DNA of 64,000 nt, from contig NZ_AP018207.1 in the NCBI RefSeq assembly GCF_002367995.1, positions 6,150,646 to 6,214,645 on the forward strand, read 5' to 3'. The notes beneath the pieces were generated by a model. It was not told where the DNA came from and made no database searches. It worked only from the letters and a program-made list of their open reading frames with translations. Made by a program: the position numbers and the translations under genes. This DNA is from Calothrix brevissima NIES-22 (lineage in GTDB: Bacteria > Cyanobacteriota > Cyanobacteriia > Cyanobacteriales > Nostocaceae). This document shows, piece after piece, positions 1 to 64,000 of the stretch; within the stretch, counting starts at the first letter, position 1; the number at the start of each line of letters is the position of its first letter.

Positions 1-12
1 TGATGTCCATCT

Positions 13-516
13 TTGAGTCAGTCAATAGACCTTATTAACCTCGATACATTAGCGCAAGAACTGGCGACAATCCAGCAAACAGGTTCTAAACGAATTGCCT
101 TGCTGGGTTCCCGTCACGTTCCCATTACGCACCAAAATCTTATTGAAATGATGACCTATGCCTTGGTTTTATCAGGCAACCGGGTGATCACTTCTGGAGC
201 TACAGGTACCAATTCTGCCGCGATTAAAGGCGCAATGCGGGCTGATCCTAATTTGTTGACGGTGATTCTACCCCAAAGCTTAGAACGCCAGCCCAATGAA
301 TCGCGTCAGCAGCTAGAACTGGTAATGCACCTGGTAGAAAATCCAAGTAACGATAATCTGTCCCTTGCTGAAGCGAGTTACATTTGCAACAAAGAGATTG
401 TTTCTCGTTGTCAGCAACTTATTTGCTTTGCGTTTCACGACAGTCGCACTCTGCTGCAAACTTGTAAAGATGCAGAAGAACAAAGAAAAGTGGTGACGCT
501 TTTCTACTTTGACTAG
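13..516 (+). CDS. DprA/LOG-like Rossmann-fold protein (DNA recombination-mediator A family)
   Basis: A 167-residue protein with a nucleotide-binding Rossmann-like core: LGSRHV near residues 31-36 and a glycine-rich SGATGTNSAA segment at 61-70, as in the DprA/Smf and LOG families. It is far shorter than full DprA (about 300-370 residues) and lacks obvious N- and C-terminal helix-turn-helix or SAM-like domains, so it is the stand-alone core form that cyanobacteria carry under the name DNA recombination-mediator protein A. The start chosen is a TTG at 13, because an in-frame TGA lies at 1-3 and no ATG exists in this frame; the ATG at 3 is in another frame. A role in DNA uptake or recombination is inferred from the family name only. 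Confidence 0.7.
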   Translation: MSQSIDLINLDTLAQELATIQQTGSKRIALLGSRHVPITHQNLIEMMTYALVLSGNRVITSGATGTNSAAIKGAMRADPNLLTVILPQSLERQPNESRQQLELVMHLVENPSNDNLSLAEASYICNKEIVSRCQQLICFAFHDSRTLLQTCKDAEEQRKVVTLFYFD

Positions 517-774
517 CGTGAGGCTGGGTCGGCATGAGTTTAGTTACTAAAGCAAAACTACAGATGGTTTATGGGTGATAGGTTTCGCTAATTGCCCATA
601 AACGACAATTAATGGTATTTTATGGATTTGGTTGATGACGTAATGACATCCGCCTATTTTGCTGCGCTTTTTTAGGCGATCGCAAAGGAGGAATAGAGGA
701 TAGGCTAGTAATTACCGATTTACCCATCCCCCATCCCTATTTCAAATCCAACAATAAAAATTCAACGCTGCGCT

Positions 775-1266
775 ATGGCTTCTAATTATTCCTTTGACAT
801 TGTGAGTGACTTTGACCGACAAGAAATGGTCAATGCTGTCGATCAAGTTGTACGAGAAATCAAAGGCCGTTACGATCTCAAAGATACTGCGACTACTGTT
901 GAGTTAGGCGAGGAAAGTATTGACGTTAATACTGACAGTGAGTTTACTTTAGATTCTGTACACGGTATTCTGCGAGAAAAAGCTGCTAAACGAAATCTTT
1001 CTCAGAAAATTTTTGATTTTGGCAAAGTTGAATCCGCTAGTGGTAACCGCGTGCGCCAAGAAATCAAACTTAAAAAAGGTATCAGTCAAGATACCGCCAA
1101 ACAAATTTCTAAATTGATTCGAGATGAATTTAAAAAAGTTCAAGCTTCGATTCAAGGTGATGCTGTGCGGGTAACTGCTAAATCTAAAGATGAATTGCAA
1201 GCTGTAATTCAACGCTTGAAACAAGAAGATTTACCTGTAGCTTTGCAATTTACAAATTATCGTTGA
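775..1266 (+). CDS. YajQ family nucleotide-binding protein (UPF0234)
   Basis: A 163-residue protein that aligns end to end with YajQ. The N-terminal [12 protein letters not shown], the central [17 protein letters not shown] stretch and the C-terminal FTNYR are hallmarks of the family. YajQ proteins are cytosolic, have two ferredoxin-like halves, and some (Xanthomonas) bind cyclic di-GMP; the ligand here is unknown. The start ATG at 775 matches the usual family N-terminus, although no clear ribosome-binding site precedes it. The gene converges on the flavoprotein gene downstream, with a perfect palindrome between the two that could terminate both. Confidence 0.92.
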
Positions 1267-1308
1267 ATCATCTTGATTTTATGCTTTAACTTTTTACACA
1301 TCCCCTAC

Positions 1309-1341
1309 AGATCCCCGACTTCTTAAAGAAGTCGGGGATCT
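1309..1341. repeat. 33-bp palindrome, probable bidirectional terminator
   Basis: Two 16-nt arms (1309-1324 and 1326-1341) are perfect reverse complements around a single A. The palindrome lies between two convergent genes, so it could end transcription from both sides. A near-identical palindrome lies at 2619-2649, which marks it as a member of a dispersed family rather than a unique terminator. Confidence 0.75.
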
Positions 1342-1354
1342 ATAGTATAGTAAA

Positions 1355-2575
1355 TTAGGATTTTTTAAAACTAAAGCTGTTGCGTAAAAATTCCATACTT
1401 TTTACTGCTAATCTCACGACAAATATTTTCGAGAATTTCTCAAATTTGTAGTTAAACAGTAAATCCATGATTTCATGAATATTCAAAAATTTTAAATAGC
1501 TAATTGACTTATCTACTATCGTGTCGCTATCTAATAAATATTTCTTGAGTCCTAGCTTTTCAGAAATTAGCCATTTTTTATAAAATATTTTGTACATTTC
1601 TTTTTGATAATCTTGAAAATCTGAGGATTGATTATCTAAATATTTATTAATATATTTAACAGCTACTTCAGCGCTTAACATACCATGTCTAATGCCTTCT
1701 CCGCCTAGAAAGTTAACTGTAGAAACGGCATCACCTATGGCAATAATATTATTGTTGTAATACTTATCTTGCAATCCCTGGCTATATTTGAGGGTTGCGC
1801 CATGAATTTCCAGAATTTGATAGCTTTTGGGTTGAATATAATCTTTAATAATTAGTTCAATATAATATTTTATTGGTTCTAACTTTTGAATATATTGATG
1901 TTTAGAATTTAATAATCCTGCACCTACTTTTAACTTATAATTCTCCATAGGAAATATCCAAGAATAACCTTTAGGCATCCATTTATGTCCCAGGAAAAAA
2001 GTTAAGCGATCGCGGTGTTTTTCATAATCTTCTGGTTCCACTTCTAAAAGGTACTCAATTCCCGTACCGCTATGGAATATAGGTTGAGTTTCGCCTTTAT
2101 TATAAATAACTGCTCTTGCTGGGCCAGTTGCATCAACTACAACGTTTGCTGCAACTTTAACTTCTCCTTCTTTTTTAGATTTAAAAACGAGAATAGTTTG
2201 CTCTTCTAACTCTTCTTTTCTGAGGTAAAGATAACCCAGCCAAACCTCTCCACCGTTGGCTTTGACTTCATTGGCTAAGAATTCTCGCAATTTAGTAAAG
2301 TCCAAAACTGCACCGAGAGATTTTGCTGCATCCCAAGTTTCATTTAAATTAGTGGTAACAATTTTAATTCCTCGCCAATAACTCCCGATAACCTCATCAG
2401 GTAAATCAAATTTCGCTAATGTTTCTATAGGAGTTCCAGCGCTAGAAAAGCTATTCACCGAAAAGTTGGTATATCGTTCTACTAGTAACACTTTACGCCC
2501 AGCTTTTGCTAATAATCGCGCACAGTGTCCCCCAGCCGGGCCTGCACCAACAACTACTACATCAAAATTTTTCAT
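1355..2575 (-). CDS. Geranylgeranyl-reductase-like FAD-dependent oxidoreductase
   Basis: A 406-residue flavoprotein. It opens with the FAD-binding GxGxxG motif (GAGPAGG, residues 10-16) and the E of VLLVERY, and has the second FAD signature GDAVSTVNFLGGEG around residue 280. This layout is that of the geranylgeranyl reductase / p-hydroxybenzoate hydroxylase-like group, which reduces isoprenoid chains or hydroxylates aromatic rings. It is probably not the chlorophyll-synthesis ChlP: the C-terminal third is lysine- and aromatic-rich and I do not recognise it. Start ATG at 2575 sits directly before the dinucleotide-binding strand. The substrate is unknown. Confidence 0.75.
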   Translation of the reverse strand: MKNFDVVVVGAGPAGGHCARLLAKAGRKVLLVERYTNFSVNSFSSAGTPIETLAKFDLPDEVIGSYWRGIKIVTTNLNETWDAAKSLGAVLDFTKLREFLANEVKANGGEVWLGYLYLRKEELEEQTILVFKSKKEGEVKVAANVVVDATGPARAVIYNKGETQPIFHSGTGIEYLLEVEPEDYEKHRDRLTFFLGHKWMPKGYSWIFPMENYKLKVGAGLLNSKHQYIQKLEPIKYYIELIIKDYIQPKSYQILEIHGATLKYSQGLQDKYYNNNIIAIGDAVSTVNFLGGEGIRHGMLSAEVAVKYINKYLDNQSSDFQDYQKEMYKIFYKKWLISEKLGLKKYLLDSDTIVDKSISYLKFLNIHEIMDLLFNYKFEKFSKIFVVRLAVKSMEFLRNSFSFKKS

Positions 2576-2618
2576 AAATTTGCAATAATAAATTTCAACA
2601 ATAAATTTGACTCTGCAA

Positions 2619-2649
2619 GATCCCCGATTTCTTGAAGAAGTCGGGGATA
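2619..2649. repeat. Second copy of the 33-bp palindrome family
   Basis: The arms (2619-2633 and 2635-2648) match the palindrome at 1309-1341 with one internal mismatch that would still pair as G-U in RNA. It sits just upstream of the flavoprotein gene and just downstream of the gene ending at 2669, so it may terminate the latter. Confidence 0.7.
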
Positions 2650-2668
2650 TAATAAAATTGATTAAATG

Positions 2669-3133
2669 TTACAGAACTTTATGAGTGTGGGAATGTTGTT
2701 TAACGTTATCATCCTTAGTCACGACCCTAGCAGCATTTAACACGCGCTTGCGTTCAATAGAGTAATTTAACTCTGTGTAGGTTGTACCCAAGGGAATGAG
2801 AGATTTTGTCACTTCACGGCGCTTATAGGTACGTGCTGCTGCAAATAGTCGGGTGACAAACTCATCTGCAAATTGAGCCGATTCGGGAAAGTTTGTTGGT
2901 GTTGAGAGTTGATCCCCATTCAGGATAGAGCCTAAATTTGTGGCTAAAGCAAATTTATACGAAGTGGGAATTCCTTTCATAATTGCTTCTAAAGCTGCTG
3001 AGGGTATGGGTTCAATGACTTCGACTTGATGAATTTCGCCATCTTCCTTCACAAAGCATGTCGCCAAGCCTAGCACAATGTAATCGTCAGCAGTTAAATC
3101 GGGAGACTCAGGGTAAGAAATTGCAACTGTCAT
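2669..3133 (-). CDS. Conserved hypothetical protein, function unknown
   Basis: A 154-residue protein that I do not recognise as a named family. It begins MTVAISYPESPDLTADDYIV, contains a possible mixed alpha/beta core, and ends with a basic region followed by a histidine-rich tail (QHSHTHKVL) that could bind metal. No signal peptide or membrane segment is visible. The start ATG at 3133 is preceded by an A-rich stretch without a strong ribosome-binding site. It is followed by a dispersed palindrome that may terminate it, and is separated by about 520 bp from the divergent TPR gene. Confidence 0.6.
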   Translation of the reverse strand: MTVAISYPESPDLTADDYIVLGLATCFVKEDGEIHQVEVIEPIPSAALEAIMKGIPTSYKFALATNLGSILNGDQLSTPTNFPESAQFADEFVTRLFAAARTYKRREVTKSLIPLGTTYTELNYSIERKRVLNAARVVTKDDNVKQHSHTHKVL

Positions 3134-3207
3134 AAGAAAATTTTCTCAAAACTTAAAAGTCAGATTAAGGAACTAGCAGATGGAACCGTTAGATGCGAAT
3201 CTATAAA

Positions 3208-3356
3208 GAGACAAGGCAACGGGGATCAACCTCATATCTCAAGCTAAGATATTCGCACCTGAATTGTTGTTTTTATTGACGTTTTTCATCATTTGCTTGA
3301 GAATAATTGCTCCAACAGGAAAACAGGGTTACCCATTCTGAGCATTGCCTTGTTCC
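3208..3356. ncRNA. Possible structured RNA with nested long-range stems
   Basis: In the 520-bp gap between two divergent genes, a 9-nt perfect stem (3211-3219 with 3345-3353) encloses a 7-nt perfect stem (ctcaagc 3238-3244 with gcttgag 3295-3301). A closing stem, a large internal loop and an inner stem is the general plan of 6S RNA, but I see no conserved sequence that identifies it, and stems of this length can occur by chance. The strand is undetermined. The rest of 3134-3654 holds no reading frame that I can support. Confidence 0.25.
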
Positions 3357-3654
3357 TGGGTGCGCTGCGTTATATCTCATCAACGGCTTGTTCGCATTCT
3401 ACCAAGTTGTCGCTCTTACTACTTGACTACTCTGGGAGATTGATATTTGCTTTTTCTGGAATTTAACCTGGGGATGAGGTATCTATGATGAGATTGGATC
3501 GTTAATTGTTTGTATGAGATAAAGTTTTTCTATGGCTGTGGTTGTAATTATTAAGTAATTATAGACACCCTAAGAACTGACATATCCGACCAACTAGCAG
3601 CACAATAATAACTATATTTTGATTTCAAAAACCAAGTATATACGGCAGGACAGT

Positions 3655-4356
3655 ATGAGTAATAACTCCTATCTAGCTTTTGGAGATAAGCAAAACAACT
3701 TATGCGATTTAGTATCAAATAACACAAAAAATTTTAGAGATGATTTAGATCTAGAAGATAGCGATTTACGCTCATGTGCTTTGAGATTGGCGCAGAAAGG
3801 TGATTATAGTCAAGCGATCGCGCTTTTAAGCCAACTGATCCGCCGTCACCCGCAAAACGCTATTGATTATAACAACCGGGGGCTAATTTACTTTCAAAGC
3901 GGCGAAACCCAAAAGGCTTTTTGTGACTACAATACAGCACTACAAATTAATCCGAGTCTGGCTAGTGCTTATAATAACCGCGCCAACTACTACGCTGCTT
4001 GTGGCAAATTAGCCGCAGCGATCGCTGATTACGATCGGGCGATTGATTTAAATCCTAGCCATGTCCGGGCACGCATAAATAGAGGCATCACCTGGCGCGA
4101 ATTAGGGCAATATGAGGAAGCAATTGAGAATTTTGATGTCGCCCTGCTTTTTGGGCAGCTAGAAGGTCATATCTGGGCTGAGAGAGGTAGAACTTATCAT
4201 CTTTGGGGCGATTGGAATTGTGCGATCGCTGATTATCGTCGTGCTTTAACTCAACTCCCCCAACGAAAAGATGCTCCTGGTTGGCGCTTGCGCAGACAAT
4301 TAGAAAATTGGTTAAACGAACTGCTATCTCCTGAACATCCTGATTCTTTAAGTTAG
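3655..4356 (+). CDS. Tetratricopeptide-repeat protein
   Basis: A 233-residue protein with about four TPR units between residues 40 and 200. The consensus is easily seen: AIDYNNRGLIYFQSGETQKA, then ASAYNNRANYYAACGKLAAA, then VRARINRGITWRELGQYEEA, then GHIWAERGRTYHLWGDWNCA. TPRs form superhelical protein-binding surfaces, so it is probably a scaffold or co-chaperone. No signal peptide is visible. I chose the ATG at 3655, with AGGA six bases upstream, over the in-frame TTG at 3619, which would add twelve residues. The partner is unknown. Confidence 0.8.
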   Translation: MSNNSYLAFGDKQNNLCDLVSNNTKNFRDDLDLEDSDLRSCALRLAQKGDYSQAIALLSQLIRRHPQNAIDYNNRGLIYFQSGETQKAFCDYNTALQINPSLASAYNNRANYYAACGKLAAAIADYDRAIDLNPSHVRARINRGITWRELGQYEEAIENFDVALLFGQLEGHIWAERGRTYHLWGDWNCAIADYRRALTQLPQRKDAPGWRLRRQLENWLNELLSPEHPDSLS

Positions 4357-4476
4357 TCCTGCTTGGGACTGGTAAATCTAAATTATGAGTAGAGTATAGC
4401 GACCCTGTATAACTAATTGCGAATAAATGTTAATTAGTGTAGCTTGGCGACAATAACTATAACCGAAATATCATCC

Positions 4477-4511
4477 TGTTGACTGTTGACTGTTGACTGT
4501 TGACTGTTGAC
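4477..4511. repeat. Short tandem repeat, 7-nt unit TGTTGAC x5
   Basis: Five perfect head-to-tail copies of TGTTGAC lie immediately downstream of the small membrane protein gene that ends at 4519. Heptameric tandem repeats of this kind are typical of Nostocales intergenic DNA. Confidence 0.9.
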
Positions 4512-4518
4512 TGGTAGT

Positions 4519-4932
4519 TTATGGTGATGACTCAGATTGACTAGTAGCTTCTGTTTCATCTGGATTCATAATGACGATTTGACGCTGAGACGGGTCAACT
4601 CGGTAGCTTTGTTGTTGCATAATAGATTTCGCCTGGGAGGGATCGAAGTTGCGATTAAATTTTGCTTGTAAAGCATTGACACGCCCTTCCATCTGCTTAA
4701 GTTCAGTCCGCATTTCTCGCAATTTATCTTGCTGTAACCAGTGATAGGGCAAAAGTTGCATCAGGGCGGAAACTGCTGCTGCGGATATTGCCAAATTCAC
4801 TGCTATTTTAGCGGTTGCTTCTATAGCCATGACTTGATGCGATCGCTGACGCAAATGACGCTTGGGGCGAGGTGTAACCCGGCGTTTCTGGATCGGTTGT
4901 ATCGGCAGACTTGATGGTTGAATAGCGTTCAT
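4519..4932 (-). CDS. Slr1601-like putative cell-division/envelope protein
   Basis: A 137-residue protein with a strongly basic N-terminus (residues 10-33, rich in R/K/P), one hydrophobic segment at about 40-62 (IAVNLAISAAAVSALMQLL), a coiled-coil stretch at about 68-95 (LREMRTELKQMEGRVNALQ), and the conserved FDPSQAKSIMQQQSYRVDPSQR block before an acidic tail. This is the single-pass layout of the small cyanobacterial family named after Synechocystis Slr1601 and annotated as a putative cell-division protein; I match it from memory. Positive-inside topology puts the coiled coil outside the cytoplasm. Start ATG at 4932 fits the family N-terminus. Confidence 0.6.
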   Translation of the reverse strand: MNAIQPSSLPIQPIQKRRVTPRPKRHLRQRSHQVMAIEATAKIAVNLAISAAAVSALMQLLPYHWLQQDKLREMRTELKQMEGRVNALQAKFNRNFDPSQAKSIMQQQSYRVDPSQRQIVIMNPDETEATSQSESSP

Positions 4933-4980
4933 GATGGTAAAAAAGACCTCACAACTTCAAGCAGAACAGCGTGATACCAA

Positions 4981-5008
4981 TTCAAAATTCAAAATTCAAA
5001 ATTCAAAA
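4981..5008. repeat. Short tandem repeat, 7-nt unit TTCAAAA x4
   Basis: Four perfect copies of TTCAAAA lie in the gap 4933-5301. The rest of that gap holds the inverted-repeat structure at 5180-5274 and no supported gene. Confidence 0.85.
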
Positions 5009-5179
5009 TTTAGAATTCAAGCTTATGAAAGCTAGAGAACGCAAGGGTTTACCACTGCGTATCTGTTGCATTCTTGGTGCAAATTGGTAATAAAAGCCTA
5101 CTTATTATAATTACGGCTTGATTTAGCTGCCATATTACTTCATTTTTTGCAAATTGCTACAGGTGTATTTTTGCAAAAA

Positions 5180-5274
5180 AAGAAACCTGGCATACGTAAG
5201 TATCCGGAGATCAACACTTACTCGCCTGAAGCAAAAAGTGTCGATTTTGGTTACTCACTCATGCCAGGCTTCTT
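5180..5274 (-). terminator. Long-stem structure with U-run 3' of psaM
   Basis: Read on the minus strand, the sequence 28 nt past the psaM stop forms a 14-bp stem (5274-5261 with 5193-5180, one G-U type mismatch) and ends in a run of seven T. That is a rho-independent terminator with an unusually long 67-nt loop. Inside the loop, two short stems share the same bases and exclude each other: acttac at 5216-5221 can pair with gtaagt at 5196-5201, while acactt at 5214-5219 can pair with aagtgt at 5236-5241. It may be a plain psaM terminator or a 3'-UTR small RNA. Confidence 0.5.
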
Positions 5275-5301
5275 AGCCCAACAACTGTGTCACACTCTGG
5301 C

Positions 5302-5430
5302 TTATTTGTAAAGTTCTGTAGCTAAACGCCAAGCCAAAACGCCTGGAATCAAGGCTACGACCAAAGCGATGTACACTTGAGTATCTGAGAGAGATGTCAC
5401 AGCAAACAAGAGACTGTTGGATATAGGCAT
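5302..5430 (-). CDS. psaM: Photosystem I reaction centre subunit XII (PsaM)
   Basis: A 42-residue protein whose last 30 residues (SLSDTQVYIALVVALIPGVLAWRLATELYK, read in two parts here as LSDTQVYIALVVAL and ALIPGVLAWRLATELYK) are the whole of PsaM, a single membrane helix in photosystem I of the thylakoid. It has about a dozen extra N-terminal residues compared with the usual 30-31. The start is decided by a strong ribosome-binding site: AGGAGG nine bases before the ATG at 5430. A longer frame running to 5487 lacks such a site. It is followed by a stem-loop with a U-run. Confidence 0.92.
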   Translation of the reverse strand: MPISNSLLFAVTSLSDTQVYIALVVALIPGVLAWRLATELYK

Positions 5431-5588
5431 GGTTGGAAACCTCCTAAACTCAATGCATTTTAAATTAGTTCGTTTACTACTTTTCACTGTTTTGCGAGGT
5501 TAGGGGAACATCTTGTTACAAGATGCAACAAAAGCCGCGATCGCTCAGTAGTGATTCGTTATTCTTTTTAAAGAAAATATATCAATCT

Positions 5589-6863
5589 ATGGATTTTTTT
5601 CTGGGGATCGATTTTGGGACATCTGGCGCTAGGGCGATTATCATTGACGCTGCGGCTAGTATCCAGGCAGAAATGCGGTTTCCTTGGGAAAATTCCCCTG
5701 ATTGGCTAGATGTATGGCAAAAAGCTTTATGGGGGCTTTTAGAGGCGATTCCCGAACCACTGCGGCGAGAAATTAAAGCGATCGCTATTAATGGAACTTC
5801 CTCCACTGTTTTGTTAACAGACGCGACTGGTAAGCCTGTAGACGCGCCCTTGCTGTATAACGATCCACGGGGATCGGTGATGTTAGAACAGTTGAAAAGC
5901 TTCGCGCCGGAAAATCATACGGTAGTCAGCGCTACTTCTAGCCTCGCCAAACTTCTGTGGATGTCACAGTTATCAACATTCAGCCAAGCTAGATATTTCC
6001 TGCATCAAGCGGATTGGCTCGCATTTCTGCTGCATGGAAGCTTAGGTATTAGCGATTACCATAACGCCCTAAAACTGGGTTACGACGTAGAAGAGTTAAA
6101 ATACCCACAATGGCTAGAAAATTTGCAAATCCCGATTGAGTTACCGCAAGTTTTACCCCCAGGTACACCTATTGCTGAATTACGCCCAGAAATCACCGCT
6201 AAATTTGGTTTACGCCAAGATTGTTTAGTTTGTGCGGGAACGACAGATAGTATTGCGGCTTTTCTCGCCAGTGGCGCAAAATCGCCGGGGGAAGCGGTAA
6301 CTTCCTTGGGTTCAACATTGGTATTAAAACTCTTGAGTCGCACTCGCGTTGAAGATGCGCGATATGGAATTTACAGCCATCGTCTAGGCGATTTGTGGCT
6401 AACTGGCGGCGCTTCTAATACTGGCGGTGCAGTTTTGCGGGAATTTTTTACAAATGCTGAGTTAGAAAGCTTGAGTCGGGAGATTGATGCCAATACAGCC
6501 AGCGAGTTAGATTATTATCCCTTGTTAAAACCAGGCGATCGCTTTCCGATTAACGATCCCCATTTACCCCCACGTTTAGAACCACGCCCAGATGATCCCA
6601 GAGAATTTTTACATGGGTTATTAGAAAGTATTGCCCGCATAGAAACAAGAGGGTATGAATTGTTACAGCAAATGGGCGCAGATAAGTTACAGCGCGTTTA
6701 TACGGCTGGTGGTGGTGCAGCGAATAATACTTGGACTGCGATTCGCGGAAGATATTTGCAAGTTCCTGTAGTTTCATCAGCACAGACAGAAGCAGCCTAT
6801 GGGACAGCGCTTTTGGCGATGGGACAAGGGAGACAAGGGAGACAAGGGGGACAAGGAAGATAG
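5589..6863 (+). CDS. FGGY-family carbohydrate kinase, D-ribulose kinase-like
   Basis: A 424-residue sugar kinase with the phosphate-1 motif DFGTSGAR at residues 8-15, GTTDSIAAF near 217 and the GGGAANNTW adenosine motif near 375. FGGY kinases phosphorylate sugars or polyols. The closest group I recall is the cyanobacterial/plant clade (Synechococcus 7942 and Arabidopsis XK-1) shown to act on D-ribulose. The ATG at 5589 opens directly on the first strand, as in homologues; an in-frame ATG at 5523 would add 22 residues. The last 13 residues (GQGRQGRQGGQGR) come from four copies of a 9-nt tandem repeat and are not part of the family fold. Confidence 0.8.
   Translation: MDFFLGIDFGTSGARAIIIDAAASIQAEMRFPWENSPDWLDVWQKALWGLLEAIPEPLRREIKAIAINGTSSTVLLTDATGKPVDAPLLYNDPRGSVMLEQLKSFAPENHTVVSATSSLAKLLWMSQLSTFSQARYFLHQADWLAFLLHGSLGISDYHNALKLGYDVEELKYPQWLENLQIPIELPQVLPPGTPIAELRPEITAKFGLRQDCLVCAGTTDSIAAFLASGAKSPGEAVTSLGSTLVLKLLSRTRVEDARYGIYSHRLGDLWLTGGASNTGGAVLREFFTNAELESLSREIDANTASELDYYPLLKPGDRFPINDPHLPPRLEPRPDDPREFLHGLLESIARIETRGYELLQQMGADKLQRVYTAGGGAANNTWTAIRGRYLQVPVVSSAQTEAAYGTALLAMGQGRQGRQGGQGR
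6821..6856. repeat. 9-nt tandem repeat inside the 3' end of the FGGY kinase gene
   Basis: Four units of GGGACAAGG/GAGACAAGG lie in frame at the end of the kinase gene and encode the G/R-Q-G tail. Similar 9-nt tracts occur between genes at 28073-28126 (opposite orientation) and about 40681-40747. Confidence 0.85.
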
Positions 6864-6937
6864 ATGTTTGTAACTCCTAAACAGATTGCTATGTATCTGT
6901 TTTCTTTTCTCTAAGACTTACGCACATTCTAAAAATT

Positions 6938-7098
6938 CTTGGCGTTCTTGGCGTCTTCTCTGCGAGACGCTACGCGAAGGCGGTTTAAAAAATGAAGCTT
7001 TTTGCTAACTTTGTGCGTATTCTCTTCTCTCTGTGTTCTCTGCGCCTCTGTGGTTAGATCATTTTATTAACCGCAGAGGACACAGAGAGCGCAGAGGA
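6938..7098. repeat. Cluster of dispersed repeats downstream of the FGGY kinase
   Basis: The gap holds two repeat families. The CTTGGCG/GGCGGTT motif (6938-6985) is the same as at 14100-14129 and at the ends of the 15446-15895 element, but here it is split by about 19 nt containing gcgagacgctacgcga. The second, at about 7024-7098, is an inverted pair: CTCTGCGCCTCTGTGGTT faces AACCGCAGAGGACACAGAG. A related sequence lies at 10110-10140. No gene is seen between 6864 and 7138. Confidence 0.7.
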
Positions 7099-7138
7099 AA
7101 AAACAGAGACGACTAATAAATTAATCGCCTTGATGAAT

Positions 7139-8134
7139 TCATTGATAAACCAAATCTCGAAGATTATTTGCAGTTTGGTTAGTAATAGATGCGTAAAGAC
7201 TCCTCAGTGTCATTCGCACAAGCAAATTTTTTTGATGAGGTTGGATACCTAAACGTTTTCTTGCTGTTTGTGGAAGTTGCTGGTAACAAGTTTCGCTTAA
7301 TATTTCCACAGATTCTAATATTTCTGCTTCATTTCCTAACACTTGTAGTATCTGTTCACAAATATCTTCTAAATCAGTATCTATCCCGGTGACAATAGAC
7401 ATATCTCGGCTGATACTTGGTTTATTAGATACCTGAATATAGGTTTCCAGGTTCGTCATCTGGGCAGCTATTGGGGGATGGGTGCTTCGTAGCAAGCGAA
7501 TGTCATCTATCCCTTTTACTAACATCACTAAACGATCTAATCCCCAGCCAGATGCTAAACCTGTATACCCTGTTTTGAGTAAATTCGGGTGAATTTCTCC
7601 GCATTCTCCTATTTCAATCCAGTTACCATTAACTAATACTTCAATTTCTAAACCATTGCAGGTATATGGGTGTGATGTTTCGTTTAAGCGATAGGAAACA
7701 CCGGGAATAATCGCGTTGATAATAACAGTAATTAACTGAATTAAAGCTTCTCTAGCTAATTTTTGCTGTTGGCTAATTAACCATACATCCATTTGATGAG
7801 GTTCGCCAACATGACGTTTATCTACCACATCCCGACGGTAACAAATACCGGGATGGAGAATGAGTTGTTCCCCCTGTAAGTGAGGAAGTAACTCTGGCAT
7901 GATAACAGTGGTGTGAGTTCTCAGTAGTCTACCGTCGCTGAGGTAACGGGTGTATTTGGGGGAACGGGATAAACTTTCTTGAGGAATATACAGTTTATCG
8001 TAGTTATTGGCGATCGTGGTGATGGGAGAGGAACGCCAGATTGTTGGTTCGGGATAACCGGATGCTTGCAGAACTTCGGCTATTTGGTAGACGATAAGAT
8101 TAATGGCGTGAGTTCCATTAGCCGGGTTCGTCAA
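7139..8134 (-). CDS. PheS-like class II ligase fused to an FDX-ACB anticodon-binding domain
   Basis: A 331-residue protein with a class II aminoacyl-tRNA synthetase core of the PheRS alpha type: RTHTTVIMPE, motif 2 with CYRRDVVDKRHVGEPHQMDVW, and motif 3 GWGLDRLVMLVKG followed by DDIRLLR. From about residue 240, SISRDMSIVTGIDTDLEDI begins a ferredoxin-fold anticodon-binding domain like the C-terminus of PheT. The order resembles single-chain organellar PheRS. The genuine pheS lies elsewhere in this window (47597-48589), so this is a paralogue, perhaps one of the PheS-related ligases of unknown substrate. The start given is a TTG; a better ATG with GAGAGG upstream lies at 8162 in another frame, which suggests an N-terminal frameshift. 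Confidence 0.75.
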   Translation of the reverse strand: MTNPANGTHAINLIVYQIAEVLQASGYPEPTIWRSSPITTIANNYDKLYIPQESLSRSPKYTRYLSDGRLLRTHTTVIMPELLPHLQGEQLILHPGICYRRDVVDKRHVGEPHQMDVWLISQQQKLAREALIQLITVIINAIIPGVSYRLNETSHPYTCNGLEIEVLVNGNWIEIGECGEIHPNLLKTGYTGLASGWGLDRLVMLVKGIDDIRLLRSTHPPIAAQMTNLETYIQVSNKPSISRDMSIVTGIDTDLEDICEQILQVLGNEAEILESVEILSETCYQQLPQTARKRLGIQPHQKNLLVRMTLRSLYASITNQTANNLRDLVYQ

Positions 8135-8264
8135 ATCCGGCTTGAGAAGTCCAGGTGGTTCATTTTTTGCCTCTCGTGAATTCTTTTGTAATACGAGTGT
8201 AGCATAAAATGCTATCTAGGAAATTATTGTCAGAAAAAATAATAGGGAACAGAAAAAATAGAGA

Positions 8265-9953
8265 TTATTTTTGCACTTGTTGGTGAATGGGAATTTGAAT
8301 GATAAACTCTGTTCCTTCTCCCAGGGTAGAAAAACAAGTGAGCTTACCACGATGTTTTTCTGTAATAATTTGATAACTAATAGACATACCCATACCTGTA
8401 CCTTTTCCTACAGGCTTGGTTGTAAAGAAAGGATCGAAGATGCGTTGCTGAATATTTTCGGGAATACCAACGCCGTTATCAGCGATCGCAATTTCTACCC
8501 ACTGACTCTCAATAACTGATGTGCGAATGGTAATCTGGCTGGGTTTGGCTTTAATCTCTGCAACTGTGCGCTGACTATTTTGTTCTTCCATTGCATCGAT
8601 GGCATTGGATAAAATATTCATAAACACTTGATTGAGTTGTCCAGCATAGCACTCAACTTGGGGTAACTTACCATAGTCCTTAATGATTTCAATTGCTGGA
8701 TAAGGCGATCGCGCTTTCAGGCGATGTTGTAAAATTAGCAGCGTGCTATCGATACCTTCATGAATATCCACTGTTTTAAAATCGGCTTCATCCATGCGTG
8801 AGAAATTACGTAGCGATAACACAATCTCACGAATGCGATCGGTTCCTATTTTCATCGAATTTAGGATTTTTACTAAATCTTGCTGCAAAAACTCCAAATC
8901 CATTTCTTCCGCTTCCGCTTCGATTTCTACTGGAGCCTTGGGATAAAACTTCTGGTAAAGTCGGATAAAAGCTAAAAGACTATTTGCATAATCTTGTAAA
9001 TAAGTCAAGTTTCCGTAAATAAAATTAACTGGATTATTAATTTCGTGAGCAACGCCAGCTACCAATTCTCCCAAACTGGACATTTTTTCACTTTGCACCA
9101 ATTGTAACTGAGCTTTTTGGAGGTTATCTAAGGTAAGTTGCAACTCTTGGGTTTGTTCGCGCAAACGAACTTCTGCTTGCTGTAATTCTGTAATAGACTT
9201 TTCTTTCTCTTGCGCATCAGATTTCATCTTTTGCGCTAGCTGATGTCCATAAAACGTCACGCTAGCAACCATCAGTAGCATTGCACCTGCGATCGCAAAC
9301 TCATAATATCGAAATACATTAGCTGCTACCTTTTCTTCTTGCAAAAGCTGCTGTTGAATCTGGCTCACATTACGCCGAAAAGTTGCCAGTGCTTTATTGA
9401 CTTTATGATATTTACGATCCATCGTCGCCATGCGTTTACCAGCTATTTCCGGCTGATTCTGGCGAAAATAGGAAAAGATGAGTTTGGCTTCAGCTATCAT
9501 TTCTGTGCTAGCTACTTGTACTGCATCCAAATCTTTAAGCAAGTTTTCTATCTGTGCTGGATCTACTTGGGTTTGTAGCTCTTGCTTAACAGTGGTAAAT
9601 TTTTTCTCAAACTTATCTTGAGCAATTGCTAATCTCTTAGACTCCATCTCCACGTTTTGAGAATCAAAAACATCATTTCCAGGTGCATTAAGATCTGCTA
9701 AAAATTGACCTAATTCAGAATATGTTTCCAGTCGCACAGCCCACTCATGATTGATAGCAATAGAGTGAGTATAAATTTTCATAATTTTGTGGTTAAGGTA
9801 CAGGCTGGTGGAAACAGTGAGTAAATTAAAAGCTGCAAGAGCGTAGTAAATATACTGCCACTTAGCTATTGAGAACCATTTTACAAAAGTGGGAAACTTT
9901 TTTTTCAGAAATATTACTGATGCCGTCATGGGGGTTCTAAATTTACTGCTCAA
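8265..9953 (-). CDS. Membrane-bound sensor histidine kinase
   Basis: A 562-residue two-component kinase. Two hydrophobic segments (about 33-52 and 218-238) bracket an extracytoplasmic helical sensor of roughly 165 residues, rich in heptads as in four-helix-bundle chemoreceptor-like sensors. A coiled coil (about 245-290) leads into the phospho-acceptor motif AGVAHEINNPVNFI (His near residue 300), N box NILSNAIDAMEE, G1 IADNGVGIPE, F box FDPFFTTKPVGKG and G2 TGMGMSISYQI, so it looks catalytically complete. The adjacent genes encode no response regulator, so this is an orphan kinase whose partner and ligand are unknown. The ATG chosen is 9953; one eight codons further in is possible. Confidence 0.88.
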   Translation of the reverse strand: MSSKFRTPMTASVIFLKKKFPTFVKWFSIAKWQYIYYALAAFNLLTVSTSLYLNHKIMKIYTHSIAINHEWAVRLETYSELGQFLADLNAPGNDVFDSQNVEMESKRLAIAQDKFEKKFTTVKQELQTQVDPAQIENLLKDLDAVQVASTEMIAEAKLIFSYFRQNQPEIAGKRMATMDRKYHKVNKALATFRRNVSQIQQQLLQEEKVAANVFRYYEFAIAGAMLLMVASVTFYGHQLAQKMKSDAQEKEKSITELQQAEVRLREQTQELQLTLDNLQKAQLQLVQSEKMSSLGELVAGVAHEINNPVNFIYGNLTYLQDYANSLLAFIRLYQKFYPKAPVEIEAEAEEMDLEFLQQDLVKILNSMKIGTDRIREIVLSLRNFSRMDEADFKTVDIHEGIDSTLLILQHRLKARSPYPAIEIIKDYGKLPQVECYAGQLNQVFMNILSNAIDAMEEQNSQRTVAEIKAKPSQITIRTSVIESQWVEIAIADNGVGIPENIQQRIFDPFFTTKPVGKGTGMGMSISYQIITEKHRGKLTCFSTLGEGTEFIIQIPIHQQVQK

Positions 9954-10277
9954 GATTAGTCATAAGTAGTCCCAAAGCATTATTCACACAAAAGTTTTTA
10001 GGCTAAACCAAAGTTGTCAGCCTTTATATTTGTATAAATTGTGCGCTCAATTTTGGTACAATACATATAATTAATTCTTCCCCAAATACCCTTAAGACGA
10101 ACATATATGCTCTCTGTGCTCTCTGCGCCTCTGCGGTTCGTTAAAAATAAATAGGGACTAGGGGCTAGAGGAGAGAAATTTTCATGCTTGGTTGTGGGAT
10201 TTTCCGATGATTGGCTAACTTGAAAAAGCTAGAAAACAGATAGAAACTGTGGTTTTGTGCTTAAGAGTTAGAAAAAC
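9954..10277. other. Intergenic region with dispersed repeats
   Basis: This 324-bp gap holds a copy of the CTCTGCGCCTCTGCGGTT repeat (about 10110-10140) and a roughly 45-bp repeat at 10177-10225 (TTTTCATGCTTGGTTGTGGG and following) that recurs imperfectly at about 42880-42930. I see no gene. Confidence 0.6.
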
Positions 10278-11480
10278 TCACCTGAAAAGCTTAGATAATA
10301 GTTGATTTAAGAAGGTTTGACCTGCGCTATCGAGGTTATCATCTAGAGAAAATGTAAGACTACTAACTTGAATATCGTTACTTTTAATATTGAGTGGCTG
10401 TTTTAAATCTATAGGATATACCAAAAAAGCTTGTTGAGAATTTGTGGTATTGGCGTAGCTAATCATTTGATGAATATCACTATTTGCAGCTTTTTCAGGT
10501 GCTTTATATTTTGTATCTAAAACTGCTAATGGTTTACCAGCACTATCGCAAAATAGTATATCTAAAATAAATTGCCGATTTTGACCAACTTCTATTTGAT
10601 ACTGTTGTTTAATAACATAGTCTTTTGGTACATTTTTATGCAGCCATTCTGCTACAAAAATTTCATATAAACGTGCCATATCAATGAGAAAAGGTAAGGT
10701 TTTATGATTTCCTGTCTCATGGCTTGGGCTACTGTTATCTAAAAAGAATCGGCAGAGAATATGTAATATTTGATAGTCTTCATTGAGGCGATTGTATTGT
10801 CTGCCGATACAATCTTCTGCACGATAAGGTTTTAGCGTTACTAATCCTTGGAGAGCGTGATAAGCTTTTCTTACTGTTGTTGATACTGTATCTGAACACA
10901 AGGTACTATGACCAATAATATAAAGTGTCCAAGCAAGAATTTGGTTTTCTGCAATATCAGCAGTATGTTCTTCGTAGTGACATTTAAGTTTAGCATCCCA
11001 AGGCTTTTTAATTACCTGTTGTATATCCAGCCTTCCTCTTACATAGGCAAGCTGCGCTGTTTTAGGTAAGTAAGTACGATATAATCCTTTACGACATCTT
11101 TCTAGAGTTTTCTGGGCTAATAGATGAGCTAGATAATTATAAAATTCTTGCAGAGATTCGCAAGCCATCAACCCATCAAGAAAGCGAAAATCTTTTAAAT
11201 TATAGGCATATTCCAGCATTCCGAAAAGGTTTTTGATAGGAACTTTGGGATTTATTCTTAAAGCAAACTCAGAATTTACAGGAATATAACCAACCCATCC
11301 TTTAGATTTAAGCCGCCACTGATTTCTTGTTTTGTAGCTAGGAAATTCTATCTCTATTTGCGTTTTATATTGATCGTATAATTTCTGTCCTACCGAGTCT
11401 GGTATATCTTGATATTTAAATAGCTTATCTTGATATTCTGTTATTTCAATAATTCTGTGTTTGACTGGGTTTATATCCAT
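10278..11480 (-). CDS. mcrC: McrC-type nuclease subunit of a type IV restriction system
   Basis: A 400-residue protein of the McrC / 5-methylcytosine restriction component family. In McrBC the C subunit supplies the endonuclease and stimulates the McrB GTPase. The C-terminal PD-(D/E)xK fold is visible: E273 in LYEIFVAEWL, D307 in FILDILF, then D322 and K324 in VLDTKYK, so the catalytic residues are intact. The N-terminal region carries the RLKSKGWVGYIPV segment typical of the family. It overlaps the upstream mcrB-like gene by ten bases, which shows translational coupling. It probably cleaves modified incoming DNA. Confidence 0.85.
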   Translation of the reverse strand: MDINPVKHRIIEITEYQDKLFKYQDIPDSVGQKLYDQYKTQIEIEFPSYKTRNQWRLKSKGWVGYIPVNSEFALRINPKVPIKNLFGMLEYAYNLKDFRFLDGLMACESLQEFYNYLAHLLAQKTLERCRKGLYRTYLPKTAQLAYVRGRLDIQQVIKKPWDAKLKCHYEEHTADIAENQILAWTLYIIGHSTLCSDTVSTTVRKAYHALQGLVTLKPYRAEDCIGRQYNRLNEDYQILHILCRFFLDNSSPSHETGNHKTLPFLIDMARLYEIFVAEWLHKNVPKDYVIKQQYQIEVGQNRQFILDILFCDSAGKPLAVLDTKYKAPEKAANSDIHQMISYANTTNSQQAFLVYPIDLKQPLNIKSNDIQVSSLTFSLDDNLDSAGQTFLNQLLSKLFR

Positions 11481-12889
11481 AAATTTTGCTTAATTTTATC
11501 CCAGTGAAAATTTTCTACCTTCTCTGACTGGTTAAAAAAGTATTCTTCTAAATAAGGTTCTATTTCCATACGCCAAATATCTTCAATATCTTCGCGTAGG
11601 TTATCTGTTAAAAAGAATGAAATACCAATTTCATAGTTTTTATCGGCAATAACTTGATTTAATTGCTGTAAAATATTAATTAATCCCTCTACTGCAAAAC
11701 CTGTTTTTTGGTGATAACGTCGCAATACATCATAATTGGGGCGCAGTTCAATGAATGCAAAACGACGACGTAATGCATGATCTATGAGGGCGATAGACCT
11801 ATCTGCTGTATTCATTGTGCCAATAATGCGGACATTTTTTGGTATGCGTAAAGTGTTCCCACCAGCTAAGGGAATTTCTTGATCGCGATACTCTAGCAAA
11901 TACATTAATTCACCAAAAACTTGAGCTAAATTTGCACGGTTTATCTCGTCTATGATCAGGACACAAGTGTCTTGATAAGATTCTGCTTTTTTGCAAAATT
12001 CTAAAAAGCGTCCTGGAACAAGCGGGTATGTTAATTTTCCGTTTTTACTTTGGGGACGGATACCTTGAATAAAGTCTTCATAAGTATATGCTGGGTGAAA
12101 TTGTACTAATTCTAAGAAACCATAACCACCGTTGAGTAAGTGTTGAGCAAGCCTTTCAGCTATAAATGTTTTTCCTACACCGGGAGAGCCACATATAATT
12201 GCTTGACCTTTGCGATTAATTGCACTGACCCAATGTTTTATTTCTGTTGTAGAAAACCCTGTTTCTTCAACATATTGATTTAATGTATAGACTTTCGTCT
12301 GACGGGTATTAGTATTTGTCAACATTAAAAACAATGGTCTTATTTCTTGAAACCAATCATTAAATGTATTAATTAATTTTGATAAAGATATATCTACAAT
12401 ATTTTGATTAAAGCTTAAAGCAAAGCCACCTTCATAAAATATTTTGTAAAGTATAGTTGACGGAATTTGAGCAAATTTTTTTTGAATAGCTAGCTTATCT
12501 AAGGTAATATTTATTTTCAGTAATAATTCAGATGCATCAAAAGTAATTTCTAACCCTTTTTCATTCATCGATACATATAATAATGAAAAATTATCTATAT
12601 ACTTTTTCATACTAAATGTATTAGGAGATACTAATAAAGCAATATTTGTTTCTTTTAAACCTTCTTTGTTTATGTAATAAAAATTATTATTGGCTAAATC
12701 TTTATTTATATTTTCATAGAGACATTCACATAAGAATATAAATGGCTTTTGTACATAATCTATAAAATTTTTATATTCTTCTGAAGTTTTGAGTTCATTA
12801 GAATTGTTACGATGTATTTTCTTATATCTTTCAATTACGTGAAAAGTATTACTAGGAAAAATAGTTTTTATATTTTTAGTAAATTCCAT
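11471..12889 (-). CDS. mcrB: McrB-type AAA+ GTPase of a type IV restriction system
   Basis: A 472-residue AAA+ motor with Walker A GSPGVGKT (residues 234-241), Walker B LIIDEINRAN (311-320), and the McrB signature MNTADRSIALIDHALRRRF (359-377), the MNxxDRS loop used for GTP rather than ATP. Residues 1 to about 215 form a separate N-terminal domain that should read the modified DNA; it is AT-rich in its gene, lysine/asparagine-rich, and matches none of the McrB N-terminal domains I know (for example DUF3578 or EVE/YTH-like). The end overlaps mcrC by ten bases. The low GC of the 5' half suggests a swapped recognition domain. Confidence 0.85.
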   Translation of the reverse strand: MEFTKNIKTIFPSNTFHVIERYKKIHRNNSNELKTSEEYKNFIDYVQKPFIFLCECLYENINKDLANNNFYYINKEGLKETNIALLVSPNTFSMKKYIDNFSLLYVSMNEKGLEITFDASELLLKINITLDKLAIQKKFAQIPSTILYKIFYEGGFALSFNQNIVDISLSKLINTFNDWFQEIRPLFLMLTNTNTRQTKVYTLNQYVEETGFSTTEIKHWVSAINRKGQAIICGSPGVGKTFIAERLAQHLLNGGYGFLELVQFHPAYTYEDFIQGIRPQSKNGKLTYPLVPGRFLEFCKKAESYQDTCVLIIDEINRANLAQVFGELMYLLEYRDQEIPLAGGNTLRIPKNVRIIGTMNTADRSIALIDHALRRRFAFIELRPNYDVLRRYHQKTGFAVEGLINILQQLNQVIADKNYEIGISFFLTDNLREDIEDIWRMEIEPYLEEYFFNQSEKVENFHWDKIKQNLWI

Positions 12890-13026
12890 ATTTTTAGGTA
12901 TTTAAAGCAATAGTTTTACGAGTATGAATAAAACCAACACTTTTAGCGTAACTGGCTCAAATGGTCAGTCACTATAGTAAAAACTCGTAAATATATAGAT
13001 GCTTATTGTTTTAGCTCAAATCTCTA

Positions 13027-13989
13027 TTACCTACTTAACTTCTGCAACGCCAATAAACCCGCACCATAAGCAGGTTCATGCTTGGGAAATATCACTTTTA
13101 CTTCCGGAAAATTCTGATTGAGAGAAGCTGTAAACCTCTGATGCATTTTCGCTTTACCAGTCCACACACTTCCCGTAGTCACTACTTCTAAAACAGGGCG
13201 ATCGCTAAAAAGTTTGTCGATAACTGTGGAGGTAGCGACAACTAAATATTGTACGGCATCATCAATGATTTGATTAGCGACGCGATCGCCTAAAGCAGCA
13301 GCTAAATCAACAATTTCTGCTAAAGCGGCGATTTCCGTCACACCCCAACCCCGACGATAGATTAACTCTACTAAATTTTCTAAATGAGATAATTCGAGAT
13401 ACACTTTAAAAATATCTATCAAACTAGTGGGCATTCCGCTACCATCGTAAGCTTTTAATGCAGCTTGCACGCCCGCGATCGCAATTCTATAAGCGCTACC
13501 TTCATCACCTAAAATATATCCCCAACCGCCAACGCGCTTAGTTATTCCCTGATGATTGCGTCCAAAAATTATCGAACCGGTACCTGCGGCTGTGACAATT
13601 CCCACGCTATTACCAGTACCGCCAACTAACGCAATTAAAGCATCGTGACAAATCAAAATATTAGTTGTAGGTAATGCCCAGTTTATTGGCAGTAATTGAC
13701 TATTTTGTAAGTCTTTAACTACACTTTTGATAACTTCAATATCTTCTTTACGTCCTACACCAGCTAAACCTAAACAAATTGCACTAATTTTTATCGGCTT
13801 AGTAATATTTACGGCTTTATCTGTTGCCGCCATGATAGCAAATTCAATTGATTGTTTAGCTGTATCAATACCGATACTTTGATAATTAGATGCGCCAGCT
13901 TCACCCCGACTCACAACTTGGCGATTTTCATCCATCAAAACACAAACGGTTTTGCTACCGCCGCCATCAATTCCTAAAACGTAATTCAT
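13027..13989 (-). CDS. BadF/BadG-type kinase, probable N-acetylglucosamine kinase
   Basis: A 320-residue ASKHA-fold kinase with phosphate-1 motif GIDGGGSKT at the N-terminus, AAGTGSIIFGRN, and GWGYILGDEGSAYRI, which is the GlcNAc-kinase signature of the BadF/BadG/BcrA/BcrD group (as in human NAGK). It should phosphorylate free GlcNAc or a related amino sugar in the cytoplasm. I chose the ATG at 13989; the frame extends four codons to a TTG at 14001. The next gene upstream on the same strand is an AmpG-like permease, so recycling of cell-wall sugars is the likely context. The 140-bp gap carries a dispersed repeat. Confidence 0.8.
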   Translation of the reverse strand: MNYVLGIDGGGSKTVCVLMDENRQVVSRGEAGASNYQSIGIDTAKQSIEFAIMAATDKAVNITKPIKISAICLGLAGVGRKEDIEVIKSVVKDLQNSQLLPINWALPTTNILICHDALIALVGGTGNSVGIVTAAGTGSIIFGRNHQGITKRVGGWGYILGDEGSAYRIAIAGVQAALKAYDGSGMPTSLIDIFKVYLELSHLENLVELIYRRGWGVTEIAALAEIVDLAAALGDRVANQIIDDAVQYLVVATSTVIDKLFSDRPVLEVVTTGSVWTGKAKMHQRFTASLNQNFPEVKVIFPKHEPAYGAGLLALQKLSR

Positions 13990-14099
13990 GGATAAATTCA
14001 AAATTCGCTATTTTATTGGTTGAAGAAAGGCAGAGGGCAGAGGGCAGAAGTTATCATAACAGAACTTACGCAAGAATTATCAAAAACATTAATGTATTG

Positions 14100-14129
14100 A
14101 ACCGCCAAGACGCCAAGAACGCCAAGAAG
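14100..14129. repeat. Solo copy of the 32-bp AACCGCCAAGACGCCAAG repeat
   Basis: This copy matches the terminal inverted repeats of the element at 15446-15895, but has no gene attached. It is flanked by an acttacgc/gcgtaagt pair (14074-14081 and 14141-14148), and the same acttacgcac motif precedes the copy at 6938. Confidence 0.8.
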
Positions 14130-14172
14130 TTATAGAGTGTGCGTAAGTCTTATCTGCCTTGCTTTTTTTCTT

Positions 14173-15435
14173 TTAATTGGTGGGAGGTTTGACTGATTCT
14201 TGTAAGGGAATGAAAAAGATAGTAATCATTCCGGGAATCGTCAGCAAACAGACCAAAATAAAAAATAATGGATATCCCACTGCTTGTTGAATTGTACCGC
14301 TAATTGCCCCCGGTAACATCAAACCTAAAGCCATCAGTCCCGTAGATATGGCGTAATGAGAGGTTTTATATTCGCCTTGGCAGATATACATTAAATATAC
14401 GCTAAAGGCTGTAAAACCTAGTCCATAACCAAATTGTTCTAAGGAAACTAGGGGATAAACTAAGGTGAGCGATGGTTTAGCATAGGCGAGATATACATAA
14501 AATATGTCCGGTAAATTTAATGCTAACGCCATTGGAAACAGACATTTTTTTAAGCCATAGCGGGAAATTAAAAGTCCACCTAAAATGCCACCAATAATTA
14601 GAGAGAGTACGCCAAATGTTCCGTAAATTAGTCCAACTTGTTCTGTAGAAATAGCCAACCCACCTTTCTCTAATTTGTCTAAGAGAAATAACGAGGCTAC
14701 TTTGACAAGCATGGCTTCACCGAATCGGTAAAGTAAAATAAATGCTAAAATTGCTAATATTTTTTCTTGACGAAAATAGGTTTGGATAATATCTAAAAAA
14801 GGGATTTTTTCAGCTTGGGCTTGTGTTTGTCTGGGAATATCTGATTCCGGCCAAGGTAAAACGAAGCGGTGAAAAATAAACAGAATTGCAAAAATGACGG
14901 CGGAAAATCCGATCGCGATCGCCCAACTTAAAGGAATATTATTGAGTGTGGTTTCTAAGCGTCCAGCTAAAACGACTAACAAGCCGCTACCAAATAATAC
15001 AGCAATGCGATAAAACAGCGAGCGAATACCTACAAAAAAAGCTTGTTGTTCGGGACTTAATGCCAACATGTAATAGCCATCGGTAGCTATATCATAGGTG
15101 GCAGAAATAAATGCGCCGACTGTTAAGGCTGCTAAGGAGATGAAAAAAAAATTTGGCAGTTGTAAGGATAAGGCGACTAAAGTTAAGCAGCAAAACATGG
15201 CAAATTGGGTGACAAGTATCCATGTTCTTTTGGTGGCGTAAATATCGACAAATGGCCCCCAAAACATTTTTAGTACCCAGGGGAGGTAGAGAAAGCTTGT
15301 CCAAGCGGTGATTTGGTCGTTGTCGATGCCGAGTTTTTTGTAGAAGATGACGGAAACGCTGCTGATGAGAACGTTGGGGACGCCTTCAGCGAAGTAGAGG
15401 GTGGGGATGTATGTCCAGGGGGAGGGGGTTTTCAT
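14173..15435 (-). CDS. AmpG-like MFS permease
   Basis: A 420-residue major-facilitator protein with about twelve hydrophobic segments. The N-terminal PTLYFAEGVPNVLISSVSVI followed by YKKLGI, and the WVLKMFWGPFVDIY loop, are typical of AmpG, which imports GlcNAc-anhydro-muropeptides. The ATG at 15435 (MKTPSPWTYIPTLYF) is the natural start; twelve further upstream codons would be read from a dispersed repeat. It shares strand with the GlcNAc-kinase-like gene downstream, which supports a peptidoglycan-recycling role. Substrate not proven; sugar-phosphate or siderophore uptake by AmpG relatives is possible. Confidence 0.75.
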   Translation of the reverse strand: MKTPSPWTYIPTLYFAEGVPNVLISSVSVIFYKKLGIDNDQITAWTSFLYLPWVLKMFWGPFVDIYATKRTWILVTQFAMFCCLTLVALSLQLPNFFFISLAALTVGAFISATYDIATDGYYMLALSPEQQAFFVGIRSLFYRIAVLFGSGLLVVLAGRLETTLNNIPLSWAIAIGFSAVIFAILFIFHRFVLPWPESDIPRQTQAQAEKIPFLDIIQTYFRQEKILAILAFILLYRFGEAMLVKVASLFLLDKLEKGGLAISTEQVGLIYGTFGVLSLIIGGILGGLLISRYGLKKCLFPMALALNLPDIFYVYLAYAKPSLTLVYPLVSLEQFGYGLGFTAFSVYLMYICQGEYKTSHYAISTGLMALGLMLPGAISGTIQQAVGYPLFFILVCLLTIPGMITIFFIPLQESVKPPTN

Positions 15436-15445
15436 GGAATTATTG

Positions 15446-15895
15446 AACCGCCAAGACGCCAAGAGCGCCAAGAGAAGATTAAGAAGATAGGATAATACGT
15501 TTGATGCCGTCTTTGAGGAGATGGACGTTAAAGTTTATGAGGAGGGCGAGGGGAGAGTTAGTAATTTTGAGGTATGAGAGTACTTTTGCTTCATGGATTG
15601 GGGCTAAATTCTGGACAGATTTCAATTCCACAATTAGGCAATTAGCAACGAAAAAATCTAATCTACTTGTACCTACTTCCTGTCCTTTGTAAGTAACTGT
15701 TACCGACTTCTCGCATTCATAAGGTATTCCACGGGCTAAAAATTCTATAATCAACGCTTGCTTATATACCTCCTCCAAAAACCCTGGCCCTAATACCCGA
15801 TGTACCTCAATCGCCGCCCCAATCACAGCATAAACTAGCCTGTCCAATTCCTGACTTGGCTCTCTTCTCTTGGCGTCCTTGGCGTCTTGGCGGTT
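15446..15895. mobile_element. 450-bp element with 32-bp terminal inverted repeats carrying a GxxExxY gene
   Basis: The 32-nt sequence at 15446-15477 and the reverse complement of 15864-15895 agree at 30 of 32 positions. Between them is essentially one gene, whose stop codon lies just inside the left repeat and whose first codons are read through the right repeat. Solo copies of the same repeat lie at 14100 and 6938. I see no clear target-site duplication, so mobility is inferred from the layout only. Confidence 0.55.
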
Positions 15896-15904
15896 TATAT
15901 CCAT
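15479..15904 (-). CDS. GxxExxY family protein (PD-(D/E)xK nuclease-like)
   Basis: A 141-residue protein of the GxxExxY family, named for GPGFLEEVYKQAL (about residues 39-51). It continues with YKGQEVGTSRLDFFVAN and the nuclease-like LIVELKSV (acidic-x-K), as in PD-(D/E)xK enzymes, then INFNVHLLKDGIKRIIL. The biochemical function of the family is not known. The first 15 residues (MDINRQDAKDAKRRE) are translated from the right terminal repeat, with the ATG at 15904 just outside it; an internal TTG start after the repeat is also possible. The gene fills the inverted-repeat element. Confidence 0.75.
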   Translation of the reverse strand: MDINRQDAKDAKRREPSQELDRLVYAVIGAAIEVHRVLGPGFLEEVYKQALIIEFLARGIPYECEKSVTVTYKGQEVGTSRLDFFVANCLIVELKSVQNLAPIHEAKVLSYLKITNSPLALLINFNVHLLKDGIKRIILSS

Positions 15905-15966
15905 AAATCCCTCTCCAACCCTGTGGCAAAATTTATTAGAGTCCTTCCAAACCTATTTTTCCCCGC

Positions 15967-18900
15967 ATGACCGCAACTATACCTAATCTCCCAAGTCTCT
16001 ACGAACCCTTCTCCACAGAAGCCAAATGGCAAAAATTCTGGGAAGAAAACCAAATTTACAAAGCTGACCCCAATCACGGCGGCGAACCTTACTGTGTTGT
16101 CATCCCCCCACCAAACGTCACCGGTAGTTTGCACATGGGACACGCCTTTGAAAGCGCGTTAATTGATGTGCTGGTGCGTTACCACCGGATGCAGGGACGC
16201 AACACTTTATGGCTACCCGGAACCGACCACGCCAGCATCGCTGTACATACCATGCTGGAAAAGCAACTCAAAACTGAGGGTAAAACTCGCTACGAGTTGG
16301 GGCGCGAACAATTTTTAGAACGCGCTAAACAGTGGAAGGCGGAATCCGGCGGATTTATTGTCAATCAGCTGCGCCGCTTGGGTGTGTCGGTGGATTGGTC
16401 GCGGGAAAGGTTTACCCTGGATGAGGGTTTATCACAAGCTGTGGTGGAAGCGTTTACTCGCCTGTATGAGGAAGGCTTAATTTATCGCGGTGAATATTTA
16501 GTTAACTGGTGTCCTGCTTCTCAGTCGGCGGTGTCGGATGTGGAAGTAGAAAACCAAGAAGTTAATGGTAATCTCTGGCACTTCCGCTATCCCCTCAGCG
16601 ATGGGTCTGGTTATGTGGAAGTAGCGACAACTCGCCCAGAAACGATGCTTGGCGATACTGGGGTAGCTGTTAACCCCAGTGATGAGAGATACAAGCATTT
16701 AATTGGTAAGACAGTAACTCTGCCAATTACACAACGGGAAATCCCGATTATTGGCGATGAATTTGTCGATCCAACTTTTGGTACTGGTTGCGTCAAGGTG
16801 ACTCCCGCCCATGACCCCAATGATTTTGAAATGGGTAAGCGTCACAATTTGCCGTTTATTAATATCCTGAATAAAGATGGTACTCTCAACGCAAATGCGG
16901 GTGAGTTTCAAGGACAAGACCGCTTTGTGGCGCGAAAGAATGTGATTGCCCGCCTAGAGGCAGATGGCTTTTTAGTCAAAGTAGAAGATTATAAGCATAC
17001 TGTTCCTTATAGCGATCGCGGAAAAGTCCCCATCGAACCGTTACTATCTACTCAGTGGTTTGTGAAAATTCGCCCCTTAGCTGACCGGGCGCTGGAATTC
17101 CTCGACCAGAAAAATTCTCCCGATTTTGTCCCCCAACGCTGGACTAAGGTTTATCGCGATTGGCTAGTCAAGCTCAAAGATTGGTGTATTTCTCGTCAAT
17201 TGTGGTGGGGTCATCAAATCCCGGCTTGGTACGCTGTCAGCGAGACAGGGGGACAAATTGCTGATAATACACCGTTTGTCGTCGCCAAAAATGCTGATGA
17301 AGCATGGGAGAAAGCCAAAGCACAATTTGGTGAAAATGTCCAGCTTGAGCAAGACCCAGATGTATTAGATACTTGGTTTTCTTCCGGATTGTGGCCGTTT
17401 TCTACATTAGGCTGGCCGCAACAAACCCAGGATTTAGCAACTTATTACCCTACGACTACCTTAGTCACAGGTTTTGACATTATCTTTTTCTGGGTAGCGA
17501 GAATGACGATGATGGCGGGTCATTTTACCGGACAAATGCCATTTAAAGACGTTTACATCCACGGGTTAGTTTTGGATGAAAAAGGTCAAAAAATGTCGAA
17601 GACCAAAGGTAATGGCATTGACCCCCTATTATTAATAGATAAATATGGCACTGATGCCCTACGTTATACCTTAGTTAAGGAAGTCGTCGGTGCAGGTCAA
17701 GATATCCGCTTGGAATATGACCGCAAAAAGGATGAATCGCCATCGGTGGAAGCTTCCCGCAACTTTGCCAATAAGTTGTGGAATGCGGCGCGGTTTGTAA
17801 TGATGAATCTGGACGGACAAACACCGCAGCAATTAGGTGAACCCATCGCCACCGAATTATGCGATCGCTGGATTCTTTCGCGCTACCATCAAGTAATTAA
17901 ACAAACCAGTAATTACATCGATAATTATGGTTTAGGTGAAGCAGCAAAAGGATTGTATGAATTTATTTGGGGTGACTTTTGCGACTGGTATATTGAACTA
18001 GTGAAATCTCGCCTGCAAAAAGATGCAGATCCCGCATCGCGACGAGTAGCACAACAAATCCTCGCTCATGTTTTAGAAGGAATTTTAAAACTGCTTCATC
18101 CTTTTATGCCTCATATTACCGAGGAAATTTGGCAAACTCTCACCCAACAACCAGCAGATTCCCCCCAAACTATATCCTTACAAACCTATCCCCAACTGAA
18201 TACGCAGCAGATAGCGCCAGAAATTGAGACTCAGTTTGAGCTTTTGATTGATACCATCCGCACTATTCGCAATTTACGCGCCGAAGCCGAAATTAAGCCA
18301 GGGGCGAAAGTCACGGTAAACTTTCAAAGTGAAAACCCAACAGAACGTCAAATCTTGACTTTGGGACAAGCTTATATTAAAGATTTGGCTAAGGTGGAGA
18401 CTTTAACCATTGCGGATAAGTCTAATCAGGCTACAGTTACTCCTAAAGAATCTGTTAGGGGTTTAAAAACCATAGGCTTAATTATTGTGGCGATTGTGTT
18501 TACTCGGTTGGCTTACACTGTTGGTTATGCAATTGATGAAGTTCCTATCTTTGGAACCTTCTTTGAAATTGTCGGTTTAGGTTACACAGCTTGGTTTGCT
18601 AGTCGCTATTTACTCTCAGCGTCAGCGAGAAAACAGTTGTGGACAAAGTTATTCCCACCCACAACAAAACAAGCGCCACAAGCAACACCACAGCCTGAAT
18701 CAGCCGAAAATTCCATTGCTGGTGTTGTGGGTACAATCCAAGTTGTCATTCCCCTCAAGGGTGTAGTGGATATTGAAGCAGTGCGCGCCAAGCTAGAAAA
18801 AAGCCTCAGCAAAGCCGAAGCCGAAGCTCAATCTCTCACTAGCAGATTAAGCAACCCTAACTTTGTTGATAAAGCACCAAAAGATGTAGTTCAAACTGCG

Positions 18901-18969
18901 CGAGATGCTTTAGCAGAGGCGCAAAAACAAGCGGAAATTTTACGCGACCGCCTACGTGGTTTAGTATAA
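15967..18969 (+). CDS. valS: Valyl-tRNA synthetase with thylakoid-anchoring CAAD domain
   Basis: A 1000-residue class I synthetase, about 120 longer than bacterial ValRS. It charges tRNA-Val. The HIGH motif is HMGH (56-59) within [13 protein letters not shown], the editing domain carries [16 protein letters not shown], and the KMSKS loop is KMSKTKGNG (about 542). The extra sequence, residues about 825-900, has two membrane helices ([21 protein letters not shown] and [23 protein letters not shown]): the CAAD domain, known in Anabaena to attach ValRS to thylakoid membranes. It sits between the anticodon-binding domain and the C-terminal coiled coil (about 940-1000), not at the terminus. The ATG at 15967 fits the family. 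Confidence 0.96.
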
Positions 18970-19083
18970 CTGCAAGCAGTAATGGGTAAATTAGACATAG
19001 TTACCCATTACTTCTTGAAAATCCTGAAGATTGGAAGACATTGAAGCTTTCTGCAAAGCAGTTCCAGAAAAATAGCGACAGCC

Positions 19084-19542
19084 ATGCGATATTTAGCCCA
19101 AGTACACAAAAACGAATTTTTAGAACAGTACCAATTGCGCTTATTAGCACGAGAGGAAGCCGAGCATATTTGGTCAATTATCCCAGAAGAGGCGGTCATT
19201 CTTTTAGGTAAAGGCAACACCATGAGCGAAAGATTGCTGGTGTTAGTAGAACTTTCCGCTACCGGAGACATCGAAAGATTAGAAGATGCTACCAACTGGG
19301 TACTACATTTAGTCCAAGCCTACCTATCTACAGGTGTTAGCCCAGATTTTTTACAACAAGAAGCAGAAAGAGCAGAACATTGGCGACAAACCTTGACTTT
19401 ACAAAATCAAGATTTAGCCCGACGTTCTTTAGAATTAGAAGCTCGTCGCGAACAAATTCAAGCTTTAGAAGAAAGTTTGAAACGAGATAAAAAGGAGCCA
19501 TGCGATTTTGTGGAATGTCCCTACAAAGATAGCGATCGCTAA
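19084..19542 (+). CDS. Conserved hypothetical protein with C-terminal coiled coil
   Basis: A 152-residue soluble protein of no family I can name. Residues 1-85 look globular (YLAQVHKNEFLEQYQLRLLA at the start), and residues about 95-140 form a strongly charged coiled coil (LELEARREQIQALEESLKR). The C-terminus has a Cys pair, CDFVECPYKD, that could bind metal or form a disulfide. It lies 114 bp after valS on the same strand, so co-transcription is possible. The start ATG at 19084 lacks a good ribosome-binding site. Confidence 0.6.
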   Translation: MRYLAQVHKNEFLEQYQLRLLAREEAEHIWSIIPEEAVILLGKGNTMSERLLVLVELSATGDIERLEDATNWVLHLVQAYLSTGVSPDFLQQEAERAEHWRQTLTLQNQDLARRSLELEARREQIQALEESLKRDKKEPCDFVECPYKDSDR

Positions 19543-19686
19543 TTTTTAAACATGACAAAAAATTATTAAATTATTGCAGTCGTTCCCAGATAATTTAAAC
19601 TTAAAACCAGTTTGACTAATTGTCAGCTTTTATTTTTTCTTGCTATTTTGACTGCTGTATATTCACCAAATCAAACAACCTACATT

Positions 19687-20010
19687 TTATTTTGTCTTCT
19701 CTTCAAAATCTGCTAACGCACAAGCAAATTCTCGAAAAGAGGTTTTGATTAATACTTCTTTCATTCCCCTTTCTAAAGCCGAATCGCGGATTGTATCTGC
19801 TAATTCCACAAATAATAGAGAAATCATAAATCGGTCTTGACGATCGATTTGTTTTAAACAAGACGAGATAAATTCATATAACTCTGTTTTTCTGGGTTTA
19901 GTTTCTTCTTCCCACAATTGAAAGGCTAACCTCAAAGTTTTCAAGCGGATTTCACTAGTATTATAAGACGCATCTTTGTAGCGAATTGATACGCGCTGGG
20001 GCATTTCCAT
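19687..20010 (-). CDS. Small hypothetical protein
   Basis: A 107-residue, mostly helical, charged protein with no recognised family. It begins MEMPQRVSIRYKDASYNTSE and contains helical stretches such as TLRLAFQLWEEETKPRK and FMISLLFVELADTIRDSALE. No membrane segment or signal peptide is seen. It stands alone between two genes on the plus strand, separated by about 145 and 210 bp. Codon use and HIP1 content look like those of neighbouring genes, so I consider it a real gene. Confidence 0.5.
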   Translation of the reverse strand: MEMPQRVSIRYKDASYNTSEIRLKTLRLAFQLWEEETKPRKTELYEFISSCLKQIDRQDRFMISLLFVELADTIRDSALERGMKEVLIKTSFREFACALADFEEKTK

Positions 20011-20218
20011 AAATTTTCACAGATAAACTCAATATAAAATCTTCTTCGGTTTTTATATTGACTCATCCGGAGAAATCATCTTTTTAAGAATGAGAGACTA
20101 GACCAAGCTTTTATATTATTAAGTAGTAGAAAAACTATACATTTACGCAAAAATTCTTACTAAACTTTATCTCATAAATCGCTACAATCAGAATGTTTAC
20201 TTAGTTGACGCTGAAGTT

Positions 20219-20590
20219 GTGGCTACTGTATCTTGTCCTCGCTGTCATCAACTCGTAGATAATCAGGCTATTACTTGTCCTTATTGTCGCGTAACTCTCA
20301 AAGCTTATGGTCATCCGGGTATTCCCTTGCACCGTGCTGTTGGTAATGAGTATCTTTGTGATAGTTGTACTTATCATGCTGATGATACTTGCAATTTTCC
20401 CCAACGTCCCCACGCAAAAGATTGCACTCTTTACCAAAATATTGCGGAGAGTAAATTACAGTCACAACCGCAACTTCCTAATCAAAGTTTCGGTGTAACT
20501 GTGAAAAGTTGGATTCAACGCAATCAGGCGTTACTGTTATTAATCGGGTTACTGTTTATTTGTTTATTGATTGCGCTTTCTACATCTTAA
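20219..20590 (+). CDS. Zinc-ribbon membrane protein
   Basis: A 123-residue protein. The N-terminus CPRCHQ...CPYC (about residues 6-23) is a classic zinc ribbon, and a second Cys/His cluster (CDSCTYHADDTCNFPQRPHAKDC) follows at about 44-68. Residues about 97-120 (QALLLLIGLLFICLLIALS) form one C-terminal membrane helix, so it is probably tail-anchored with the metal-binding part in the cytoplasm. The start is a GTG at 20219, directly before the ribbon. The function is unknown. Confidence 0.7.
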   Translation: MATVSCPRCHQLVDNQAITCPYCRVTLKAYGHPGIPLHRAVGNEYLCDSCTYHADDTCNFPQRPHAKDCTLYQNIAESKLQSQPQLPNQSFGVTVKSWIQRNQALLLLIGLLFICLLIALSTS

Positions 20591-20701
20591 GGATTTAGTC
20601 ATTAATCAATAGTTATTTTCCTCTTTGTCTTCCTTGTCCCCCTTGTCCCCTCTTCCCTTCCCTTCCCTTCCCCCATTCCCCGGTTTTAACTAGACAGGAT
20701 A

Positions 20702-21877
20702 TCAACTAACTAATTTAATTTTACTGGCGGCGCTGGTGGCTTTTTCTCTTGCTTGTTGAACATCCGCACCTTTCGCTAAAGCTACTCCCATACGGCGATA
20801 GGGATGGGATGTAGGTTTACCAAATAAGCGGATATCTACATCTGTTTCTGATAAAGCATCTGCAACACCTGTATAGGCGACTAAATCTGATTTTTCAGAA
20901 GCTAAAATCACCGCACTAGCTGAAGGGCCAAATTGCTCTATATTGGGAATTGGTAAGCCTAAAACTGCTCTTAAATGTAGTTCAAATTCATTGAGATTTT
21001 GAGAAATTAAAGTTACCATTCCGGTATCATGAGGTCTGGGAGAAAGTTCGGAAAAAATTACTTCATCTTTAGTAATGAAAAACTCTACGCCAAAAATTCC
21101 CGCGCCACCCAAAGCATCGGTAACTTTTTTGGCAATTTCTTGAGCTTTTAATATTTTCTCTTCAGATATACCTGCTGGTTGCCAAGATTCTTGATAATCG
21201 CCTCTTTCTTGACGATGACCAATAGGAGAACAGAAAATTGTGGGTGCATTCCATTGTTTAATTGTCAGTAAGGTAATCTCAATTTCAAAGTCAATAAATT
21301 CTTCAACAATTACCTTTTGAGTATCGCCACGAGAATTGGTGATCGCATAATTCCAAGCCTGTTCTACTTCATCCTTATTCTGTATTACTGACTGACCTTT
21401 TCCTGAAGATGACATTACTGGTTTGAGCACATTGGGAAAGCCAATTAAATCAGCAGCAATGCTCAATTCTTCTAGGGAGTTAGCATAACCATATCTAGCT
21501 GTTCTAATGGCTAATTGTTGATTGGCTAAATCGCGTATTCTGTCCCGATTCATGGTGTAATTTGTAGCCGCCGCCGTGGGAATAACTGTAATTCCTCGCT
21601 GCTCAAATTCTAAAAGTTTTTCTGTTCTAATTGCTTCAATTTCTGGTATAATTAAATCTGGTTCATGCTTAGTGACTATCGCTTCTAAATCATCACCACT
21701 GAGCATAGAAATCACTTCCGAGCAGTCAGCAACTTGCATTGCCGGTGCATTGGGATAGCGGTCAACAGCAATTACATAATTACCCAAGCGTTGAGCAGCA
21801 ATGACAAACTCCTTGCCTAATTCTCCCGCACCCAATAGCATTATTTTTTTAGGTAATTTAATCGAATTATTCATCAA
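20702..21877 (-). CDS. purT: Formate-dependent phosphoribosylglycinamide formyltransferase
   Basis: A 391-residue ATP-grasp enzyme that makes formyl-GAR from GAR, formate and ATP in purine synthesis, bypassing the folate-dependent PurN. Visible family features are the N-terminal LLGAGELGKEFVIAAQRLG, the VKPVMSSSGKGQSV-type ATP-grasp loop (here LKPVMSSSGKGQSVI), FGVEFFITKDEVIFSELSPRPHDTGMVTL and the C-terminal DIRLFGKPTSHPYRRMGVAL. The length is normal. The gene starts with two ATGs (21877 and 21874), either usable. It is monocistronic as far as can be seen. Confidence 0.95.
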   Translation of the reverse strand: MMNNSIKLPKKIMLLGAGELGKEFVIAAQRLGNYVIAVDRYPNAPAMQVADCSEVISMLSGDDLEAIVTKHEPDLIIPEIEAIRTEKLLEFEQRGITVIPTAAATNYTMNRDRIRDLANQQLAIRTARYGYANSLEELSIAADLIGFPNVLKPVMSSSGKGQSVIQNKDEVEQAWNYAITNSRGDTQKVIVEEFIDFEIEITLLTIKQWNAPTIFCSPIGHRQERGDYQESWQPAGISEEKILKAQEIAKKVTDALGGAGIFGVEFFITKDEVIFSELSPRPHDTGMVTLISQNLNEFELHLRAVLGLPIPNIEQFGPSASAVILASEKSDLVAYTGVADALSETDVDIRLFGKPTSHPYRRMGVALAKGADVQQAREKATSAASKIKLVS

Positions 21878-21898
21878 TCTGCTTTTCTTATTTTACGT

Positions 21899-22396
21899 TT
21901 AATTATCATCGGCCGAAGTTATAAACCTAGCGCCACGTATTTGTAAATCTTTACGTTGCTGAGGGGTTAAACCCATACCATTACCAAACTGACATTCATC
22001 TACAAGCGCACTCAACCAAATCGTCTCATTTAAGGTTGCGCCGCTTAAATTTGCATTTCGTAAATCGGCTCTGGTAAAATTGGCAAATAACAGGTCTGCA
22101 TTGACTAAACTGCAACCTTGGAGGTTCGCCCCTGATAAATTACCACGAATAAAATTAACTGATTCTAAGTTTAAACCAGATAAATCTGCGCCGCTTAAAT
22201 TAGGAAATTTTAGCTGGTTGGGATTATTTAAAAATCGGCTAATACAGGTGATATTTGCTGCATTGAGCTTGATTTGAGTTAAAAAGTTATACCGAGATAT
22301 ACCTAATTGCTGGAGAATTTCCAGTCTTTGTTGTGGAGTTTGTTCTAAAAAATAAATAGCGCGATCGCGTAACTCTTGAGTTGGGATATTAAGCAT
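21899..22396 (-). CDS. Pentapeptide-repeat protein
   Basis: A 165-residue protein. After a helical N-terminus of about 65 residues, some twelve A(D/N)LXX-type pentapeptides follow ([21 protein letters not shown] and [20 protein letters not shown] are examples), which fold as a right-handed quadrilateral beta-helix. Such proteins are very common in cyanobacteria; some mimic DNA, most are unassigned. It ends 21 bp from the purT start on the same strand, so the two may be co-transcribed. Confidence 0.8.
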
Positions 22397-22441
22397 TTTT
22401 AAATAAAAATTAATGATATAAATTTTTTTATAGATAGATTT

Positions 22442-22684
22442 TCACCAAGCTTCTTCTCCCACAGGTTCTCCCCAATCTACTTCATTATGCTGTTTGTCTG
22501 GGGTAGCATTTTTCAGCAATTCATTGAGTGTATACTTAGGTTTTGCCGGCGAGAGAATAATTTTATTTCCCTGTGTGGAAATTGCCACTAAGTCTCCTTG
22601 TTTTAATCCCATCTGCTGAATAATGGTTTGCGGGAGCCTGATTCCCAGAGAGTTATTCCAGATGCTAAGTTTTTGGGTAATCAT
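22442..22684 (-). CDS. AbrB/MazE-type antitoxin, orphan
   Basis: An 80-residue protein with the swapped-hairpin AbrB fold of MazE antitoxins: KLSIWNNSLGIRLPQTIIQQMGLKQGDLVAI at residues 5-35, then an acidic, tryptophan-containing tail (EVDWGEPVGEEAW) of the type that binds a MazF/PemK toxin. No toxin gene follows: the next gene on the strand is the pentapeptide-repeat gene 46 bp downstream. It is therefore an orphan antitoxin or a small transcriptional regulator. It belongs to a run of three antitoxin loci within 2.1 kb. Confidence 0.75.
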   Translation of the reverse strand: MITQKLSIWNNSLGIRLPQTIIQQMGLKQGDLVAISTQGNKIILSPAKPKYTLNELLKNATPDKQHNEVDWGEPVGEEAW

Positions 22685-22876
22685 TGTTGAGCATTATGAT
22701 CTAATGTTTATACATTGAGTATATTGCCGATTGCTTGTGTTTGGATGCTAGTCTCGTGAAATAGAAAACAAAAGAGCGATCGCAAAATTCGCCAACAAAG
22801 AAAGTAGTTTTTAAATTTCTCGATCTGCAGGATAATCGAGATCCCTGTAAACATGCCGATCTATGTAAAATTAAAA

Positions 22877-23191
22877 CTATCCTACCTGTGCAATAACTTT
22901 GCCAATTTCTTGAGGGGTTGCACCTGTCGCTAACATTGCGCGAATCAAAAGTTCAATGGAAACAGAAGCGTCACAATTTTCAGCTTTAGCAATGCGAGGC
23001 TGGCTTGAGTGCAATTTCTGGGCTAATTCTGTTTGAGTCATTAATTTTTGTCGTCGCTCTTTCAAATTACGGCTAAGTGCAAGTTTAATCTCAATAAGTG
23101 CAGCTTCTTCTTGTGTTAGTTCCAAAAATTCGGAAACATTTCCAACTTTCCAGCCTTTTTCTTCTAAACGTTTTCTTTTAGCTTCATCCAT
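22877..23191 (-). CDS. XRE-family HTH antitoxin (HigA-like)
   Basis: A 104-residue DNA-binding protein. The helix-turn-helix is at about residues 48-92 (RRQKLMTQTELAQKLHSSQPRIAKAE), with the usual Q-x-LA and recognition-helix pattern. It starts four bases after the end of the RelE/HigB-like toxin gene, so the two form an operon with the toxin first, the HigBA order. It should bind the toxin and repress the promoter upstream of the toxin gene. Confidence 0.82.
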   Translation of the reverse strand: MDEAKRKRLEEKGWKVGNVSEFLELTQEEAALIEIKLALSRNLKERRQKLMTQTELAQKLHSSQPRIAKAENCDASVSIELLIRAMLATGATPQEIGKVIAQVG

Positions 23192-23195
23192 AATA

Positions 23196-23537
23196 TTAAT
23201 CCTGTATGTCCTGCTCGTACTGGCTCAGTCTTTTTTTGCTGTTATCGATTACGCTATTGGGTGTAGTTCTAGTTGTTTTATTAAAGACCTCAATAATTAA
23301 AATTGCATCGTCATCAACGCGATAAATAATTCGCCAATTTTTACCTGTATCCCGAATCCGCAGTTCGTGACAATGAGTTCCAATACTAGGCATTGGTTTT
23401 GAATGTGGCAATCCCAGGTTTTCACCTTGCTGTAAGCGCCTGAGTAATACTCCTGCTTCTATGCGTGCTTCCTGGCTAAAGGGAGGAGTTTTAATCTCGC
23501 CATGTAACCAGACTAAAGGTTTGTCGCTTGCGTCCAT
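23196..23537 (-). CDS. RelE/HigB-like toxin (Gp49-like family)
   Basis: A 113-residue protein of the phage Gp49-like/HigB branch of the RelE superfamily, which act as ribosome-dependent mRNA interferases. The core HELRIRDTGKNWRIIYRVDDDAILIIEVF (about 53-81) carries the conserved basic residues and the R-I-x-Y-R strand of the RelE fold. The following gene, four bases downstream, is its XRE antitoxin. The ATG at 23537 gives a normal length. Activity is inferred from the family. Confidence 0.82.
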   Translation of the reverse strand: MDASDKPLVWLHGEIKTPPFSQEARIEAGVLLRRLQQGENLGLPHSKPMPSIGTHCHELRIRDTGKNWRIIYRVDDDAILIIEVFNKTTRTTPNSVIDNSKKRLSQYEQDIQD

Positions 23538-23774
23538 TCATAACTTATATCATATTTGATATATTTATGAGTATTTGTAGCAGCCCATATTCTCACGAAT
23601 CGCAAATTGCATAATCTCTATAGGCTACAAGTGCGATTGATCGCTCTGCTAGTTTTCTCAAATTGCGATCGCACTCTACAAATTAGGCGATCGCAGAGTT
23701 GAATAGAGCAGGGTCTATGGTGCCAAAATGACACCGCTAATTTATAATGAAAACAACATGAGGTTTAATTCTCC

Positions 23775-24062
23775 ATGTCTGACACACAAGAAAATACAGT
23801 TAGGATCACAGCCAGGATTCCTGTGAGTATTCAAGAAACTCTACAAAAAGCGGCTGAATTATCGGGTGCTACCTTGAACCAGTTTATGATTCAGGCTGCA
23901 TTAAAAGAAGCAAAAAAATTAATAGAACATGAACGAATAATTATTTTGTCACAAAATGATGCTGACAAGGTATTTAGCCTAATTGAAAATCCTCCTGTAG
24001 CAAATGCAAAGTTAAAAGCAGCCTGGAAAAAACACAAGGAATTTTTTAGTGAGAATCATTGA
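23775..24062 (+). CDS. DUF1778 antitoxin (TacA-like)
   Basis: A 95-residue protein: an N-terminal ribbon-helix-helix (VRITARIPVSIQETLQKAAELSG, about 8-30) and a C-terminal helix region (IILSQNDADKVFSLIENPP) that wraps the toxin in known TacAT complexes. It overlaps the downstream GNAT toxin gene by 14 bases, so translation is coupled. It is expected to neutralise the acetyltransferase and to autoregulate the operon. Confidence 0.88.
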   Translation: MSDTQENTVRITARIPVSIQETLQKAAELSGATLNQFMIQAALKEAKKLIEHERIIILSQNDADKVFSLIENPPVANAKLKAAWKKHKEFFSENH

Positions 24063-24543
24063 ATTGCTGGGTAAACAGCATAATAGAGATAGCTTTGATT
24101 GTGGTAATGAAGCACTCAATAAATTCCTTAAACAAACAGCAAGACAGCATATCCAAAAAGGTGTATCTCGGACTTTCGTTTTAATTGATACAGAACAATC
24201 AGAGATAATAATTGGTTTCTTCACCTTGACATTGTGTGAGGTGCGAATAGATAAATTTCCGGCGAAATTCTTCAAAAAATATCCTTCTCAAGTTCCTGGT
24301 GTTAAGCTGGCAAGATTAGCCGTAGACAAAGCCTATCAGCGACAAGGAATTGGAGAAGTTTTAATGATTGAAGCGATGCAACGTGCTTTAATTGTTGCAG
24401 ATAATGCAGGAGGTATTGGCTTATTTGTTGATGCAAAGGATGATAATGCAAAAGCTTACTATTCTCGCTATGGTTTTGTAAGTTTGGCAGATGCGTCCTT
24501 GGAATTATTTTTACCATTGTCAGTAATTCAAGGAATGCTTTAA
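24049..24543 (+). CDS. GNAT-family acetyltransferase toxin (TacT/AtaT-like)
   Basis: A 164-residue GNAT protein. The N-terminus DSFDCGNEALNKFLKQTARQ is the signature of TacT/AtaT toxins, which acetylate aminoacyl-tRNA and stop translation; the acetyl-CoA motif A is AVDKAYQRQGIGEVLM (QRQGIG), and the catalytic tyrosine region is AKAYYSRYGF. The GTG start at 24049 lies inside the antitoxin gene, with AAGGA upstream. The pair TacA-TacT is complete and looks intact. The tRNA target is unknown. Confidence 0.88.
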   Translation: MRIIELLGKQHNRDSFDCGNEALNKFLKQTARQHIQKGVSRTFVLIDTEQSEIIIGFFTLTLCEVRIDKFPAKFFKKYPSQVPGVKLARLAVDKAYQRQGIGEVLMIEAMQRALIVADNAGGIGLFVDAKDDNAKAYYSRYGFVSLADASLELFLPLSVIQGML

Positions 24544-24553
24544 TAGCCATAAC

Positions 24554-26482
24554 TTAAGAATCCATCTCAGCTAATTCTAACCACCGCTCAGTTGCCTTAT
24601 CAATTGCTTGCTTGAGTGCTTCCACCTGCTCGTATAATTTTTGTACTTGGCTATAATTCCCCGGTGAAACATTCAATAACGCTTTCTCGGCTTCGGATTT
24701 CTCATCCTCTAACTGAGCAATTTTACCTTCTAACTGCGCAAATTCTTTTCTTTCCCAATTTGACATCCTGCGCCGCTTTTTCGGTTCGGAATCTTGCGAT
24801 TTAGATGCAGGTTTTTCCGCCTCTACCTTGTTAGACTTTTCCTTATTCGCAGCTTCTTGCTGTGCGGCTTCTTCAGCTTTTTTATAATCAAGGTAAACTG
24901 AGTAATTACCAGGATATTGACGCAGAATTCCACCTTCTTCAAAGGCGAAAATCGTGTCTACAGTTCTGTCTAAAAAATAGCGATCGTGGGAAACTACAAT
25001 TACAGAACCGGAAAAGTCTTCTAAATAATCTTCGAGTACGGCTAATGTCTGCACATCTAAATCGTTAGTCGGTTCGTCTAAAATTAAGACATTGGGTACG
25101 CTCATGAGGACGCGCAACAAAAATAATCGCCGTTTTTCTCCACCAGATAGTTTATGAATTGGCGCATATTGTTGGTTACCAGGAAATAAAAATCGCTCCA
25201 ACATTTGCGAAGCTGTAATTTTCGTGCCATCGGCTATTTGCACAAATTCGCCTTCTTCTTTGATGTAGTCAATCACGCGCTGATTTTCGTTTAAAGCTGT
25301 GAGCAATTCTTCGGAATGTTGGTCAAAATAACCGATATGAATTGTCGAGCCAATATCTACATTACCGGAATCTGGCTGCACTCTGCCAGTTATCATATCC
25401 ATTAATGTAGATTTACCTGCACCGTTACCACCGATAATACCAATGCGGTCTTCAGGGCTAAATTCGTAGGTAAAATCTTTAATTAAGGTGCGTCCATTAT
25501 AGGCTTTGGAAATGTTATTTATCTCAATAACTTTTTTGCCAATGCGCCTACTTGCTGTGGAAATATCTACTTTACCCTGAGCTTGTTTAAACTCCATTTG
25601 GCGCATGGCGTGAACGCGCTCAATTCTCGCTTTTTGTTTGGTACTCCGCGCTTTAGGGCCGCGTTTAAGCCATTCTAATTCTCGCCTTAATACGCCTTGG
25701 TGTTTGCGTTGACTGCTAACAGCAGATTCTTCAGCTAAAGCTTTCTTTTCGAGGTAATATGAATAGTTACCTGAGTAGGTGTAAATATCACCTCGGTCAA
25801 TTTCAATAATTCGATTAGTGACACGATCTAAAAAATAGCGATCGTGAGTAATTAAAAATAAAGCACCACGATAACGATTTAAATAACTTTGCAACCATTC
25901 CACAGAAAGTGCATCCAGATGGTTTGTTGGCTCATCCATAAGTAAAACATCAGGTTCGGATAGCAAAGCTGTAGCTAAAGCAATTCGCTTTCTATAGCCT
26001 CCTGATAATGTACCAATCACCGTATCAAAGTCAGAAATTCCTAACTTGGTGAGGATGATTTTGGCGTTAGTTTCTAATTCCCATGAGCCAGTTGCATCCA
26101 TTTTTTGCATTACCACCGAAAGCCGAGACATTAACTGACTATCTTCGGGATAATGAGCTAATTTATCAGAAAGTTCTTCATATTCCCGCACTAAAGCCAT
26201 GTGTTCGCCACTATCAGCAAAAATCTGCTCTAATACTGTGCGATTTTCATCTAAATCTGGCTGCTGGGGGAGATAGATAACTTTAGAACCAGAGTTAACT
26301 AAAATTTGTCCGCTATCAACTGGTTCTAGTCCCGCAATCATTTTTAATAAAGTTGATTTACCAGAACCATTAGTACCAATTAAACCAACTTTATCAGTTG
26401 TATCTAAACTAAAGTTGGCATCTTTGAGAATTTCTTTGATGCCAAAATCTTTTTTAACTGATTGTAGGGTAATAACGCTCAT
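24554..26482 (-). CDS. uup: ABC-F ATPase, Uup type
   Basis: A 642-residue protein with two ABC ATPase domains and no membrane segment. Walker A GTNGSGKST and GGNGAGKST, signatures LSGGYRKRIAL and LSGGEKRRLFL, and Walker B LLMDEPTNHLD and LILDEPTNDLD are all present. The linker REL.WLKRGPKARSTKQKAR and the long C-terminal coiled coil (about 565-640) distinguish Uup from EttA. ABC-F proteins act on ribosomes; Uup also affects transposon excision in E. coli. It converges with the GNAT toxin gene, ten bases away. Confidence 0.9.
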   Translation of the reverse strand: MSVITLQSVKKDFGIKEILKDANFSLDTTDKVGLIGTNGSGKSTLLKMIAGLEPVDSGQILVNSGSKVIYLPQQPDLDENRTVLEQIFADSGEHMALVREYEELSDKLAHYPEDSQLMSRLSVVMQKMDATGSWELETNAKIILTKLGISDFDTVIGTLSGGYRKRIALATALLSEPDVLLMDEPTNHLDALSVEWLQSYLNRYRGALFLITHDRYFLDRVTNRIIEIDRGDIYTYSGNYSYYLEKKALAEESAVSSQRKHQGVLRRELEWLKRGPKARSTKQKARIERVHAMRQMEFKQAQGKVDISTASRRIGKKVIEINNISKAYNGRTLIKDFTYEFSPEDRIGIIGGNGAGKSTLMDMITGRVQPDSGNVDIGSTIHIGYFDQHSEELLTALNENQRVIDYIKEEGEFVQIADGTKITASQMLERFLFPGNQQYAPIHKLSGGEKRRLFLLRVLMSVPNVLILDEPTNDLDVQTLAVLEDYLEDFSGSVIVVSHDRYFLDRTVDTIFAFEEGGILRQYPGNYSVYLDYKKAEEAAQQEAANKEKSNKVEAEKPASKSQDSEPKKRRRMSNWERKEFAQLEGKIAQLEDEKSEAEKALLNVSPGNYSQVQKLYEQVEALKQAIDKATERWLELAEMDS

Positions 26483-26552
26483 AAAAGTTAGTAATTGGTC
26501 TTGAAAATTGATGTTCTAGGTAAGGTATCTACCCTACCTAGAAGCGCAAATT

Positions 26553-26969
26553 TTAGAGAAACAAATCCAGAGGTAAATGTCCATACATTTCGTTAATTCC
26601 TCCGGGATTGTGAGATTGGCAAGAAACTAAAACTCCGCGATGATGTCCGGAATAGGAATCGATATAACATAAGCCATTCTTACCATTTAATTTAATATAA
26701 ACTGGCCCTTCAATGTCGGGTAAGTTGCTGGGGACTTCATAACCTAAAGCGTGGGTATAGGTTTTCATTGCTAGTTTACCTGCTTCGGCGTTATCAGCAC
26801 AAATACCTAAAATTTGGTAATCGGAAAGTTTGGCAATCAAAATTAAAGCTCGCCTCACGGAAGCTTTTTCTGATGGCTTAAGGATGGGAGCAATATCGAG
26901 ACAGGTAAATTTATTGAGAACCTTTCTAGCGTCTTCAACTGTGAGATTGGGATGATTAGGAGTTGACAT
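26553..26969 (-). CDS. DUF1824 family protein
   Basis: A 138-residue protein restricted to cyanobacteria and plastid-bearing relatives, as far as I recall. Conserved blocks visible include DIAPILKPSEKASVRRALILIAKLSDYQILGICAD and YIKLNGKNGLCYIDSYSGHHRGVLVSCQS. The fold is a single soluble alpha/beta domain and no function has been established. It lies 70 bp upstream of the uup gene on the same strand. Confidence 0.8.
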   Translation of the reverse strand: MSTPNHPNLTVEDARKVLNKFTCLDIAPILKPSEKASVRRALILIAKLSDYQILGICADNAEAGKLAMKTYTHALGYEVPSNLPDIEGPVYIKLNGKNGLCYIDSYSGHHRGVLVSCQSHNPGGINEMYGHLPLDLFL

Positions 26970-27134
26970 GAATGTAGTTGGTTGGAGGTTTGGATGACGA
27001 TTGAGAATTTGCGGTTGAGATTGTTTACTATCCTAAGAGGATGTACTGCTTTTGGCTTGTCATTTTTGTTTTAGTTTCATGCTCTATGCGATTTGTGAAT
27101 ACAGACTCGATGAATCGCGTCTCTACTGACAAAC

Positions 27135-27983
27135 TTAAGGCTGATTTTGATTATTACCCAGGTTAAAAATAAAAGGTACGCTACTTTTGGCGTCGTTCCC
27201 CATAACTAAAACATTTGGCATTTGCGAACCACCAGCTTTCCAAGCTTCTATCGCTTCTTTTTGTAGCACTAATTGCCCACCTTGGGCTTTAAGGGTTTCT
27301 GCCAACAGCCTTTGCGCCTCTGCTTTACCTTTAGCGCGATTAATTTCTGCTTGTGCTTCTTGTTCTGCTTCTCGCGCTATGTACACTGCTCGTTGTGCCC
27401 TTTGTTCAGCTATTTGTTTTTCTTCCACTGCTCTGGCAAATTCTGGGGAAAAAGTCAAGTCAACTACACTAGTATCCAGCACGATTATCCCATATTTATC
27501 TAAGCGATCGCCTAAAGCATTGTCAAAGTCTTCCTTCAATTCGCTACGCTTGGTAATTGCCTCTTCTACGGTTCTTTTTGCAGCTGCAATTTTAAATGCT
27601 TCTTGGGTTTGGGGTGCAATAATTTTGGAGACAATATTTTCTAGGGTACCTTGTTTTCTTCTCACATCTACTACCTGAATAGGATCTAGACGAAAGTTGA
27701 TAGCAAATCGTGCCGATAAATTTTGCAAATCCTTGGTAGAACTCTCGGCGGGGACTTCAAATTTTTGGACTGTTAAATCGTATACATCAATCGCCGAGAT
27801 AAACGGCGGTTTTAGGTGGATACCCTCCAGTAAGGCTCCATCTTTAGCTTTACCCAAGATACTAATTACTCCTGCTTGCCCTGGGTTAATAATGATAAAG
27901 GAATTTAGACTGATACTCACCAGTATGGCTAACACCACTCCTAAAATTGTAGTTTGCCAATTCGCAAATTGCTGATTTTTCAA
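27135..27983 (-). CDS. Prohibitin-family SPFH protein
   Basis: A 282-residue membrane protein with one N-terminal transmembrane helix (TTILGVVLAILVSISLNSFIII, about 10-31), the SPFH/band 7 domain (PGQAGVISILGKAKDGALLEGIHLKPP onward) and a helical C-terminal part rich in A/E/R (EQRAQRAVYIAREAEQEAQAEINRAKGKAEAQ), as in prohibitins and Synechocystis Slr1106. Such proteins form large ring assemblies on plasma or thylakoid membranes and regulate FtsH proteases. The ATG at 27983 follows a plausible AAGGAGAT ribosome-binding site. Confidence 0.88.
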   Translation of the reverse strand: MKNQQFANWQTTILGVVLAILVSISLNSFIIINPGQAGVISILGKAKDGALLEGIHLKPPFISAIDVYDLTVQKFEVPAESSTKDLQNLSARFAINFRLDPIQVVDVRRKQGTLENIVSKIIAPQTQEAFKIAAAKRTVEEAITKRSELKEDFDNALGDRLDKYGIIVLDTSVVDLTFSPEFARAVEEKQIAEQRAQRAVYIAREAEQEAQAEINRAKGKAEAQRLLAETLKAQGGQLVLQKEAIEAWKAGGSQMPNVLVMGNDAKSSVPFIFNLGNNQNQP

Positions 27984-28004
27984 ATTGTTATCTCCTTATG
28001 ATAT

Positions 28005-28126
28005 TGGGCATGGGGCATGGGGCATTGGGCATTGAGCAAGAAGAGACGCGATAACCCTTGTCTGTACAATTATCTCCCTTGTCTCCCTTGTCTCCCTTGT
28101 CTCCCTTGTCTCCCTTGTCTCCCTTT
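28005..28126. repeat. Two short tandem-repeat tracts
   Basis: A GGGCATG/GGGCATT heptamer tract (about 28005-28036) is followed by five perfect 9-nt copies of TCTCCCTTG and a degenerate sixth (28073-28126). The latter is the reverse complement of the 9-nt unit inside the FGGY kinase gene. They fill the gap between the divergent prohibitin and ABC exporter genes and may separate their promoters. Confidence 0.85.
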
Positions 28127-28196
28127 CCTTGCCTAATCTCCCTTATCACCTTGTATAAATCGTGGTAATATCAGTTGCACGCGACTGAGACTAATT

Positions 28197-30005
28197 GTGG
28201 CTACAGCATCTAAATCTCATCAGGTATCAAGAAGGCGTAGACATTCTGTGCATCCCCTCCAGCGTCTATTAGACTATGGGCATCAGTATCGTAAACAAAT
28301 TTGGCTAGCTATTGCTTGTTCCATCCTCAATAAGTTTTTTGATTTAGCACCACCGGCTTTAATTGGGGTGGCGGTGGATGTAGTAGTTAAGCAACAGGAT
28401 TCTATTATTGCTCAATGGGGAGTAAAAGATGTTTTTGGGCAATTTTTAATTATCTCCCTGCTGACAGTCATCATTTGGATACTAGAATCGGTTTTTGAAT
28501 ACGCATACGCTCGACTTTGGCGCAATTTAGCACAAAATATTCAGCATAACCTACGTCTGGATGCATATAAACATTTACAAGATTTGGAATTAGCTTATTT
28601 TGAAGAACGCAGTACTGGCGGTTTGATGTCGATTCTCAGTGATGATATCAACCAACTAGAGCGATTTCTCGATGTGGGAGCTAATGACATTATCCAAGTA
28701 GCCACAACAGTTGTAATTATTGGTGGTGCTTTTTTTGTTTTGGCTCCTAGTGTAGCTTGGATGGCGATGTCACCGATGCCATTTATTCTCTGGGGTTCCT
28801 TTGCGTTTCAAAAGTTGCTAGCACCACGCTACGCTAATATACGGGAAAAGGTGGGTTACCTGAATGGGCGATTGGTGAATAATTTAAGCGGAATTACGAC
28901 GATTAAAAGTTTCACAGCCGAAGATTATGAAAGTTCTAGGGTAGCACAAGACAGTAATGCTTACAGGCAAAGTAACGCCAAAGCTATTCAACTATCTGCG
29001 GCGTTTGTACCTTTAATTCGGATGCTGATTTTGGTAGGGTTTACAGCCTTACTATTGTACGGCGGCATGGCGGCGGCGGCAGGTACTATGTCTGTAGGTA
29101 CTTACAGCGTGTTGGTGTTTTTAATTCAGCGCTTGCTATGGCCTTTAACTAGATTAGGGGAAACCTTTGACCAATATCAACGGGCGATGGCTTCTACTAA
29201 TCGCGTTATGGATTTACTAGATACACCAATCGCCATTCATCCGGGGAATATGGCTTTACCTGTGGAGACGGTGCGCGGTGAGGTGGAATTTAAAAATGTG
29301 ACTTTTGCTTACAAAGATAGATTAGCAGTGATTAAACATCTATCTTTGCAGATTCCCGCCGGACAAACGATCGCAATTGTTGGTTCTACAGGTTCGGGTA
29401 AAAGTACTTTAGTTAAACTTTTGTTGCGCCTGTATGAAATCAAAACTGGCAATATTACCCTAGATGGCATTGACTTACAAGATTTAAACTTGCGAGATTT
29501 ACGCCGTTGTATTGGTTTAGTTAGTCAAGATGTATTTTTATTTCATGGCACGGTAGCTGAGAATATTGCTTACGGTACATTTGAGGCGTCAGAAGAAGAA
29601 ATTATTATGGCGGCGAAGGTAGCGGAAGCTCACGACTTTATTATGCACCTACCCCAAGGTTATGAGACAATTGTTGGGGAAAGAGGACAAAAGTTATCTG
29701 GTGGACAACGTCAAAGAATTGCGATCGCGCGTGCAGTGTTAAAAAATCCTCCTATTTTGATTTTAGATGAAGCGACCTCGGCAGTAGATAATGAAACAGA
29801 AGCTGCTATTCAGCGATCGCTCGAACGAATTACAGTGAATCGGACAACAATTGCGATCGCTCATCGTCTTTCTACTATCCGCAATGCCAATTGCATTTAT
29901 GTTATGGAACATGGAAAACTAGTAGAATCTGGAACCCATGACGAACTGCTACAGCAAGATAGTGTTTACGCTAGTCTCTGGCGCGTGCAAAGTGGGTTGC
30001 GGTAA
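28197..30005 (+). CDS. ABC exporter (fused permease and ATPase, MsbA/lipid-exporter type)
   Basis: A 602-residue half-transporter. Six membrane helices lie between about 35 and 325, with the type 1 exporter coupling region ([22 protein letters not shown]-like; here [17 protein letters not shown]). The ATPase domain (about 350-600) has Walker [11 protein letters not shown]-loop [10 protein letters not shown], signature [14 protein letters not shown] and Walker [13 protein letters not shown]. It would work as a homodimer, exporting a lipid, peptide or drug. The start is GTG at 28197; the sequence from there reads well, but no clear ribosome-binding site is seen. Confidence 0.88.
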
Positions 30006-30094
30006 GTCAATAGTCAATAGTCAAGAGTCCAAAGTCAACAGTCAAATGACAAATGACAAATGACAAATGACGAATTACAAACTACGAATTATAT

Positions 30095-30523
30095 ATGTTT
30101 TTTGGTAGTAGCCAAACGGAATCAGGCGATAGTAAATGGCGTAAAGAATTGGATAGATTTGTGAAAGCAAATCAACCAGAATTGGCGGCGCTATTTTGGG
30201 GATTGTGGTTAGAAAATGCAAATAGTCAAGGTGCAATCGGGATTGATTTACAACCTACGCCACATTTTGTATATTGTCCTCAAGATGAGGTGGAAAAATT
30301 AAATAGTCGGGTTGAGAATCGACTGCAAGAAATTATCGGAATTATCGAGAATCATAAACCAGAAATAGAAGTGGTGATGATTGGTATTGGTAAGGGTGAA
30401 ATTAAGTTAATTCAGTTTGCACCAGAACCCGCACCACCTGTTTGTTTTGAGCAAGTTGGTAAGGATGTTGATGGGTTATTGGAATTATTGGAACAAAGGA
30501 TGAGGGAAGAGATTGTAATTTAA
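30095..30523 (+). CDS. CcmS-like protein, possible carboxysome assembly chaperone
   Basis: A 142-residue soluble protein that is widely conserved in beta-cyanobacteria. The blocks KWRKELDRFVKANQPELAALFWGLWLE, IGIDLQPTPHFVYCP and IKLIQFAPEPAPPVCFEQVG resemble the family now annotated as beta-carboxysome assembly chaperone CcmS; I match this from memory and am only moderately sure. It is on the same strand as the ABC exporter, 90 bp downstream, in a gap with tandem repeats (about 30003-30070). The ParA/McdB-like pair 2.4 kb away also points to carboxysomes, which is suggestive but not proof. Confidence 0.45.
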   Translation: MFFGSSQTESGDSKWRKELDRFVKANQPELAALFWGLWLENANSQGAIGIDLQPTPHFVYCPQDEVEKLNSRVENRLQEIIGIIENHKPEIEVVMIGIGKGEIKLIQFAPEPAPPVCFEQVGKDVDGLLELLEQRMREEIVI

Positions 30524-30729
30524 CGCAAAGGTACGCAAAGGTATGCGCAGAGGAAATAAGGTGGATTTTTTCTGCGCTAGTTTTTAGTTCATTGATTATA
30601 CCTATCTTGCTGTCAAGTCTCAGTAAATATCCTGCTGTTAACTGCGATAAAATCGCCTTGTTTGGGAAACCTAACATATATGACTCGTACCTTAATACCT
30701 GTTTAGGTTCCTAAATCCTGTAAAGTTTT

Positions 30730-31347
30730 ATGCAGCAGTTCAAAAATAGAGTTACAAATAAATTAGAGCGAATATTAGAACAATATTTAATACCCCGTTT
30801 AGTCAAGTGGGGAGAATATTTAGAAAATAAAATTAGGCGTTATAAACATCAACAATTGAAACCACAATTAAAATTTTGTGGTGCAGATGTACGATTTAAG
30901 CGAGATATTACAATAAACCACCCGCAAAATGTTTCTTTAGGTCATAAAGTCTACATTGGCTCAGATGTATTATTAGATGGGCGTGGTGGTATCACTATTG
31001 GCGACAATAGCACAATCGGATTTAACGTTGTCATCCTCTCTGCAAATCATGATTATCAAAGTAATGACTTGCCCTATGAATATAATGTTTATATCCATAA
31101 ACCAGTGGTAATTGGGCACAATGTTTGGATTGGTGGTAACGTGCTAATTATTCCCGGAATTACTATAGGAGATGGAGCCATCATCGCCGCCGGTACAGTT
31201 GTTACTAGCAATGTTGAACCCTTAGCAATTGTGGGTAATCAACCGATGCGAACTATTAAATATCGCGATCAAGAACATTATGAACGCCTAGAAAATGAGC
31301 AGAAAAATACAAATTTGTTAGTTCATAGTGTTGATAACCAAAAGTAA
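30730..31347 (+). CDS. Hexapeptide-repeat O-acetyltransferase (LbH family)
   Basis: A 205-residue left-handed beta-helix acyltransferase. After a helical N-terminus (about 1-45), hexapeptide turns run from VSLGHKVYIGSDVLLDGRGG through IGDNSTIGFNVVI to VVIGHNVWIGGNVLIIPGITIGDGAIIAAGTVVT, with the catalytic-type histidine in SANHDY. It is of the CysE/LacA/NodL group that acetylates sugars or glycans with acetyl-CoA. No glycan cluster is seen nearby, so the acceptor is unknown. Start ATG at 30730. Confidence 0.82.
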   Translation: MQQFKNRVTNKLERILEQYLIPRLVKWGEYLENKIRRYKHQQLKPQLKFCGADVRFKRDITINHPQNVSLGHKVYIGSDVLLDGRGGITIGDNSTIGFNVVILSANHDYQSNDLPYEYNVYIHKPVVIGHNVWIGGNVLIIPGITIGDGAIIAAGTVVTSNVEPLAIVGNQPMRTIKYRDQEHYERLENEQKNTNLLVHSVDNQK

Positions 31348-31416
31348 AGTATTAAAAACATTAAAGGTGCGTTATTAGTGATTAACGCACCCTAATTTTT
31401 CATTACGAATTACGAA

Positions 31417-32796
31417 TTAAACCCCTACTGGCTTACTTGCAAGCTTAACTTGAAGTTTGGCAATCATCCGCATTCCTGATGGTGGAGCAATAGTAAAACC
31501 ACGCCGTACAGGTTCTATAGGGCGTTTATTCACCAGCGAAAGTTGAAATTTTGACAGAATTGTTGCTAAGACAATTTTCATTTCATATTGGGCAAATGCT
31601 AACCCAATACAGCGACGATTACCACCACCAAAAGGTAAGTATTCATATTGAGAAAATTGTCTTTCTAAAAAGCGTTCTGGTTGGAATTTTTTGGGATTGG
31701 GGTAAACTTCTGGGCGATGATGCGCTAAGTAAATACTAGGCATAATTACATGTTTTTCAGGAATTGTATAACCTTTAATTTCAATTGGGGATTTAACAAT
31801 TCTGGGTGAAGCATTGATCACAATAGGATAAAGCCGCAAAGTTTCCTGACAAAATGCTGTCAAATAGGGTAACTTAGCAATGCTACTCGGATCTGCATTA
31901 ACATCAATAGTATCTAGTTCTCGTAGTAACTTTTCTTGAACTTCTGGTAATCGGTCAATCCAGTAAAAAGCCCATGTTAATACAGAAGCTGTAGTTTCAT
32001 GTCCAGTAACTAACAATGTCATTAATTCATCACGTAATTCTTTATCAGACATTGGTTGCCCATCTGCATCACAAGCAGCCATCATTAAACTGAGGATATC
32101 TTGGCGATTTTCTTGAGTATCATTGCGTCTTTCAGTAATGAGAGCATAAATAAATTCATCGATTTGCGCTAATAAACGCAATACTTTACCCCAAGGACTC
32201 CAAGCACCTAAATCTTTGCGTAAGAAGCTGAAAAATAAAGCGCCAGATAATAAAGGAGAACCGAGAAAATCTAAAACAGCAGAGAGTAAATGCTGAAGTT
32301 CTTGAAATTGTTTTCCTTCTTCTAAGCCAAATACTACTCGTAAAATCACGTTTAAGGTGATTTCTTGCATTGAATTGCGGATATTGAAAGGTTTATTAAT
32401 CAGCCATTGGCTACTTACCTGCTCAGTAATTATACGAATATTTTGACCGTAAGCCCGCATTCGATCGCCATGAAAAGGCGGGGTTAATAATTGACGTTGG
32501 CGCTGATGGCGATCGCCATCTAGTAAAATTAACGAGTTCTCGCCTAGTAAAAACCTTAAAGCTCCGTTACCTTCCCCAGAGTTAAAATACTTGGGATCGG
32601 CAGTAAAAATCTGTTCCAAGGCTTCCGGATCGCTGAAGTAGATAATATGCACATCTTTCCTACCCCAAATAGTAAAGCGATCGCCATAAACTTTGGCAAA
32701 GTCTTCTATATATTTTACTGGTTGAGTAATAAATTTAACCAATCGCAGAAAGCGTAATACTCTAGGCCCATCAGGTAAGCTGTTAGTGATTGTCAT
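31417..32796 (-). CDS. Cytochrome P450, CYP110-like
   Basis: A 459-residue P450 with the I-helix oxygen motif GHETTAS, the K-helix ExxR in ETLRLYP, and the haem-binding FGGGNRRCIG containing the cysteine ligand. There is no membrane anchor, as usual for bacterial enzymes. Sequence and length fit CYP110, a family characteristic of heterocystous cyanobacteria, whose members oxidise fatty acids, alkanes or terpenes. No terpene synthase or redox partner lies beside it, so the substrate is not evident. It is divergent from the ParA-like gene. Confidence 0.88.
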   Translation of the reverse strand: MTITNSLPDGPRVLRFLRLVKFITQPVKYIEDFAKVYGDRFTIWGRKDVHIIYFSDPEALEQIFTADPKYFNSGEGNGALRFLLGENSLILLDGDRHQRQRQLLTPPFHGDRMRAYGQNIRIITEQVSSQWLINKPFNIRNSMQEITLNVILRVVFGLEEGKQFQELQHLLSAVLDFLGSPLLSGALFFSFLRKDLGAWSPWGKVLRLLAQIDEFIYALITERRNDTQENRQDILSLMMAACDADGQPMSDKELRDELMTLLVTGHETTASVLTWAFYWIDRLPEVQEKLLRELDTIDVNADPSSIAKLPYLTAFCQETLRLYPIVINASPRIVKSPIEIKGYTIPEKHVIMPSIYLAHHRPEVYPNPKKFQPERFLERQFSQYEYLPFGGGNRRCIGLAFAQYEMKIVLATILSKFQLSLVNKRPIEPVRRGFTIAPPSGMRMIAKLQVKLASKPVGV

Positions 32797-32968
32797 ATCA
32801 ACACAGAATATGAGTGTTGGATTTTATTGTGACAATTTTTTGGGCATTGGGCATTTATCCCCCTTCCCTTCCTCATTTCCCAACCGATTGTAAGTAAGTG
32901 TGAGCAAAGTAAGCCTTTGAGGCACAAAGCATTATATTCTGGTATGACAGCAGCGTCGGAAATGTGAA

Positions 32969-33601
32969 GTGCCAAAAATTATCGTTATACTTAATGGCAA
33001 GGGAGGTGTCGGTAAAACGACAACCGCAGTCAATCTAGCTGCAAACTTTGCCCGCAAACAAAACGTGATTCTGGTTGACGCAGATATTCAAGGATCTGCT
33101 AGCTGGTGGTTTGGGCGCAATCAGGATGGTATGGGATTCGATCTAGCTCAAGAAACTAATCCAAAACTTTTAAGTAATTTAACAAAGCTAACAGGTTACG
33201 ATTTAGTAGTAGTGGATACGCCTCCGGCGCTGCGCTCTGAAGCATTGGCGACGGTAGTAGCGATCGCAGATTATCTGGTTTTACCTACACCCCCAGCAGC
33301 AATGGATCTCGCTGTCTTGATTGAGACTGTTAGAAAAGCCGTCATCCCTGTGGGAGTTCCCCATAAGGTGTTGCTAACCAAAGTTGATACGCGGAGTTTG
33401 GGGGAAGCCATTGAGGCGCAAAAAACTCTCATGGGATTAGGAATTCCTGTATGTAAAAACTTAATCCGTACTTATAAAGCTCACGAAAGAGCAGCACTTG
33501 AGGGTGTACCAATTACTCAATGGCGCGGAAACAACGCACGGGAAGCAGAATCTGATTATCGCCGTGTGGCTAATGAATTACAGCTCGATTGGAGGGAATA
33601 A
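32969..33601 (+). CDS. mcdA: ParA-family ATPase, candidate McdA of a type 2 carboxysome-positioning system
   Basis: A 210-residue ParA-type ATPase with the deviant Walker A KGGVGKTT (11-18), Walker A' VDADIQGSA and Walker B VVVDTPP. It should dimerise with ATP and bind the nucleoid. Its stop codon overlaps the start of the next gene (TAATG), and that gene encodes a coiled-coil protein ending in a tryptophan near the C-terminus, the pattern described for McdB. The classical lysine in Walker A fits type 2 McdA. Alternatively it may position another cargo. The start is GTG at 32969. Confidence 0.65.
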
Positions 33602-34218
33602 TGGTTAAGAAACGTGTCTCTGTCTCGGATTTATTACAAGAAGAAGCACAAAAATTTACACCACCTGAAGGTGAATCAGTGATTGAAGTGACTGCACAAG
33701 CAGTAACAGAAGAAAATGTTACAGATGAAGAAACACCTGCACCAACACCAGAAACAGGAATAGCAGCTAGGCGCACAACTCCTACTAAGGCTGATTTAGA
33801 AACAACTATCCAAGAGTTAAAAGAATCGCTAGAAAAATCTCAGCAGCAAGAATCTACCTTGCAAAAACAAGTTGCAGATTTACAATCATCTGTATCGGAA
33901 CAAAAAACAGCAGCAAAACGCCTCACTAAAGAGCTTGATGAAGCGAAAAAAGCTGCGTTACATCTAGCTGATTCTAATTCTAAGCTCATAGAAGAAATTA
34001 ATACTTTAAAGCAAGAAAAGGAAACTCTTAGCGCCTCTAATTCTCAGCTTACAGAAGAACTTAATGCCTTAAAACAACCAAAGGAAAGTTATAAACCAGT
34101 CAAACAAACCCATAGTCAAGACTATTACAGAAAATCTTACCGGACTTCTGAACATCTAGCTATTACACAACCAGCCGAACCAGAAGATAATTCTTCTCAA
34201 ATGTGGTTGCTTGATTAA
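33601..34218 (+). CDS. mcdB: Candidate McdB carboxysome adaptor (coiled-coil protein)
   Basis: A 205-residue protein with a charged, disordered N-terminus (about 1-60), a long glutamine/glutamate/lysine-rich coiled coil (about 62-160, LKESLEKSQQQESTLQKQV and similar), and a disordered C-terminus ending QMWLLD, with Trp at position 202, four from the end. An invariant C-terminal tryptophan is described for cyanobacterial McdB proteins. The ATG at 33601 has GGAGG upstream and overlaps the parA stop by one base. The assignment rests on layout and context, not on alignment. Confidence 0.55.
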   Translation: MVKKRVSVSDLLQEEAQKFTPPEGESVIEVTAQAVTEENVTDEETPAPTPETGIAARRTTPTKADLETTIQELKESLEKSQQQESTLQKQVADLQSSVSEQKTAAKRLTKELDEAKKAALHLADSNSKLIEEINTLKQEKETLSASNSQLTEELNALKQPKESYKPVKQTHSQDYYRKSYRTSEHLAITQPAEPEDNSSQMWLLD

Positions 34219-34514
34219 TTCGTAATTCGTAATTCGTAATTACGTTGTTGTTAGGTGAGCTAATTTGTATTAGAATAGTGCGTTGTAGCACAAGACAATG
34301 CACTATACTGCAATAAGGTTAAGTTAGCGTCAAAAAACTGATTTGGCGTAGGTTGGGGAGCCACTGCGTTGGACGGGTTTCCCGGCTTGAAGCAAGTGGC
34401 GTTTGAGGGACGAAACCCAACATTTTCGGCGCTTTGTTGGGTTTCACTTCGTTCAACCCAACCTACATTTATCTTGATTAATTCGTAATTCGTAATTACG
34501 TTGTTGTTAGGTAA
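34210..34514. repeat. Imperfect direct repeats flanking a MITE-like palindrome
   Basis: A segment beginning TTGATTAATTCGTAATTCG and ending ACGTTGTTGTTAGG occurs at about 34211-34255 and again at about 34474-34512; the first copy includes the last two codons and stop of the McdB-like gene. Between them is a 119-bp element (34348-34466) whose ends GTAGGTTGGG and CCCAACCTAC are inverted repeats, with an inner gggttt/aaaccc pair. The 34219-34590 gap holds no gene. Confidence 0.75.
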
Positions 34515-34590
34515 TATAATCTGATTTGTCGATGGTGCGTTGTGGGATGGGGCAACGCATCAGACAGGGAAATTTTTGCATTTTAATTAT

Positions 34591-35481
34591 CTATATATTG
34601 CAAAATACTAAAATATATTCAGCAGTGAGTTCTGGCTGTTCTAAGTGGGGAATATGACCGCAATCTTTAATCCATGAAAGTTTACTATTGGGAATAGCGT
34701 TTTGAAATCTTTGTGCGTCTTTAGTACCTAGAATTTTATCGGAGTCACCCCATAAAATTAATGTAGGTTGGGTAATTTCCGCTAATTTTTGCCTTTTAAA
34801 AGCTCGATAACCACCGCTTTTAGTAAAAGTAATTAAAGCTTGGCTCCAACTTGGCATTTGTAGGTGTAATGCGGCACAAGCGACACTATCATTTGATGCT
34901 AGATGTGTAGCTTTATAAGCAGCGCGAGAAATGCGATCGCGGACTTTGGGACTGCGTAAAAACTCTGTGGCATAATAATCCAAAGGGGGAAACATTAATT
35001 TACTCAGTGGCGAACCTCCCTGTAAACCTGCACTATCCATTAACACGAGTTTTTGTACCGCTTCTGGATAAGTTAGAGTAAAATCAATCGCCGCCGCACC
35101 CCCCATTGATGCGCCAAGCAAAATTACAGGTTGATTAATTAGGGTTTTCCAAAAATAATAAAGATGGGTTTTAATGGCAGTAGGGCTATATTCAATATCA
35201 GCCAATCTTTCTGTAAAACCAAAGCCTAATAAATCCACCGCCCAAGTTTCATTTTTGGCGGCTAATAGCGGTAGTAGTCGGCGGAATTCTAAAACAGAAC
35301 TATCAAAGCCGTGAATTAAGAGAATGGGTACACCACCGCTACCTTGATGAACATAGGTAGTATTGATTGGTTGATTAGCTAGAGGAGTAGCGATCGCTTG
35401 AGATTGGATACTCTGCGCTAGTGCGATCGCAGCTGGTTCTTGGAGTTGCCCAACGGCTGTAGGTAAGAAACTTGGAAACAT
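34591..35481 (-). CDS. Alpha/beta-hydrolase fold protein
   Basis: A 296-residue hydrolase. The oxyanion strand HGFDSS, the nucleophile elbow GASMGGAAA (Ser), an acid in LWGDSDKIL and the histidine in DCGHIPHLEQPE form a complete catalytic triad. The substrate is unknown. The ATG at 35481 was chosen; the frame extends ten codons further to 35511 without a ribosome-binding site. The HIP1-rich sequence upstream is intergenic. Confidence 0.82.
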   Translation of the reverse strand: MFPSFLPTAVGQLQEPAAIALAQSIQSQAIATPLANQPINTTYVHQGSGGVPILLIHGFDSSVLEFRRLLPLLAAKNETWAVDLLGFGFTERLADIEYSPTAIKTHLYYFWKTLINQPVILLGASMGGAAAIDFTLTYPEAVQKLVLMDSAGLQGGSPLSKLMFPPLDYYATEFLRSPKVRDRISRAAYKATHLASNDSVACAALHLQMPSWSQALITFTKSGGYRAFKRQKLAEITQPTLILWGDSDKILGTKDAQRFQNAIPNSKLSWIKDCGHIPHLEQPELTAEYILVFCNI

Positions 35482-35948
35482 AAGCCTTAGTTTACCATGT
35501 TGTGTCCCCAACAGTGCGATCGCTCTGTGTTGCCTTTGACTCCAGAATAATCACTGTCCCATCGATTCATTAATAGCATCGCCTCAAATCAAAGCCTAAT
35601 TTATGGGAAATGCATAACATATTACATACATTCCGCGCCAATAAATTAACTATGCATCCTAAGATTATTTAAATCTCACACTTTAAATTAATACAGTTGC
35701 CCATATAAAACTCATGCTCATATTAATACTTACGAAGGAATACTGTTAATCAATATAAATCTATTTTTGTTATAATTAAATATAATGCTCATCAATATAT
35801 AGAAAAATCAGTAATTTTACGGTTAAATCATATACTCTTATCAAATTGACCGCTCCTGTTAAAATTACCACAAATAATCTCAGCAACTCTTGCCATCACA
35901 GAAATTGTGTTAAAAAATAGCTATTAACGTTGAATAATTTTACAAGAT
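35482..35948. other. AT-rich intergenic region
   Basis: This 467-bp stretch between the divergent hydrolase and small-peptide genes is unusually AT-rich from about 35600 onward. It presumably carries both promoters, but I cannot point to a confident promoter element or reading frame in it. Confidence 0.4.
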
Positions 35949-36191
35949 ATGCAGATAAAATTTCCAAAAAACAATCACAAAAAATCTCAACAAAATATTA
36001 AAAATAACCCCCTATTAGAATTGACTGAATTAACCGATAGAGAAACTGAATTAGTAGTAGGTGCTTGGGGTGATGGAAGTCGTGGTGGCGGTGGCTCTGG
36101 AGTTGCTGGTTGGAAGGTTTATAAGGGTAGCACTGGCACTGGTGCTAGGGTGACTAGTACTGTTAATGTGGAAATTTATGGTAACCCATAA
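35949..36191 (+). CDS. Small precursor-peptide-like protein with a conserved-looking leader
   Basis: An 80-residue peptide. Residues 1-39 are a charged leader ending LTELTDRETELVVGA; the motif LT(D/E)xExELVVG(A/G) resembles the leaders of cyanobacterial double-glycine peptides (CTB-type and similar), with cleavage expected after GA. The remaining 41 residues (WGDGSRGGGGSGVAG, then KVYKGSTGTGARVTSTVNV) are rich in G, S and T and contain no cysteine. A decayed second copy lies 150 bp downstream. No modifying enzyme or peptidase-transporter is adjacent, so calling it a bacteriocin or RiPP precursor is inference. Confidence 0.55.
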   Translation: MQIKFPKNNHKKSQQNIKNNPLLELTELTDRETELVVGAWGDGSRGGGGSGVAGWKVYKGSTGTGARVTSTVNVEIYGNP

Positions 36192-36337
36192 TATTCCCAA
36201 ATTTTATAAACCAAATACTATTTACCTGATTAGGTGCTACTCAAATTAGTGAGCTAAGGGAGAATCAAAATTAGAGATAAAATCCCCAGACATCATAGTT
36301 AAAAGCATCAAAATAACAGCACAAAGATTAGCTGTCC

Positions 36338-36445
36338 GATTTGATTGAATTAAGCATTCGGGAATCTAAATTAGTAGTCATTGCTTGAGATTATAGTAAT
36401 AGTACTACTAGTAGAAATTGGGAATGTAGTTACACAAAGAGCTAG
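36338..36445 (+). pseudogene. Decayed second copy of the leader-peptide gene
   Basis: Read in frame from 36338, DLIELSIRESKLVVIA aligns with the ELTDRETELVVGA leader motif of the gene at 35949, and a TGA stop (36386-36388) stands exactly where the functional copy has the TGG for W. The frame continues as a short S/T/N-rich core (DYSNSTTSRNW) to a stop at 36445. An upstream in-frame TAG and the lack of a start codon mark it as a pseudogene. Confidence 0.55.
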
Positions 36446-36483
36446 TAAATGCCTTGTTCGACATCAGTTGAGCATATTTTATT

Positions 36484-36514
36484 GCACTCCAATTTCGTGA
36501 AGAAATTGGAGTGC
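36484..36514 (+). terminator. Rho-independent terminator
   Basis: Two 13-nt arms (GCACTCCAATTTC at 36484-36496 and its perfect reverse complement at 36502-36514) with a five-base loop are followed by TTCTTTC. It lies after the leader-peptide gene and its decayed copy and before the TPS exoprotein gene. Confidence 0.8.
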
Positions 36515-36639
36515 TTCTTTCACTAAGCTGATGGCAAGATAGTAGCAATTAAACTTTTGATAAATCAACGATTCATATTTGCGATCGGGGAAGACATTTC
36601 AGTTACTCAGTAGCTAAGATAGTAGCTTCTAGCAAGATA

Positions 36640-39600
36640 ATGGCAAAAACTATGTCAGTGACGAAAAGAAAGAGCAAAATTTTCTACATCAAAATATTGC
36701 TGGGCTTACCGCTTATTTTTTGGTCGCTGGCAAATACAAGACTGAGTGCTTCTGCACAAATTATTCCCGATAGTACGCTACAAAATAATACAATTGTCAG
36801 TCCTAATGCTGGGACTTTTACTATTGATGGTGGTACTAGATCTGGTAATAACTTATTCCATAGTTTTCAAAATTTTTCCCTGCTTAAAGACCAAATAGCT
36901 GCTTTTAATAATCCTACAGATATTCAAAACATTATCAGCCGTGTTACTGGTAGTTCTATTTCTGAAATTGATGGTTTAATTCGTGCCCAAGGCGCAGCTA
37001 ATTTGTTTCTCATCAATCCTAATGGGATTGTTTTTGGTGCTAATGCTGCTTTAGATATTGGTGGTTCTTTTATTGGTTCCACAGCCAATAGTATCCGATT
37101 TGCTGATGGTAGCGAATTCAGTGCTAGCAATCCACAAACCACATCTTTATTGACAGTGAGCGTTCCTTTAGGATTGCAATACGGGCCCAATAATACAGCT
37201 ATTATCAAGGTCAACGGTACGGGAAACAATCTCAGTTTCAATAAAAATAACTTTTTCGTCATTAAAGACTCTCGTCCTACCGGTCTTATGGTACAGCCAC
37301 AGAAAACTTTGGCTTTGGTAGGTGGGAATATTGACGTTACAGGAGGTAATCTCACCGCCAATAGCGGACGAATTGAGTTAGGAAGTGTGGGTACAGACAG
37401 TTTTGTCACCCTGAATCCCATTACCTCTGGTTGGGAATTGAGTTATGGAAATGTCAATAGCTTTGGCGATATTAACCTATCTCAAGCAACTTCTTTAGAA
37501 GTTAGTGGTAATGGCGGTACTATCGAACTACAGGGACGTAACATTCAAGTCAAAGATGGTTCTGCTATGTTGGCAGATACCGTAGGTAATGGTTTACCAG
37601 GAAGTCTAATAATTAAGGCAAGAGAAGCGGTAGCAGTCAGTGGTACTTCTGGATTAGGTCTTCCCTTTGTAACTTATTTATCAACCGATGTTGCACCTGG
37701 CGCAACGGGTAATGGTGGCAATTTATTAATTGATACAACAAGCTTGCGTGTCGCTAGTGGCGCTCAAATTTCTAGTGGTACCTTTGGTGCTGGTAACGCT
37801 GGTAGTCTGACAGTTAACGCCCAGCAAATTGAATTGACTGGTGGTTCAGGTGTATCTGGTTCTAGCGGTTTATTTACACCAGTAGCTCCAGGAGCCACAG
37901 GTAATGGTGGTAAGTTAGTAATTCAAACAGATAACTTGTTAGTTACTAACGGTGCACAGGTATTTGCTAACACCTTTGGTATTGGCAATGCTGGCAGCAT
38001 AGAATTAAACGCCACAAATATACAATTAACAGGTGCTTCACGAGGCGGCGTTTCTAGTGGCATATTTGCCAATGCCGAATCTATTGCCCAAGGTAGAGGC
38101 GGAAATATCGCTATTAATACGGAAAATTTACAGGTTGCTAATGGTGCCAGGATAGCAGTTAGTACCTTTAATGCCAAAGATGGAGGAATTTTAACAGTCA
38201 AGGCAAAAGATATAGAGCTATTGAGGGGTGCAGCTGGTGTTGGTTCCAGTGGACTGTATGCAAATGTGGAATCCAAAGCCGCAGGTAATGGTGGCAAATT
38301 ATTGATTGAAACAGAGAATTTACGCATTGCTGATGGCGCACAAATAGCAGCATTAACTTTTGGTTCAGGAAATGCGGGAATTGTCAATTTGCAAGCCAAT
38401 CAGATAGAAATGAGCGGTACTTCACCTGGAGGTTTCCCAAGCGGGATACTTGCGAATGTGGAATCAGGTGCAACGGGTAATGGTGGTAGTTTAAACATTG
38501 ATACTCAAAGTTTACGCTTAATTAATGGTGCGCAAATTGGTACGGGTACTTTTAGCTCTGGAAATGCTGGAGATTTAAATATTCAGGCAAATAATATAGA
38601 ACTCATTGGTGGTTCTACTAGCGGTCAGAGTTTATTATTTACCACAGTTCTCTCTAATGCCACGGGTAAGGGAGGGAATTTAACAATAGATACCGATACA
38701 TTGCGGCTGATAGATGGTGGTCAAATTGCTACTAGTACTGCTGGCTCTGGCAAGGCAGGTAATTTAATAGTAACAGCCAATAATATAGAAGTTATTGGTA
38801 TGAATGCTGTAGGACGCAGTGGTTTATTTGCTAGTGCAATCCAAGGCAACGGTGATGGGGGAAACTTAAATATTACTACTGATAATTTAACTATTCAAGA
38901 TGGAGGGATTATCAGTGCTAGTAATTTCCATAGCCGCAACACGAATATACCAGCAGGGCAAGGAAAAGCAGGTAATATTCAGATTGATGCGGGAGCGATT
39001 TTACTTGATAATACTTCCTCAGAAAATCTGTCCAGCATCAGTGCCTCTACAGTTTCTGGTGGTGGTGGTAATATCTTTTTGAATGTGCAAACATCATTAA
39101 CTGCTCGCAATGGTAGCCAAATATCTGCTGATACTAAAGGTGGTGGTGATGGCGGTAGCATTAATATCAATGCTGATTCTCTGACATTTACTACTGGGGC
39201 TTCTTTGAATACCAGTACAGTAAGTACAGGCAATGCGGGATTAATTAAAATTGCTGCTAATTCTGTTTTGTTTGATGGTTATCTTGATACTTTATTTACT
39301 GGTGCTTTCAGCGAAGCTAAAGCTGGATCGCAAGGTAATGGCGGCAATATTCAAGTGACAAGCAATTTGTTAAAGGTAATAAATCAAGCTCATATTTCTA
39401 CTAATAGTTTGGGATTAGGTCAAGCTGGTAATATCATTATCAATGCGCAGCAAATCCAAAGCGATCGCGGTAATATAGTAGCCACTTCCACACAAACAGG
39501 TGGTGGTAATCTCAATTTGACTACTGATTTACTCTTCCTCAATAACCAGAGTTTAGTTAGTACTAGCGTTTTGGATAGTACTGGTGGCGGTGGTAATATT

Positions 39601-40173
39601 AACATTAATGCCAATTTTGTTGTGGCTCATAATAGAAGTGATATTAGAGCTAATGCTGTCTTTGGCCCTGGTGGTAATATTCAAATCCAAACTCAAGGTA
39701 TTTTTATCTCTCCAGATAGCCAGATTGATGCAAGTTCAACATTTGGAGTTGATGGGGTTGTGACAATTAATAACCTAGAAACGAGTAAGAATCTGGCTAA
39801 TACTGAATTACCCACAAATATCATAGATCCTAGTCAACAAATTGCTGCTAGTTGTCGAGGCGATCGCGCTAACAATTTTGTTGTGACTGGACGAGGTGGA
39901 TTACCACAAAATCCTACTGATATAATTATGGGTCATACAATTTGGCATGATTTCCGTGATTTGTCTCCTCAAGTAGGATTACAGCCAAATGGTGTGGAAG
40001 CAAGAGTCACAAACGCTTCTCAAGCAAAACCGAAAAATAATGAGCCATCTGTAATTATTGAGGCTCAAGGTTTGGTAATTAATAGCAAAGGGGAAGCTGA
40101 ATTATTAGCTAATTCTCCGAAGATTATTCCTGAATCGGCTAAAAATGCTCCTGCTTATTGTGGAGCAATTTAA
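36640..40173 (+). CDS. Two-partner-secretion exoprotein (filamentous haemagglutinin N-terminal domain)
   Basis: A 1177-residue secreted protein. A basic N-terminus and hydrophobic stretch (about 12-40) ending LSASA form a signal peptide. The TPS domain follows (about 45-290), with the anchor motifs NLFHSFQNF, ANLFLINPNGIVFGANAALDIGGSF and FIGSTANSI, needed for export through a TpsB barrel. Six repeats of 63-66 residues (about 355-735) each contain ATGNGG-type, GAQI and GNAG blocks and predict a beta-helix. The C-terminus has a Cys motif (ASCRGD) and ends YCGAI. No TpsB gene is seen on either side, so secretion must depend on one elsewhere. Confidence 0.88.
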   Translation: MAKTMSVTKRKSKIFYIKILLGLPLIFWSLANTRLSASAQIIPDSTLQNNTIVSPNAGTFTIDGGTRSGNNLFHSFQNFSLLKDQIAAFNNPTDIQNIISRVTGSSISEIDGLIRAQGAANLFLINPNGIVFGANAALDIGGSFIGSTANSIRFADGSEFSASNPQTTSLLTVSVPLGLQYGPNNTAIIKVNGTGNNLSFNKNNFFVIKDSRPTGLMVQPQKTLALVGGNIDVTGGNLTANSGRIELGSVGTDSFVTLNPITSGWELSYGNVNSFGDINLSQATSLEVSGNGGTIELQGRNIQVKDGSAMLADTVGNGLPGSLIIKAREAVAVSGTSGLGLPFVTYLSTDVAPGATGNGGNLLIDTTSLRVASGAQISSGTFGAGNAGSLTVNAQQIELTGGSGVSGSSGLFTPVAPGATGNGGKLVIQTDNLLVTNGAQVFANTFGIGNAGSIELNATNIQLTGASRGGVSSGIFANAESIAQGRGGNIAINTENLQVANGARIAVSTFNAKDGGILTVKAKDIELLRGAAGVGSSGLYANVESKAAGNGGKLLIETENLRIADGAQIAALTFGSGNAGIVNLQANQIEMSGTSPGGFPSGILANVESGATGNGGSLNIDTQSLRLINGAQIGTGTFSSGNAGDLNIQANNIELIGGSTSGQSLLFTTVLSNATGKGGNLTIDTDTLRLIDGGQIATSTAGSGKAGNLIVTANNIEVIGMNAVGRSGLFASAIQGNGDGGNLNITTDNLTIQDGGIISASNFHSRNTNIPAGQGKAGNIQIDAGAILLDNTSSENLSSISASTVSGGGGNIFLNVQTSLTARNGSQISADTKGGGDGGSININADSLTFTTGASLNTSTVSTGNAGLIKIAANSVLFDGYLDTLFTGAFSEAKAGSQGNGGNIQVTSNLLKVINQAHISTNSLGLGQAGNIIINAQQIQSDRGNIVATSTQTGGGNLNLTTDLLFLNNQSLVSTSVLDSTGGGGNININANFVVAHNRSDIRANAVFGPGGNIQIQTQGIFISPDSQIDASSTFGVDGVVTINNLETSKNLANTELPTNIIDPSQQIAASCRGDRANNFVVTGRGGLPQNPTDIIMGHTIWHDFRDLSPQVGLQPNGVEARVTNASQAKPKNNEPSVIIEAQGLVINSKGEAELLANSPKIIPESAKNAPAYCGAI
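37699..38850 (+). repeat. Six in-gene repeats of about 190 bp
   Basis: The glycine-rich block (GATGNGG or similar) recurs at about 37699, 37891, 38089, 38282, 38471, 38659 and 38848, a spacing of 188-198 bp. The copies differ in DNA sequence, so they are old duplications rather than recent ones. Confidence 0.8.
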
Positions 40174-40250
40174 ATGAGAGACGCGATGAATCGCGTCTGT
40201 ACAATTGTAATTTATAAGAGGGTTTTATTATTAGTCAAGTAAACAATGGG

Positions 40251-40664
40251 TCAGTAGTTGTTTTGTAAATATTCAATAGCAGCTTCTAATTTGGAAGAAT
40301 ATCCTTCGGCAAATCTTTCAAACCAAAGTCCTTCAGGCGAAAATGGATCTAATTTAGCTAACCATTCTTTCGCCTGAGTTTTTAATGCTTCTCTTTGTTT
40401 TACTTTAAGTTGTTCTTGGCGAATCCTTTCTTGTTCTAATTCTTCCTGTCGTCTCAAATCTTCGGCTTTGTCTCGTTCGACAAAATCAGCCTTCACTTCC
40501 TCCAAAAGATTATCGATGAGAGAAGCTGCTTTTGGTGATACGGGAATCAATGGTTGGGTAATGTTTAGCTGAGGTTTTGACTGAGGTTGTGGTTGGGGTG
40601 GAGGAGTTTTCCCTTCTTTGTATTCAGTTTGGAGTTCAGCTAATAGCTTATCAATATTATCCAT
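40251..40664 (-). CDS. Hypothetical protein with proline/glutamine linker and coiled coil
   Basis: A 137-residue soluble protein: an N-terminal helix (DKLLAELQTEYKEG), a P/Q-rich linker (PPPQPQPQSKPQ, about 20-32), a charged coiled coil (about 60-100, EDLRRQEELEQERIRQEQL) and a C-terminal block WLAKLDPFSPEGLWFERFA that looks conserved. I cannot name the family. It lies downstream of the three vWA genes on the same strand, after about 160 bp of tandem repeats. Confidence 0.6.
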   Translation of the reverse strand: MDNIDKLLAELQTEYKEGKTPPPQPQPQSKPQLNITQPLIPVSPKAASLIDNLLEEVKADFVERDKAEDLRRQEELEQERIRQEQLKVKQREALKTQAKEWLAKLDPFSPEGLWFERFAEGYSSKLEAAIEYLQNNY

Positions 40665-40679
40665 TGCAGGAATCAGGGA

Positions 40680-40822
40680 AGGGGGAAAAGGAGGACAAGG
40701 GAGACAAGGAGGACAAGGGAGACAAGGAGGACAAGGAAGACAAGGAGGACTAATGACTAATGACTAATGACTAATGACTATTGACTATTGACTAATGACA
40801 AATGACCAATGACAAATGACAA
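40680..40822. repeat. Tandem-repeat block (9-nt and 7-nt units)
   Basis: A run of GGAGGACAA/GGGAGACAA 9-nt units (about 40681-40747) is followed by TAATGAC/TTGACTA heptamers to about 40822. The block fills the whole gap between the hypothetical gene and the first vWA gene. Confidence 0.85.
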
Positions 40823-41428
40823 TTAGTCCTTAATCGCATTCAGCAACACTTCTGATAAACTCATATCCTCCATATCTTCCATTGTAATGGTGTCGCAGAT
40901 ATCAAACTTGGCTCCTGCGCCTTGGAGATCGTCATCTAGGACTTTGAGAAAGCGGGTAGCTTGTGCATCTGTACCGACTTGAATAAAGGAAATGGCTAGT
41001 TCTTCATCGCGATCCATTTGTCGGGAAGCTTCGATAATGACTTTCATCACGGCTTTGCGATCGTCTGGTTCGCCATCGGTAACTACTAAAATTGTCTCAC
41101 CATTAGGCTTAGTTTGTTTAGCTGCTTTGCGTTTAAAGTAATCATCTGTGGCGTGTTTCAGGACTCCGGCTAAGTCTGTGGTTCCTGAGGGATCGTTTTC
41201 TTGAAAGATTTGCGCTACTTTAGCGGAGGTGACGTTTTCATAGCGTTTGAATTTGCCGGAAAATACGTAAATAGTGATACCATCTGGATCTAATTGTTCG
41301 CACTTACTCGCTAAAGCAAAGGTTGATTCTTGCGCGGTTACCCATCTGTTTCTACCACCTTTTTGATCTGGGGTAGCCATGCTGCCGCTTTTGTCGATAA
41401 TTAAGGTATAGTCACGATTATCTAGCAT
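40823..41428 (-). CDS. Von Willebrand A domain protein, copy 1 of 3
   Basis: A 201-residue protein that is a single vWA domain. The metal-ion-dependent adhesion site is complete: D12-x-S14-x-S16 in IIDKSGS, the threonine in PSGTTDLAG, and the aspartate in VTDGEPDD. There is no signal peptide, so it acts in the cytoplasm. It shares most of its sequence with the two genes upstream on the same strand. The ATG at 41428, with GGAG nine bases before it, aligns with the starts of the paralogues; a TTG 15 bases earlier is less likely. Confidence 0.85.
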   Translation of the reverse strand: MLDNRDYTLIIDKSGSMATPDQKGGRNRWVTAQESTFALASKCEQLDPDGITIYVFSGKFKRYENVTSAKVAQIFQENDPSGTTDLAGVLKHATDDYFKRKAAKQTKPNGETILVVTDGEPDDRKAVMKVIIEASRQMDRDEELAISFIQVGTDAQATRFLKVLDDDLQGAGAKFDICDTITMEDMEDMSLSEVLLNAIKD

Positions 41429-41471
41429 TTCTAATGTCTCCAAGTATTATTTAAAACATTTGCACCGATGA

Positions 41472-42074
41472 TTAACCCGCGATCGCTTTTAATACGTCGG
41501 TGAGGGTCATTTCTTCTAATTGGTCTAAAGTGATGGTGTCACAAATATCAAATTTAGCGCCAACGCTTTGCAATTCATCATCTATGGCATGGAGAAATTT
41601 GGTAGCCTTGGTATCAGCACCTACTTGAATGACAGCAATTCTTAACTCTTGGGGATTGTCCAAGCGCTGAGTTGCATTGATAATTATTTCATAGACGGCT
41701 TGGCGATCGCCTGGTGTCCCATCAGTTACAACTAAAATTACTTCTCCTGCTGGCTTGGTTTTGCCATCAGCTTTGCGTTTAAAGTAGCTATTAATGGCGT
41801 CTTGTAGCACCCCTACTAAGTTGGTGCTATCGCCAGGAATATTTTCTGTAAAAATTTGCTTGATTTTAGCGGCAGTAACATAATCGTAACGCTTAAATTC
41901 TTTAGAAAATAGATAAATGGTTAAGCCATCAAGGTCAAATTCTTCGCATCTAGCAGCTAAAGCATATGTTGATTCTTGTAGTGCTGTCCAGCGACTTTTA
42001 CCATTTTTTTGATCTGTAGTAGCCATGCTGGCACTCTGGTCAATAATTAAGGTGTAGTCACGGTTTTCTAGCAT
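41472..42074 (-). CDS. Von Willebrand A domain protein, copy 2 of 3
   Basis: A 200-residue vWA protein, the most divergent of the three tandem copies. It keeps the MIDAS residues in DQSASM, GDSTNLVG (threonine present as STN) and VTDGTPGD. The N-terminus MLENRDYTLIIDQS and C-terminal FDICDTITLDQLEEMTLTDVL match the other copies. A GGGGGA stretch lies about nine bases before the ATG. It is 43 bp from copy 1 and 67 bp from copy 3, so all three may be one transcript. Confidence 0.85.
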   Translation of the reverse strand: MLENRDYTLIIDQSASMATTDQKNGKSRWTALQESTYALAARCEEFDLDGLTIYLFSKEFKRYDYVTAAKIKQIFTENIPGDSTNLVGVLQDAINSYFKRKADGKTKPAGEVILVVTDGTPGDRQAVYEIIINATQRLDNPQELRIAVIQVGADTKATKFLHAIDDELQSVGAKFDICDTITLDQLEEMTLTDVLKAIAG

Positions 42075-42141
42075 GGCTGATGTCCCCCAAAAGTTGTTGA
42101 TAATTAATCTAGATTAAGCTTCCAGACTGGGTTAGTTAAAC

Positions 42142-42747
42142 TTAGTCTGTAATTGCATTCATTAACACATCTGCAAGACTCATTTCTTCTAAGTCATCTA
42201 GAGTCACGGTATCACAAATGTCAAATTTAGCACCTACACTTTGTAATTGATCGTCTAAGGCTTTCAGAAACTTTGTAGCTTGGGGATCTGTACCAACTTG
42301 CACAATGGAAATTCCTAATTCTTCATCTCGATCCATTTGGCGGGTAGCACTAATAATGACTTCAAAGACGGCTTTGCGATCGTCTGGTTCGCCATCAGTA
42401 ATTACTAAGATTGTCTCGCCATTGGGTTTAGTTTGACCTGATGCTTTCCGCTTAAAGTAATTATTGAGTGCGTCTTGAAGTACACCTGCTAAATTGGTTG
42501 TCCCAGCTGGATCGTTTTCTTGGAAAATTTGTGCAACTTTGGCGGAGGTAACATCATCGTAGCGTTTAAATCTCCCAGAAAATACGTAGACTGTAATTCC
42601 ATCTGGGTCATACTGCTCACATTTCCTGGCTAAGGCTAGGGTGGATTCTTGAGCTATATCCCATCTACTTCTCCCTCCTGCTTGGTCAGGAGTAGACATA
42701 CTGCCGCTTTTATCAATAATTAATGTATAGTCACGGTCACTCATCAT
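42142..42747 (-). CDS. Von Willebrand A domain protein, copy 3 of 3
   Basis: A 201-residue vWA protein very similar to copy 1 (IIDKSGSMSTPDQAGGRSRW; AGTTNLAG; ITDGEPDDRKA), with a complete MIDAS. It is the first gene of the likely operon. Two adjacent ATGs (42747 and 42744) could start it. The conserved C-terminal (A)KFDICDTVTLDDLEEMSLADVL suggests a common binding surface shared by the three proteins. Related cytoplasmic vWA proteins (TerY-type) act with phosphatases or kinases, but none is adjacent here. Confidence 0.85.
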   Translation of the reverse strand: MMSDRDYTLIIDKSGSMSTPDQAGGRSRWDIAQESTLALARKCEQYDPDGITVYVFSGRFKRYDDVTSAKVAQIFQENDPAGTTNLAGVLQDALNNYFKRKASGQTKPNGETILVITDGEPDDRKAVFEVIISATRQMDRDEELGISIVQVGTDPQATKFLKALDDQLQSVGAKFDICDTVTLDDLEEMSLADVLMNAITD

Positions 42748-43359
42748 AGTATTCCTTGATTGTTATCCTTTGGTTACTAGTTTAACCACTAGAATCGGGG
42801 TTGATATAGGTGTTGCTACCTCTATCGTTACATTTGTTACTGAAAATTTTTTTGAAAATGGGCATAGGGCATGGGAAAGATAGATTTTCATGTTTAGTTG
42901 TGGGATTTTTTGGTGAATAGCTGATTTATCTCAGGATTGAAGCGAGGCTGCACATTAACGCCCTCACCCTAGAAGGGTGGGGCTAAACACACAAAGCCTG
43001 CAAAGGCAGGCTAATTTGCATCTTCATAGAAAGTTAGTATAAAGTCCTAATTACAGGTGATGAATTGCAGATATATGTAGTCTATGGAGATTTTGTGATT
43101 GAGGCTAAATCTCTGTGAGGTTGCAGATTAACGTCCTCAGCGCTATTTCCTTATACCAATTTAAATAATGTTGGCGGCACGTAAATATATTCTAGAGGTC
43201 ATGGCAATGCCATGCCCCTACCATTTGTCGCATTCTTTTTTTAATTTTTTATCAGTAGTAGCACGTGCTTGTTTAGTAGCAAATTAAGATTAACGCTATG
43301 AGTAGGCAATAGGCAACAGAGTTAGAAAAACTGTTGCCTAGAGGTTGCCTGTTTTTTTA
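42748..43359. other. Intergenic region with palindromes and dispersed repeats
   Basis: This 612-bp gap contains the roughly 45-bp repeat also found at 10177 (about 42880-42930), two hairpins at about 42963-43012 (CCTCACCCT with AGGGTGGGG, and AGCCTGC with GCAGGCT), and an imperfect direct repeat of GCACATTAACGCCCTCA (about 42950 and 43125). No reading frame is convincing. Confidence 0.55.
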
Positions 43360-43791
43360 TTAGTTAGTGTATTTACTGATGACCTTAGCTAATTCTGGTA
43401 CTGCTTCTTCTACATGCTGTTTAGCTGAACCCCGAAATCTTTCGTATGTTCCGCGAACAATTTGACGCTTGGTTTTTTTGACTCGTTCATCGGTGACACT
43501 TAGTAGTGCATCAGCAGTGCGATCGCTACTTGTAATTAGATATTCTACTGGATCGCCTTTCTGTAAACCTTCGCTCCAGATCGGATCGATGGCTGTAAAA
43601 CACTGTGGTAGAAGCTGCTCGACAACGTAAGGGATATATCCTGGTTTTACTCCCTTCAATGCAGCGAAGGCTGTTTTTAAAGCCATACCACTGAGTCCGG
43701 ACTTGGATTCAACCTGCTTTTCCAGCATTGTGCAACAGTCAACGACAATCTTGTCTTTTTTATCGGAATTCAATAGTTCGTCGCTTAATCC
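43360..43791 (-). CDS. Conserved cyanobacterial protein (DUF6918-like)
   Basis: A 143-residue helical protein. The blocks GLSGMALKTAFAALKGVKPGYIPYVVEQLLPQCFTAIDPIW and IVRGTYERFRGSAKQHVEEAVPELAKVI belong to a small conserved family without known function, which I believe is DUF6918. The start is decided by AGGAGG six to seven bases before the ATG at 43791; the frame extends eight codons upstream. No signal peptide or membrane helix is seen. It stands alone between intergenic regions full of repeats. Confidence 0.65.
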   Translation of the reverse strand, partial: GLSDELLNSDKKDKIVVDCCTMLEKQVESKSGLSGMALKTAFAALKGVKPGYIPYVVEQLLPQCFTAIDPIWSEGLQKGDPVEYLITSSDRTADALLSVTDERVKKTKRQIVRGTYERFRGSAKQHVEEAVPELAKVISKYTN

Positions 43792-43878
43792 CATTTCAAT
43801 CCTCCTGATTTTCAAAGTCTTAATTTTTATTCAACCAATTTGTCAACGAACAGGATATTACAAAATAGGGTAGTATAG

Positions 43879-44160
43879 CTAGCAGCAGTAGACTCTACAA
43901 TAAACTTCACCGGATTCTCGGTAGATTCCGAACCTCAACAGCAATGGGAAGAATTTAGACAGCGACAAGATGAACAAATGCTCAGACAACAGCAGCGTCT
44001 CGAACAATTTAGGCTGCAAAATGAGCTAAGACAACAACAGCCACCCTGACGATTGAGACAGCAACCGTTTGGACAATTTAGACAAAATCAATTGCTAATC
44101 CAGCAAAGACAGCAAATGGATACATTGAAGCTACAGCAGAAACTCAGACAGCAGCCGTAA
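43879..44160 (+). pseudogene. Broken Q/R-rich reading frame
   Basis: From 43879 the plus strand reads LAAVDSTINFTGFSVDSEPQ, then QQWEEFRQRQDEQMLRQQQR and similar Q-rich sequence, to a TGA at 44047-44049, and continues in the same frame as RLRQQPFGQFRQNQLL and so on to a TAA at 44158. A TAG at 43876 precedes it, and the only in-frame ATG before the TGA is at 43978. The opening LAAVDSTINF looks like the end of a signal peptide. It is probably a decayed secreted Q-rich protein gene. Confidence 0.45.
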
Positions 44161-44231
44161 GGGTTGTTTTTTCAAAATTAAGTAGTGGGTTGAGAAATGC
44201 GATCGCAATAATACTCGATTATCCAGCAAAC

Positions 44232-44852
44232 TTAAGCCCACTGGCGTAGTTTTTTATGTACCTGGGCTAAATACCACATATAATCATCAATCTTGTAATC
44301 ATCAGCAGCTTTAACTATATATTCCTGCGCTAATTCCAGATTATTCTCAGCTTCGTAATATAATCCTAAATAAAGGTGACTGTAAAAATTACCTTTTTTT
44401 CCTTCAGATTGACCAACATTCAAAACATCATCAACTGTACAATTCCCTGCGTATAAATCGTACACGCTGCGCATAATTCGCCTGGGGTCATTTTTTACAG
44501 GTAATAGCGAATTCTTTGCTGATTCCACCCCCGAAAGTCTAGCTATACAGAGATATAGCCATACTGTTTCCTCTACATCTTGGGCGTTAACAGTCAAATC
44601 AATCTCAAATTGTGCCGCACCTTCAGCAAATCTTTCTGCATAATAATAAGATAGTCCCCGTTGCCATAGATATGGTTTAAGACGCTCATCTAATTTTTCT
44701 GCTGTATCAAAATCTTGAATAGATTCATCAACTTTGGCTAATTGAAAGTAAACCATTCCACGCCGAATATAAGCATGAGGATTGTTTGGCTGATTGCGGA
44801 TAGTTTCATACCAACGCTGGAGTTGATTTTCTAATGAATTGTTAAAAAACAT
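44232..44852 (-). CDS. TPR-like repeat protein
   Basis: A 206-residue protein with TPR-like helical pairs: PHAYIRRGMVYFQLAKVDESIQDFDTA, LKPYLWQRGLSYYYAERFAEGAAQF, and a later SHLYLGLYYEAENNLELAQEYI. A lower-complexity helical stretch lies between. This is the pattern of small scaffold proteins common in cyanobacteria. I chose the ATG at 44852 (MFFNNSLENQLQRWYETI) because the 23 codons upstream read as non-homologous sequence. Confidence 0.75.
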   Translation of the reverse strand: MFFNNSLENQLQRWYETIRNQPNNPHAYIRRGMVYFQLAKVDESIQDFDTAEKLDERLKPYLWQRGLSYYYAERFAEGAAQFEIDLTVNAQDVEETVWLYLCIARLSGVESAKNSLLPVKNDPRRIMRSVYDLYAGNCTVDDVLNVGQSEGKKGNFYSHLYLGLYYEAENNLELAQEYIVKAADDYKIDDYMWYLAQVHKKLRQWA

Positions 44853-44977
44853 AATTTTGAGCTTTGCATTTTTAGTGGTGAGGATTGAAGTCTTAACTAA
44901 TAAATAGACTACTAAGTACACAATTTCATTAATTCATAGCAAATTAGATTAGGAAATACTCTGCGAAACTTTGTCTT

Positions 44978-45017
44978 GAAAAGTTCTGATCGCCGGCTTC
45001 CGGCGCTCAGACTTTTC
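44978..45017. repeat. Palindromic dispersed repeat (GAAAAGTT...ACTTTTC)
   Basis: Outer arms GAAAAGTTCTGA and TCAGACTTTTC enclose GCCGG/CCGGC. A second member with the same outer arms but a ggggg/ccccc core lies at 52582-52625. The shared frame with different cores suggests one mobile palindrome family. Confidence 0.7.
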
Positions 45018-45076
45018 GCTGCGCTAACCTCCGCGTTCCTTTGCGTTTAAAAGTTATGAACTTATGCAAAGCCTTA

Positions 45077-45670
45077 CTAAGTAATACACCAATTTTGCAC
45101 ATGAGATAATAATTGCGGAAAGAATTCTTGAAAGTCAGACTCTAAAGCATCATAGTGGGTGATGAGTTCATTGATAGCTGGAGTTAAACTAAGGTGTCTG
45201 TTACATCGTCTTGATAATCTTTTTGATATGCGCAAAAGAGTGATTTCTACACCAGATACATAACGATAAGATCCTAACCAATCTTCAGCAGCTACGCGAG
45301 AAATTACTTCTTTTACCATCATTGGTATTTCACCGGGATAAGCTCTAAATGAACTATATATTTCTGCTGTAAAATCATCTAAAGATACATTGCAATATTC
45401 TGACCAATTTTTTGCTAAGAAATGGTCATAAAAAATATCTACTAGTACGCCAGAAAATCGCCGATAGCTAGAATCAATACGTTGTTTACTTCTTTGTACA
45501 ACTATGTGACTGTCTGTAAATCTATCAATTACTAGATGACAAGCAATTCCCCGTTGGATATGAGAGTTTAATTCCTGGCGCGCCGCACCTTTGACAATAT
45601 CGGCTAGGAGATTACCTAAGCGACTTTCAACATTTGGTTCAGACAATAATAAGTGGGCTAACCAGTTCAT
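45077..45670 (-). CDS. ACP phosphodiesterase-like protein (AcpH family)
   Basis: A 197-residue protein of the acyl-carrier-protein phosphodiesterase family, which removes 4'-phosphopantetheine from ACP. The N-terminal MNWLAHLLLSEPNVESRLGNLLADIVKG and the metal-site candidates H in GIACHLVIDRFTDSH and D/H in VDIFYDHFLAKNW fit the HD-like AcpH fold. The length equals that of E. coli AcpH. The ATG at 45670 is the first codon of the conserved start. Confidence 0.8.
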   Translation of the reverse strand: MNWLAHLLLSEPNVESRLGNLLADIVKGAARQELNSHIQRGIACHLVIDRFTDSHIVVQRSKQRIDSSYRRFSGVLVDIFYDHFLAKNWSEYCNVSLDDFTAEIYSSFRAYPGEIPMMVKEVISRVAAEDWLGSYRYVSGVEITLLRISKRLSRRCNRHLSLTPAINELITHYDALESDFQEFFPQLLSHVQNWCIT

Positions 45671-45956
45671 TTTTGGTTGACGGTTGACGGTTGACTGATA
45701 AGAGAGATTTTTAAACTCTCTTTGTGATATTTACAGCACTGCACAGAAAATTGTGAATCATGGGGATATTCAGTTTAGATTTATCTATGCTGATATAAAA
45801 TCTATATTTTAAATCTTCATTCATAGCGACCTCAAGAAATTTACCAATAAATTGATTTATCTGCGAGATATAGATGCAAATGATGAAACTACTGAAACGT
45901 TAGCTGAATAAAAGAGGCTATATTCAGCAAGGGCAGGGATATATCTATCATTAATT

Positions 45957-47441
45957 ATGAATCAAATAGGTGCCACATCTTGGAATTTAGTTTTGGATAC
46001 CTTCAAGAAAATTTGGGGCTACGATGATTTCCGTCCCCCGCAGGGAGAAATTGTCAGCAGTTTATTAGCTCAAAAAGATGCCTTAATTATTATGCCCACA
46101 GGCGGAGGTAAATCGATTTGTTTTCAACTTCCCGCACTGCTACAAACAGGATTAACTTTGGTAGTTTCCCCTTTAGTGGCGTTGATGGAAAATCAAGTAC
46201 AGGAACTACGTCAGTTAAACCTCAGCGCTGCATTGTTGCATAGTGAATTACCAGCATCCCAACGCCGTTTAACAATGCAAGCATTAGCACAACAAAAACT
46301 GCGATTATTATATTTATCACCAGAAACTTTACTGAGTGCGCCAGTTTGGGAAATTTTATCTCAGCCCCAATTGCAGATTAATGGCATCATTCTTGATGAA
46401 GCCCATTGTTTAGTGCAATGGGGTGAAACCTTTCGTCCAGCTTATCGCAGATTAGGTGCAGTGCGCCCAGCTTTGCTGCAATCGAAACCACCAGGAACGA
46501 AAATTAGTGTAGCAGCTTTTACCGCCACTGCCGACCCTGTAGCGCAAAAAACCATCGCCACAGTTTTACAATTACAACAACCAGATATTTATCGTCTCAA
46601 TCCTTACCGTCAGAATCTGCATCTTAACGTCTGCATAGCTTGGACTCCGAGAGGAAGAAAGCAGAAATTACGCAAATTTATCCAAAATCGCCCGCAACAA
46701 GCCGGATTAGTCTATGTGCGCACCCGCCGCGATAGCGAGGATTTAGCCGCATGGTTTACGGAAATGGGTTATGCTACAGCTGCGTACCATGCAGGTTTGA
46801 GTGCAACAGAACGGCGGGCGGTGGAAGCTAGCTGGTTAAGTGGTAAAATGCCATTTGTGGTATGTACCTGTGCATTTGGTATGGGGATTAATAAACCAGA
46901 TGTGCGTTGGGTTATACATTATCACGCACCCTTGCTGCTTTCAGAATATGTGCAAGAAATCGGACGCGCTGGAAGAGATGGGAAACCAGCCGAAGCTTTA
47001 ACGTTAATCAGCGAACCTACAGGATGGTTAGATGGGGAAGATAAACAGAGACAGGAGTTTTTTGCACAACAAATGCGATCGCAACAGCAAACCGCACAGC
47101 AATTAAGCAAAAAACTACCCAAACAGGGAGAAGTAAACACTGTAGTACGACAATTTCCCCAAAGTGCGATCGCTCTTTCTCTACTCCATAGTAGCGGTCA
47201 ATTAAACTGGCTTGACCCATTTCATTATCAAATTCAACCAGGAGTCAACAAACAGCCAGTAAACCAACTTGCAGCCGCCAAGCAAATGCATCAGTATTTA
47301 CATAGTAAACATTGTCGCTGGCAATTTTTATTAACCGCCTTTGGTTTTGACAAAGAAGCAGCTAACTGGCGTTGCGGACATTGCGATCGCTGTATAAGGC
47401 AGAAGGCAGGAGGCAGAAGGCAGAAGGGAAGAGGGTTGTAA
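45957..47441 (+). CDS. recQ: RecQ-family DEAH-box DNA helicase
   Basis: A 494-residue 3'-5' helicase. Motif 0 FRPPQGE, Walker A MPTGGGKSICFQ, DEAH (IILDEAHCLVQWG), motif III AFTATADP and motif VI QEIGRAGRDGKP are complete. The zinc-binding end is CRWQ...CGHCDRCI. It lacks the HRDC domain of E. coli RecQ, like other short cyanobacterial RecQ proteins. The final dozen residues (KAGGRRQKGRGL) are read from a 7-nt tandem repeat beyond the last zinc cysteine. Confidence 0.9.
   Translation: MNQIGATSWNLVLDTFKKIWGYDDFRPPQGEIVSSLLAQKDALIIMPTGGGKSICFQLPALLQTGLTLVVSPLVALMENQVQELRQLNLSAALLHSELPASQRRLTMQALAQQKLRLLYLSPETLLSAPVWEILSQPQLQINGIILDEAHCLVQWGETFRPAYRRLGAVRPALLQSKPPGTKISVAAFTATADPVAQKTIATVLQLQQPDIYRLNPYRQNLHLNVCIAWTPRGRKQKLRKFIQNRPQQAGLVYVRTRRDSEDLAAWFTEMGYATAAYHAGLSATERRAVEASWLSGKMPFVVCTCAFGMGINKPDVRWVIHYHAPLLLSEYVQEIGRAGRDGKPAEALTLISEPTGWLDGEDKQRQEFFAQQMRSQQQTAQQLSKKLPKQGEVNTVVRQFPQSAIALSLLHSSGQLNWLDPFHYQIQPGVNKQPVNQLAAAKQMHQYLHSKHCRWQFLLTAFGFDKEAANWRCGHCDRCIRQKAGGRRQKGRGL
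47398..47427. repeat. 7-nt tandem repeat inside the 3' end of recQ
   Basis: GGCAGAA-type units run through the end of the recQ reading frame and alter its C-terminus. The same motif recurs on the opposite strand at about 47540-47595 (CTTCTGCCCTCTGCC), before pheS. Confidence 0.75.
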
Positions 47442-47596
47442 GCTGATTCATCTTTCTTTACATGGTTGGGTTTTTCCATGCCTACTTACGCCTTTTAAAC
47501 TTTGAGCATAATCATTAGTACCTTAAAACCCTGTTGCCAGAGGGCAGAAATATTTACTCAAACCTTCTGCCTTCTGCCCTCTGCCCTCTGCCTTCT

Positions 47597-48589
47597 TTAA
47601 AACTGGCGTAAAAAGCGCAAATCGCTAGCGTACAACCGACGAATATCATCCATTTGATGTAAAACCATCGCAAACCGTTCTACACCAAAACCAGCAGCAA
47701 AGCCAGTATAAATTTCTGGGTCATAACCTACAGATTTTAAAACATTTGGATCGACCATCCCGCAACCCATTACTTCCAACCAGCGCCCATTCCATTGCAA
47801 ATCCACTTCGGCAGAAGGTTCGGTAAAGGGGAAGTAACTCGCACGGAAGCGAATTGGTAAATCGCCAAACATAGCTTGCAAAAATACCTTAATTGTGCCT
47901 TTGAGGTCTGTAAATGTTAACCCCTCATCAATGGCTAAAAGTTCTATTTGATGGAAAACGGCTGAGTGTGTTGCATCGACGTTATCCCGGCGATAAACTC
48001 GTCCTGGCGCTACTACCCGAATTGGCGGTTCTTCAGTTTCCATGTAACGAATTTGCACGGAAGAAGTGTGAGTCCGCAGCAAATTACCATCAGGCAAGTA
48101 AAATGTATCTTGCATATCGCGGGCGGGATGGTCAGGCGGAGTATTCAACGCCTCAAAATTATAATAATCTGTTTCCATTTCCGGCCCTTGCGCCACAGTG
48201 TAGCCCATGCCCACAAAAATATCTAGCGCCCGGTCAATAATACCATTGAGGGGGTGAATTCGACCTTGGGGGCTGAAAATTCCCGGCATAGTTACATCCA
48301 GTGTTTCCGCTTCTAACTGGGCTTGAATTTGCGCAGTTTCTAAAGCGGTGCGCTGCTTATCTAAACTATCTTGTAAAGATTCTTTAACAGTATTGGCGAT
48401 CGCTCCAATTTTCGGGCGTTCTTCTGCACTCATTTGCCCCATACTGCGCAACAGTGCCCCCAGTTGCCCTTTTTTACCCAGATAGCTGACTCTGAGTTCT
48501 TCTAGGCGTTCTAAGGTATCAGCAGCTGCGATCGCTTGTTCTCCTTCCTGCCGTAGTGCTAAAAGTTGAGCCTCTAAATTGCTAGTCAT
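47597..48589 (-). CDS. pheS: Phenylalanyl-tRNA synthetase alpha subunit
   Basis: A 330-residue class II synthetase subunit that pairs with PheT to charge tRNA-Phe. The N-terminal coiled coil ([16 protein letters not shown] onward, about 1-90) binds tRNA; catalytic motifs follow: [23 protein letters not shown], motif 2 [21 protein letters not shown], and motif 3 [19 protein letters not shown]. The length is normal. pheT is not in this window, so the subunit genes are unlinked, as is usual in cyanobacteria. A distinct PheS-like protein lies at 7139-8134. Confidence 0.97.
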
Positions 48590-48958
48590 TAGTTAATACT
48601 CAAGAGTCAATGGTCAATAGTCATTGGTCATTGGTCATTAGTTCCCTAACTGAGAGCAAATCACCAATGAGCTTAGTAATATGAGCTTAACAGGCCAAAG
48701 GCAAGGAACTACTCAATAATCAAGTTTGAAGTATTTTGTCTGCTATTTGTGACCCTCGACATTGACAAATAGCCAATAACCAATAACTAATGACTAAGGG
48801 AACTCCAAAAAATAAATTATTCGGTTCAAGTCCTTGGCTGTTAACTGTGAACCGTCAACAGTCAACAGTCAACGGTCAACAGTGAACAATAGGAATGGAA
48901 TACTTTTTGACTTGGAAGTCCCTAATGACCAATGACAAATGACTAATGACCAATCACC
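48590..48958. other. Intergenic tandem-repeat region
   Basis: This 369-bp gap is mostly heptamer repeats (TGGTCAT, TAATGAC, GTCAACA types), interrupted by the MITE-like insertion at 48797-48923. No gene is seen. Confidence 0.7.
48797..48923. mobile_element. 127-bp MITE-like insertion with TAA target duplication
   Basis: The ends GGGAACTCC (left) and GGAAGTCCC (right) begin imperfect inverted repeats of roughly 27 bp, the right one running back through GACTTGGAAGTCCC. TAA flanks both sides. Removing the element and one TAA restores an uninterrupted TAATGAC heptamer tract across the junction, which is strong evidence of insertion into an existing repeat. There is no reading frame inside. Confidence 0.65.
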
Positions 48959-49756
48959 ATGAAATTACTCATTAGCAATGATGACGGAGTTTCTGCTCTA
49001 GGTATTCGTACCTTAGCCAACAGTTTAGCAGAAGCCGGTCATGATGTGACTGTAGTTTGCCCAGACCGAGAGCGATCGGCCACCGGTCATGGATTAACCT
49101 TACACCAACCGATTCGCGCTGAAATTGTCGAGTCAATTTTTCACCCCAATGTCAAAGCTTGGGCTTGCGATGGTACGCCCTCAGACTGTGTGAAATTGGC
49201 GCTTTGGGCTTTATTAGAATCTCCCCCCGATTTAGTACTGTCTGGAATTAATCAAGGCGCTAATTTAGGCACGGAAATTCTCTATTCCGGAACCGTGTCT
49301 GCCGCGATGGAAGGTATAATAGAAGGTCTTCCCAGTATAGCTTTCAGCCTTGCCAGTCACACATATAAAGACTATCAAGCTGCTGCTCGCTTTGCCCAAA
49401 ATCTCGTAGCCCAACTGGCTGCCAAACCTCTGCCTGAGTTAATGTTACTTAATGTAAATATTCCCCCAGTGAAGTGGGAAGAAATTGCTGGCGTAGCGAT
49501 TACACGACAGGGAGTACGGCGCTATGTGGATGTATTTGATAAGCGCGTCGATCCTCGTGGTAAAACCTACTACTGGTTAACCGGTGAAGTGCTTGAGGAT
49601 GTCGAACCCCCAGAAGGTTTAAATTTGCCTCAACACATCCCCATTGATGTGCATGTTATCCGTAAAAATTACATTAGTGTCACGCCATTACAATACAATC
49701 TTACCTACGCAACTGGCATTAACCAATTAGCGGATTGGGAATTTAAACTTACGTAA
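48959..49756 (+). CDS. surE: 5'-nucleotidase / exopolyphosphatase SurE
   Basis: A 265-residue phosphatase. The metal-binding ISNDDG at residues 5-10, [17 protein letters not shown], and [25 protein letters not shown] are the SurE signatures. SurE dephosphorylates nucleoside 5'- and 3'-monophosphates and short polyphosphate with Mn or Mg. The ATG at 48959 directly follows the heptamer repeat tract, so the promoter and ribosome-binding site are embedded in repeats. It belongs to the housekeeping stretch with ribF and pheS. Confidence 0.96.
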
Positions 49757-50049
49757 TAACTTTGTCTTCTTTAGAAAAATTTGCAACTTTGGAGGTATTT
49801 AAATCCATTCTCCCGAAATTTAGGCTATAAAGTAGGAGCGCTCTCGATCCCATCGCTAAACTCAATCCTAATAACTTAGGATTTTGGCTTAGTAATGTCT
49901 CACTCAAGCTGACAAAAATAGCCTGAAAAAGGGTATGCTGTTTTACCAAGAAATTCTCCTCTATTAAAATGGTAAGACCGCATAAACTGAAGAATAATCA
50001 GTAACAATTTGTTTTATCGATCGCCCGTTCAGTCCAGAAAGCAACACCC

Positions 50050-50934
50050 ATGTCTAGGTTAGAACACCAATTTACCGTGCAATTTTGGGGCGTTCGCGGC
50101 AGCATCCCCAGTCCAGGGACACATACCGTGCGTTATGGCGGTAACACCCCTTGCGTCGCCATGCAAGTAGGTGGTAACTGCTTAATTTTCGATGGTGGCA
50201 CCGGGCTACATGTTTTGGGGCAATCTTTATTGTCACAAATGCCGTTAGAAGGTCATCTATTTTTCACCCATTCTCACTGGGATCACATGCAAGGATTTCC
50301 ATTCTTTGCACCAGGGTTTGTCAAGGGAAACAGTTTTAAAATCTACGGCGCAATTGCTCCCGATGGTTCCACAATTGAACAGCGCCTGAATGACCAAATG
50401 CTGCACCCCAATTTTCCGGTGCCTTTGCAAATTATGCAGGCTAACTTGAATTTTTGTGACATTACACCGGGGCAACCAATACATATTAATGACATTACCG
50501 TAGAAACAGCACCACTTAATCACCCTGGTGAAGCGGTAGGATATCGCGTCAACTGGCTTGGCGGTGCTGCGGCTTACATTACTGATACAGAACATTTTCC
50601 CGATCGCCTGGATGAAAATGTCCTGTGGCTAGCCCGGAATGCCGATGTGCTGATTTATGATTCTACTTATACTGATGAAGAGTATCATTCGCCCACATCG
50701 CCGAGAATTGGTTGGGGACATTCCACTTGGCAAGAAGCGGTAAAAATTGCTAAAGCTGCTAAGGTGAAGACTCTGGTAATTTTCCACCACGATCCTGCTC
50801 ATAACGATGATTTTTTAGATAAAATCGCCAAACAAGCGGTAGAGCAATTCCCTAATGCCATCATGGCCAAGGAAGGGTTAGTAGTCAATATTCCCGTTTC
50901 CCTGCCTTTATCAGAATCTTTATCAGTCAGCTAA
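50050..50934 (+). CDS. MBL-fold metallo-hydrolase
   Basis: A 294-residue metallo-beta-lactamase-fold enzyme. The signature THSHWDHMQGFPFF supplies the metal-binding H-x-H-x-D-H, followed by NHPGEAVGYR and TDTEHF, and YDSTYTDEEY with H in WGHSTWQEA. The opening FWGVRGSIPSPGTHTVRYGGNTPCV is typical of a bacterial subgroup related to phosphodiesterases and RNase Z-like proteins. The substrate is unknown. Start ATG at 50050. Confidence 0.85.
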   Translation: MSRLEHQFTVQFWGVRGSIPSPGTHTVRYGGNTPCVAMQVGGNCLIFDGGTGLHVLGQSLLSQMPLEGHLFFTHSHWDHMQGFPFFAPGFVKGNSFKIYGAIAPDGSTIEQRLNDQMLHPNFPVPLQIMQANLNFCDITPGQPIHINDITVETAPLNHPGEAVGYRVNWLGGAAAYITDTEHFPDRLDENVLWLARNADVLIYDSTYTDEEYHSPTSPRIGWGHSTWQEAVKIAKAAKVKTLVIFHHDPAHNDDFLDKIAKQAVEQFPNAIMAKEGLVVNIPVSLPLSESLSVS

Positions 50935-51027
50935 TTTTTTGTTTAAAGGTAGCAGTCGCATTGATTCGAGATTTTAGATTAGATTGTTGATCGGAAGCTC
51001 TCAGCAAGAGAGTGGCCTTTGAGGTAA

Positions 51028-51307
51028 ACTGCGAAAACTGAAGAACAAGCTTTGCGAGTTCATCAGAGGAGCAAACAAGCCTGGAGAATAACTCTGTTGG
51101 GGCTTTTGCGAGTCAAACCTCGCCACAAGCCAAAATGGCTATGGTATCGGGTGCTATGGACTGAGTAACGAGCGGTTAACCGTTGGCGACTTTCCTGAGA
51201 GTATGCTGTGGCTAAACAGTCAGTTATGTCATTCCTTGGCTGATGGCAAAAAATGTCATCTCGCCTGCGATCGCATTTTCTCCTCTAGGCGGTTACCCAT
51301 CAGGTAG
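51028..51307 (+). pseudogene. Frameshifted small basic protein gene
   Basis: One frame reads EEQALRVHQRSKQAWRITL, then LGLLRVKPRHKPKWLWYRVLW, up to a TAA at 51166-51168. One base later the next frame, from 51161, continues as LSNERLTVGDFPESMLWLNS, then QLCHSLADGKKCHLACDRIFS, to a TAG at 51305. Both halves have protein-like composition and join without a gap, so this was one gene of about 90 codons broken by a one-base shift. There is also no start codon in the first half other than a TTG. The family is unknown. Confidence 0.55.
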
Positions 51308-51379
51308 CTTGTGGCTGATAGCTAAATAAACCTAAAATCCCAGAATCAAGTGCTAAATTTGTCTCAAAATGGGTGTTCT

Positions 51380-52438
51380 GTGTGGGTTGCTTCTGCAACC
51401 GAAGAACTGTTAACGCCAACGGCTGTGGCTCTTGGCAAATTTGATGGCGTGCATCTTGGTCATCAAAGAGTAATTCAACCAGTTTTGCAGCGAGTAAACA
51501 AACAAGTCCCACCAAGGACTTTGGATGCAGAAGAGAGCAATGTACTCGAACTCTCACCCACAGACGCTACAAACCATATATACTCAACTGTTGTCACCTT
51601 TCATCCCCATCCACAGGAGTTTTTTTCGGGACAACCCAGGGCGTTATTAACTCCCCTAGATGAAAAAGTTGCCCAATTGCGATCGCTCGGCATAGAACAG
51701 CTAGTACTATTACCCTTTGATAAAGAATTATCAGCTTTATCGCCCGAAGAATTTGTCGAAAAAATTCTCGTGCAAAAACTGCGATGTCAGCAGCTGAGTG
51801 TGGGACAAGATTTTTGTTTTGGCAAACAGCGTACCGGTACAGCCAGGGATTTACAACTACTCGCCGCAAAATATGATATCCCTGTCACCATAGTTACTCT
51901 AGAAAAATACGCAGGTAAGGCTGAATTACCACCAGAAAATCATTGTGTCGATTTTCTACCTACACCAGATTTACCAATTAGCACTTCTCTCATCCGCCAA
52001 ACCTTAGAAAATGGCGATGTCAAAAATGCAAATCTTTTATTAGGCAGGCCTTACAGTCTATTTGGGCTGGTGATTCAAGGGCAACAACTAGGTAGAACCA
52101 TTGGCTTTCCTACCGCAAATTTGCAACTTCCAAAAGATAAATTTTTACCCCGCTTTGGTGTTTATGCCGTGCGCGTTTTCCTCACAGAGCCAACATCACA
52201 GACATCTGTCCCCCTATTGGGAGTGATGAATATCGGTAATCGTCCCACCGTTGCAGGTATCAATACATCGGTAGAAGTCCATTTATTCGATTGGGCGGGA
52301 GACTTGTACGGTAAACAGTTAGCTGTGCAGCTGGTGGAATTTTTACGCCCCGAACAAAAATTTTCTTCCCTAGAAGCACTTAAAGCACAAATTCAACTCG
52401 ATTGCAATATCGCGAAAGAAGTTTTGCTATTTCCATGA
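51380..52438 (+). CDS. ribF: Bifunctional riboflavin kinase / FAD synthetase
   Basis: A 352-residue two-domain enzyme making FMN and FAD. The N-terminal adenylyltransferase has ALGKFDGVHLGHQRVI and the FxPHPxxF motif TFHPHPQEFFSG; the C-terminal kinase has GRTIGFPTANLQLP, FGVYAVRV and MNIGNRPTV. Between VGQDFCFGKQRTG and the kinase the family pattern is complete. GTG at 51380 (MWVASATEELLTPTAVALG) matches cyanobacterial RibF N-termini; GTG at 51350, ten codons earlier, is also possible. Confidence 0.93.
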   Translation: MWVASATEELLTPTAVALGKFDGVHLGHQRVIQPVLQRVNKQVPPRTLDAEESNVLELSPTDATNHIYSTVVTFHPHPQEFFSGQPRALLTPLDEKVAQLRSLGIEQLVLLPFDKELSALSPEEFVEKILVQKLRCQQLSVGQDFCFGKQRTGTARDLQLLAAKYDIPVTIVTLEKYAGKAELPPENHCVDFLPTPDLPISTSLIRQTLENGDVKNANLLLGRPYSLFGLVIQGQQLGRTIGFPTANLQLPKDKFLPRFGVYAVRVFLTEPTSQTSVPLLGVMNIGNRPTVAGINTSVEVHLFDWAGDLYGKQLAVQLVEFLRPEQKFSSLEALKAQIQLDCNIAKEVLLFP

Positions 52439-52581
52439 TGAGTTGTGCCCCTTGATTGGGAACAATAAAGGGGCTAGGGGATGAGGCAAGGGGGCAGGGA
52501 GAGCAGGGAGCAGGGGGACAAGGAATTTTAGATTTTAGATTTGCGATTTTGGATTCCAATCTAAAATCTAAAATCCGTCTT

Positions 52582-52625
52582 GAAAAGTTTGCTCAACGGG
52601 GGGAACCCCCGCACGCAACTTTTCG
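52582..52625. repeat. Palindromic dispersed repeat, second family member
   Basis: GAAAAGTTTGC and GCAACTTTTC enclose a ggggg-aa-ccccc hairpin. It has the same outer frame as 44978-45017. It is followed by the CCCAATG tandem tract. Confidence 0.7.
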
Positions 52626-52647
52626 CAAAATCCAAAATTGTTTCTAT

Positions 52648-52706
52648 GCCCAATGCCCCATGCCCAATGCCCAATGCCCAATGCCCAATGCCCTATACCC
52701 AATCCT
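52648..52706. repeat. CCCAATG heptamer tract abutting the MoxR start
   Basis: CCCAATG units and variants run up to about six bases before the moxR start codon. They contain in-frame ATGs that would add an artefactual MPNA-repeat leader to the protein. Confidence 0.8.
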
Positions 52707-52711
52707 GGTGC

Positions 52712-53620
52712 ATGAGAGAAAAAATTGACGCTTTAACACAAAACCTGTCTCGTACTATCGTTGGTAAAACTGAAGCAATACGTTTGGTGCTGGTTGCTCT
52801 TTTCGGCGGTGGTCATGCTTTATTAGAAGATGTTCCTGGTGTTGGTAAAACTCTGCTAGCTAAGTCTTTAGCGCGTTCTGTTGATGGTAAGTTTCAACGG
52901 CTACAATGTACCCCTGATTTACTGCCAACTGATGTGACAGGGACTAACATTTGGAACCCGAAAAGCGGCGAATTTAGCTTTCTTCCTGGGCCAATATTTG
53001 CTAATGTACTCTTAGCTGATGAAATCAACCGCGCTACACCTAGAACTCAGTCAGCGTTGTTAGAGGTAATGGAAGAACATCAGGTAACAGTTGATGGGGT
53101 TTCTCGTCCTGTACCTAAGCCGTTCTTTGTGATTGCCACCCAAAACCCCATTGAATATCAGGGAACTTTCCCGCTACCGGAAGCGCAGATGGATCGGTTT
53201 ATGCTGTCCTTGAGTTTGGGCTATCCTTCCGAGGCAGAAGAACTGCAAATGCTGCAAAATTTGGCTGATAATATCAAGGCTGAAGATTTGCAACCTTGCA
53301 TTACCTTAGACGAGGTAGCGCAATTGCGGCAACTCTGTGCGCAAGTGAGGGTAGAACCGACTTTACAGCAGTACATCTTAGATTTGGTAAGGGCAACAAG
53401 GCAAGATGAGGAAATTTCTCTAGGTGTGAGTCCTCGTGGTACGGTGGCGTTACAAAAAGCTACCCAAGCCCTGGCTTTTATTTTAGGGCGTGAATATGCC
53501 ATTCCCGATGATGTAAAATTTCTCGTACCCCACGTACTAGGCCATCGTTTAATTACAAGGGGCGGGCGGAGTTCTCGCACTGTAGTTGAGCGATTATTGC
53601 GATCGCAACCCATTCCCTAA
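52712..53620 (+). CDS. MoxR-family AAA+ ATPase
   Basis: A 302-residue AAA+ chaperone-like ATPase. Walker A is VPGVGKTLLAKSLA, Walker B ANVLLADEINRATPRTQ, sensor 1 VIATQNPIEYQGTFPLPEAQMDRF, and the helical lid follows. MoxR proteins work with vWA-domain partners to insert cofactors or metals. The vWA cluster of this window is 10 kb away, and no partner is adjacent, so a link is only a possibility. The ATG at 52712 (MREKIDALTQNLSRTIVGK) fits the family; the upstream in-frame sequence is tandem repeat. No ribosome-binding site is visible. Confidence 0.88.
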   Translation: MREKIDALTQNLSRTIVGKTEAIRLVLVALFGGGHALLEDVPGVGKTLLAKSLARSVDGKFQRLQCTPDLLPTDVTGTNIWNPKSGEFSFLPGPIFANVLLADEINRATPRTQSALLEVMEEHQVTVDGVSRPVPKPFFVIATQNPIEYQGTFPLPEAQMDRFMLSLSLGYPSEAEELQMLQNLADNIKAEDLQPCITLDEVAQLRQLCAQVRVEPTLQQYILDLVRATRQDEEISLGVSPRGTVALQKATQALAFILGREYAIPDDVKFLVPHVLGHRLITRGGRSSRTVVERLLRSQPIP

Positions 53621-53652
53621 CACCGAATTCTCTGAAAATAAAGTTAAACATG

Positions 53653-53711
53653 AAAAACTCCACCCACAAGGCTGACGCAGTGAGCGTTAGCCGAACGGGG
53701 ATGGAGTTTTT
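53653..53711. terminator. Large palindrome after moxR
   Basis: Ten-base outer arms (AAAAACTCCA at 53653-53662 and TGGAGTTTTT at 53702-53711) enclose an inner GGCTGACGC/GCGTTAGCC stem. The terminal T-run makes it a plausible moxR terminator; it may also be a dispersed element. Confidence 0.65.
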
Positions 53712-53760
53712 GGGCATTGGGAATTGGGTATGGGAAAGAACATACCAATGACGCCACCGA

Positions 53761-53846
53761 GGGAGCCGGGGAACCCTTTCGGCAGTTGCTCATGGGGGAA
53801 ACCCCCAAGACCGCACTGCCTCACCAATGTAGTGGCTCCCCTATAC
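53761..53846. repeat. Nested palindromic element
   Basis: GGGAGCC and GGCTCCC form the outer pair, GGCAGT and ACTGCC an inner pair, and GGGGG/CCCCC the core hairpin. Together with the palindrome at 53653, it fills the gap between the convergent moxR and giant LamG genes. Frames that run through it are not genes. Confidence 0.65.
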
Positions 53847-53954
53847 CCTATGCCCCAAGCGGCGGGGCGCGTGCACCCTACGCACCCACGGATCGGAGTT
53901 TCCCGCCGCTTTCAATGAACAGTAAGGGGGCGAGGGGGCAGAGGATGTTTCTTG

Positions 53955-56900
53955 TTAAATCAATTGCTCAAGACCCAAATAGAGTGCCATATATTGAATG
54001 ACAGCCTCTTCATGACCTTGAAGTTCAGGGAGATAGATAGAGATTGCACTGCGTACAGCATCGGCAAAAGTCACATAATCCTGAGTTTTTGTCTGCACAA
54101 ATGGTTCTAACTTCTTGATCAGCTCCCAATTACTCTCAATATTGGCAGCCCTCATTGCTTTTTCTAATGGAGGCGCATTTTGGGTAGCTATCTCTGGTAA
54201 AATGCGACTGACAAAAGTGACACGGTGAAAGACTCGCCAACAAGAGGGCTTTTTATCGCCTTGATTGGCTTGGCGGAGTGCGATCGCGTTGGAATCATTA
54301 CTTTGTTCCAACCAAATCGGATCTACTATCTTGCCGAAAAAGTCTTCAAAGTTTTCTGTTGTTGGTTGCAAATAGAAAGTCATGAAGCGGTAAGCATCAA
54401 CTTTGCCTGGCTGTTTAATCGGATTTCCCAGGGCATCATACACGCCCCCTTGCTCAAGGTTATAACTCCCTTGATACTTTGCTTTGAGGGCATCTGTCTT
54501 GGCATAGAGTTGGATATCTCGTTCCCCTTCAACTTCGACTTCCAACGTAAAAGATTTCTCAGTCTCTCGTCCCTTCGCTTTCGTGGTGGACAAATGACCA
54601 CCAAACATGGCATCCAATTCAAAGCCCATCGACACAGGGCCAATGCTCAGTGAAAGATCGGCCGCACCGCCAGCCATGCCTTCAAAGGAATAGAAACCTG
54701 TTGTCGTTTCCGTAGTGGCTTCCAGCACATCCGTAGACTCGGAGAAAAACCCGCCATCCGCAGTCCAAACATAGGTATTTACCAAATTCCGAGTTGCTCT
54801 CTGTTTATCAGGTAGCTCGTTCAAAGAACCAGTTGCTTGATAGCTTACATTTTGGAAGGTCGAATACTGATCGTAATAGGTCGCCAACTCTTGCCGTTCT
54901 CGTTCAATGCGTTTTTTCATGCTATAAGCTTCAATGGGTTTAAAGTAACTCCACTGCCCATAGGTTGCCGCATTAGGATAGTGAGGATCGGGTTGAATAC
55001 TCCCATCTTCTTTTAAGCCAACCTTTCCATCCAGAGTTCCCTGCTTACTATAAGTGGGATTAATGGGGAAGGTAATGATATTCCAATCTTTAGGAATATC
55101 TGGATTGGGTAAGAATCGATAAGACACTAAAGAATTATTATGAGCTAACCGCAGAGCAAACACATCCATAGTATCTGACTGAACTAAGGCTAACCCAACA
55201 TTGGCAGGAATATAACGACGACCCACATAAGAGTTAATTTCTGAGCCAATTTTCTCCCACGCTCCCCAAGCTTGCAAACGACTCACTTTAGTTGTGTTAT
55301 AGCCATAACTCACATTGGCTTCACTGATTGTGCCTTGTGCAGAACTAAAGGCATTTTTTAAATGCACGTTTCCTTCTAGTTCTAAAATTTGTTTCTCGAC
55401 ACCCAAACCCACACTGATTTCGTCAGACACACCCACCGATCTTTTCATCTCAATGGACATATCAAAGCCACTTTCTTTAGAAGACGAGTAGATATATTTG
55501 ACTGTATCAGATTCAACTAACTGAATTGCACTAGCATTGTAGGGATCTACTCCTGCATCCGGTGTCATACTTTTTTCGGTGAGGTTTTCACTGGGTACAG
55601 GGGGCGCACCCTCAATATAGCCAATAATTTGGGGAGCAGCTTGTACCTGTCCAATCCATTCGGTAATTAAGTTGCCGACTTTATAGCCTGTCAACAAATG
55701 CCATTGACCATTTTTGATATAGCTATAACAGCGTTTTTGGATGCCGATTAAATTTCCTTTAATGTCGTACTGCAAGTCGGAATACTCTTGTACCCCAGGA
55801 CTGCTATGAATTGTATCGTGAAACTGAGTTTTCACCCCTGCTAGAGCAGAACGAATAATGGCTGTATCTTCACTAATGGGAGCCGTGGACAAAACAGACA
55901 TTGGTTTAGCATCGTTCAAACCCTGGGTTAAATGATTGCCAATCAAGGATTGATCGAACAGATCAGTCTGACTTTCTAAATCAAAAGTGTAGTTGGCGAT
56001 CAGGTCTTGTTTTTCGCCTTTAATACGGCTAAACAAATTATCCTGAATTTGTTCTTGAGTGCGGGCGACTTTCCAAATGCGAACTTCTTCCATTGTTCCC
56101 GCAAAGGGTTCTAAACAACTGCTGCCGACATTTTGAGCAATTCCTCCTAAGGTGAACTGTTTTTCGCCCCAACTGCTTTGAGGTGTAAAAGTTTCCATTG
56201 GTACGGGAATGCCATTTTGATACAGGGTTAAACTGGAGCCTTGGGGGTCAGGATTTTTAATCCATTGGGCAGCAATAATCACCGCATGGCTTTCTCCTTT
56301 CGAGTCGGAGGCAATATTACCTTCATTCTCTTCTAAACGCCACCAAGCCACTAGCCCTTTTTCTTGAGCATTGATCTTGATTCCCAAATTGGCTATATCC
56401 ACCACACTATTCCAGAGGCGAATTTCACTAATTACTCCTTGCAAGTAACTCGGTTGTGAGCTTTGATAGGTTTTACCGATTTCCAATTTTTGGGAATTGC
56501 GGTCTATGTCTGCGCCTTGATAAATTGAATAACCTGCGGCTTTTCGGTTGACATAAAAGCGAATATCAGCCCACTGATTGACGATGACATTGGGGAGATC
56601 GGCAGATCCTAGATTCTTGACTTCTGTTTGATATTGGCGGCTAACAGCAATTTTGTAAAACTGTCCCGTTCTTAGCACATCAGTGGATTTATAGATGTAG
56701 CTTTTTCCCTGTTTGTCTTCAAAGGCAAAGGCAATTTTGCCGTCGGTGTCAATATAAAGGGAATAAGGCACATTCCGATCGCTTCCATCTCCCAGTTTTC
56801 CCTTAGTCAACAGCCCTTGACGTTGACTCAATGTATTCACTTGCAAAAAGATTTCTATTGTCAAGTCTCGGTCTAAATCTAAGGTGGGATTGTGCTCACA

Positions 56901-59900
56901 TTCTAAGAAGCTATTGCCCTGAAATTGCAAAGCGTAAGATTGGTTATATACCGCAGATAAATGATGCCATTGGGCCATAGGAGCAGCTGCTTGAGATTTT
57001 TGGCACAGGTCGCCAACGCTGGCAAAGCTGTAAATTTGGCTTTCTTGGATTACGGAAGCAACCAAGGAAGGTTGCCCATAGATCTTGCCATGATAACCAT
57101 TAGGAGAGTAGTCTTTGGCGATGCCGCCTGTAAATTGCCAATAGGCGACTAAACCTGCTTCATTACCTGTGAGTCGGCGACTCATGTCGCTTTGAATTTC
57201 TGCTTCAGAGCGCACTTTATTCCAAATCCGCACTTCATCCAAACTGCCGCTATAATAACCTCCCGCATCAGTTCCTCCTAAACGAACGCTGGTAGTTGGC
57301 TGTATGGGTATGGTTTTACCAGTTTGGCTATGCCATAACTTGCCATTGAGATAAATTTTCATCTCTCCGGTAGCAGCATTTTTGGTGAATGCCCAATGAG
57401 ACCAAACCCCTTTGAAATCAGTAGCTTGGGCCGCTTTGGAAATGCGATCGTAAGAGTTGCCACTGGTGCCACAGTCAAAGTAGATTGTGCTGTTGCCCCA
57501 GGGGAGGTGAATTTCTATCACCTTGCTGTTGTTAGCATCAAAGGCTCCAAGTAAAGAGGCATCTTTGGGCTGTTTTGAGCCACCAAAAGCCCAAAAACTG
57601 ATAGTGATTTCGTTGCCGGTAGGGATGCTGGCGGTTGGGAGTTCGATATAGTCATCTACACCATCAAATTCGAGAGCAGACGAGCAATTGATACTCTGGG
57701 ACTGAATCCCTAATGTGTATTGGGATTGTGCGGAATTGTGATAAATTACACGGCTATTTTCCGCTAACTGTGCGGGACGAACCCATGTTTCTAGGGTTAA
57801 ATCTCCTTTGGCATCCAGATCAGAGAGTTTAGTGAGATCTCCAAGTCCTACATAGTCATCTTTGCCATCAAAGGCTAAGGCTCGACCGGGGGATTCTGCT
57901 ACCCATTGACAGGAACGGGTAGTTTCACTGTAATTGAAGACACCATTCTGGACATTTTTGCTACTACTACCCGGCTGGAAGATGAATTGCAGAGAACCAT
58001 TGCTGAGGGAGTTAGTGGTGCGGTTGTTGGTAGTCCATGCGTTGTAGTCGTAGGGGATGAGATAGATGGCTGTGTCTGCGGGGATGTTGAGATCGGCAGG
58101 GGTGATGGGAATAGTGTCTTTTGTGGCATTGGTCTGTGCGCTGACAACGACTTGCTGATTTTCGAGTGAGAGAATTGAACCTTGGGGGAGGGTTTGTTTG
58201 ACTTTTTGCATCAACGTTAAACTGTTAATGCCTTGACCAACGACTGATTGGGCTAATTTACCAATAAAGATGGGTTGACTGGCATCGCCATTGAGGATGT
58301 GACAAAATTGTTCTACTTCTCGTGGAAGATTGCTCCAAGTTTCTTCGAGTCCGGTGACTTGATTGCTAATTGTCAGGGTGCAGGTTTCGGGGGTTGCACT
58401 GTCGGTAATGGTGAAGGTGGCGCGATCGCATTCTGGTTCAGCTGAGCGGGCTGTTGCAATCAGTTTACCGATTTCTGCTGCTAATAAATACCTTGCTTTA
58501 GTGGTATTGGTATCATAATAAGTAACAAAAAATTGATCGTCCAAGCCTCGGAAATATAAGGCTAGTTTTCCTGTCGCACTATTAACCAGCAAAGGGGTGT
58601 CTTTAGTATAAGCAAAGTTGAGTAATCCCCCAGCTACAGTCAGTCCGCAAGGATCTATATGCAACAAGGGCATAGGTATGGCAATTTCCCCTTGAATGCC
58701 AGAGCGCAATAGTTCTAACTCAGTTTCTTGATTTTCCAGTTGTACTTTTTGCAGCGCTAACTGACTTTCTTTGATTTTGAGTTGATCGCGATCGCTGTAT
58801 AGTTTATTCAACTCATTAATAGTGTTTGTTAATTCGGTCTGTTTGTTGCGGATGGTGTTTTCTAGATCTGTAATGGCGGCAGTAGGACGATCGGTTTTGG
58901 TAAAGGTGAAGACCCCTTTTTGCATAGGACTGCTGAGATCGGCCTGAATCGAGAAATTATAGTCATTGCCATTACCTTTCGTCAGAGACAACGTCCCTGC
59001 TACTCTTTCCCACCAACTATCAACCTTGAAAGAACCATCATAAATTAAGCCACGCGAGCGATCGGAATTAAGCAGACCCCACCAAGAATTATTTACTGAC
59101 TTTGTGGTTAAATGATTGAATGGGCAAAGTCTCTTAGAACCTTGATAGCCACCCAAAACAGTCCAATATTGACCATCATCACGATCGTTTCTCGGCTGGT
59201 GCGATAAATTTCCATTGCCGTCGGCTGTCCAGTAATTTTGATTACCGTTCACCTGAATCCGGAAAAAATAATTAAAGATGTCCAGCTTCCGATTATTTAA
59301 GTCGTTTGTTAAGGACTGAATTTCCGTTTCTAGCCTTGCTTTTTGTACCTCTAAGGTAGCAATTCTTGGTGTGGATGCTTTTAAGCTAGAAATCTCAATT
59401 TCCAACTGATGAATACTGGCTTTTAAAGTTGCAATTTCTTCTTGTAAGCGGCTGGCTGCATCTAAATCTTGGTTCACCGCATTACCAGTCTTTAGACTGG
59501 GTAGAACGAGATTATCAGGAATTTGGGCAATTTTACCTTCCCGGGAAACAGCAAAATCTAAGGCAGCAATGAAATTATTATCTGTTGATGGCGAATTTTC
59601 ATTACTGGTGCCAACAGTCAACATCACCCTGGCATTACGTTTAACGGGTTTTTCCTGTTGATCGTAACCTGTGGCAACTTTTTCTTGTTGGTGATATAGC
59701 AGAGCCGATAAACCCGATGTAATATTGCGTTGTTCTGAACCAGATTTTAGCTGAAAACTGTTGCGCTGGATGCCGGGACGATCGCCAACGGGCGCATCTG
59801 ATTTGACCCAAGTTGCACCTTTGATGCTAACATGAACGGCGTTTTCAGTTTGGTCATAGAGGCGATCGCCAAATCCTTCATCACAACGCCAATAAGACCA

Positions 59901-61391
59901 TAATCCTGGTTCATCACCAACTAAACGATGGTTCAGATCTGCCTGAATTTCAGCTTGGCTACGGCAACGATTCCAAATCCTGACTTCATCAATTTTGCCA
60001 TCGAAAAAAGCATCAGACCACCAATTACTCTTGCCTATGTAGTTCTGATTCCGAATTATGATTCGGGGGAGATGAAATTTTTGCTGTCCTATAATTAGAC
60101 CATCTTTATATACAGTTGCATTGCCAGTTCGATCCATTGTGACGGTAAGATGAATCCACTGGTCAAGTTCTAGGGTATTAGGAATCTCGATAAAGTTTTG
60201 AACATCCCCTTGATAAACATGAAAACTCAGATTGTTTGTCTGTCCCAAGTTTGCTAAAAGAATATTGTCTAAACCACTGCCATTTCCAAAGTCAAAGATA
60301 CGACTCCACAAGCCAAAGCTACGGTAATAAACCCAAGTTTCAATGGTGAAAGCTTGAAAGAGATTTTCGGGCAAGGAAGGCAGTTCTATATAATCATCTT
60401 GTCCATCAAAATTGAGAGCAGATTCCGCATATCCAGACTTACTGACTAGAGGAATTAGTGGCGATCCAGTAAAAGAATCTATTCCTGGTTGACGTTCTAA
60501 AACGGAGCTTTGATATTGGGGATCTGGACTGGTATAAAGCTGGGTGCCTTTAGTATTAAATAATCCATCGCTTGACCGTTCAACATTAAACGAATCAATT
60601 AGTCCGGTTTTACTGTTATGGGTGAACAGTTGCCAACGTTGAAGTTCAGCAATTTGAGTGGGCAACAATAAGACACTAAAGCGTCCTGCCTTTAAGTTGC
60701 GAATAAAATCTAATTCTTGAGTGGGTTCAAAAAACGGCTGTTGCTCTAAGTCTTTTGCTCCTAAGCCATCTTTATTGGTTTGAGGGTTGTATTTGTGGCG
60801 ACTGCGTTGATAACGCACTTCCATTTTTAGCCTTAATTCTGTCCCTGTTAAAACATAGCGGTCTACGAGCAAAGTTTCATTGACTAAGGGGACTTTATTT
60901 TGTGCTTTATCTAAAACCAAGTTGCCAGCTTTGTCTTTTTTGTAAAGCATGTCCTGGTGGGTTTGATCGATAGCTTGGCGAAATAAATAAATGAATTTAC
61001 CGTCTGATAAAACTTGGAATGAGGCTTCAGCAGTAAAGCGGGCAGTAGTTGATAAGAATGGGTCTATTTCTTCATAACGTAATGTTCCTGTTTTGGCTTC
61101 TTCTCTTGTGCCTTTTTTCACTAAAGGCATTTTAACATTCGGCAGAATAGAGTAACCTACTTGGACAATTTCGTTAGGAAAACTAATTTCTTGAGGATTA
61201 TCGAGCCAATAGTTAACATCAAGAGAATTTTTGGTTTTTGATTGGGTATTTTCTAGGTCTAAAACGGAGTAGTAGATGCGCCTTGTTGCGTCGATAGCAA
61301 AGGCAATAATTGTACCTTTGTGATTAATTTGTGTAGTATATTTGTAGGTTTTGTCGGTGTATGTTTTGACGAAATTGTTCAGGATGCTCAT
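53955..61391 (-). CDS. Giant protein with nested LamG domains and split coiled coil
   Basis: A 2478-residue protein without signal peptide or membrane helix. Residues 1-300 are beta-rich and unrecognised. LamG 1 (about 324-515) runs from ALNFDGQDDYIEL to IDEVRIWNRCRSQAEIQ and YWRCDEGFGD. Two coiled-coil arms (about 645-705 and 840-890) flank a beta domain (FRIQVNGNQNYWTADGNGN). LamG 2 starts at about 1167 (ALAFDGKDDYVGL) but its halves are separated by LamG 3 (about 1232-1440, ALEFDGVDDYIEL) and LamG 4 (about 1484-1712); it ends with SLTLYQNGIPV and MEEVRIWKVARTQ near 1775. Residues 1790-2478 match no domain I know. LamG domains bind glycans; the function of the whole is unknown. Confidence 0.8.
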   Translation of the reverse strand: MSILNNFVKTYTDKTYKYTTQINHKGTIIAFAIDATRRIYYSVLDLENTQSKTKNSLDVNYWLDNPQEISFPNEIVQVGYSILPNVKMPLVKKGTREEAKTGTLRYEEIDPFLSTTARFTAEASFQVLSDGKFIYLFRQAIDQTHQDMLYKKDKAGNLVLDKAQNKVPLVNETLLVDRYVLTGTELRLKMEVRYQRSRHKYNPQTNKDGLGAKDLEQQPFFEPTQELDFIRNLKAGRFSVLLLPTQIAELQRWQLFTHNSKTGLIDSFNVERSSDGLFNTKGTQLYTSPDPQYQSSVLERQPGIDSFTGSPLIPLVSKSGYAESALNFDGQDDYIELPSLPENLFQAFTIETWVYYRSFGLWSRIFDFGNGSGLDNILLANLGQTNNLSFHVYQGDVQNFIEIPNTLELDQWIHLTVTMDRTGNATVYKDGLIIGQQKFHLPRIIIRNQNYIGKSNWWSDAFFDGKIDEVRIWNRCRSQAEIQADLNHRLVGDEPGLWSYWRCDEGFGDRLYDQTENAVHVSIKGATWVKSDAPVGDRPGIQRNSFQLKSGSEQRNITSGLSALLYHQQEKVATGYDQQEKPVKRNARVMLTVGTSNENSPSTDNNFIAALDFAVSREGKIAQIPDNLVLPSLKTGNAVNQDLDAASRLQEEIATLKASIHQLEIEISSLKASTPRIATLEVQKARLETEIQSLTNDLNNRKLDIFNYFFRIQVNGNQNYWTADGNGNLSHQPRNDRDDGQYWTVLGGYQGSKRLCPFNHLTTKSVNNSWWGLLNSDRSRGLIYDGSFKVDSWWERVAGTLSLTKGNGNDYNFSIQADLSSPMQKGVFTFTKTDRPTAAITDLENTIRNKQTELTNTINELNKLYSDRDQLKIKESQLALQKVQLENQETELELLRSGIQGEIAIPMPLLHIDPCGLTVAGGLLNFAYTKDTPLLVNSATGKLALYFRGLDDQFFVTYYDTNTTKARYLLAAEIGKLIATARSAEPECDRATFTITDSATPETCTLTISNQVTGLEETWSNLPREVEQFCHILNGDASQPIFIGKLAQSVVGQGINSLTLMQKVKQTLPQGSILSLENQQVVVSAQTNATKDTIPITPADLNIPADTAIYLIPYDYNAWTTNNRTTNSLSNGSLQFIFQPGSSSKNVQNGVFNYSETTRSCQWVAESPGRALAFDGKDDYVGLGDLTKLSDLDAKGDLTLETWVRPAQLAENSRVIYHNSAQSQYTLGIQSQSINCSSALEFDGVDDYIELPTASIPTGNEITISFWAFGGSKQPKDASLLGAFDANNSKVIEIHLPWGNSTIYFDCGTSGNSYDRISKAAQATDFKGVWSHWAFTKNAATGEMKIYLNGKLWHSQTGKTIPIQPTTSVRLGGTDAGGYYSGSLDEVRIWNKVRSEAEIQSDMSRRLTGNEAGLVAYWQFTGGIAKDYSPNGYHGKIYGQPSLVASVIQESQIYSFASVGDLCQKSQAAAPMAQWHHLSAVYNQSYALQFQGNSFLECEHNPTLDLDRDLTIEIFLQVNTLSQRQGLLTKGKLGDGSDRNVPYSLYIDTDGKIAFAFEDKQGKSYIYKSTDVLRTGQFYKIAVSRQYQTEVKNLGSADLPNVIVNQWADIRFYVNRKAAGYSIYQGADIDRNSQKLEIGKTYQSSQPSYLQGVISEIRLWNSVVDIANLGIKINAQEKGLVAWWRLEENEGNIASDSKGESHAVIIAAQWIKNPDPQGSSLTLYQNGIPVPMETFTPQSSWGEKQFTLGGIAQNVGSSCLEPFAGTMEEVRIWKVARTQEQIQDNLFSRIKGEKQDLIANYTFDLESQTDLFDQSLIGNHLTQGLNDAKPMSVLSTAPISEDTAIIRSALAGVKTQFHDTIHSSPGVQEYSDLQYDIKGNLIGIQKRCYSYIKNGQWHLLTGYKVGNLITEWIGQVQAAPQIIGYIEGAPPVPSENLTEKSMTPDAGVDPYNASAIQLVESDTVKYIYSSSKESGFDMSIEMKRSVGVSDEISVGLGVEKQILELEGNVHLKNAFSSAQGTISEANVSYGYNTTKVSRLQAWGAWEKIGSEINSYVGRRYIPANVGLALVQSDTMDVFALRLAHNNSLVSYRFLPNPDIPKDWNIITFPINPTYSKQGTLDGKVGLKEDGSIQPDPHYPNAATYGQWSYFKPIEAYSMKKRIERERQELATYYDQYSTFQNVSYQATGSLNELPDKQRATRNLVNTYVWTADGGFFSESTDVLEATTETTTGFYSFEGMAGGAADLSLSIGPVSMGFELDAMFGGHLSTTKAKGRETEKSFTLEVEVEGERDIQLYAKTDALKAKYQGSYNLEQGGVYDALGNPIKQPGKVDAYRFMTFYLQPTTENFEDFFGKIVDPIWLEQSNDSNAIALRQANQGDKKPSCWRVFHRVTFVSRILPEIATQNAPPLEKAMRAANIESNWELIKKLEPFVQTKTQDYVTFADAVRSAISIYLPELQGHEEAVIQYMALYLGLEQLI

Positions 61392-62336
61392 AGGACATGA
61401 ATTGATAATACGTAGTCAAGTTCAAGCGGAAATAACAAAATAGGAGAAATGGACAGCAGCTTTCTTCTCATTTCTCTACTTTGTCAAAAGTACCAAAAAC
61501 TTCTCTGATAATTTCAGCGAGTTACTTTCGGAATATCAGATATTTGCCAATAATTTGCCAGCCTTTTTGCCGTTACCGATCGGCTCCCAAATAGATGCGA
61601 AGATGAAGGCTATAAACATTAATTTTATAGTCATATATAGCTCTATAAAAGCTGTACTGTTTGTATGAGCAACTATCTAAGAGTCTATTAATCTAATTAA
61701 CGCTTATTAGCCTGCTAATGCTTGACTACAGGTTACGATATTCAGTTATTTTTGCCTATAATTATGAAATAAAAATACTATTTCTTAATAGATATTTATT
61801 TATTGCAAACATCCTCTAAATATTAAAGAAAACCTGGGTTCCATCACCAATGAGAACGCAGAACGATCTATGATGACTTTTAAGCAATTGCAATTTTGTC
61901 AATGAGCTAAAATACTCAAAAAAACCAGAAAAATGGCATCAAAATTTAGGAGTAGTCAATCAATTTTGGATTTTGGATTTTGGATTTTAGATTAACCCCA
62001 TGCATAAATGCAGGGGCTTTAATTAAAAATTGTGGATTTTGGATTTTAGATTTATTCCACGAATTAATTCGGGGGCTTGGAACCCGTTTAGATTCTTTAA
62101 ATTTTGAATCTTCAATCCAAAATTTAAAATCTAAAATCTAAAATTCGGTCAAAGCTTTGCAAAAGCCAGTCACCAAGATGGATATAGCCCTTTTTTTACA
62201 CCCCTTGACAAATGTGCAATGCTCTTAATAAAGGATGATATGAGCTCGACTATATAATCTGGGAATCCTGAAACATAGTAACCATTCACCTGGAGGATAT
62301 CTGCTGATGCGTCATCGCGCATCCAGTTATTAACTT
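61392..62336. other. Long intergenic region, AT-rich, with repeats
   Basis: These 945 bp separate the divergent giant gene and the cyclase gene. From about 61965 to 62150 TTTGGAT and related heptamers form inverted tracts (GATTTTGGATTTTAGATT against AAATCTAAAATCTAAAATTC) around a CCCCATGCATAAATGCAGGGG-like hairpin at about 61995-62015. The remaining AT-rich part holds no supported gene; promoters of both flanking genes must lie here. Confidence 0.55.
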
Positions 62337-64000
62337 ATGTATAAACAAATGCCCCTACGAGTAATTTTTGTTGTCTCTACACTACTCCAGGTGATGACTG
62401 CGGTAGGACTTACCGGATATTTCTCTTTTCGCAATGGACAAAGGGCTGTGAATGAAGTCGCCACCCAATTGCGGGATGAGGTGACTGCAAGAGTTAAGGA
62501 TCAATTGCTGGTTTATATAGAAACGCCTCATTTAATTAATCGCCTCAATGCTAATGCGATTGAGTTGGGGGATTTAGATACACAAACGCCTGAGTATAAA
62601 CAGAAGTATTTTTGGCAACAAATCCGGACTTTTTCGGTAATTACCTATAACTTTTATGGTAACGCTGATGGGGAATATTTAGGTGCTAGAAGGTTAGCCA
62701 CTGGTGAGTTGCAGGTAATGCAACGCGATCGCAATACAGGACATAATCAGTATTTTGCTACCAATAACCAAGGAGATCGCACAAAACTGATCCAATCTCT
62801 ACCTAATTTTGATGCCCGTCAACGTCCTTGGTACAAGGAAGCTGTAGCGGCGGGTAAACCAACTTGGAGTAAAATCTACCGCGATTTTAGTACGGGGGGA
62901 TTGGCAATTACCGCCGCCCAACCTGTCTATGACAAGCAGGGGAAACTCAAGGGGGTACTGGGTAGCGAATTTATTTTCTACGAGGTGAACAAATTTCTGC
63001 AAAATTTGAAGATTGGTAAATCTGGTCAAACTTTTATTATGGAGCGATCCGGGTTGTTGGTGGCGACATCTACCCCAGATGCAAGTAACCGCCAGAGTAA
63101 GAATCCGCCCACACAAAGAATTAAAGCTTCTGAAAGTCGAAATTATCTGATTCAGCAGAGTGCGAAACATTTAGAACAGAAATTTGGCGATTTTTCGCAA
63201 ATTCACAATAGTCAACTCCTAGATTTTGAGATTCAGGGAGAACGTCAATTTCTCCAGGTGACACCATTAAAAGATAGTCGGGGATTGGATTGTTTAATTG
63301 CGGTGGTGATTCCCGAAGCGGATTTTATGGCGCGGATTCAGGAAAATACCAGACTCACGGTTATGTTGTGTCTGCTGTCGCTGATTATTGCAACGGTGGT
63401 GGGTTTGCAAACATCTTTGTGGATTGTTAAGCCAATTCAGCGCTTAAATCATGCAGCTAGAGATTTGGCTGATGGAAATTGGGAACAACAGTTAGTAATT
63501 GAAGGTTCTTATGAAATTGGTGAACTGGCGGAATCTTTCACCAGCATGGCGCAACAGTTAAAAGAATTGTTTGCTACTTTAGAAGAAAAAGTACGCGATC
63601 GCACTCAAGCATTAGCCAAGACAAATCAAGAACTGAAAAACCGCAATGCATTGATTCGTCAAATCTTTGGGCGCTACCTCAGTGATGAAATTGTCAACAA
63701 TTTGCTAGAAACTCCCCAAGGGCTAGAGTTAGGCGGTACGCGCAAAAAAATTACCATCCTCATTTCCGATTTACGTGGTTTTACGGCGACAGCCGAACGA
63801 CTATCGCCAGAGGAAGTAATTAAGATTCTCAACTTTTACCTAGAATATATGGCAGATGTGATTACCCATTATGAAGGAACCATTGATGAATTCATGGGTG
63901 ATGGGATTCTCACATTATTTGGTGCGCCTACCATGAGAGAAAATGATACCGAAAGAGCGATCGCCTGTGCAATCGCCATGCAACAAGCCATGATTCCCGT
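62337..64000 (+). CDS. Class III adenylate/guanylate cyclase with Cache-like sensor (3' end beyond the window)
   Basis: The first 554 residues of a membrane-bound nucleotide cyclase. A membrane helix (about 8-28), a large extracytoplasmic double-Cache-like domain (about 40-335, with FDARQRPWYKEAVAAGKPTW and GGLAITAAQPVYDKQGKLKGV), a second helix (TVMLCLLSLIIATVVGLQTS), a HAMP domain (IVKPIQRLNHAARDLADGNWE), a coiled coil, and the catalytic domain start: FGRYLSDEIVNNLL, ISDLRGFTATAERLSPEEV, and FMGDGILTLFGAP, with both metal-binding aspartates. The start ATG is at 62337. It should make cAMP or cGMP in response to an external small molecule. Confidence 0.9.
   Translation, partial: MYKQMPLRVIFVVSTLLQVMTAVGLTGYFSFRNGQRAVNEVATQLRDEVTARVKDQLLVYIETPHLINRLNANAIELGDLDTQTPEYKQKYFWQQIRTFSVITYNFYGNADGEYLGARRLATGELQVMQRDRNTGHNQYFATNNQGDRTKLIQSLPNFDARQRPWYKEAVAAGKPTWSKIYRDFSTGGLAITAAQPVYDKQGKLKGVLGSEFIFYEVNKFLQNLKIGKSGQTFIMERSGLLVATSTPDASNRQSKNPPTQRIKASESRNYLIQQSAKHLEQKFGDFSQIHNSQLLDFEIQGERQFLQVTPLKDSRGLDCLIAVVIPEADFMARIQENTRLTVMLCLLSLIIATVVGLQTSLWIVKPIQRLNHAARDLADGNWEQQLVIEGSYEIGELAESFTSMAQQLKELFATLEEKVRDRTQALAKTNQELKNRNALIRQIFGRYLSDEIVNNLLETPQGLELGGTRKKITILISDLRGFTATAERLSPEEVIKILNFYLEYMADVITHYEGTIDEFMGDGILTLFGAPTMRENDTERAIACAIAMQQAMIP

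Follow-up and report, generated by a model that had tools for sequence, protein, structure and literature searches.

Ordinary LamG domains are continuous, among them those of the PF13385 or concanavalin A-like type and the LG domains of pentraxins and PAPP-A, and the uninterrupted relatives described below agree with this. In contrast, the gene studied here, which lies in a 64,000-nucleotide stretch (the window) of the 9.26-Mb genome of Calothrix brevissima NIES-22, encodes a host LamG that is split by other LamGs. Several described systems come close. Pore proteins of the MACPF/CDC class have two hairpins, giving four strands per subunit, and aegerolysins share the actinoporin fold. In the excerpted texts of PMC9505663 and PMC10366546, aegerolysin and MACPF proteins make up two-part pores.

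Nests of domains have been described as well. According to PMC13114784, 20% of the multidomain proteins in ECOD carry insertions, the inserted domain is smaller than the host in 77% of events (median 115 versus 199 aa), and cyanobacterial rpoC2 holds a six-level nest of insertions. Recursive insertion itself is therefore already known, from rpoC2, and the statement in an earlier note on this DNA that two insertions into one host domain are rare needs qualifying. Si3 of the rpoC2 RNA polymerase subunit, as presented there, resembles the present family in its multi-level nesting, largely of one motif type, with several inserts per host. It differs in being another fold in another protein, an essential enzyme, whereas the gene of the giant LamG family is sparsely distributed and near relatives differ in how many inserts they have. 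Unlike the 77% of surveyed inserts that are smaller than their hosts, those described here (215 and 232 aa) are larger than the host (about 178 aa) and belong to the host's own family. We found no paper on a LamG nested in a LamG, or on this family of giant proteins, in the open-licence PMC literature.

A host LamG split by two complete LamG domains

The open reading frame encodes 2478 aa from an ATG start with no internal stops, as judged from the ORF list and the translation, and Pfam detects five Laminin_G_3 stretches in the product (Table 1). The motifs quoted in the earlier note were located in the order given there: YTLGIQSQS at residues 1225-1233, ALEFDG from 1239, YWQFTGG at 1417-1423, IYSFASVG from 1453, YALQFQGN from 1486, WWRLEENEG at 1683-1691 and SLTLYQNG from 1720; in addition, AQWHHLSAVY occupies 1473-1482 and MEEVRIWK starts at 1767. 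The separation of WHHLSAVY from SLTLYQNG, which had been put at about 230 residues, was counted as 237.

Table 1. Parts of the giant protein and genes of its relatives. Positions are those of the window unless a locus is named; identity is the median to the window protein among 17 relatives, two of which lack LamG3. Limits of the coiled-coil-like segments and the variable module were set by eye.
Feature	Residues	Positions	Strand	Identity	Basis
Whole ORF	2478 aa	53955..61391	(-)		ORF list, translation
N-terminal domain, conserved	1-315	60447..61391	(-)	50%	17 relatives
LamG1, uninterrupted	316-485	59937..60446	(-)	30%	PF13385 1-151, E 9e-32
Region between LamG1 and coiled-coil-like segments	545-645			44%	
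Coiled-coil-like segments	about 645-705 and 850-905	58677..59459	(-)		Weak coiled-coil-type Pfam hits
Variable module between coiled-coil-like segments	about 706-850	within 58677..59459	(-)	21%	
Region ahead of host LamG	920-1165			33%	
Host LamG piece A	1166-1234	57690..57896	(-)	37%	PF13385 1-53; host strands in model
LamG3, inserted at site 1	1235-1449	57045..57689	(-)	29%	
Host LamG middle piece M, with WHHLSAVY	1450-1485	56937..57044	(-)	31%	Own LamG model 90-110, 6 bits
LamG4, inserted at site 2	1486-1717	56241..56936	(-)	37%	
Host LamG piece C	1718-1790	56022..56240	(-)	46%	PF13385 90-151
C-terminal domain, conserved	1862-2478	53958..55808	(-)	48%	AlphaFold2 pLDDT 82.1
Family signature IEGAPPVPSENL	1926-1937	55581..55616	(-)		Alignment of 49 members
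Long beta hairpin 1	1954-2040	55272..55532	(-)		Model strands 93-130, 143-179; alternation test
Long beta hairpin 2	2222-2287	54531..54728	(-)		Model strands 361-389, 392-426; alternation test
Third insert of sister gene (Nostoc CMAA1605)		L036:1730-2377			
Actinoporin-like genes of five distant relatives		L105:201-1067, L107:4301-5002, L108:4378-5073, L110:3048-3737, L113:4241-4963			

When the five pieces of the nested region were scanned separately against Pfam, the host LamG appeared cut in three: a start, LamG3, an unmatched middle, LamG4 and an end. Residues 1160-1238 matched positions 1-53 of the 151 of PF13385 (E 6e-5; 23.6 bits, where the cut-off is 27.6) and residues 1712-1860 matched positions 90-151 (E 2e-8). 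Both inserts were full-length LamG domains by profile, LamG3 (residues 1236-1450) covering positions 1-151 (E 7e-25) and LamG4 (1484-1715) nearly all, 11-144 (E 8e-14). The 42-aa middle piece had no Pfam match when scanned alone, leaving positions 54-89 unmatched, and residues 1465-1485 aligned with positions 90-110 of 174 in our family-built LamG model at only 6 bits; because of this, the case leans also on the relatives and on uninterrupted homologues. In the AlphaFold2 model of the nested region (pLDDT 87), LamG3 and LamG4 each form a complete jelly roll between host strands, most of which have a pLDDT of 85 or more; the order of the host strands fits one LamG, their pairing not being visible in the model. 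Host segments thus flank complete inserted domains, an A1-B-A2 insertion architecture, and the host is best read as one domain split by two complete LamGs. The profile search and structure prediction proposed in the earlier note, together with the homologues, uphold its nested reading: pieces A and C are complementary on PF13385 with LamG3 and LamG4 between them, and four sequential jelly rolls, none of them split, is not the pattern that the Pfam pieces, the model or the homologues display.

Four homologues, P0005 (from genome G038), L111 (Polyangia), L112 (Microcystis) and L115 (Cyanothece), have three continuous LamGs, none split. Their last LamG ends 114-120 residues ahead of an IEGxPPVP motif, and the window host LamG ends 140 residues ahead of it. 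Pieces A, M and C were aligned one at a time with targets extended 40 residues beyond the domain, and they mapped in order on the last LamG. The best case was L112, where that domain lies 120 residues before the motif (A at 4-61, z 9.2; M at 74-91, z 6.1; C at 92-172, z 19.3), followed by L115 (A at 3-59, z 7.0; M at 80-91, z 8.2; C at 134-168, z 13.0) and P0005 (A at 3-31, z 4.5; M at 87-97, z 5.5; C at 97-172, z 18.9); in L111, M (z 4.8) and C (z 12.8) matched and A was not significant (z 1.3). Over the four homologues, z was 4.8-8.2 for M and 12.8-19.3 for C. Other LamGs of these homologues also matched the window pieces, most of all piece C (z 4.9-18.7), and piece A matched the first LamG of L112 too (z 9.3), so that the last LamG was chosen for its position and for the joint fit of the three pieces.

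Nests, recursion and loss or gain of inserts among relatives

A search of genome contigs with a C-terminal profile found 120 relatives, 80 of which were kept: 42 from Cyanobacteriota, 21 from Actinomycetota, five from Pseudomonadota, three from Bacteroidota, two from KSB1, one each from Chloroflexota, Planctomycetota, Acidobacteriota, Myxococcota and Lujinxingia, and two without taxon. Relatives occur in 12 of 386 sampled genomes of the window's phylum and on eight plasmid records; the closest named one among those found is that of Nostoc sp. CMAA1605, with a C-terminus 89% identical. One plasmid copy is flanked by a Tn3-family transposase and a recombinase, another by a transposase and an integrase. 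A gene is listed for five of the plasmid copies, and in each the product is called a protein containing a LamG, or LamG-like jellyroll fold, domain. In a Hormoscilla relative, the C-terminal stretch (L083:10001-11943) has stop codons in the matched frame.

The architecture could be read in 75 proteins, of which 70 come from the 80 loci and five are additional (two genomes being counted twice), with labels from a single LamG model at a 5-bit floor, so individual calls, above all that of L090, may err. The host LamG is nested in 55 of these, from several phyla, or in 53 of 73 with the doubles removed: 42 with two inserts, eight in which the second site alone is split, and five split with an interrupted insert. 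The remaining 20 were cut by a contig end, were not clearly readable or were not nested, the last group including at least P0005, L111, L112 and L115.

An inserted LamG is itself interrupted in ten proteins. L089 (Betaproteobacteria) and L097 (Yoonia) have an A(B(C)B)A arrangement with a complete third LamG inside the insert, according to our own LamG model in both and also to Pfam in L097 (16-89, 2-89, 2-150, an end piece of B with no LamG match, 90-150). The inner gap of L043, L044, L083 and L084 is 46-77 residues long and has no LamG match (Pfam in L084: 4-90, then 2-92 and 93-151, then 90-151), and the interrupted insert of L090 is poorly resolved. The Pfam breakpoint at 89/90 is common to L097, L084 and the second site of the window protein. 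The loop after the WHHLSAVY strand, at this same Pfam breakpoint, is the commonest slot, reused inside the insert in two relatives. LamG4 of the Nodosilinea proteins L046, L054 and L095 (residues about 1550-1855) is interrupted elsewhere, near model positions 122-149, by a gap of 127-137 residues.

In the gene of Nostoc CMAA1605 (L036), the third host piece is interrupted by an extra LamG-like stretch about 200 aa long (E 2.8e-5). The DNA of this gene is 86-89% identical to the window gene over the aligned parts, and the two are sisters in the C-terminal tree (100/100). The third insert is present in L036, L037 and L038 and absent from the window protein, L039-L042 and the paralogue in the window's own genome; well-supported branches of the C-terminal tree force at least two changes, indicating that a whole nested domain was gained or lost recently. 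Members of this one family form a natural series, from those without an insert through those with one, two or three to those with three LamGs nested one in another, and the difference between sister genes lets one ask how a host tolerates nests and how nests arise or vanish. The evidence for exchange of LamG3 between lineages is suggestive only: in a tree of 184 domains, LamG3-type and LamG1-type domains were scattered and most LamG4-type domains grouped together (well-supported branches forcing at least 8, 8 and 4 changes, respectively), and a split comparison of 20-protein trees did not separate LamG3 from LamG4.

The C-terminal domain and candidate functions

The earlier note had called the C-terminus unrecognised, and so it proved: neither NCBIfam nor the PDB sequences gave a match to it, its best PHROGs match had an E of 0.07, and its best Pfam match, to DUF5820, was sub-threshold (E 0.011). 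The best Pfam matches of 49 C-termini were to Gly-zipper (one; 3.5e-5), DUF3482 (two; 3.5e-4) and DUF5820 (four; 0.009). A phage origin was considered and set aside: at E 0.01, none of 50,697 phage records matched the domain; the LamG parts matched mostly PHROGs families of unknown function, one weak match being called virion structural. The N-terminal domain had no significant Pfam or PDB match (best PDB E 0.13), and the single match of the whole protein among PDB sequences was an S-layer-domain protein, on LamG1.

Eight of the 12 positions of the signature IEGAPPVPSENL are invariant in 49 aligned members, and three more are at least 90% conserved. The AlphaFold2 model of the C-terminal domain has two long, mostly amphipathic hairpins. 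Alternation fractions of the four strands were 0.0062, 0.0004, 0.0012 and 0.074, as against 0.30-0.81 in four controls, so that alternation went beyond shuffles in three strands. The hairpins are rich in S/T/G/A (38-51% versus 26%) and nearly free of proline (0.1-0.2% versus 8.4%), and in being long, amphipathic and proline-poor they are of the kind found in beta-barrel pore formers. Going by their titles, the best 50 Foldseek matches listed belong to secretins or to beta-barrel pore proteins (the title of 6u4p names no molecule). The domain shares long hairpins with secretins, alpha-hemolysin and aerolysin, to which it matched locally, but differs in that no whole-fold match to a pore protein was among those listed. 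It likewise shares two hairpins with MACPF/CDC proteins; however, no MACPF title occurred among the best 50 matches in either structure list, and Pfam MACPF was absent from the 12 families matched by the 49 C-termini at E 0.05. The domain is an unnamed family common to several phyla and may be a new pore-forming fold. A Gly/Ala-rich hydrophobic loop lies between the domain halves in seven of the 49 C-termini (L041, L042, L043, L044, L060, L067 and L069) and is missing in the window protein.

The note had also claimed that there is no export signal. None was evident by eye, but when the first 45 residues of 26 complete members were screened crudely for hydrophobicity, 10 were flagged, including those of the window protein; by eye, a beta-strand-like stretch was the cause in most. 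With no signal peptide apparent, lysis or a non-classical route is the probable way out of the cell. The proposal of a toxin-like or lysis-released agent is plausible rather than proven: the two hairpins speak for it, as do five distant relatives with an actinoporin-like gene upstream, but no fold-level match to a pore former was among those listed. In four of these relatives 80 bases or less separate that gene from the giant one, and in L110 about 1.1 kb; it encodes 230-289 aa, and a five-row profile best, though weakly, matched sea-anemone actinoporins (E 0.005), with no Pfam family above cut-off. It hints at a two-part system like the aegerolysin-MACPF pores, as excerpts of PMC9505663 and PMC10366546 describe them, but differs from these in its weak match and lack of a Pfam family. 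A partner gene of this kind gave no significant match in a six-frame search of the window or in its own genome, the latter searched without a positive control.

Our preferred reading, which we judge about evenly balanced between right and wrong, is a giant lectin-like protein whose binding modules are joined to a putative pore-forming tail, the architecture being shown and the pore inferred. The shared frame would be the N-terminal domain, one split host LamG and the C-terminal domain, carrying ligand-binding modules at fixed slots: LamG1, the coiled-coil module and, in host loops, between one and three LamGs. Sequence identity fits this division, the N-terminal domain (50%), the C-terminal domain (48%) and host piece C (46%) being better conserved than LamG1 (30%), LamG3 (29%) and the coiled-coil module (21%). 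The ligands of the modules may be glycans or lipids of a target surface, the host LamG may serve as a mount to which each insert is fixed at its two ends, and the C-terminal domain, with its two hairpins, could oligomerise into a beta-barrel pore. A stronger version, possible but doubtful, makes the host LamG an evolved socket that takes domains recursively and reversibly as the targeting part of a new type of giant lectin-guided beta-barrel pore protein spread horizontally among phyla; binding modules could then be added, lost or nested with the frame unbroken.

An adhesin or matrix lectin with the same nesting, in which the modules would glue cells or polysaccharide and the hairpins form oligomeric beta structure or a fibre and no pore, seems to us unlikely, if a serious contender. 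Ligand binding or adhesion is the role of module types such as LamG, ricin-like, PLAT and FG-GAP, many hosts are by name cyanobacteria and actinomycetes, groups with filamentous life, and the missing whole-fold pore match fits as well; yet such a protein would be at odds with the lack, by eye, of a signal peptide or surface anchor, with the composition of the hairpins and with the Gly/Ala-rich loop, which the window protein lacks. Still less probable is an intracellular protein with the same nesting and no export, such as a scaffold or a binder of polysaccharide granules. It would suit the lack of an evident signal peptide, the lone gene and the absence of any named secretion gene next to the two plasmid copies inspected; however, carbohydrate- or lipid-binding module types and their turnover would better suit an outside target, and presence in 12 of 386 genomes and on eight plasmid records ill suits a housekeeping role. 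That no domain is split, the pieces being degenerate or partial LamGs in tandem, is very improbable, for although A and M score weakly alone, the host profile coordinates are complementary, the breakpoints recur in relatives, uninterrupted homologues exist and the host strands are confidently modelled.

The variable module slot, gene neighbours and a paralogue

The preferred reading of a module carrier also concerns the coiled-coil slot, for which ten regions were scanned. Five had a PLAT, FG-GAP, ricin-like or crystallin-like module and five had no match: PLAT in L040 (E 1e-16; L040:5210-7297), seven FG-GAP stretches in L084 (E 2e-89; L084:6146-8392), ricin-type modules in P0005 (2e-14) and, below cut-off, L047 (8e-5), and a crystallin match, also below cut-off (5e-4), in the paralogue from the window's own genome.

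A conserved operon was not found: when 804 ORFs from 73 loci were clustered, no neighbour was common to most loci. The largest neighbour cluster (L036-L115 flanks) occurs at 14 of the 73 loci, its longest example being L111:739-4371. The paralogue (L031:8354-19360) lies on a 190-kb contig and encodes 3668 aa, its longer C-terminus having two more LamGs; adjoining it is a 1712-aa ORF (L031:2559-7697), which looks filamentous-haemagglutinin-like.
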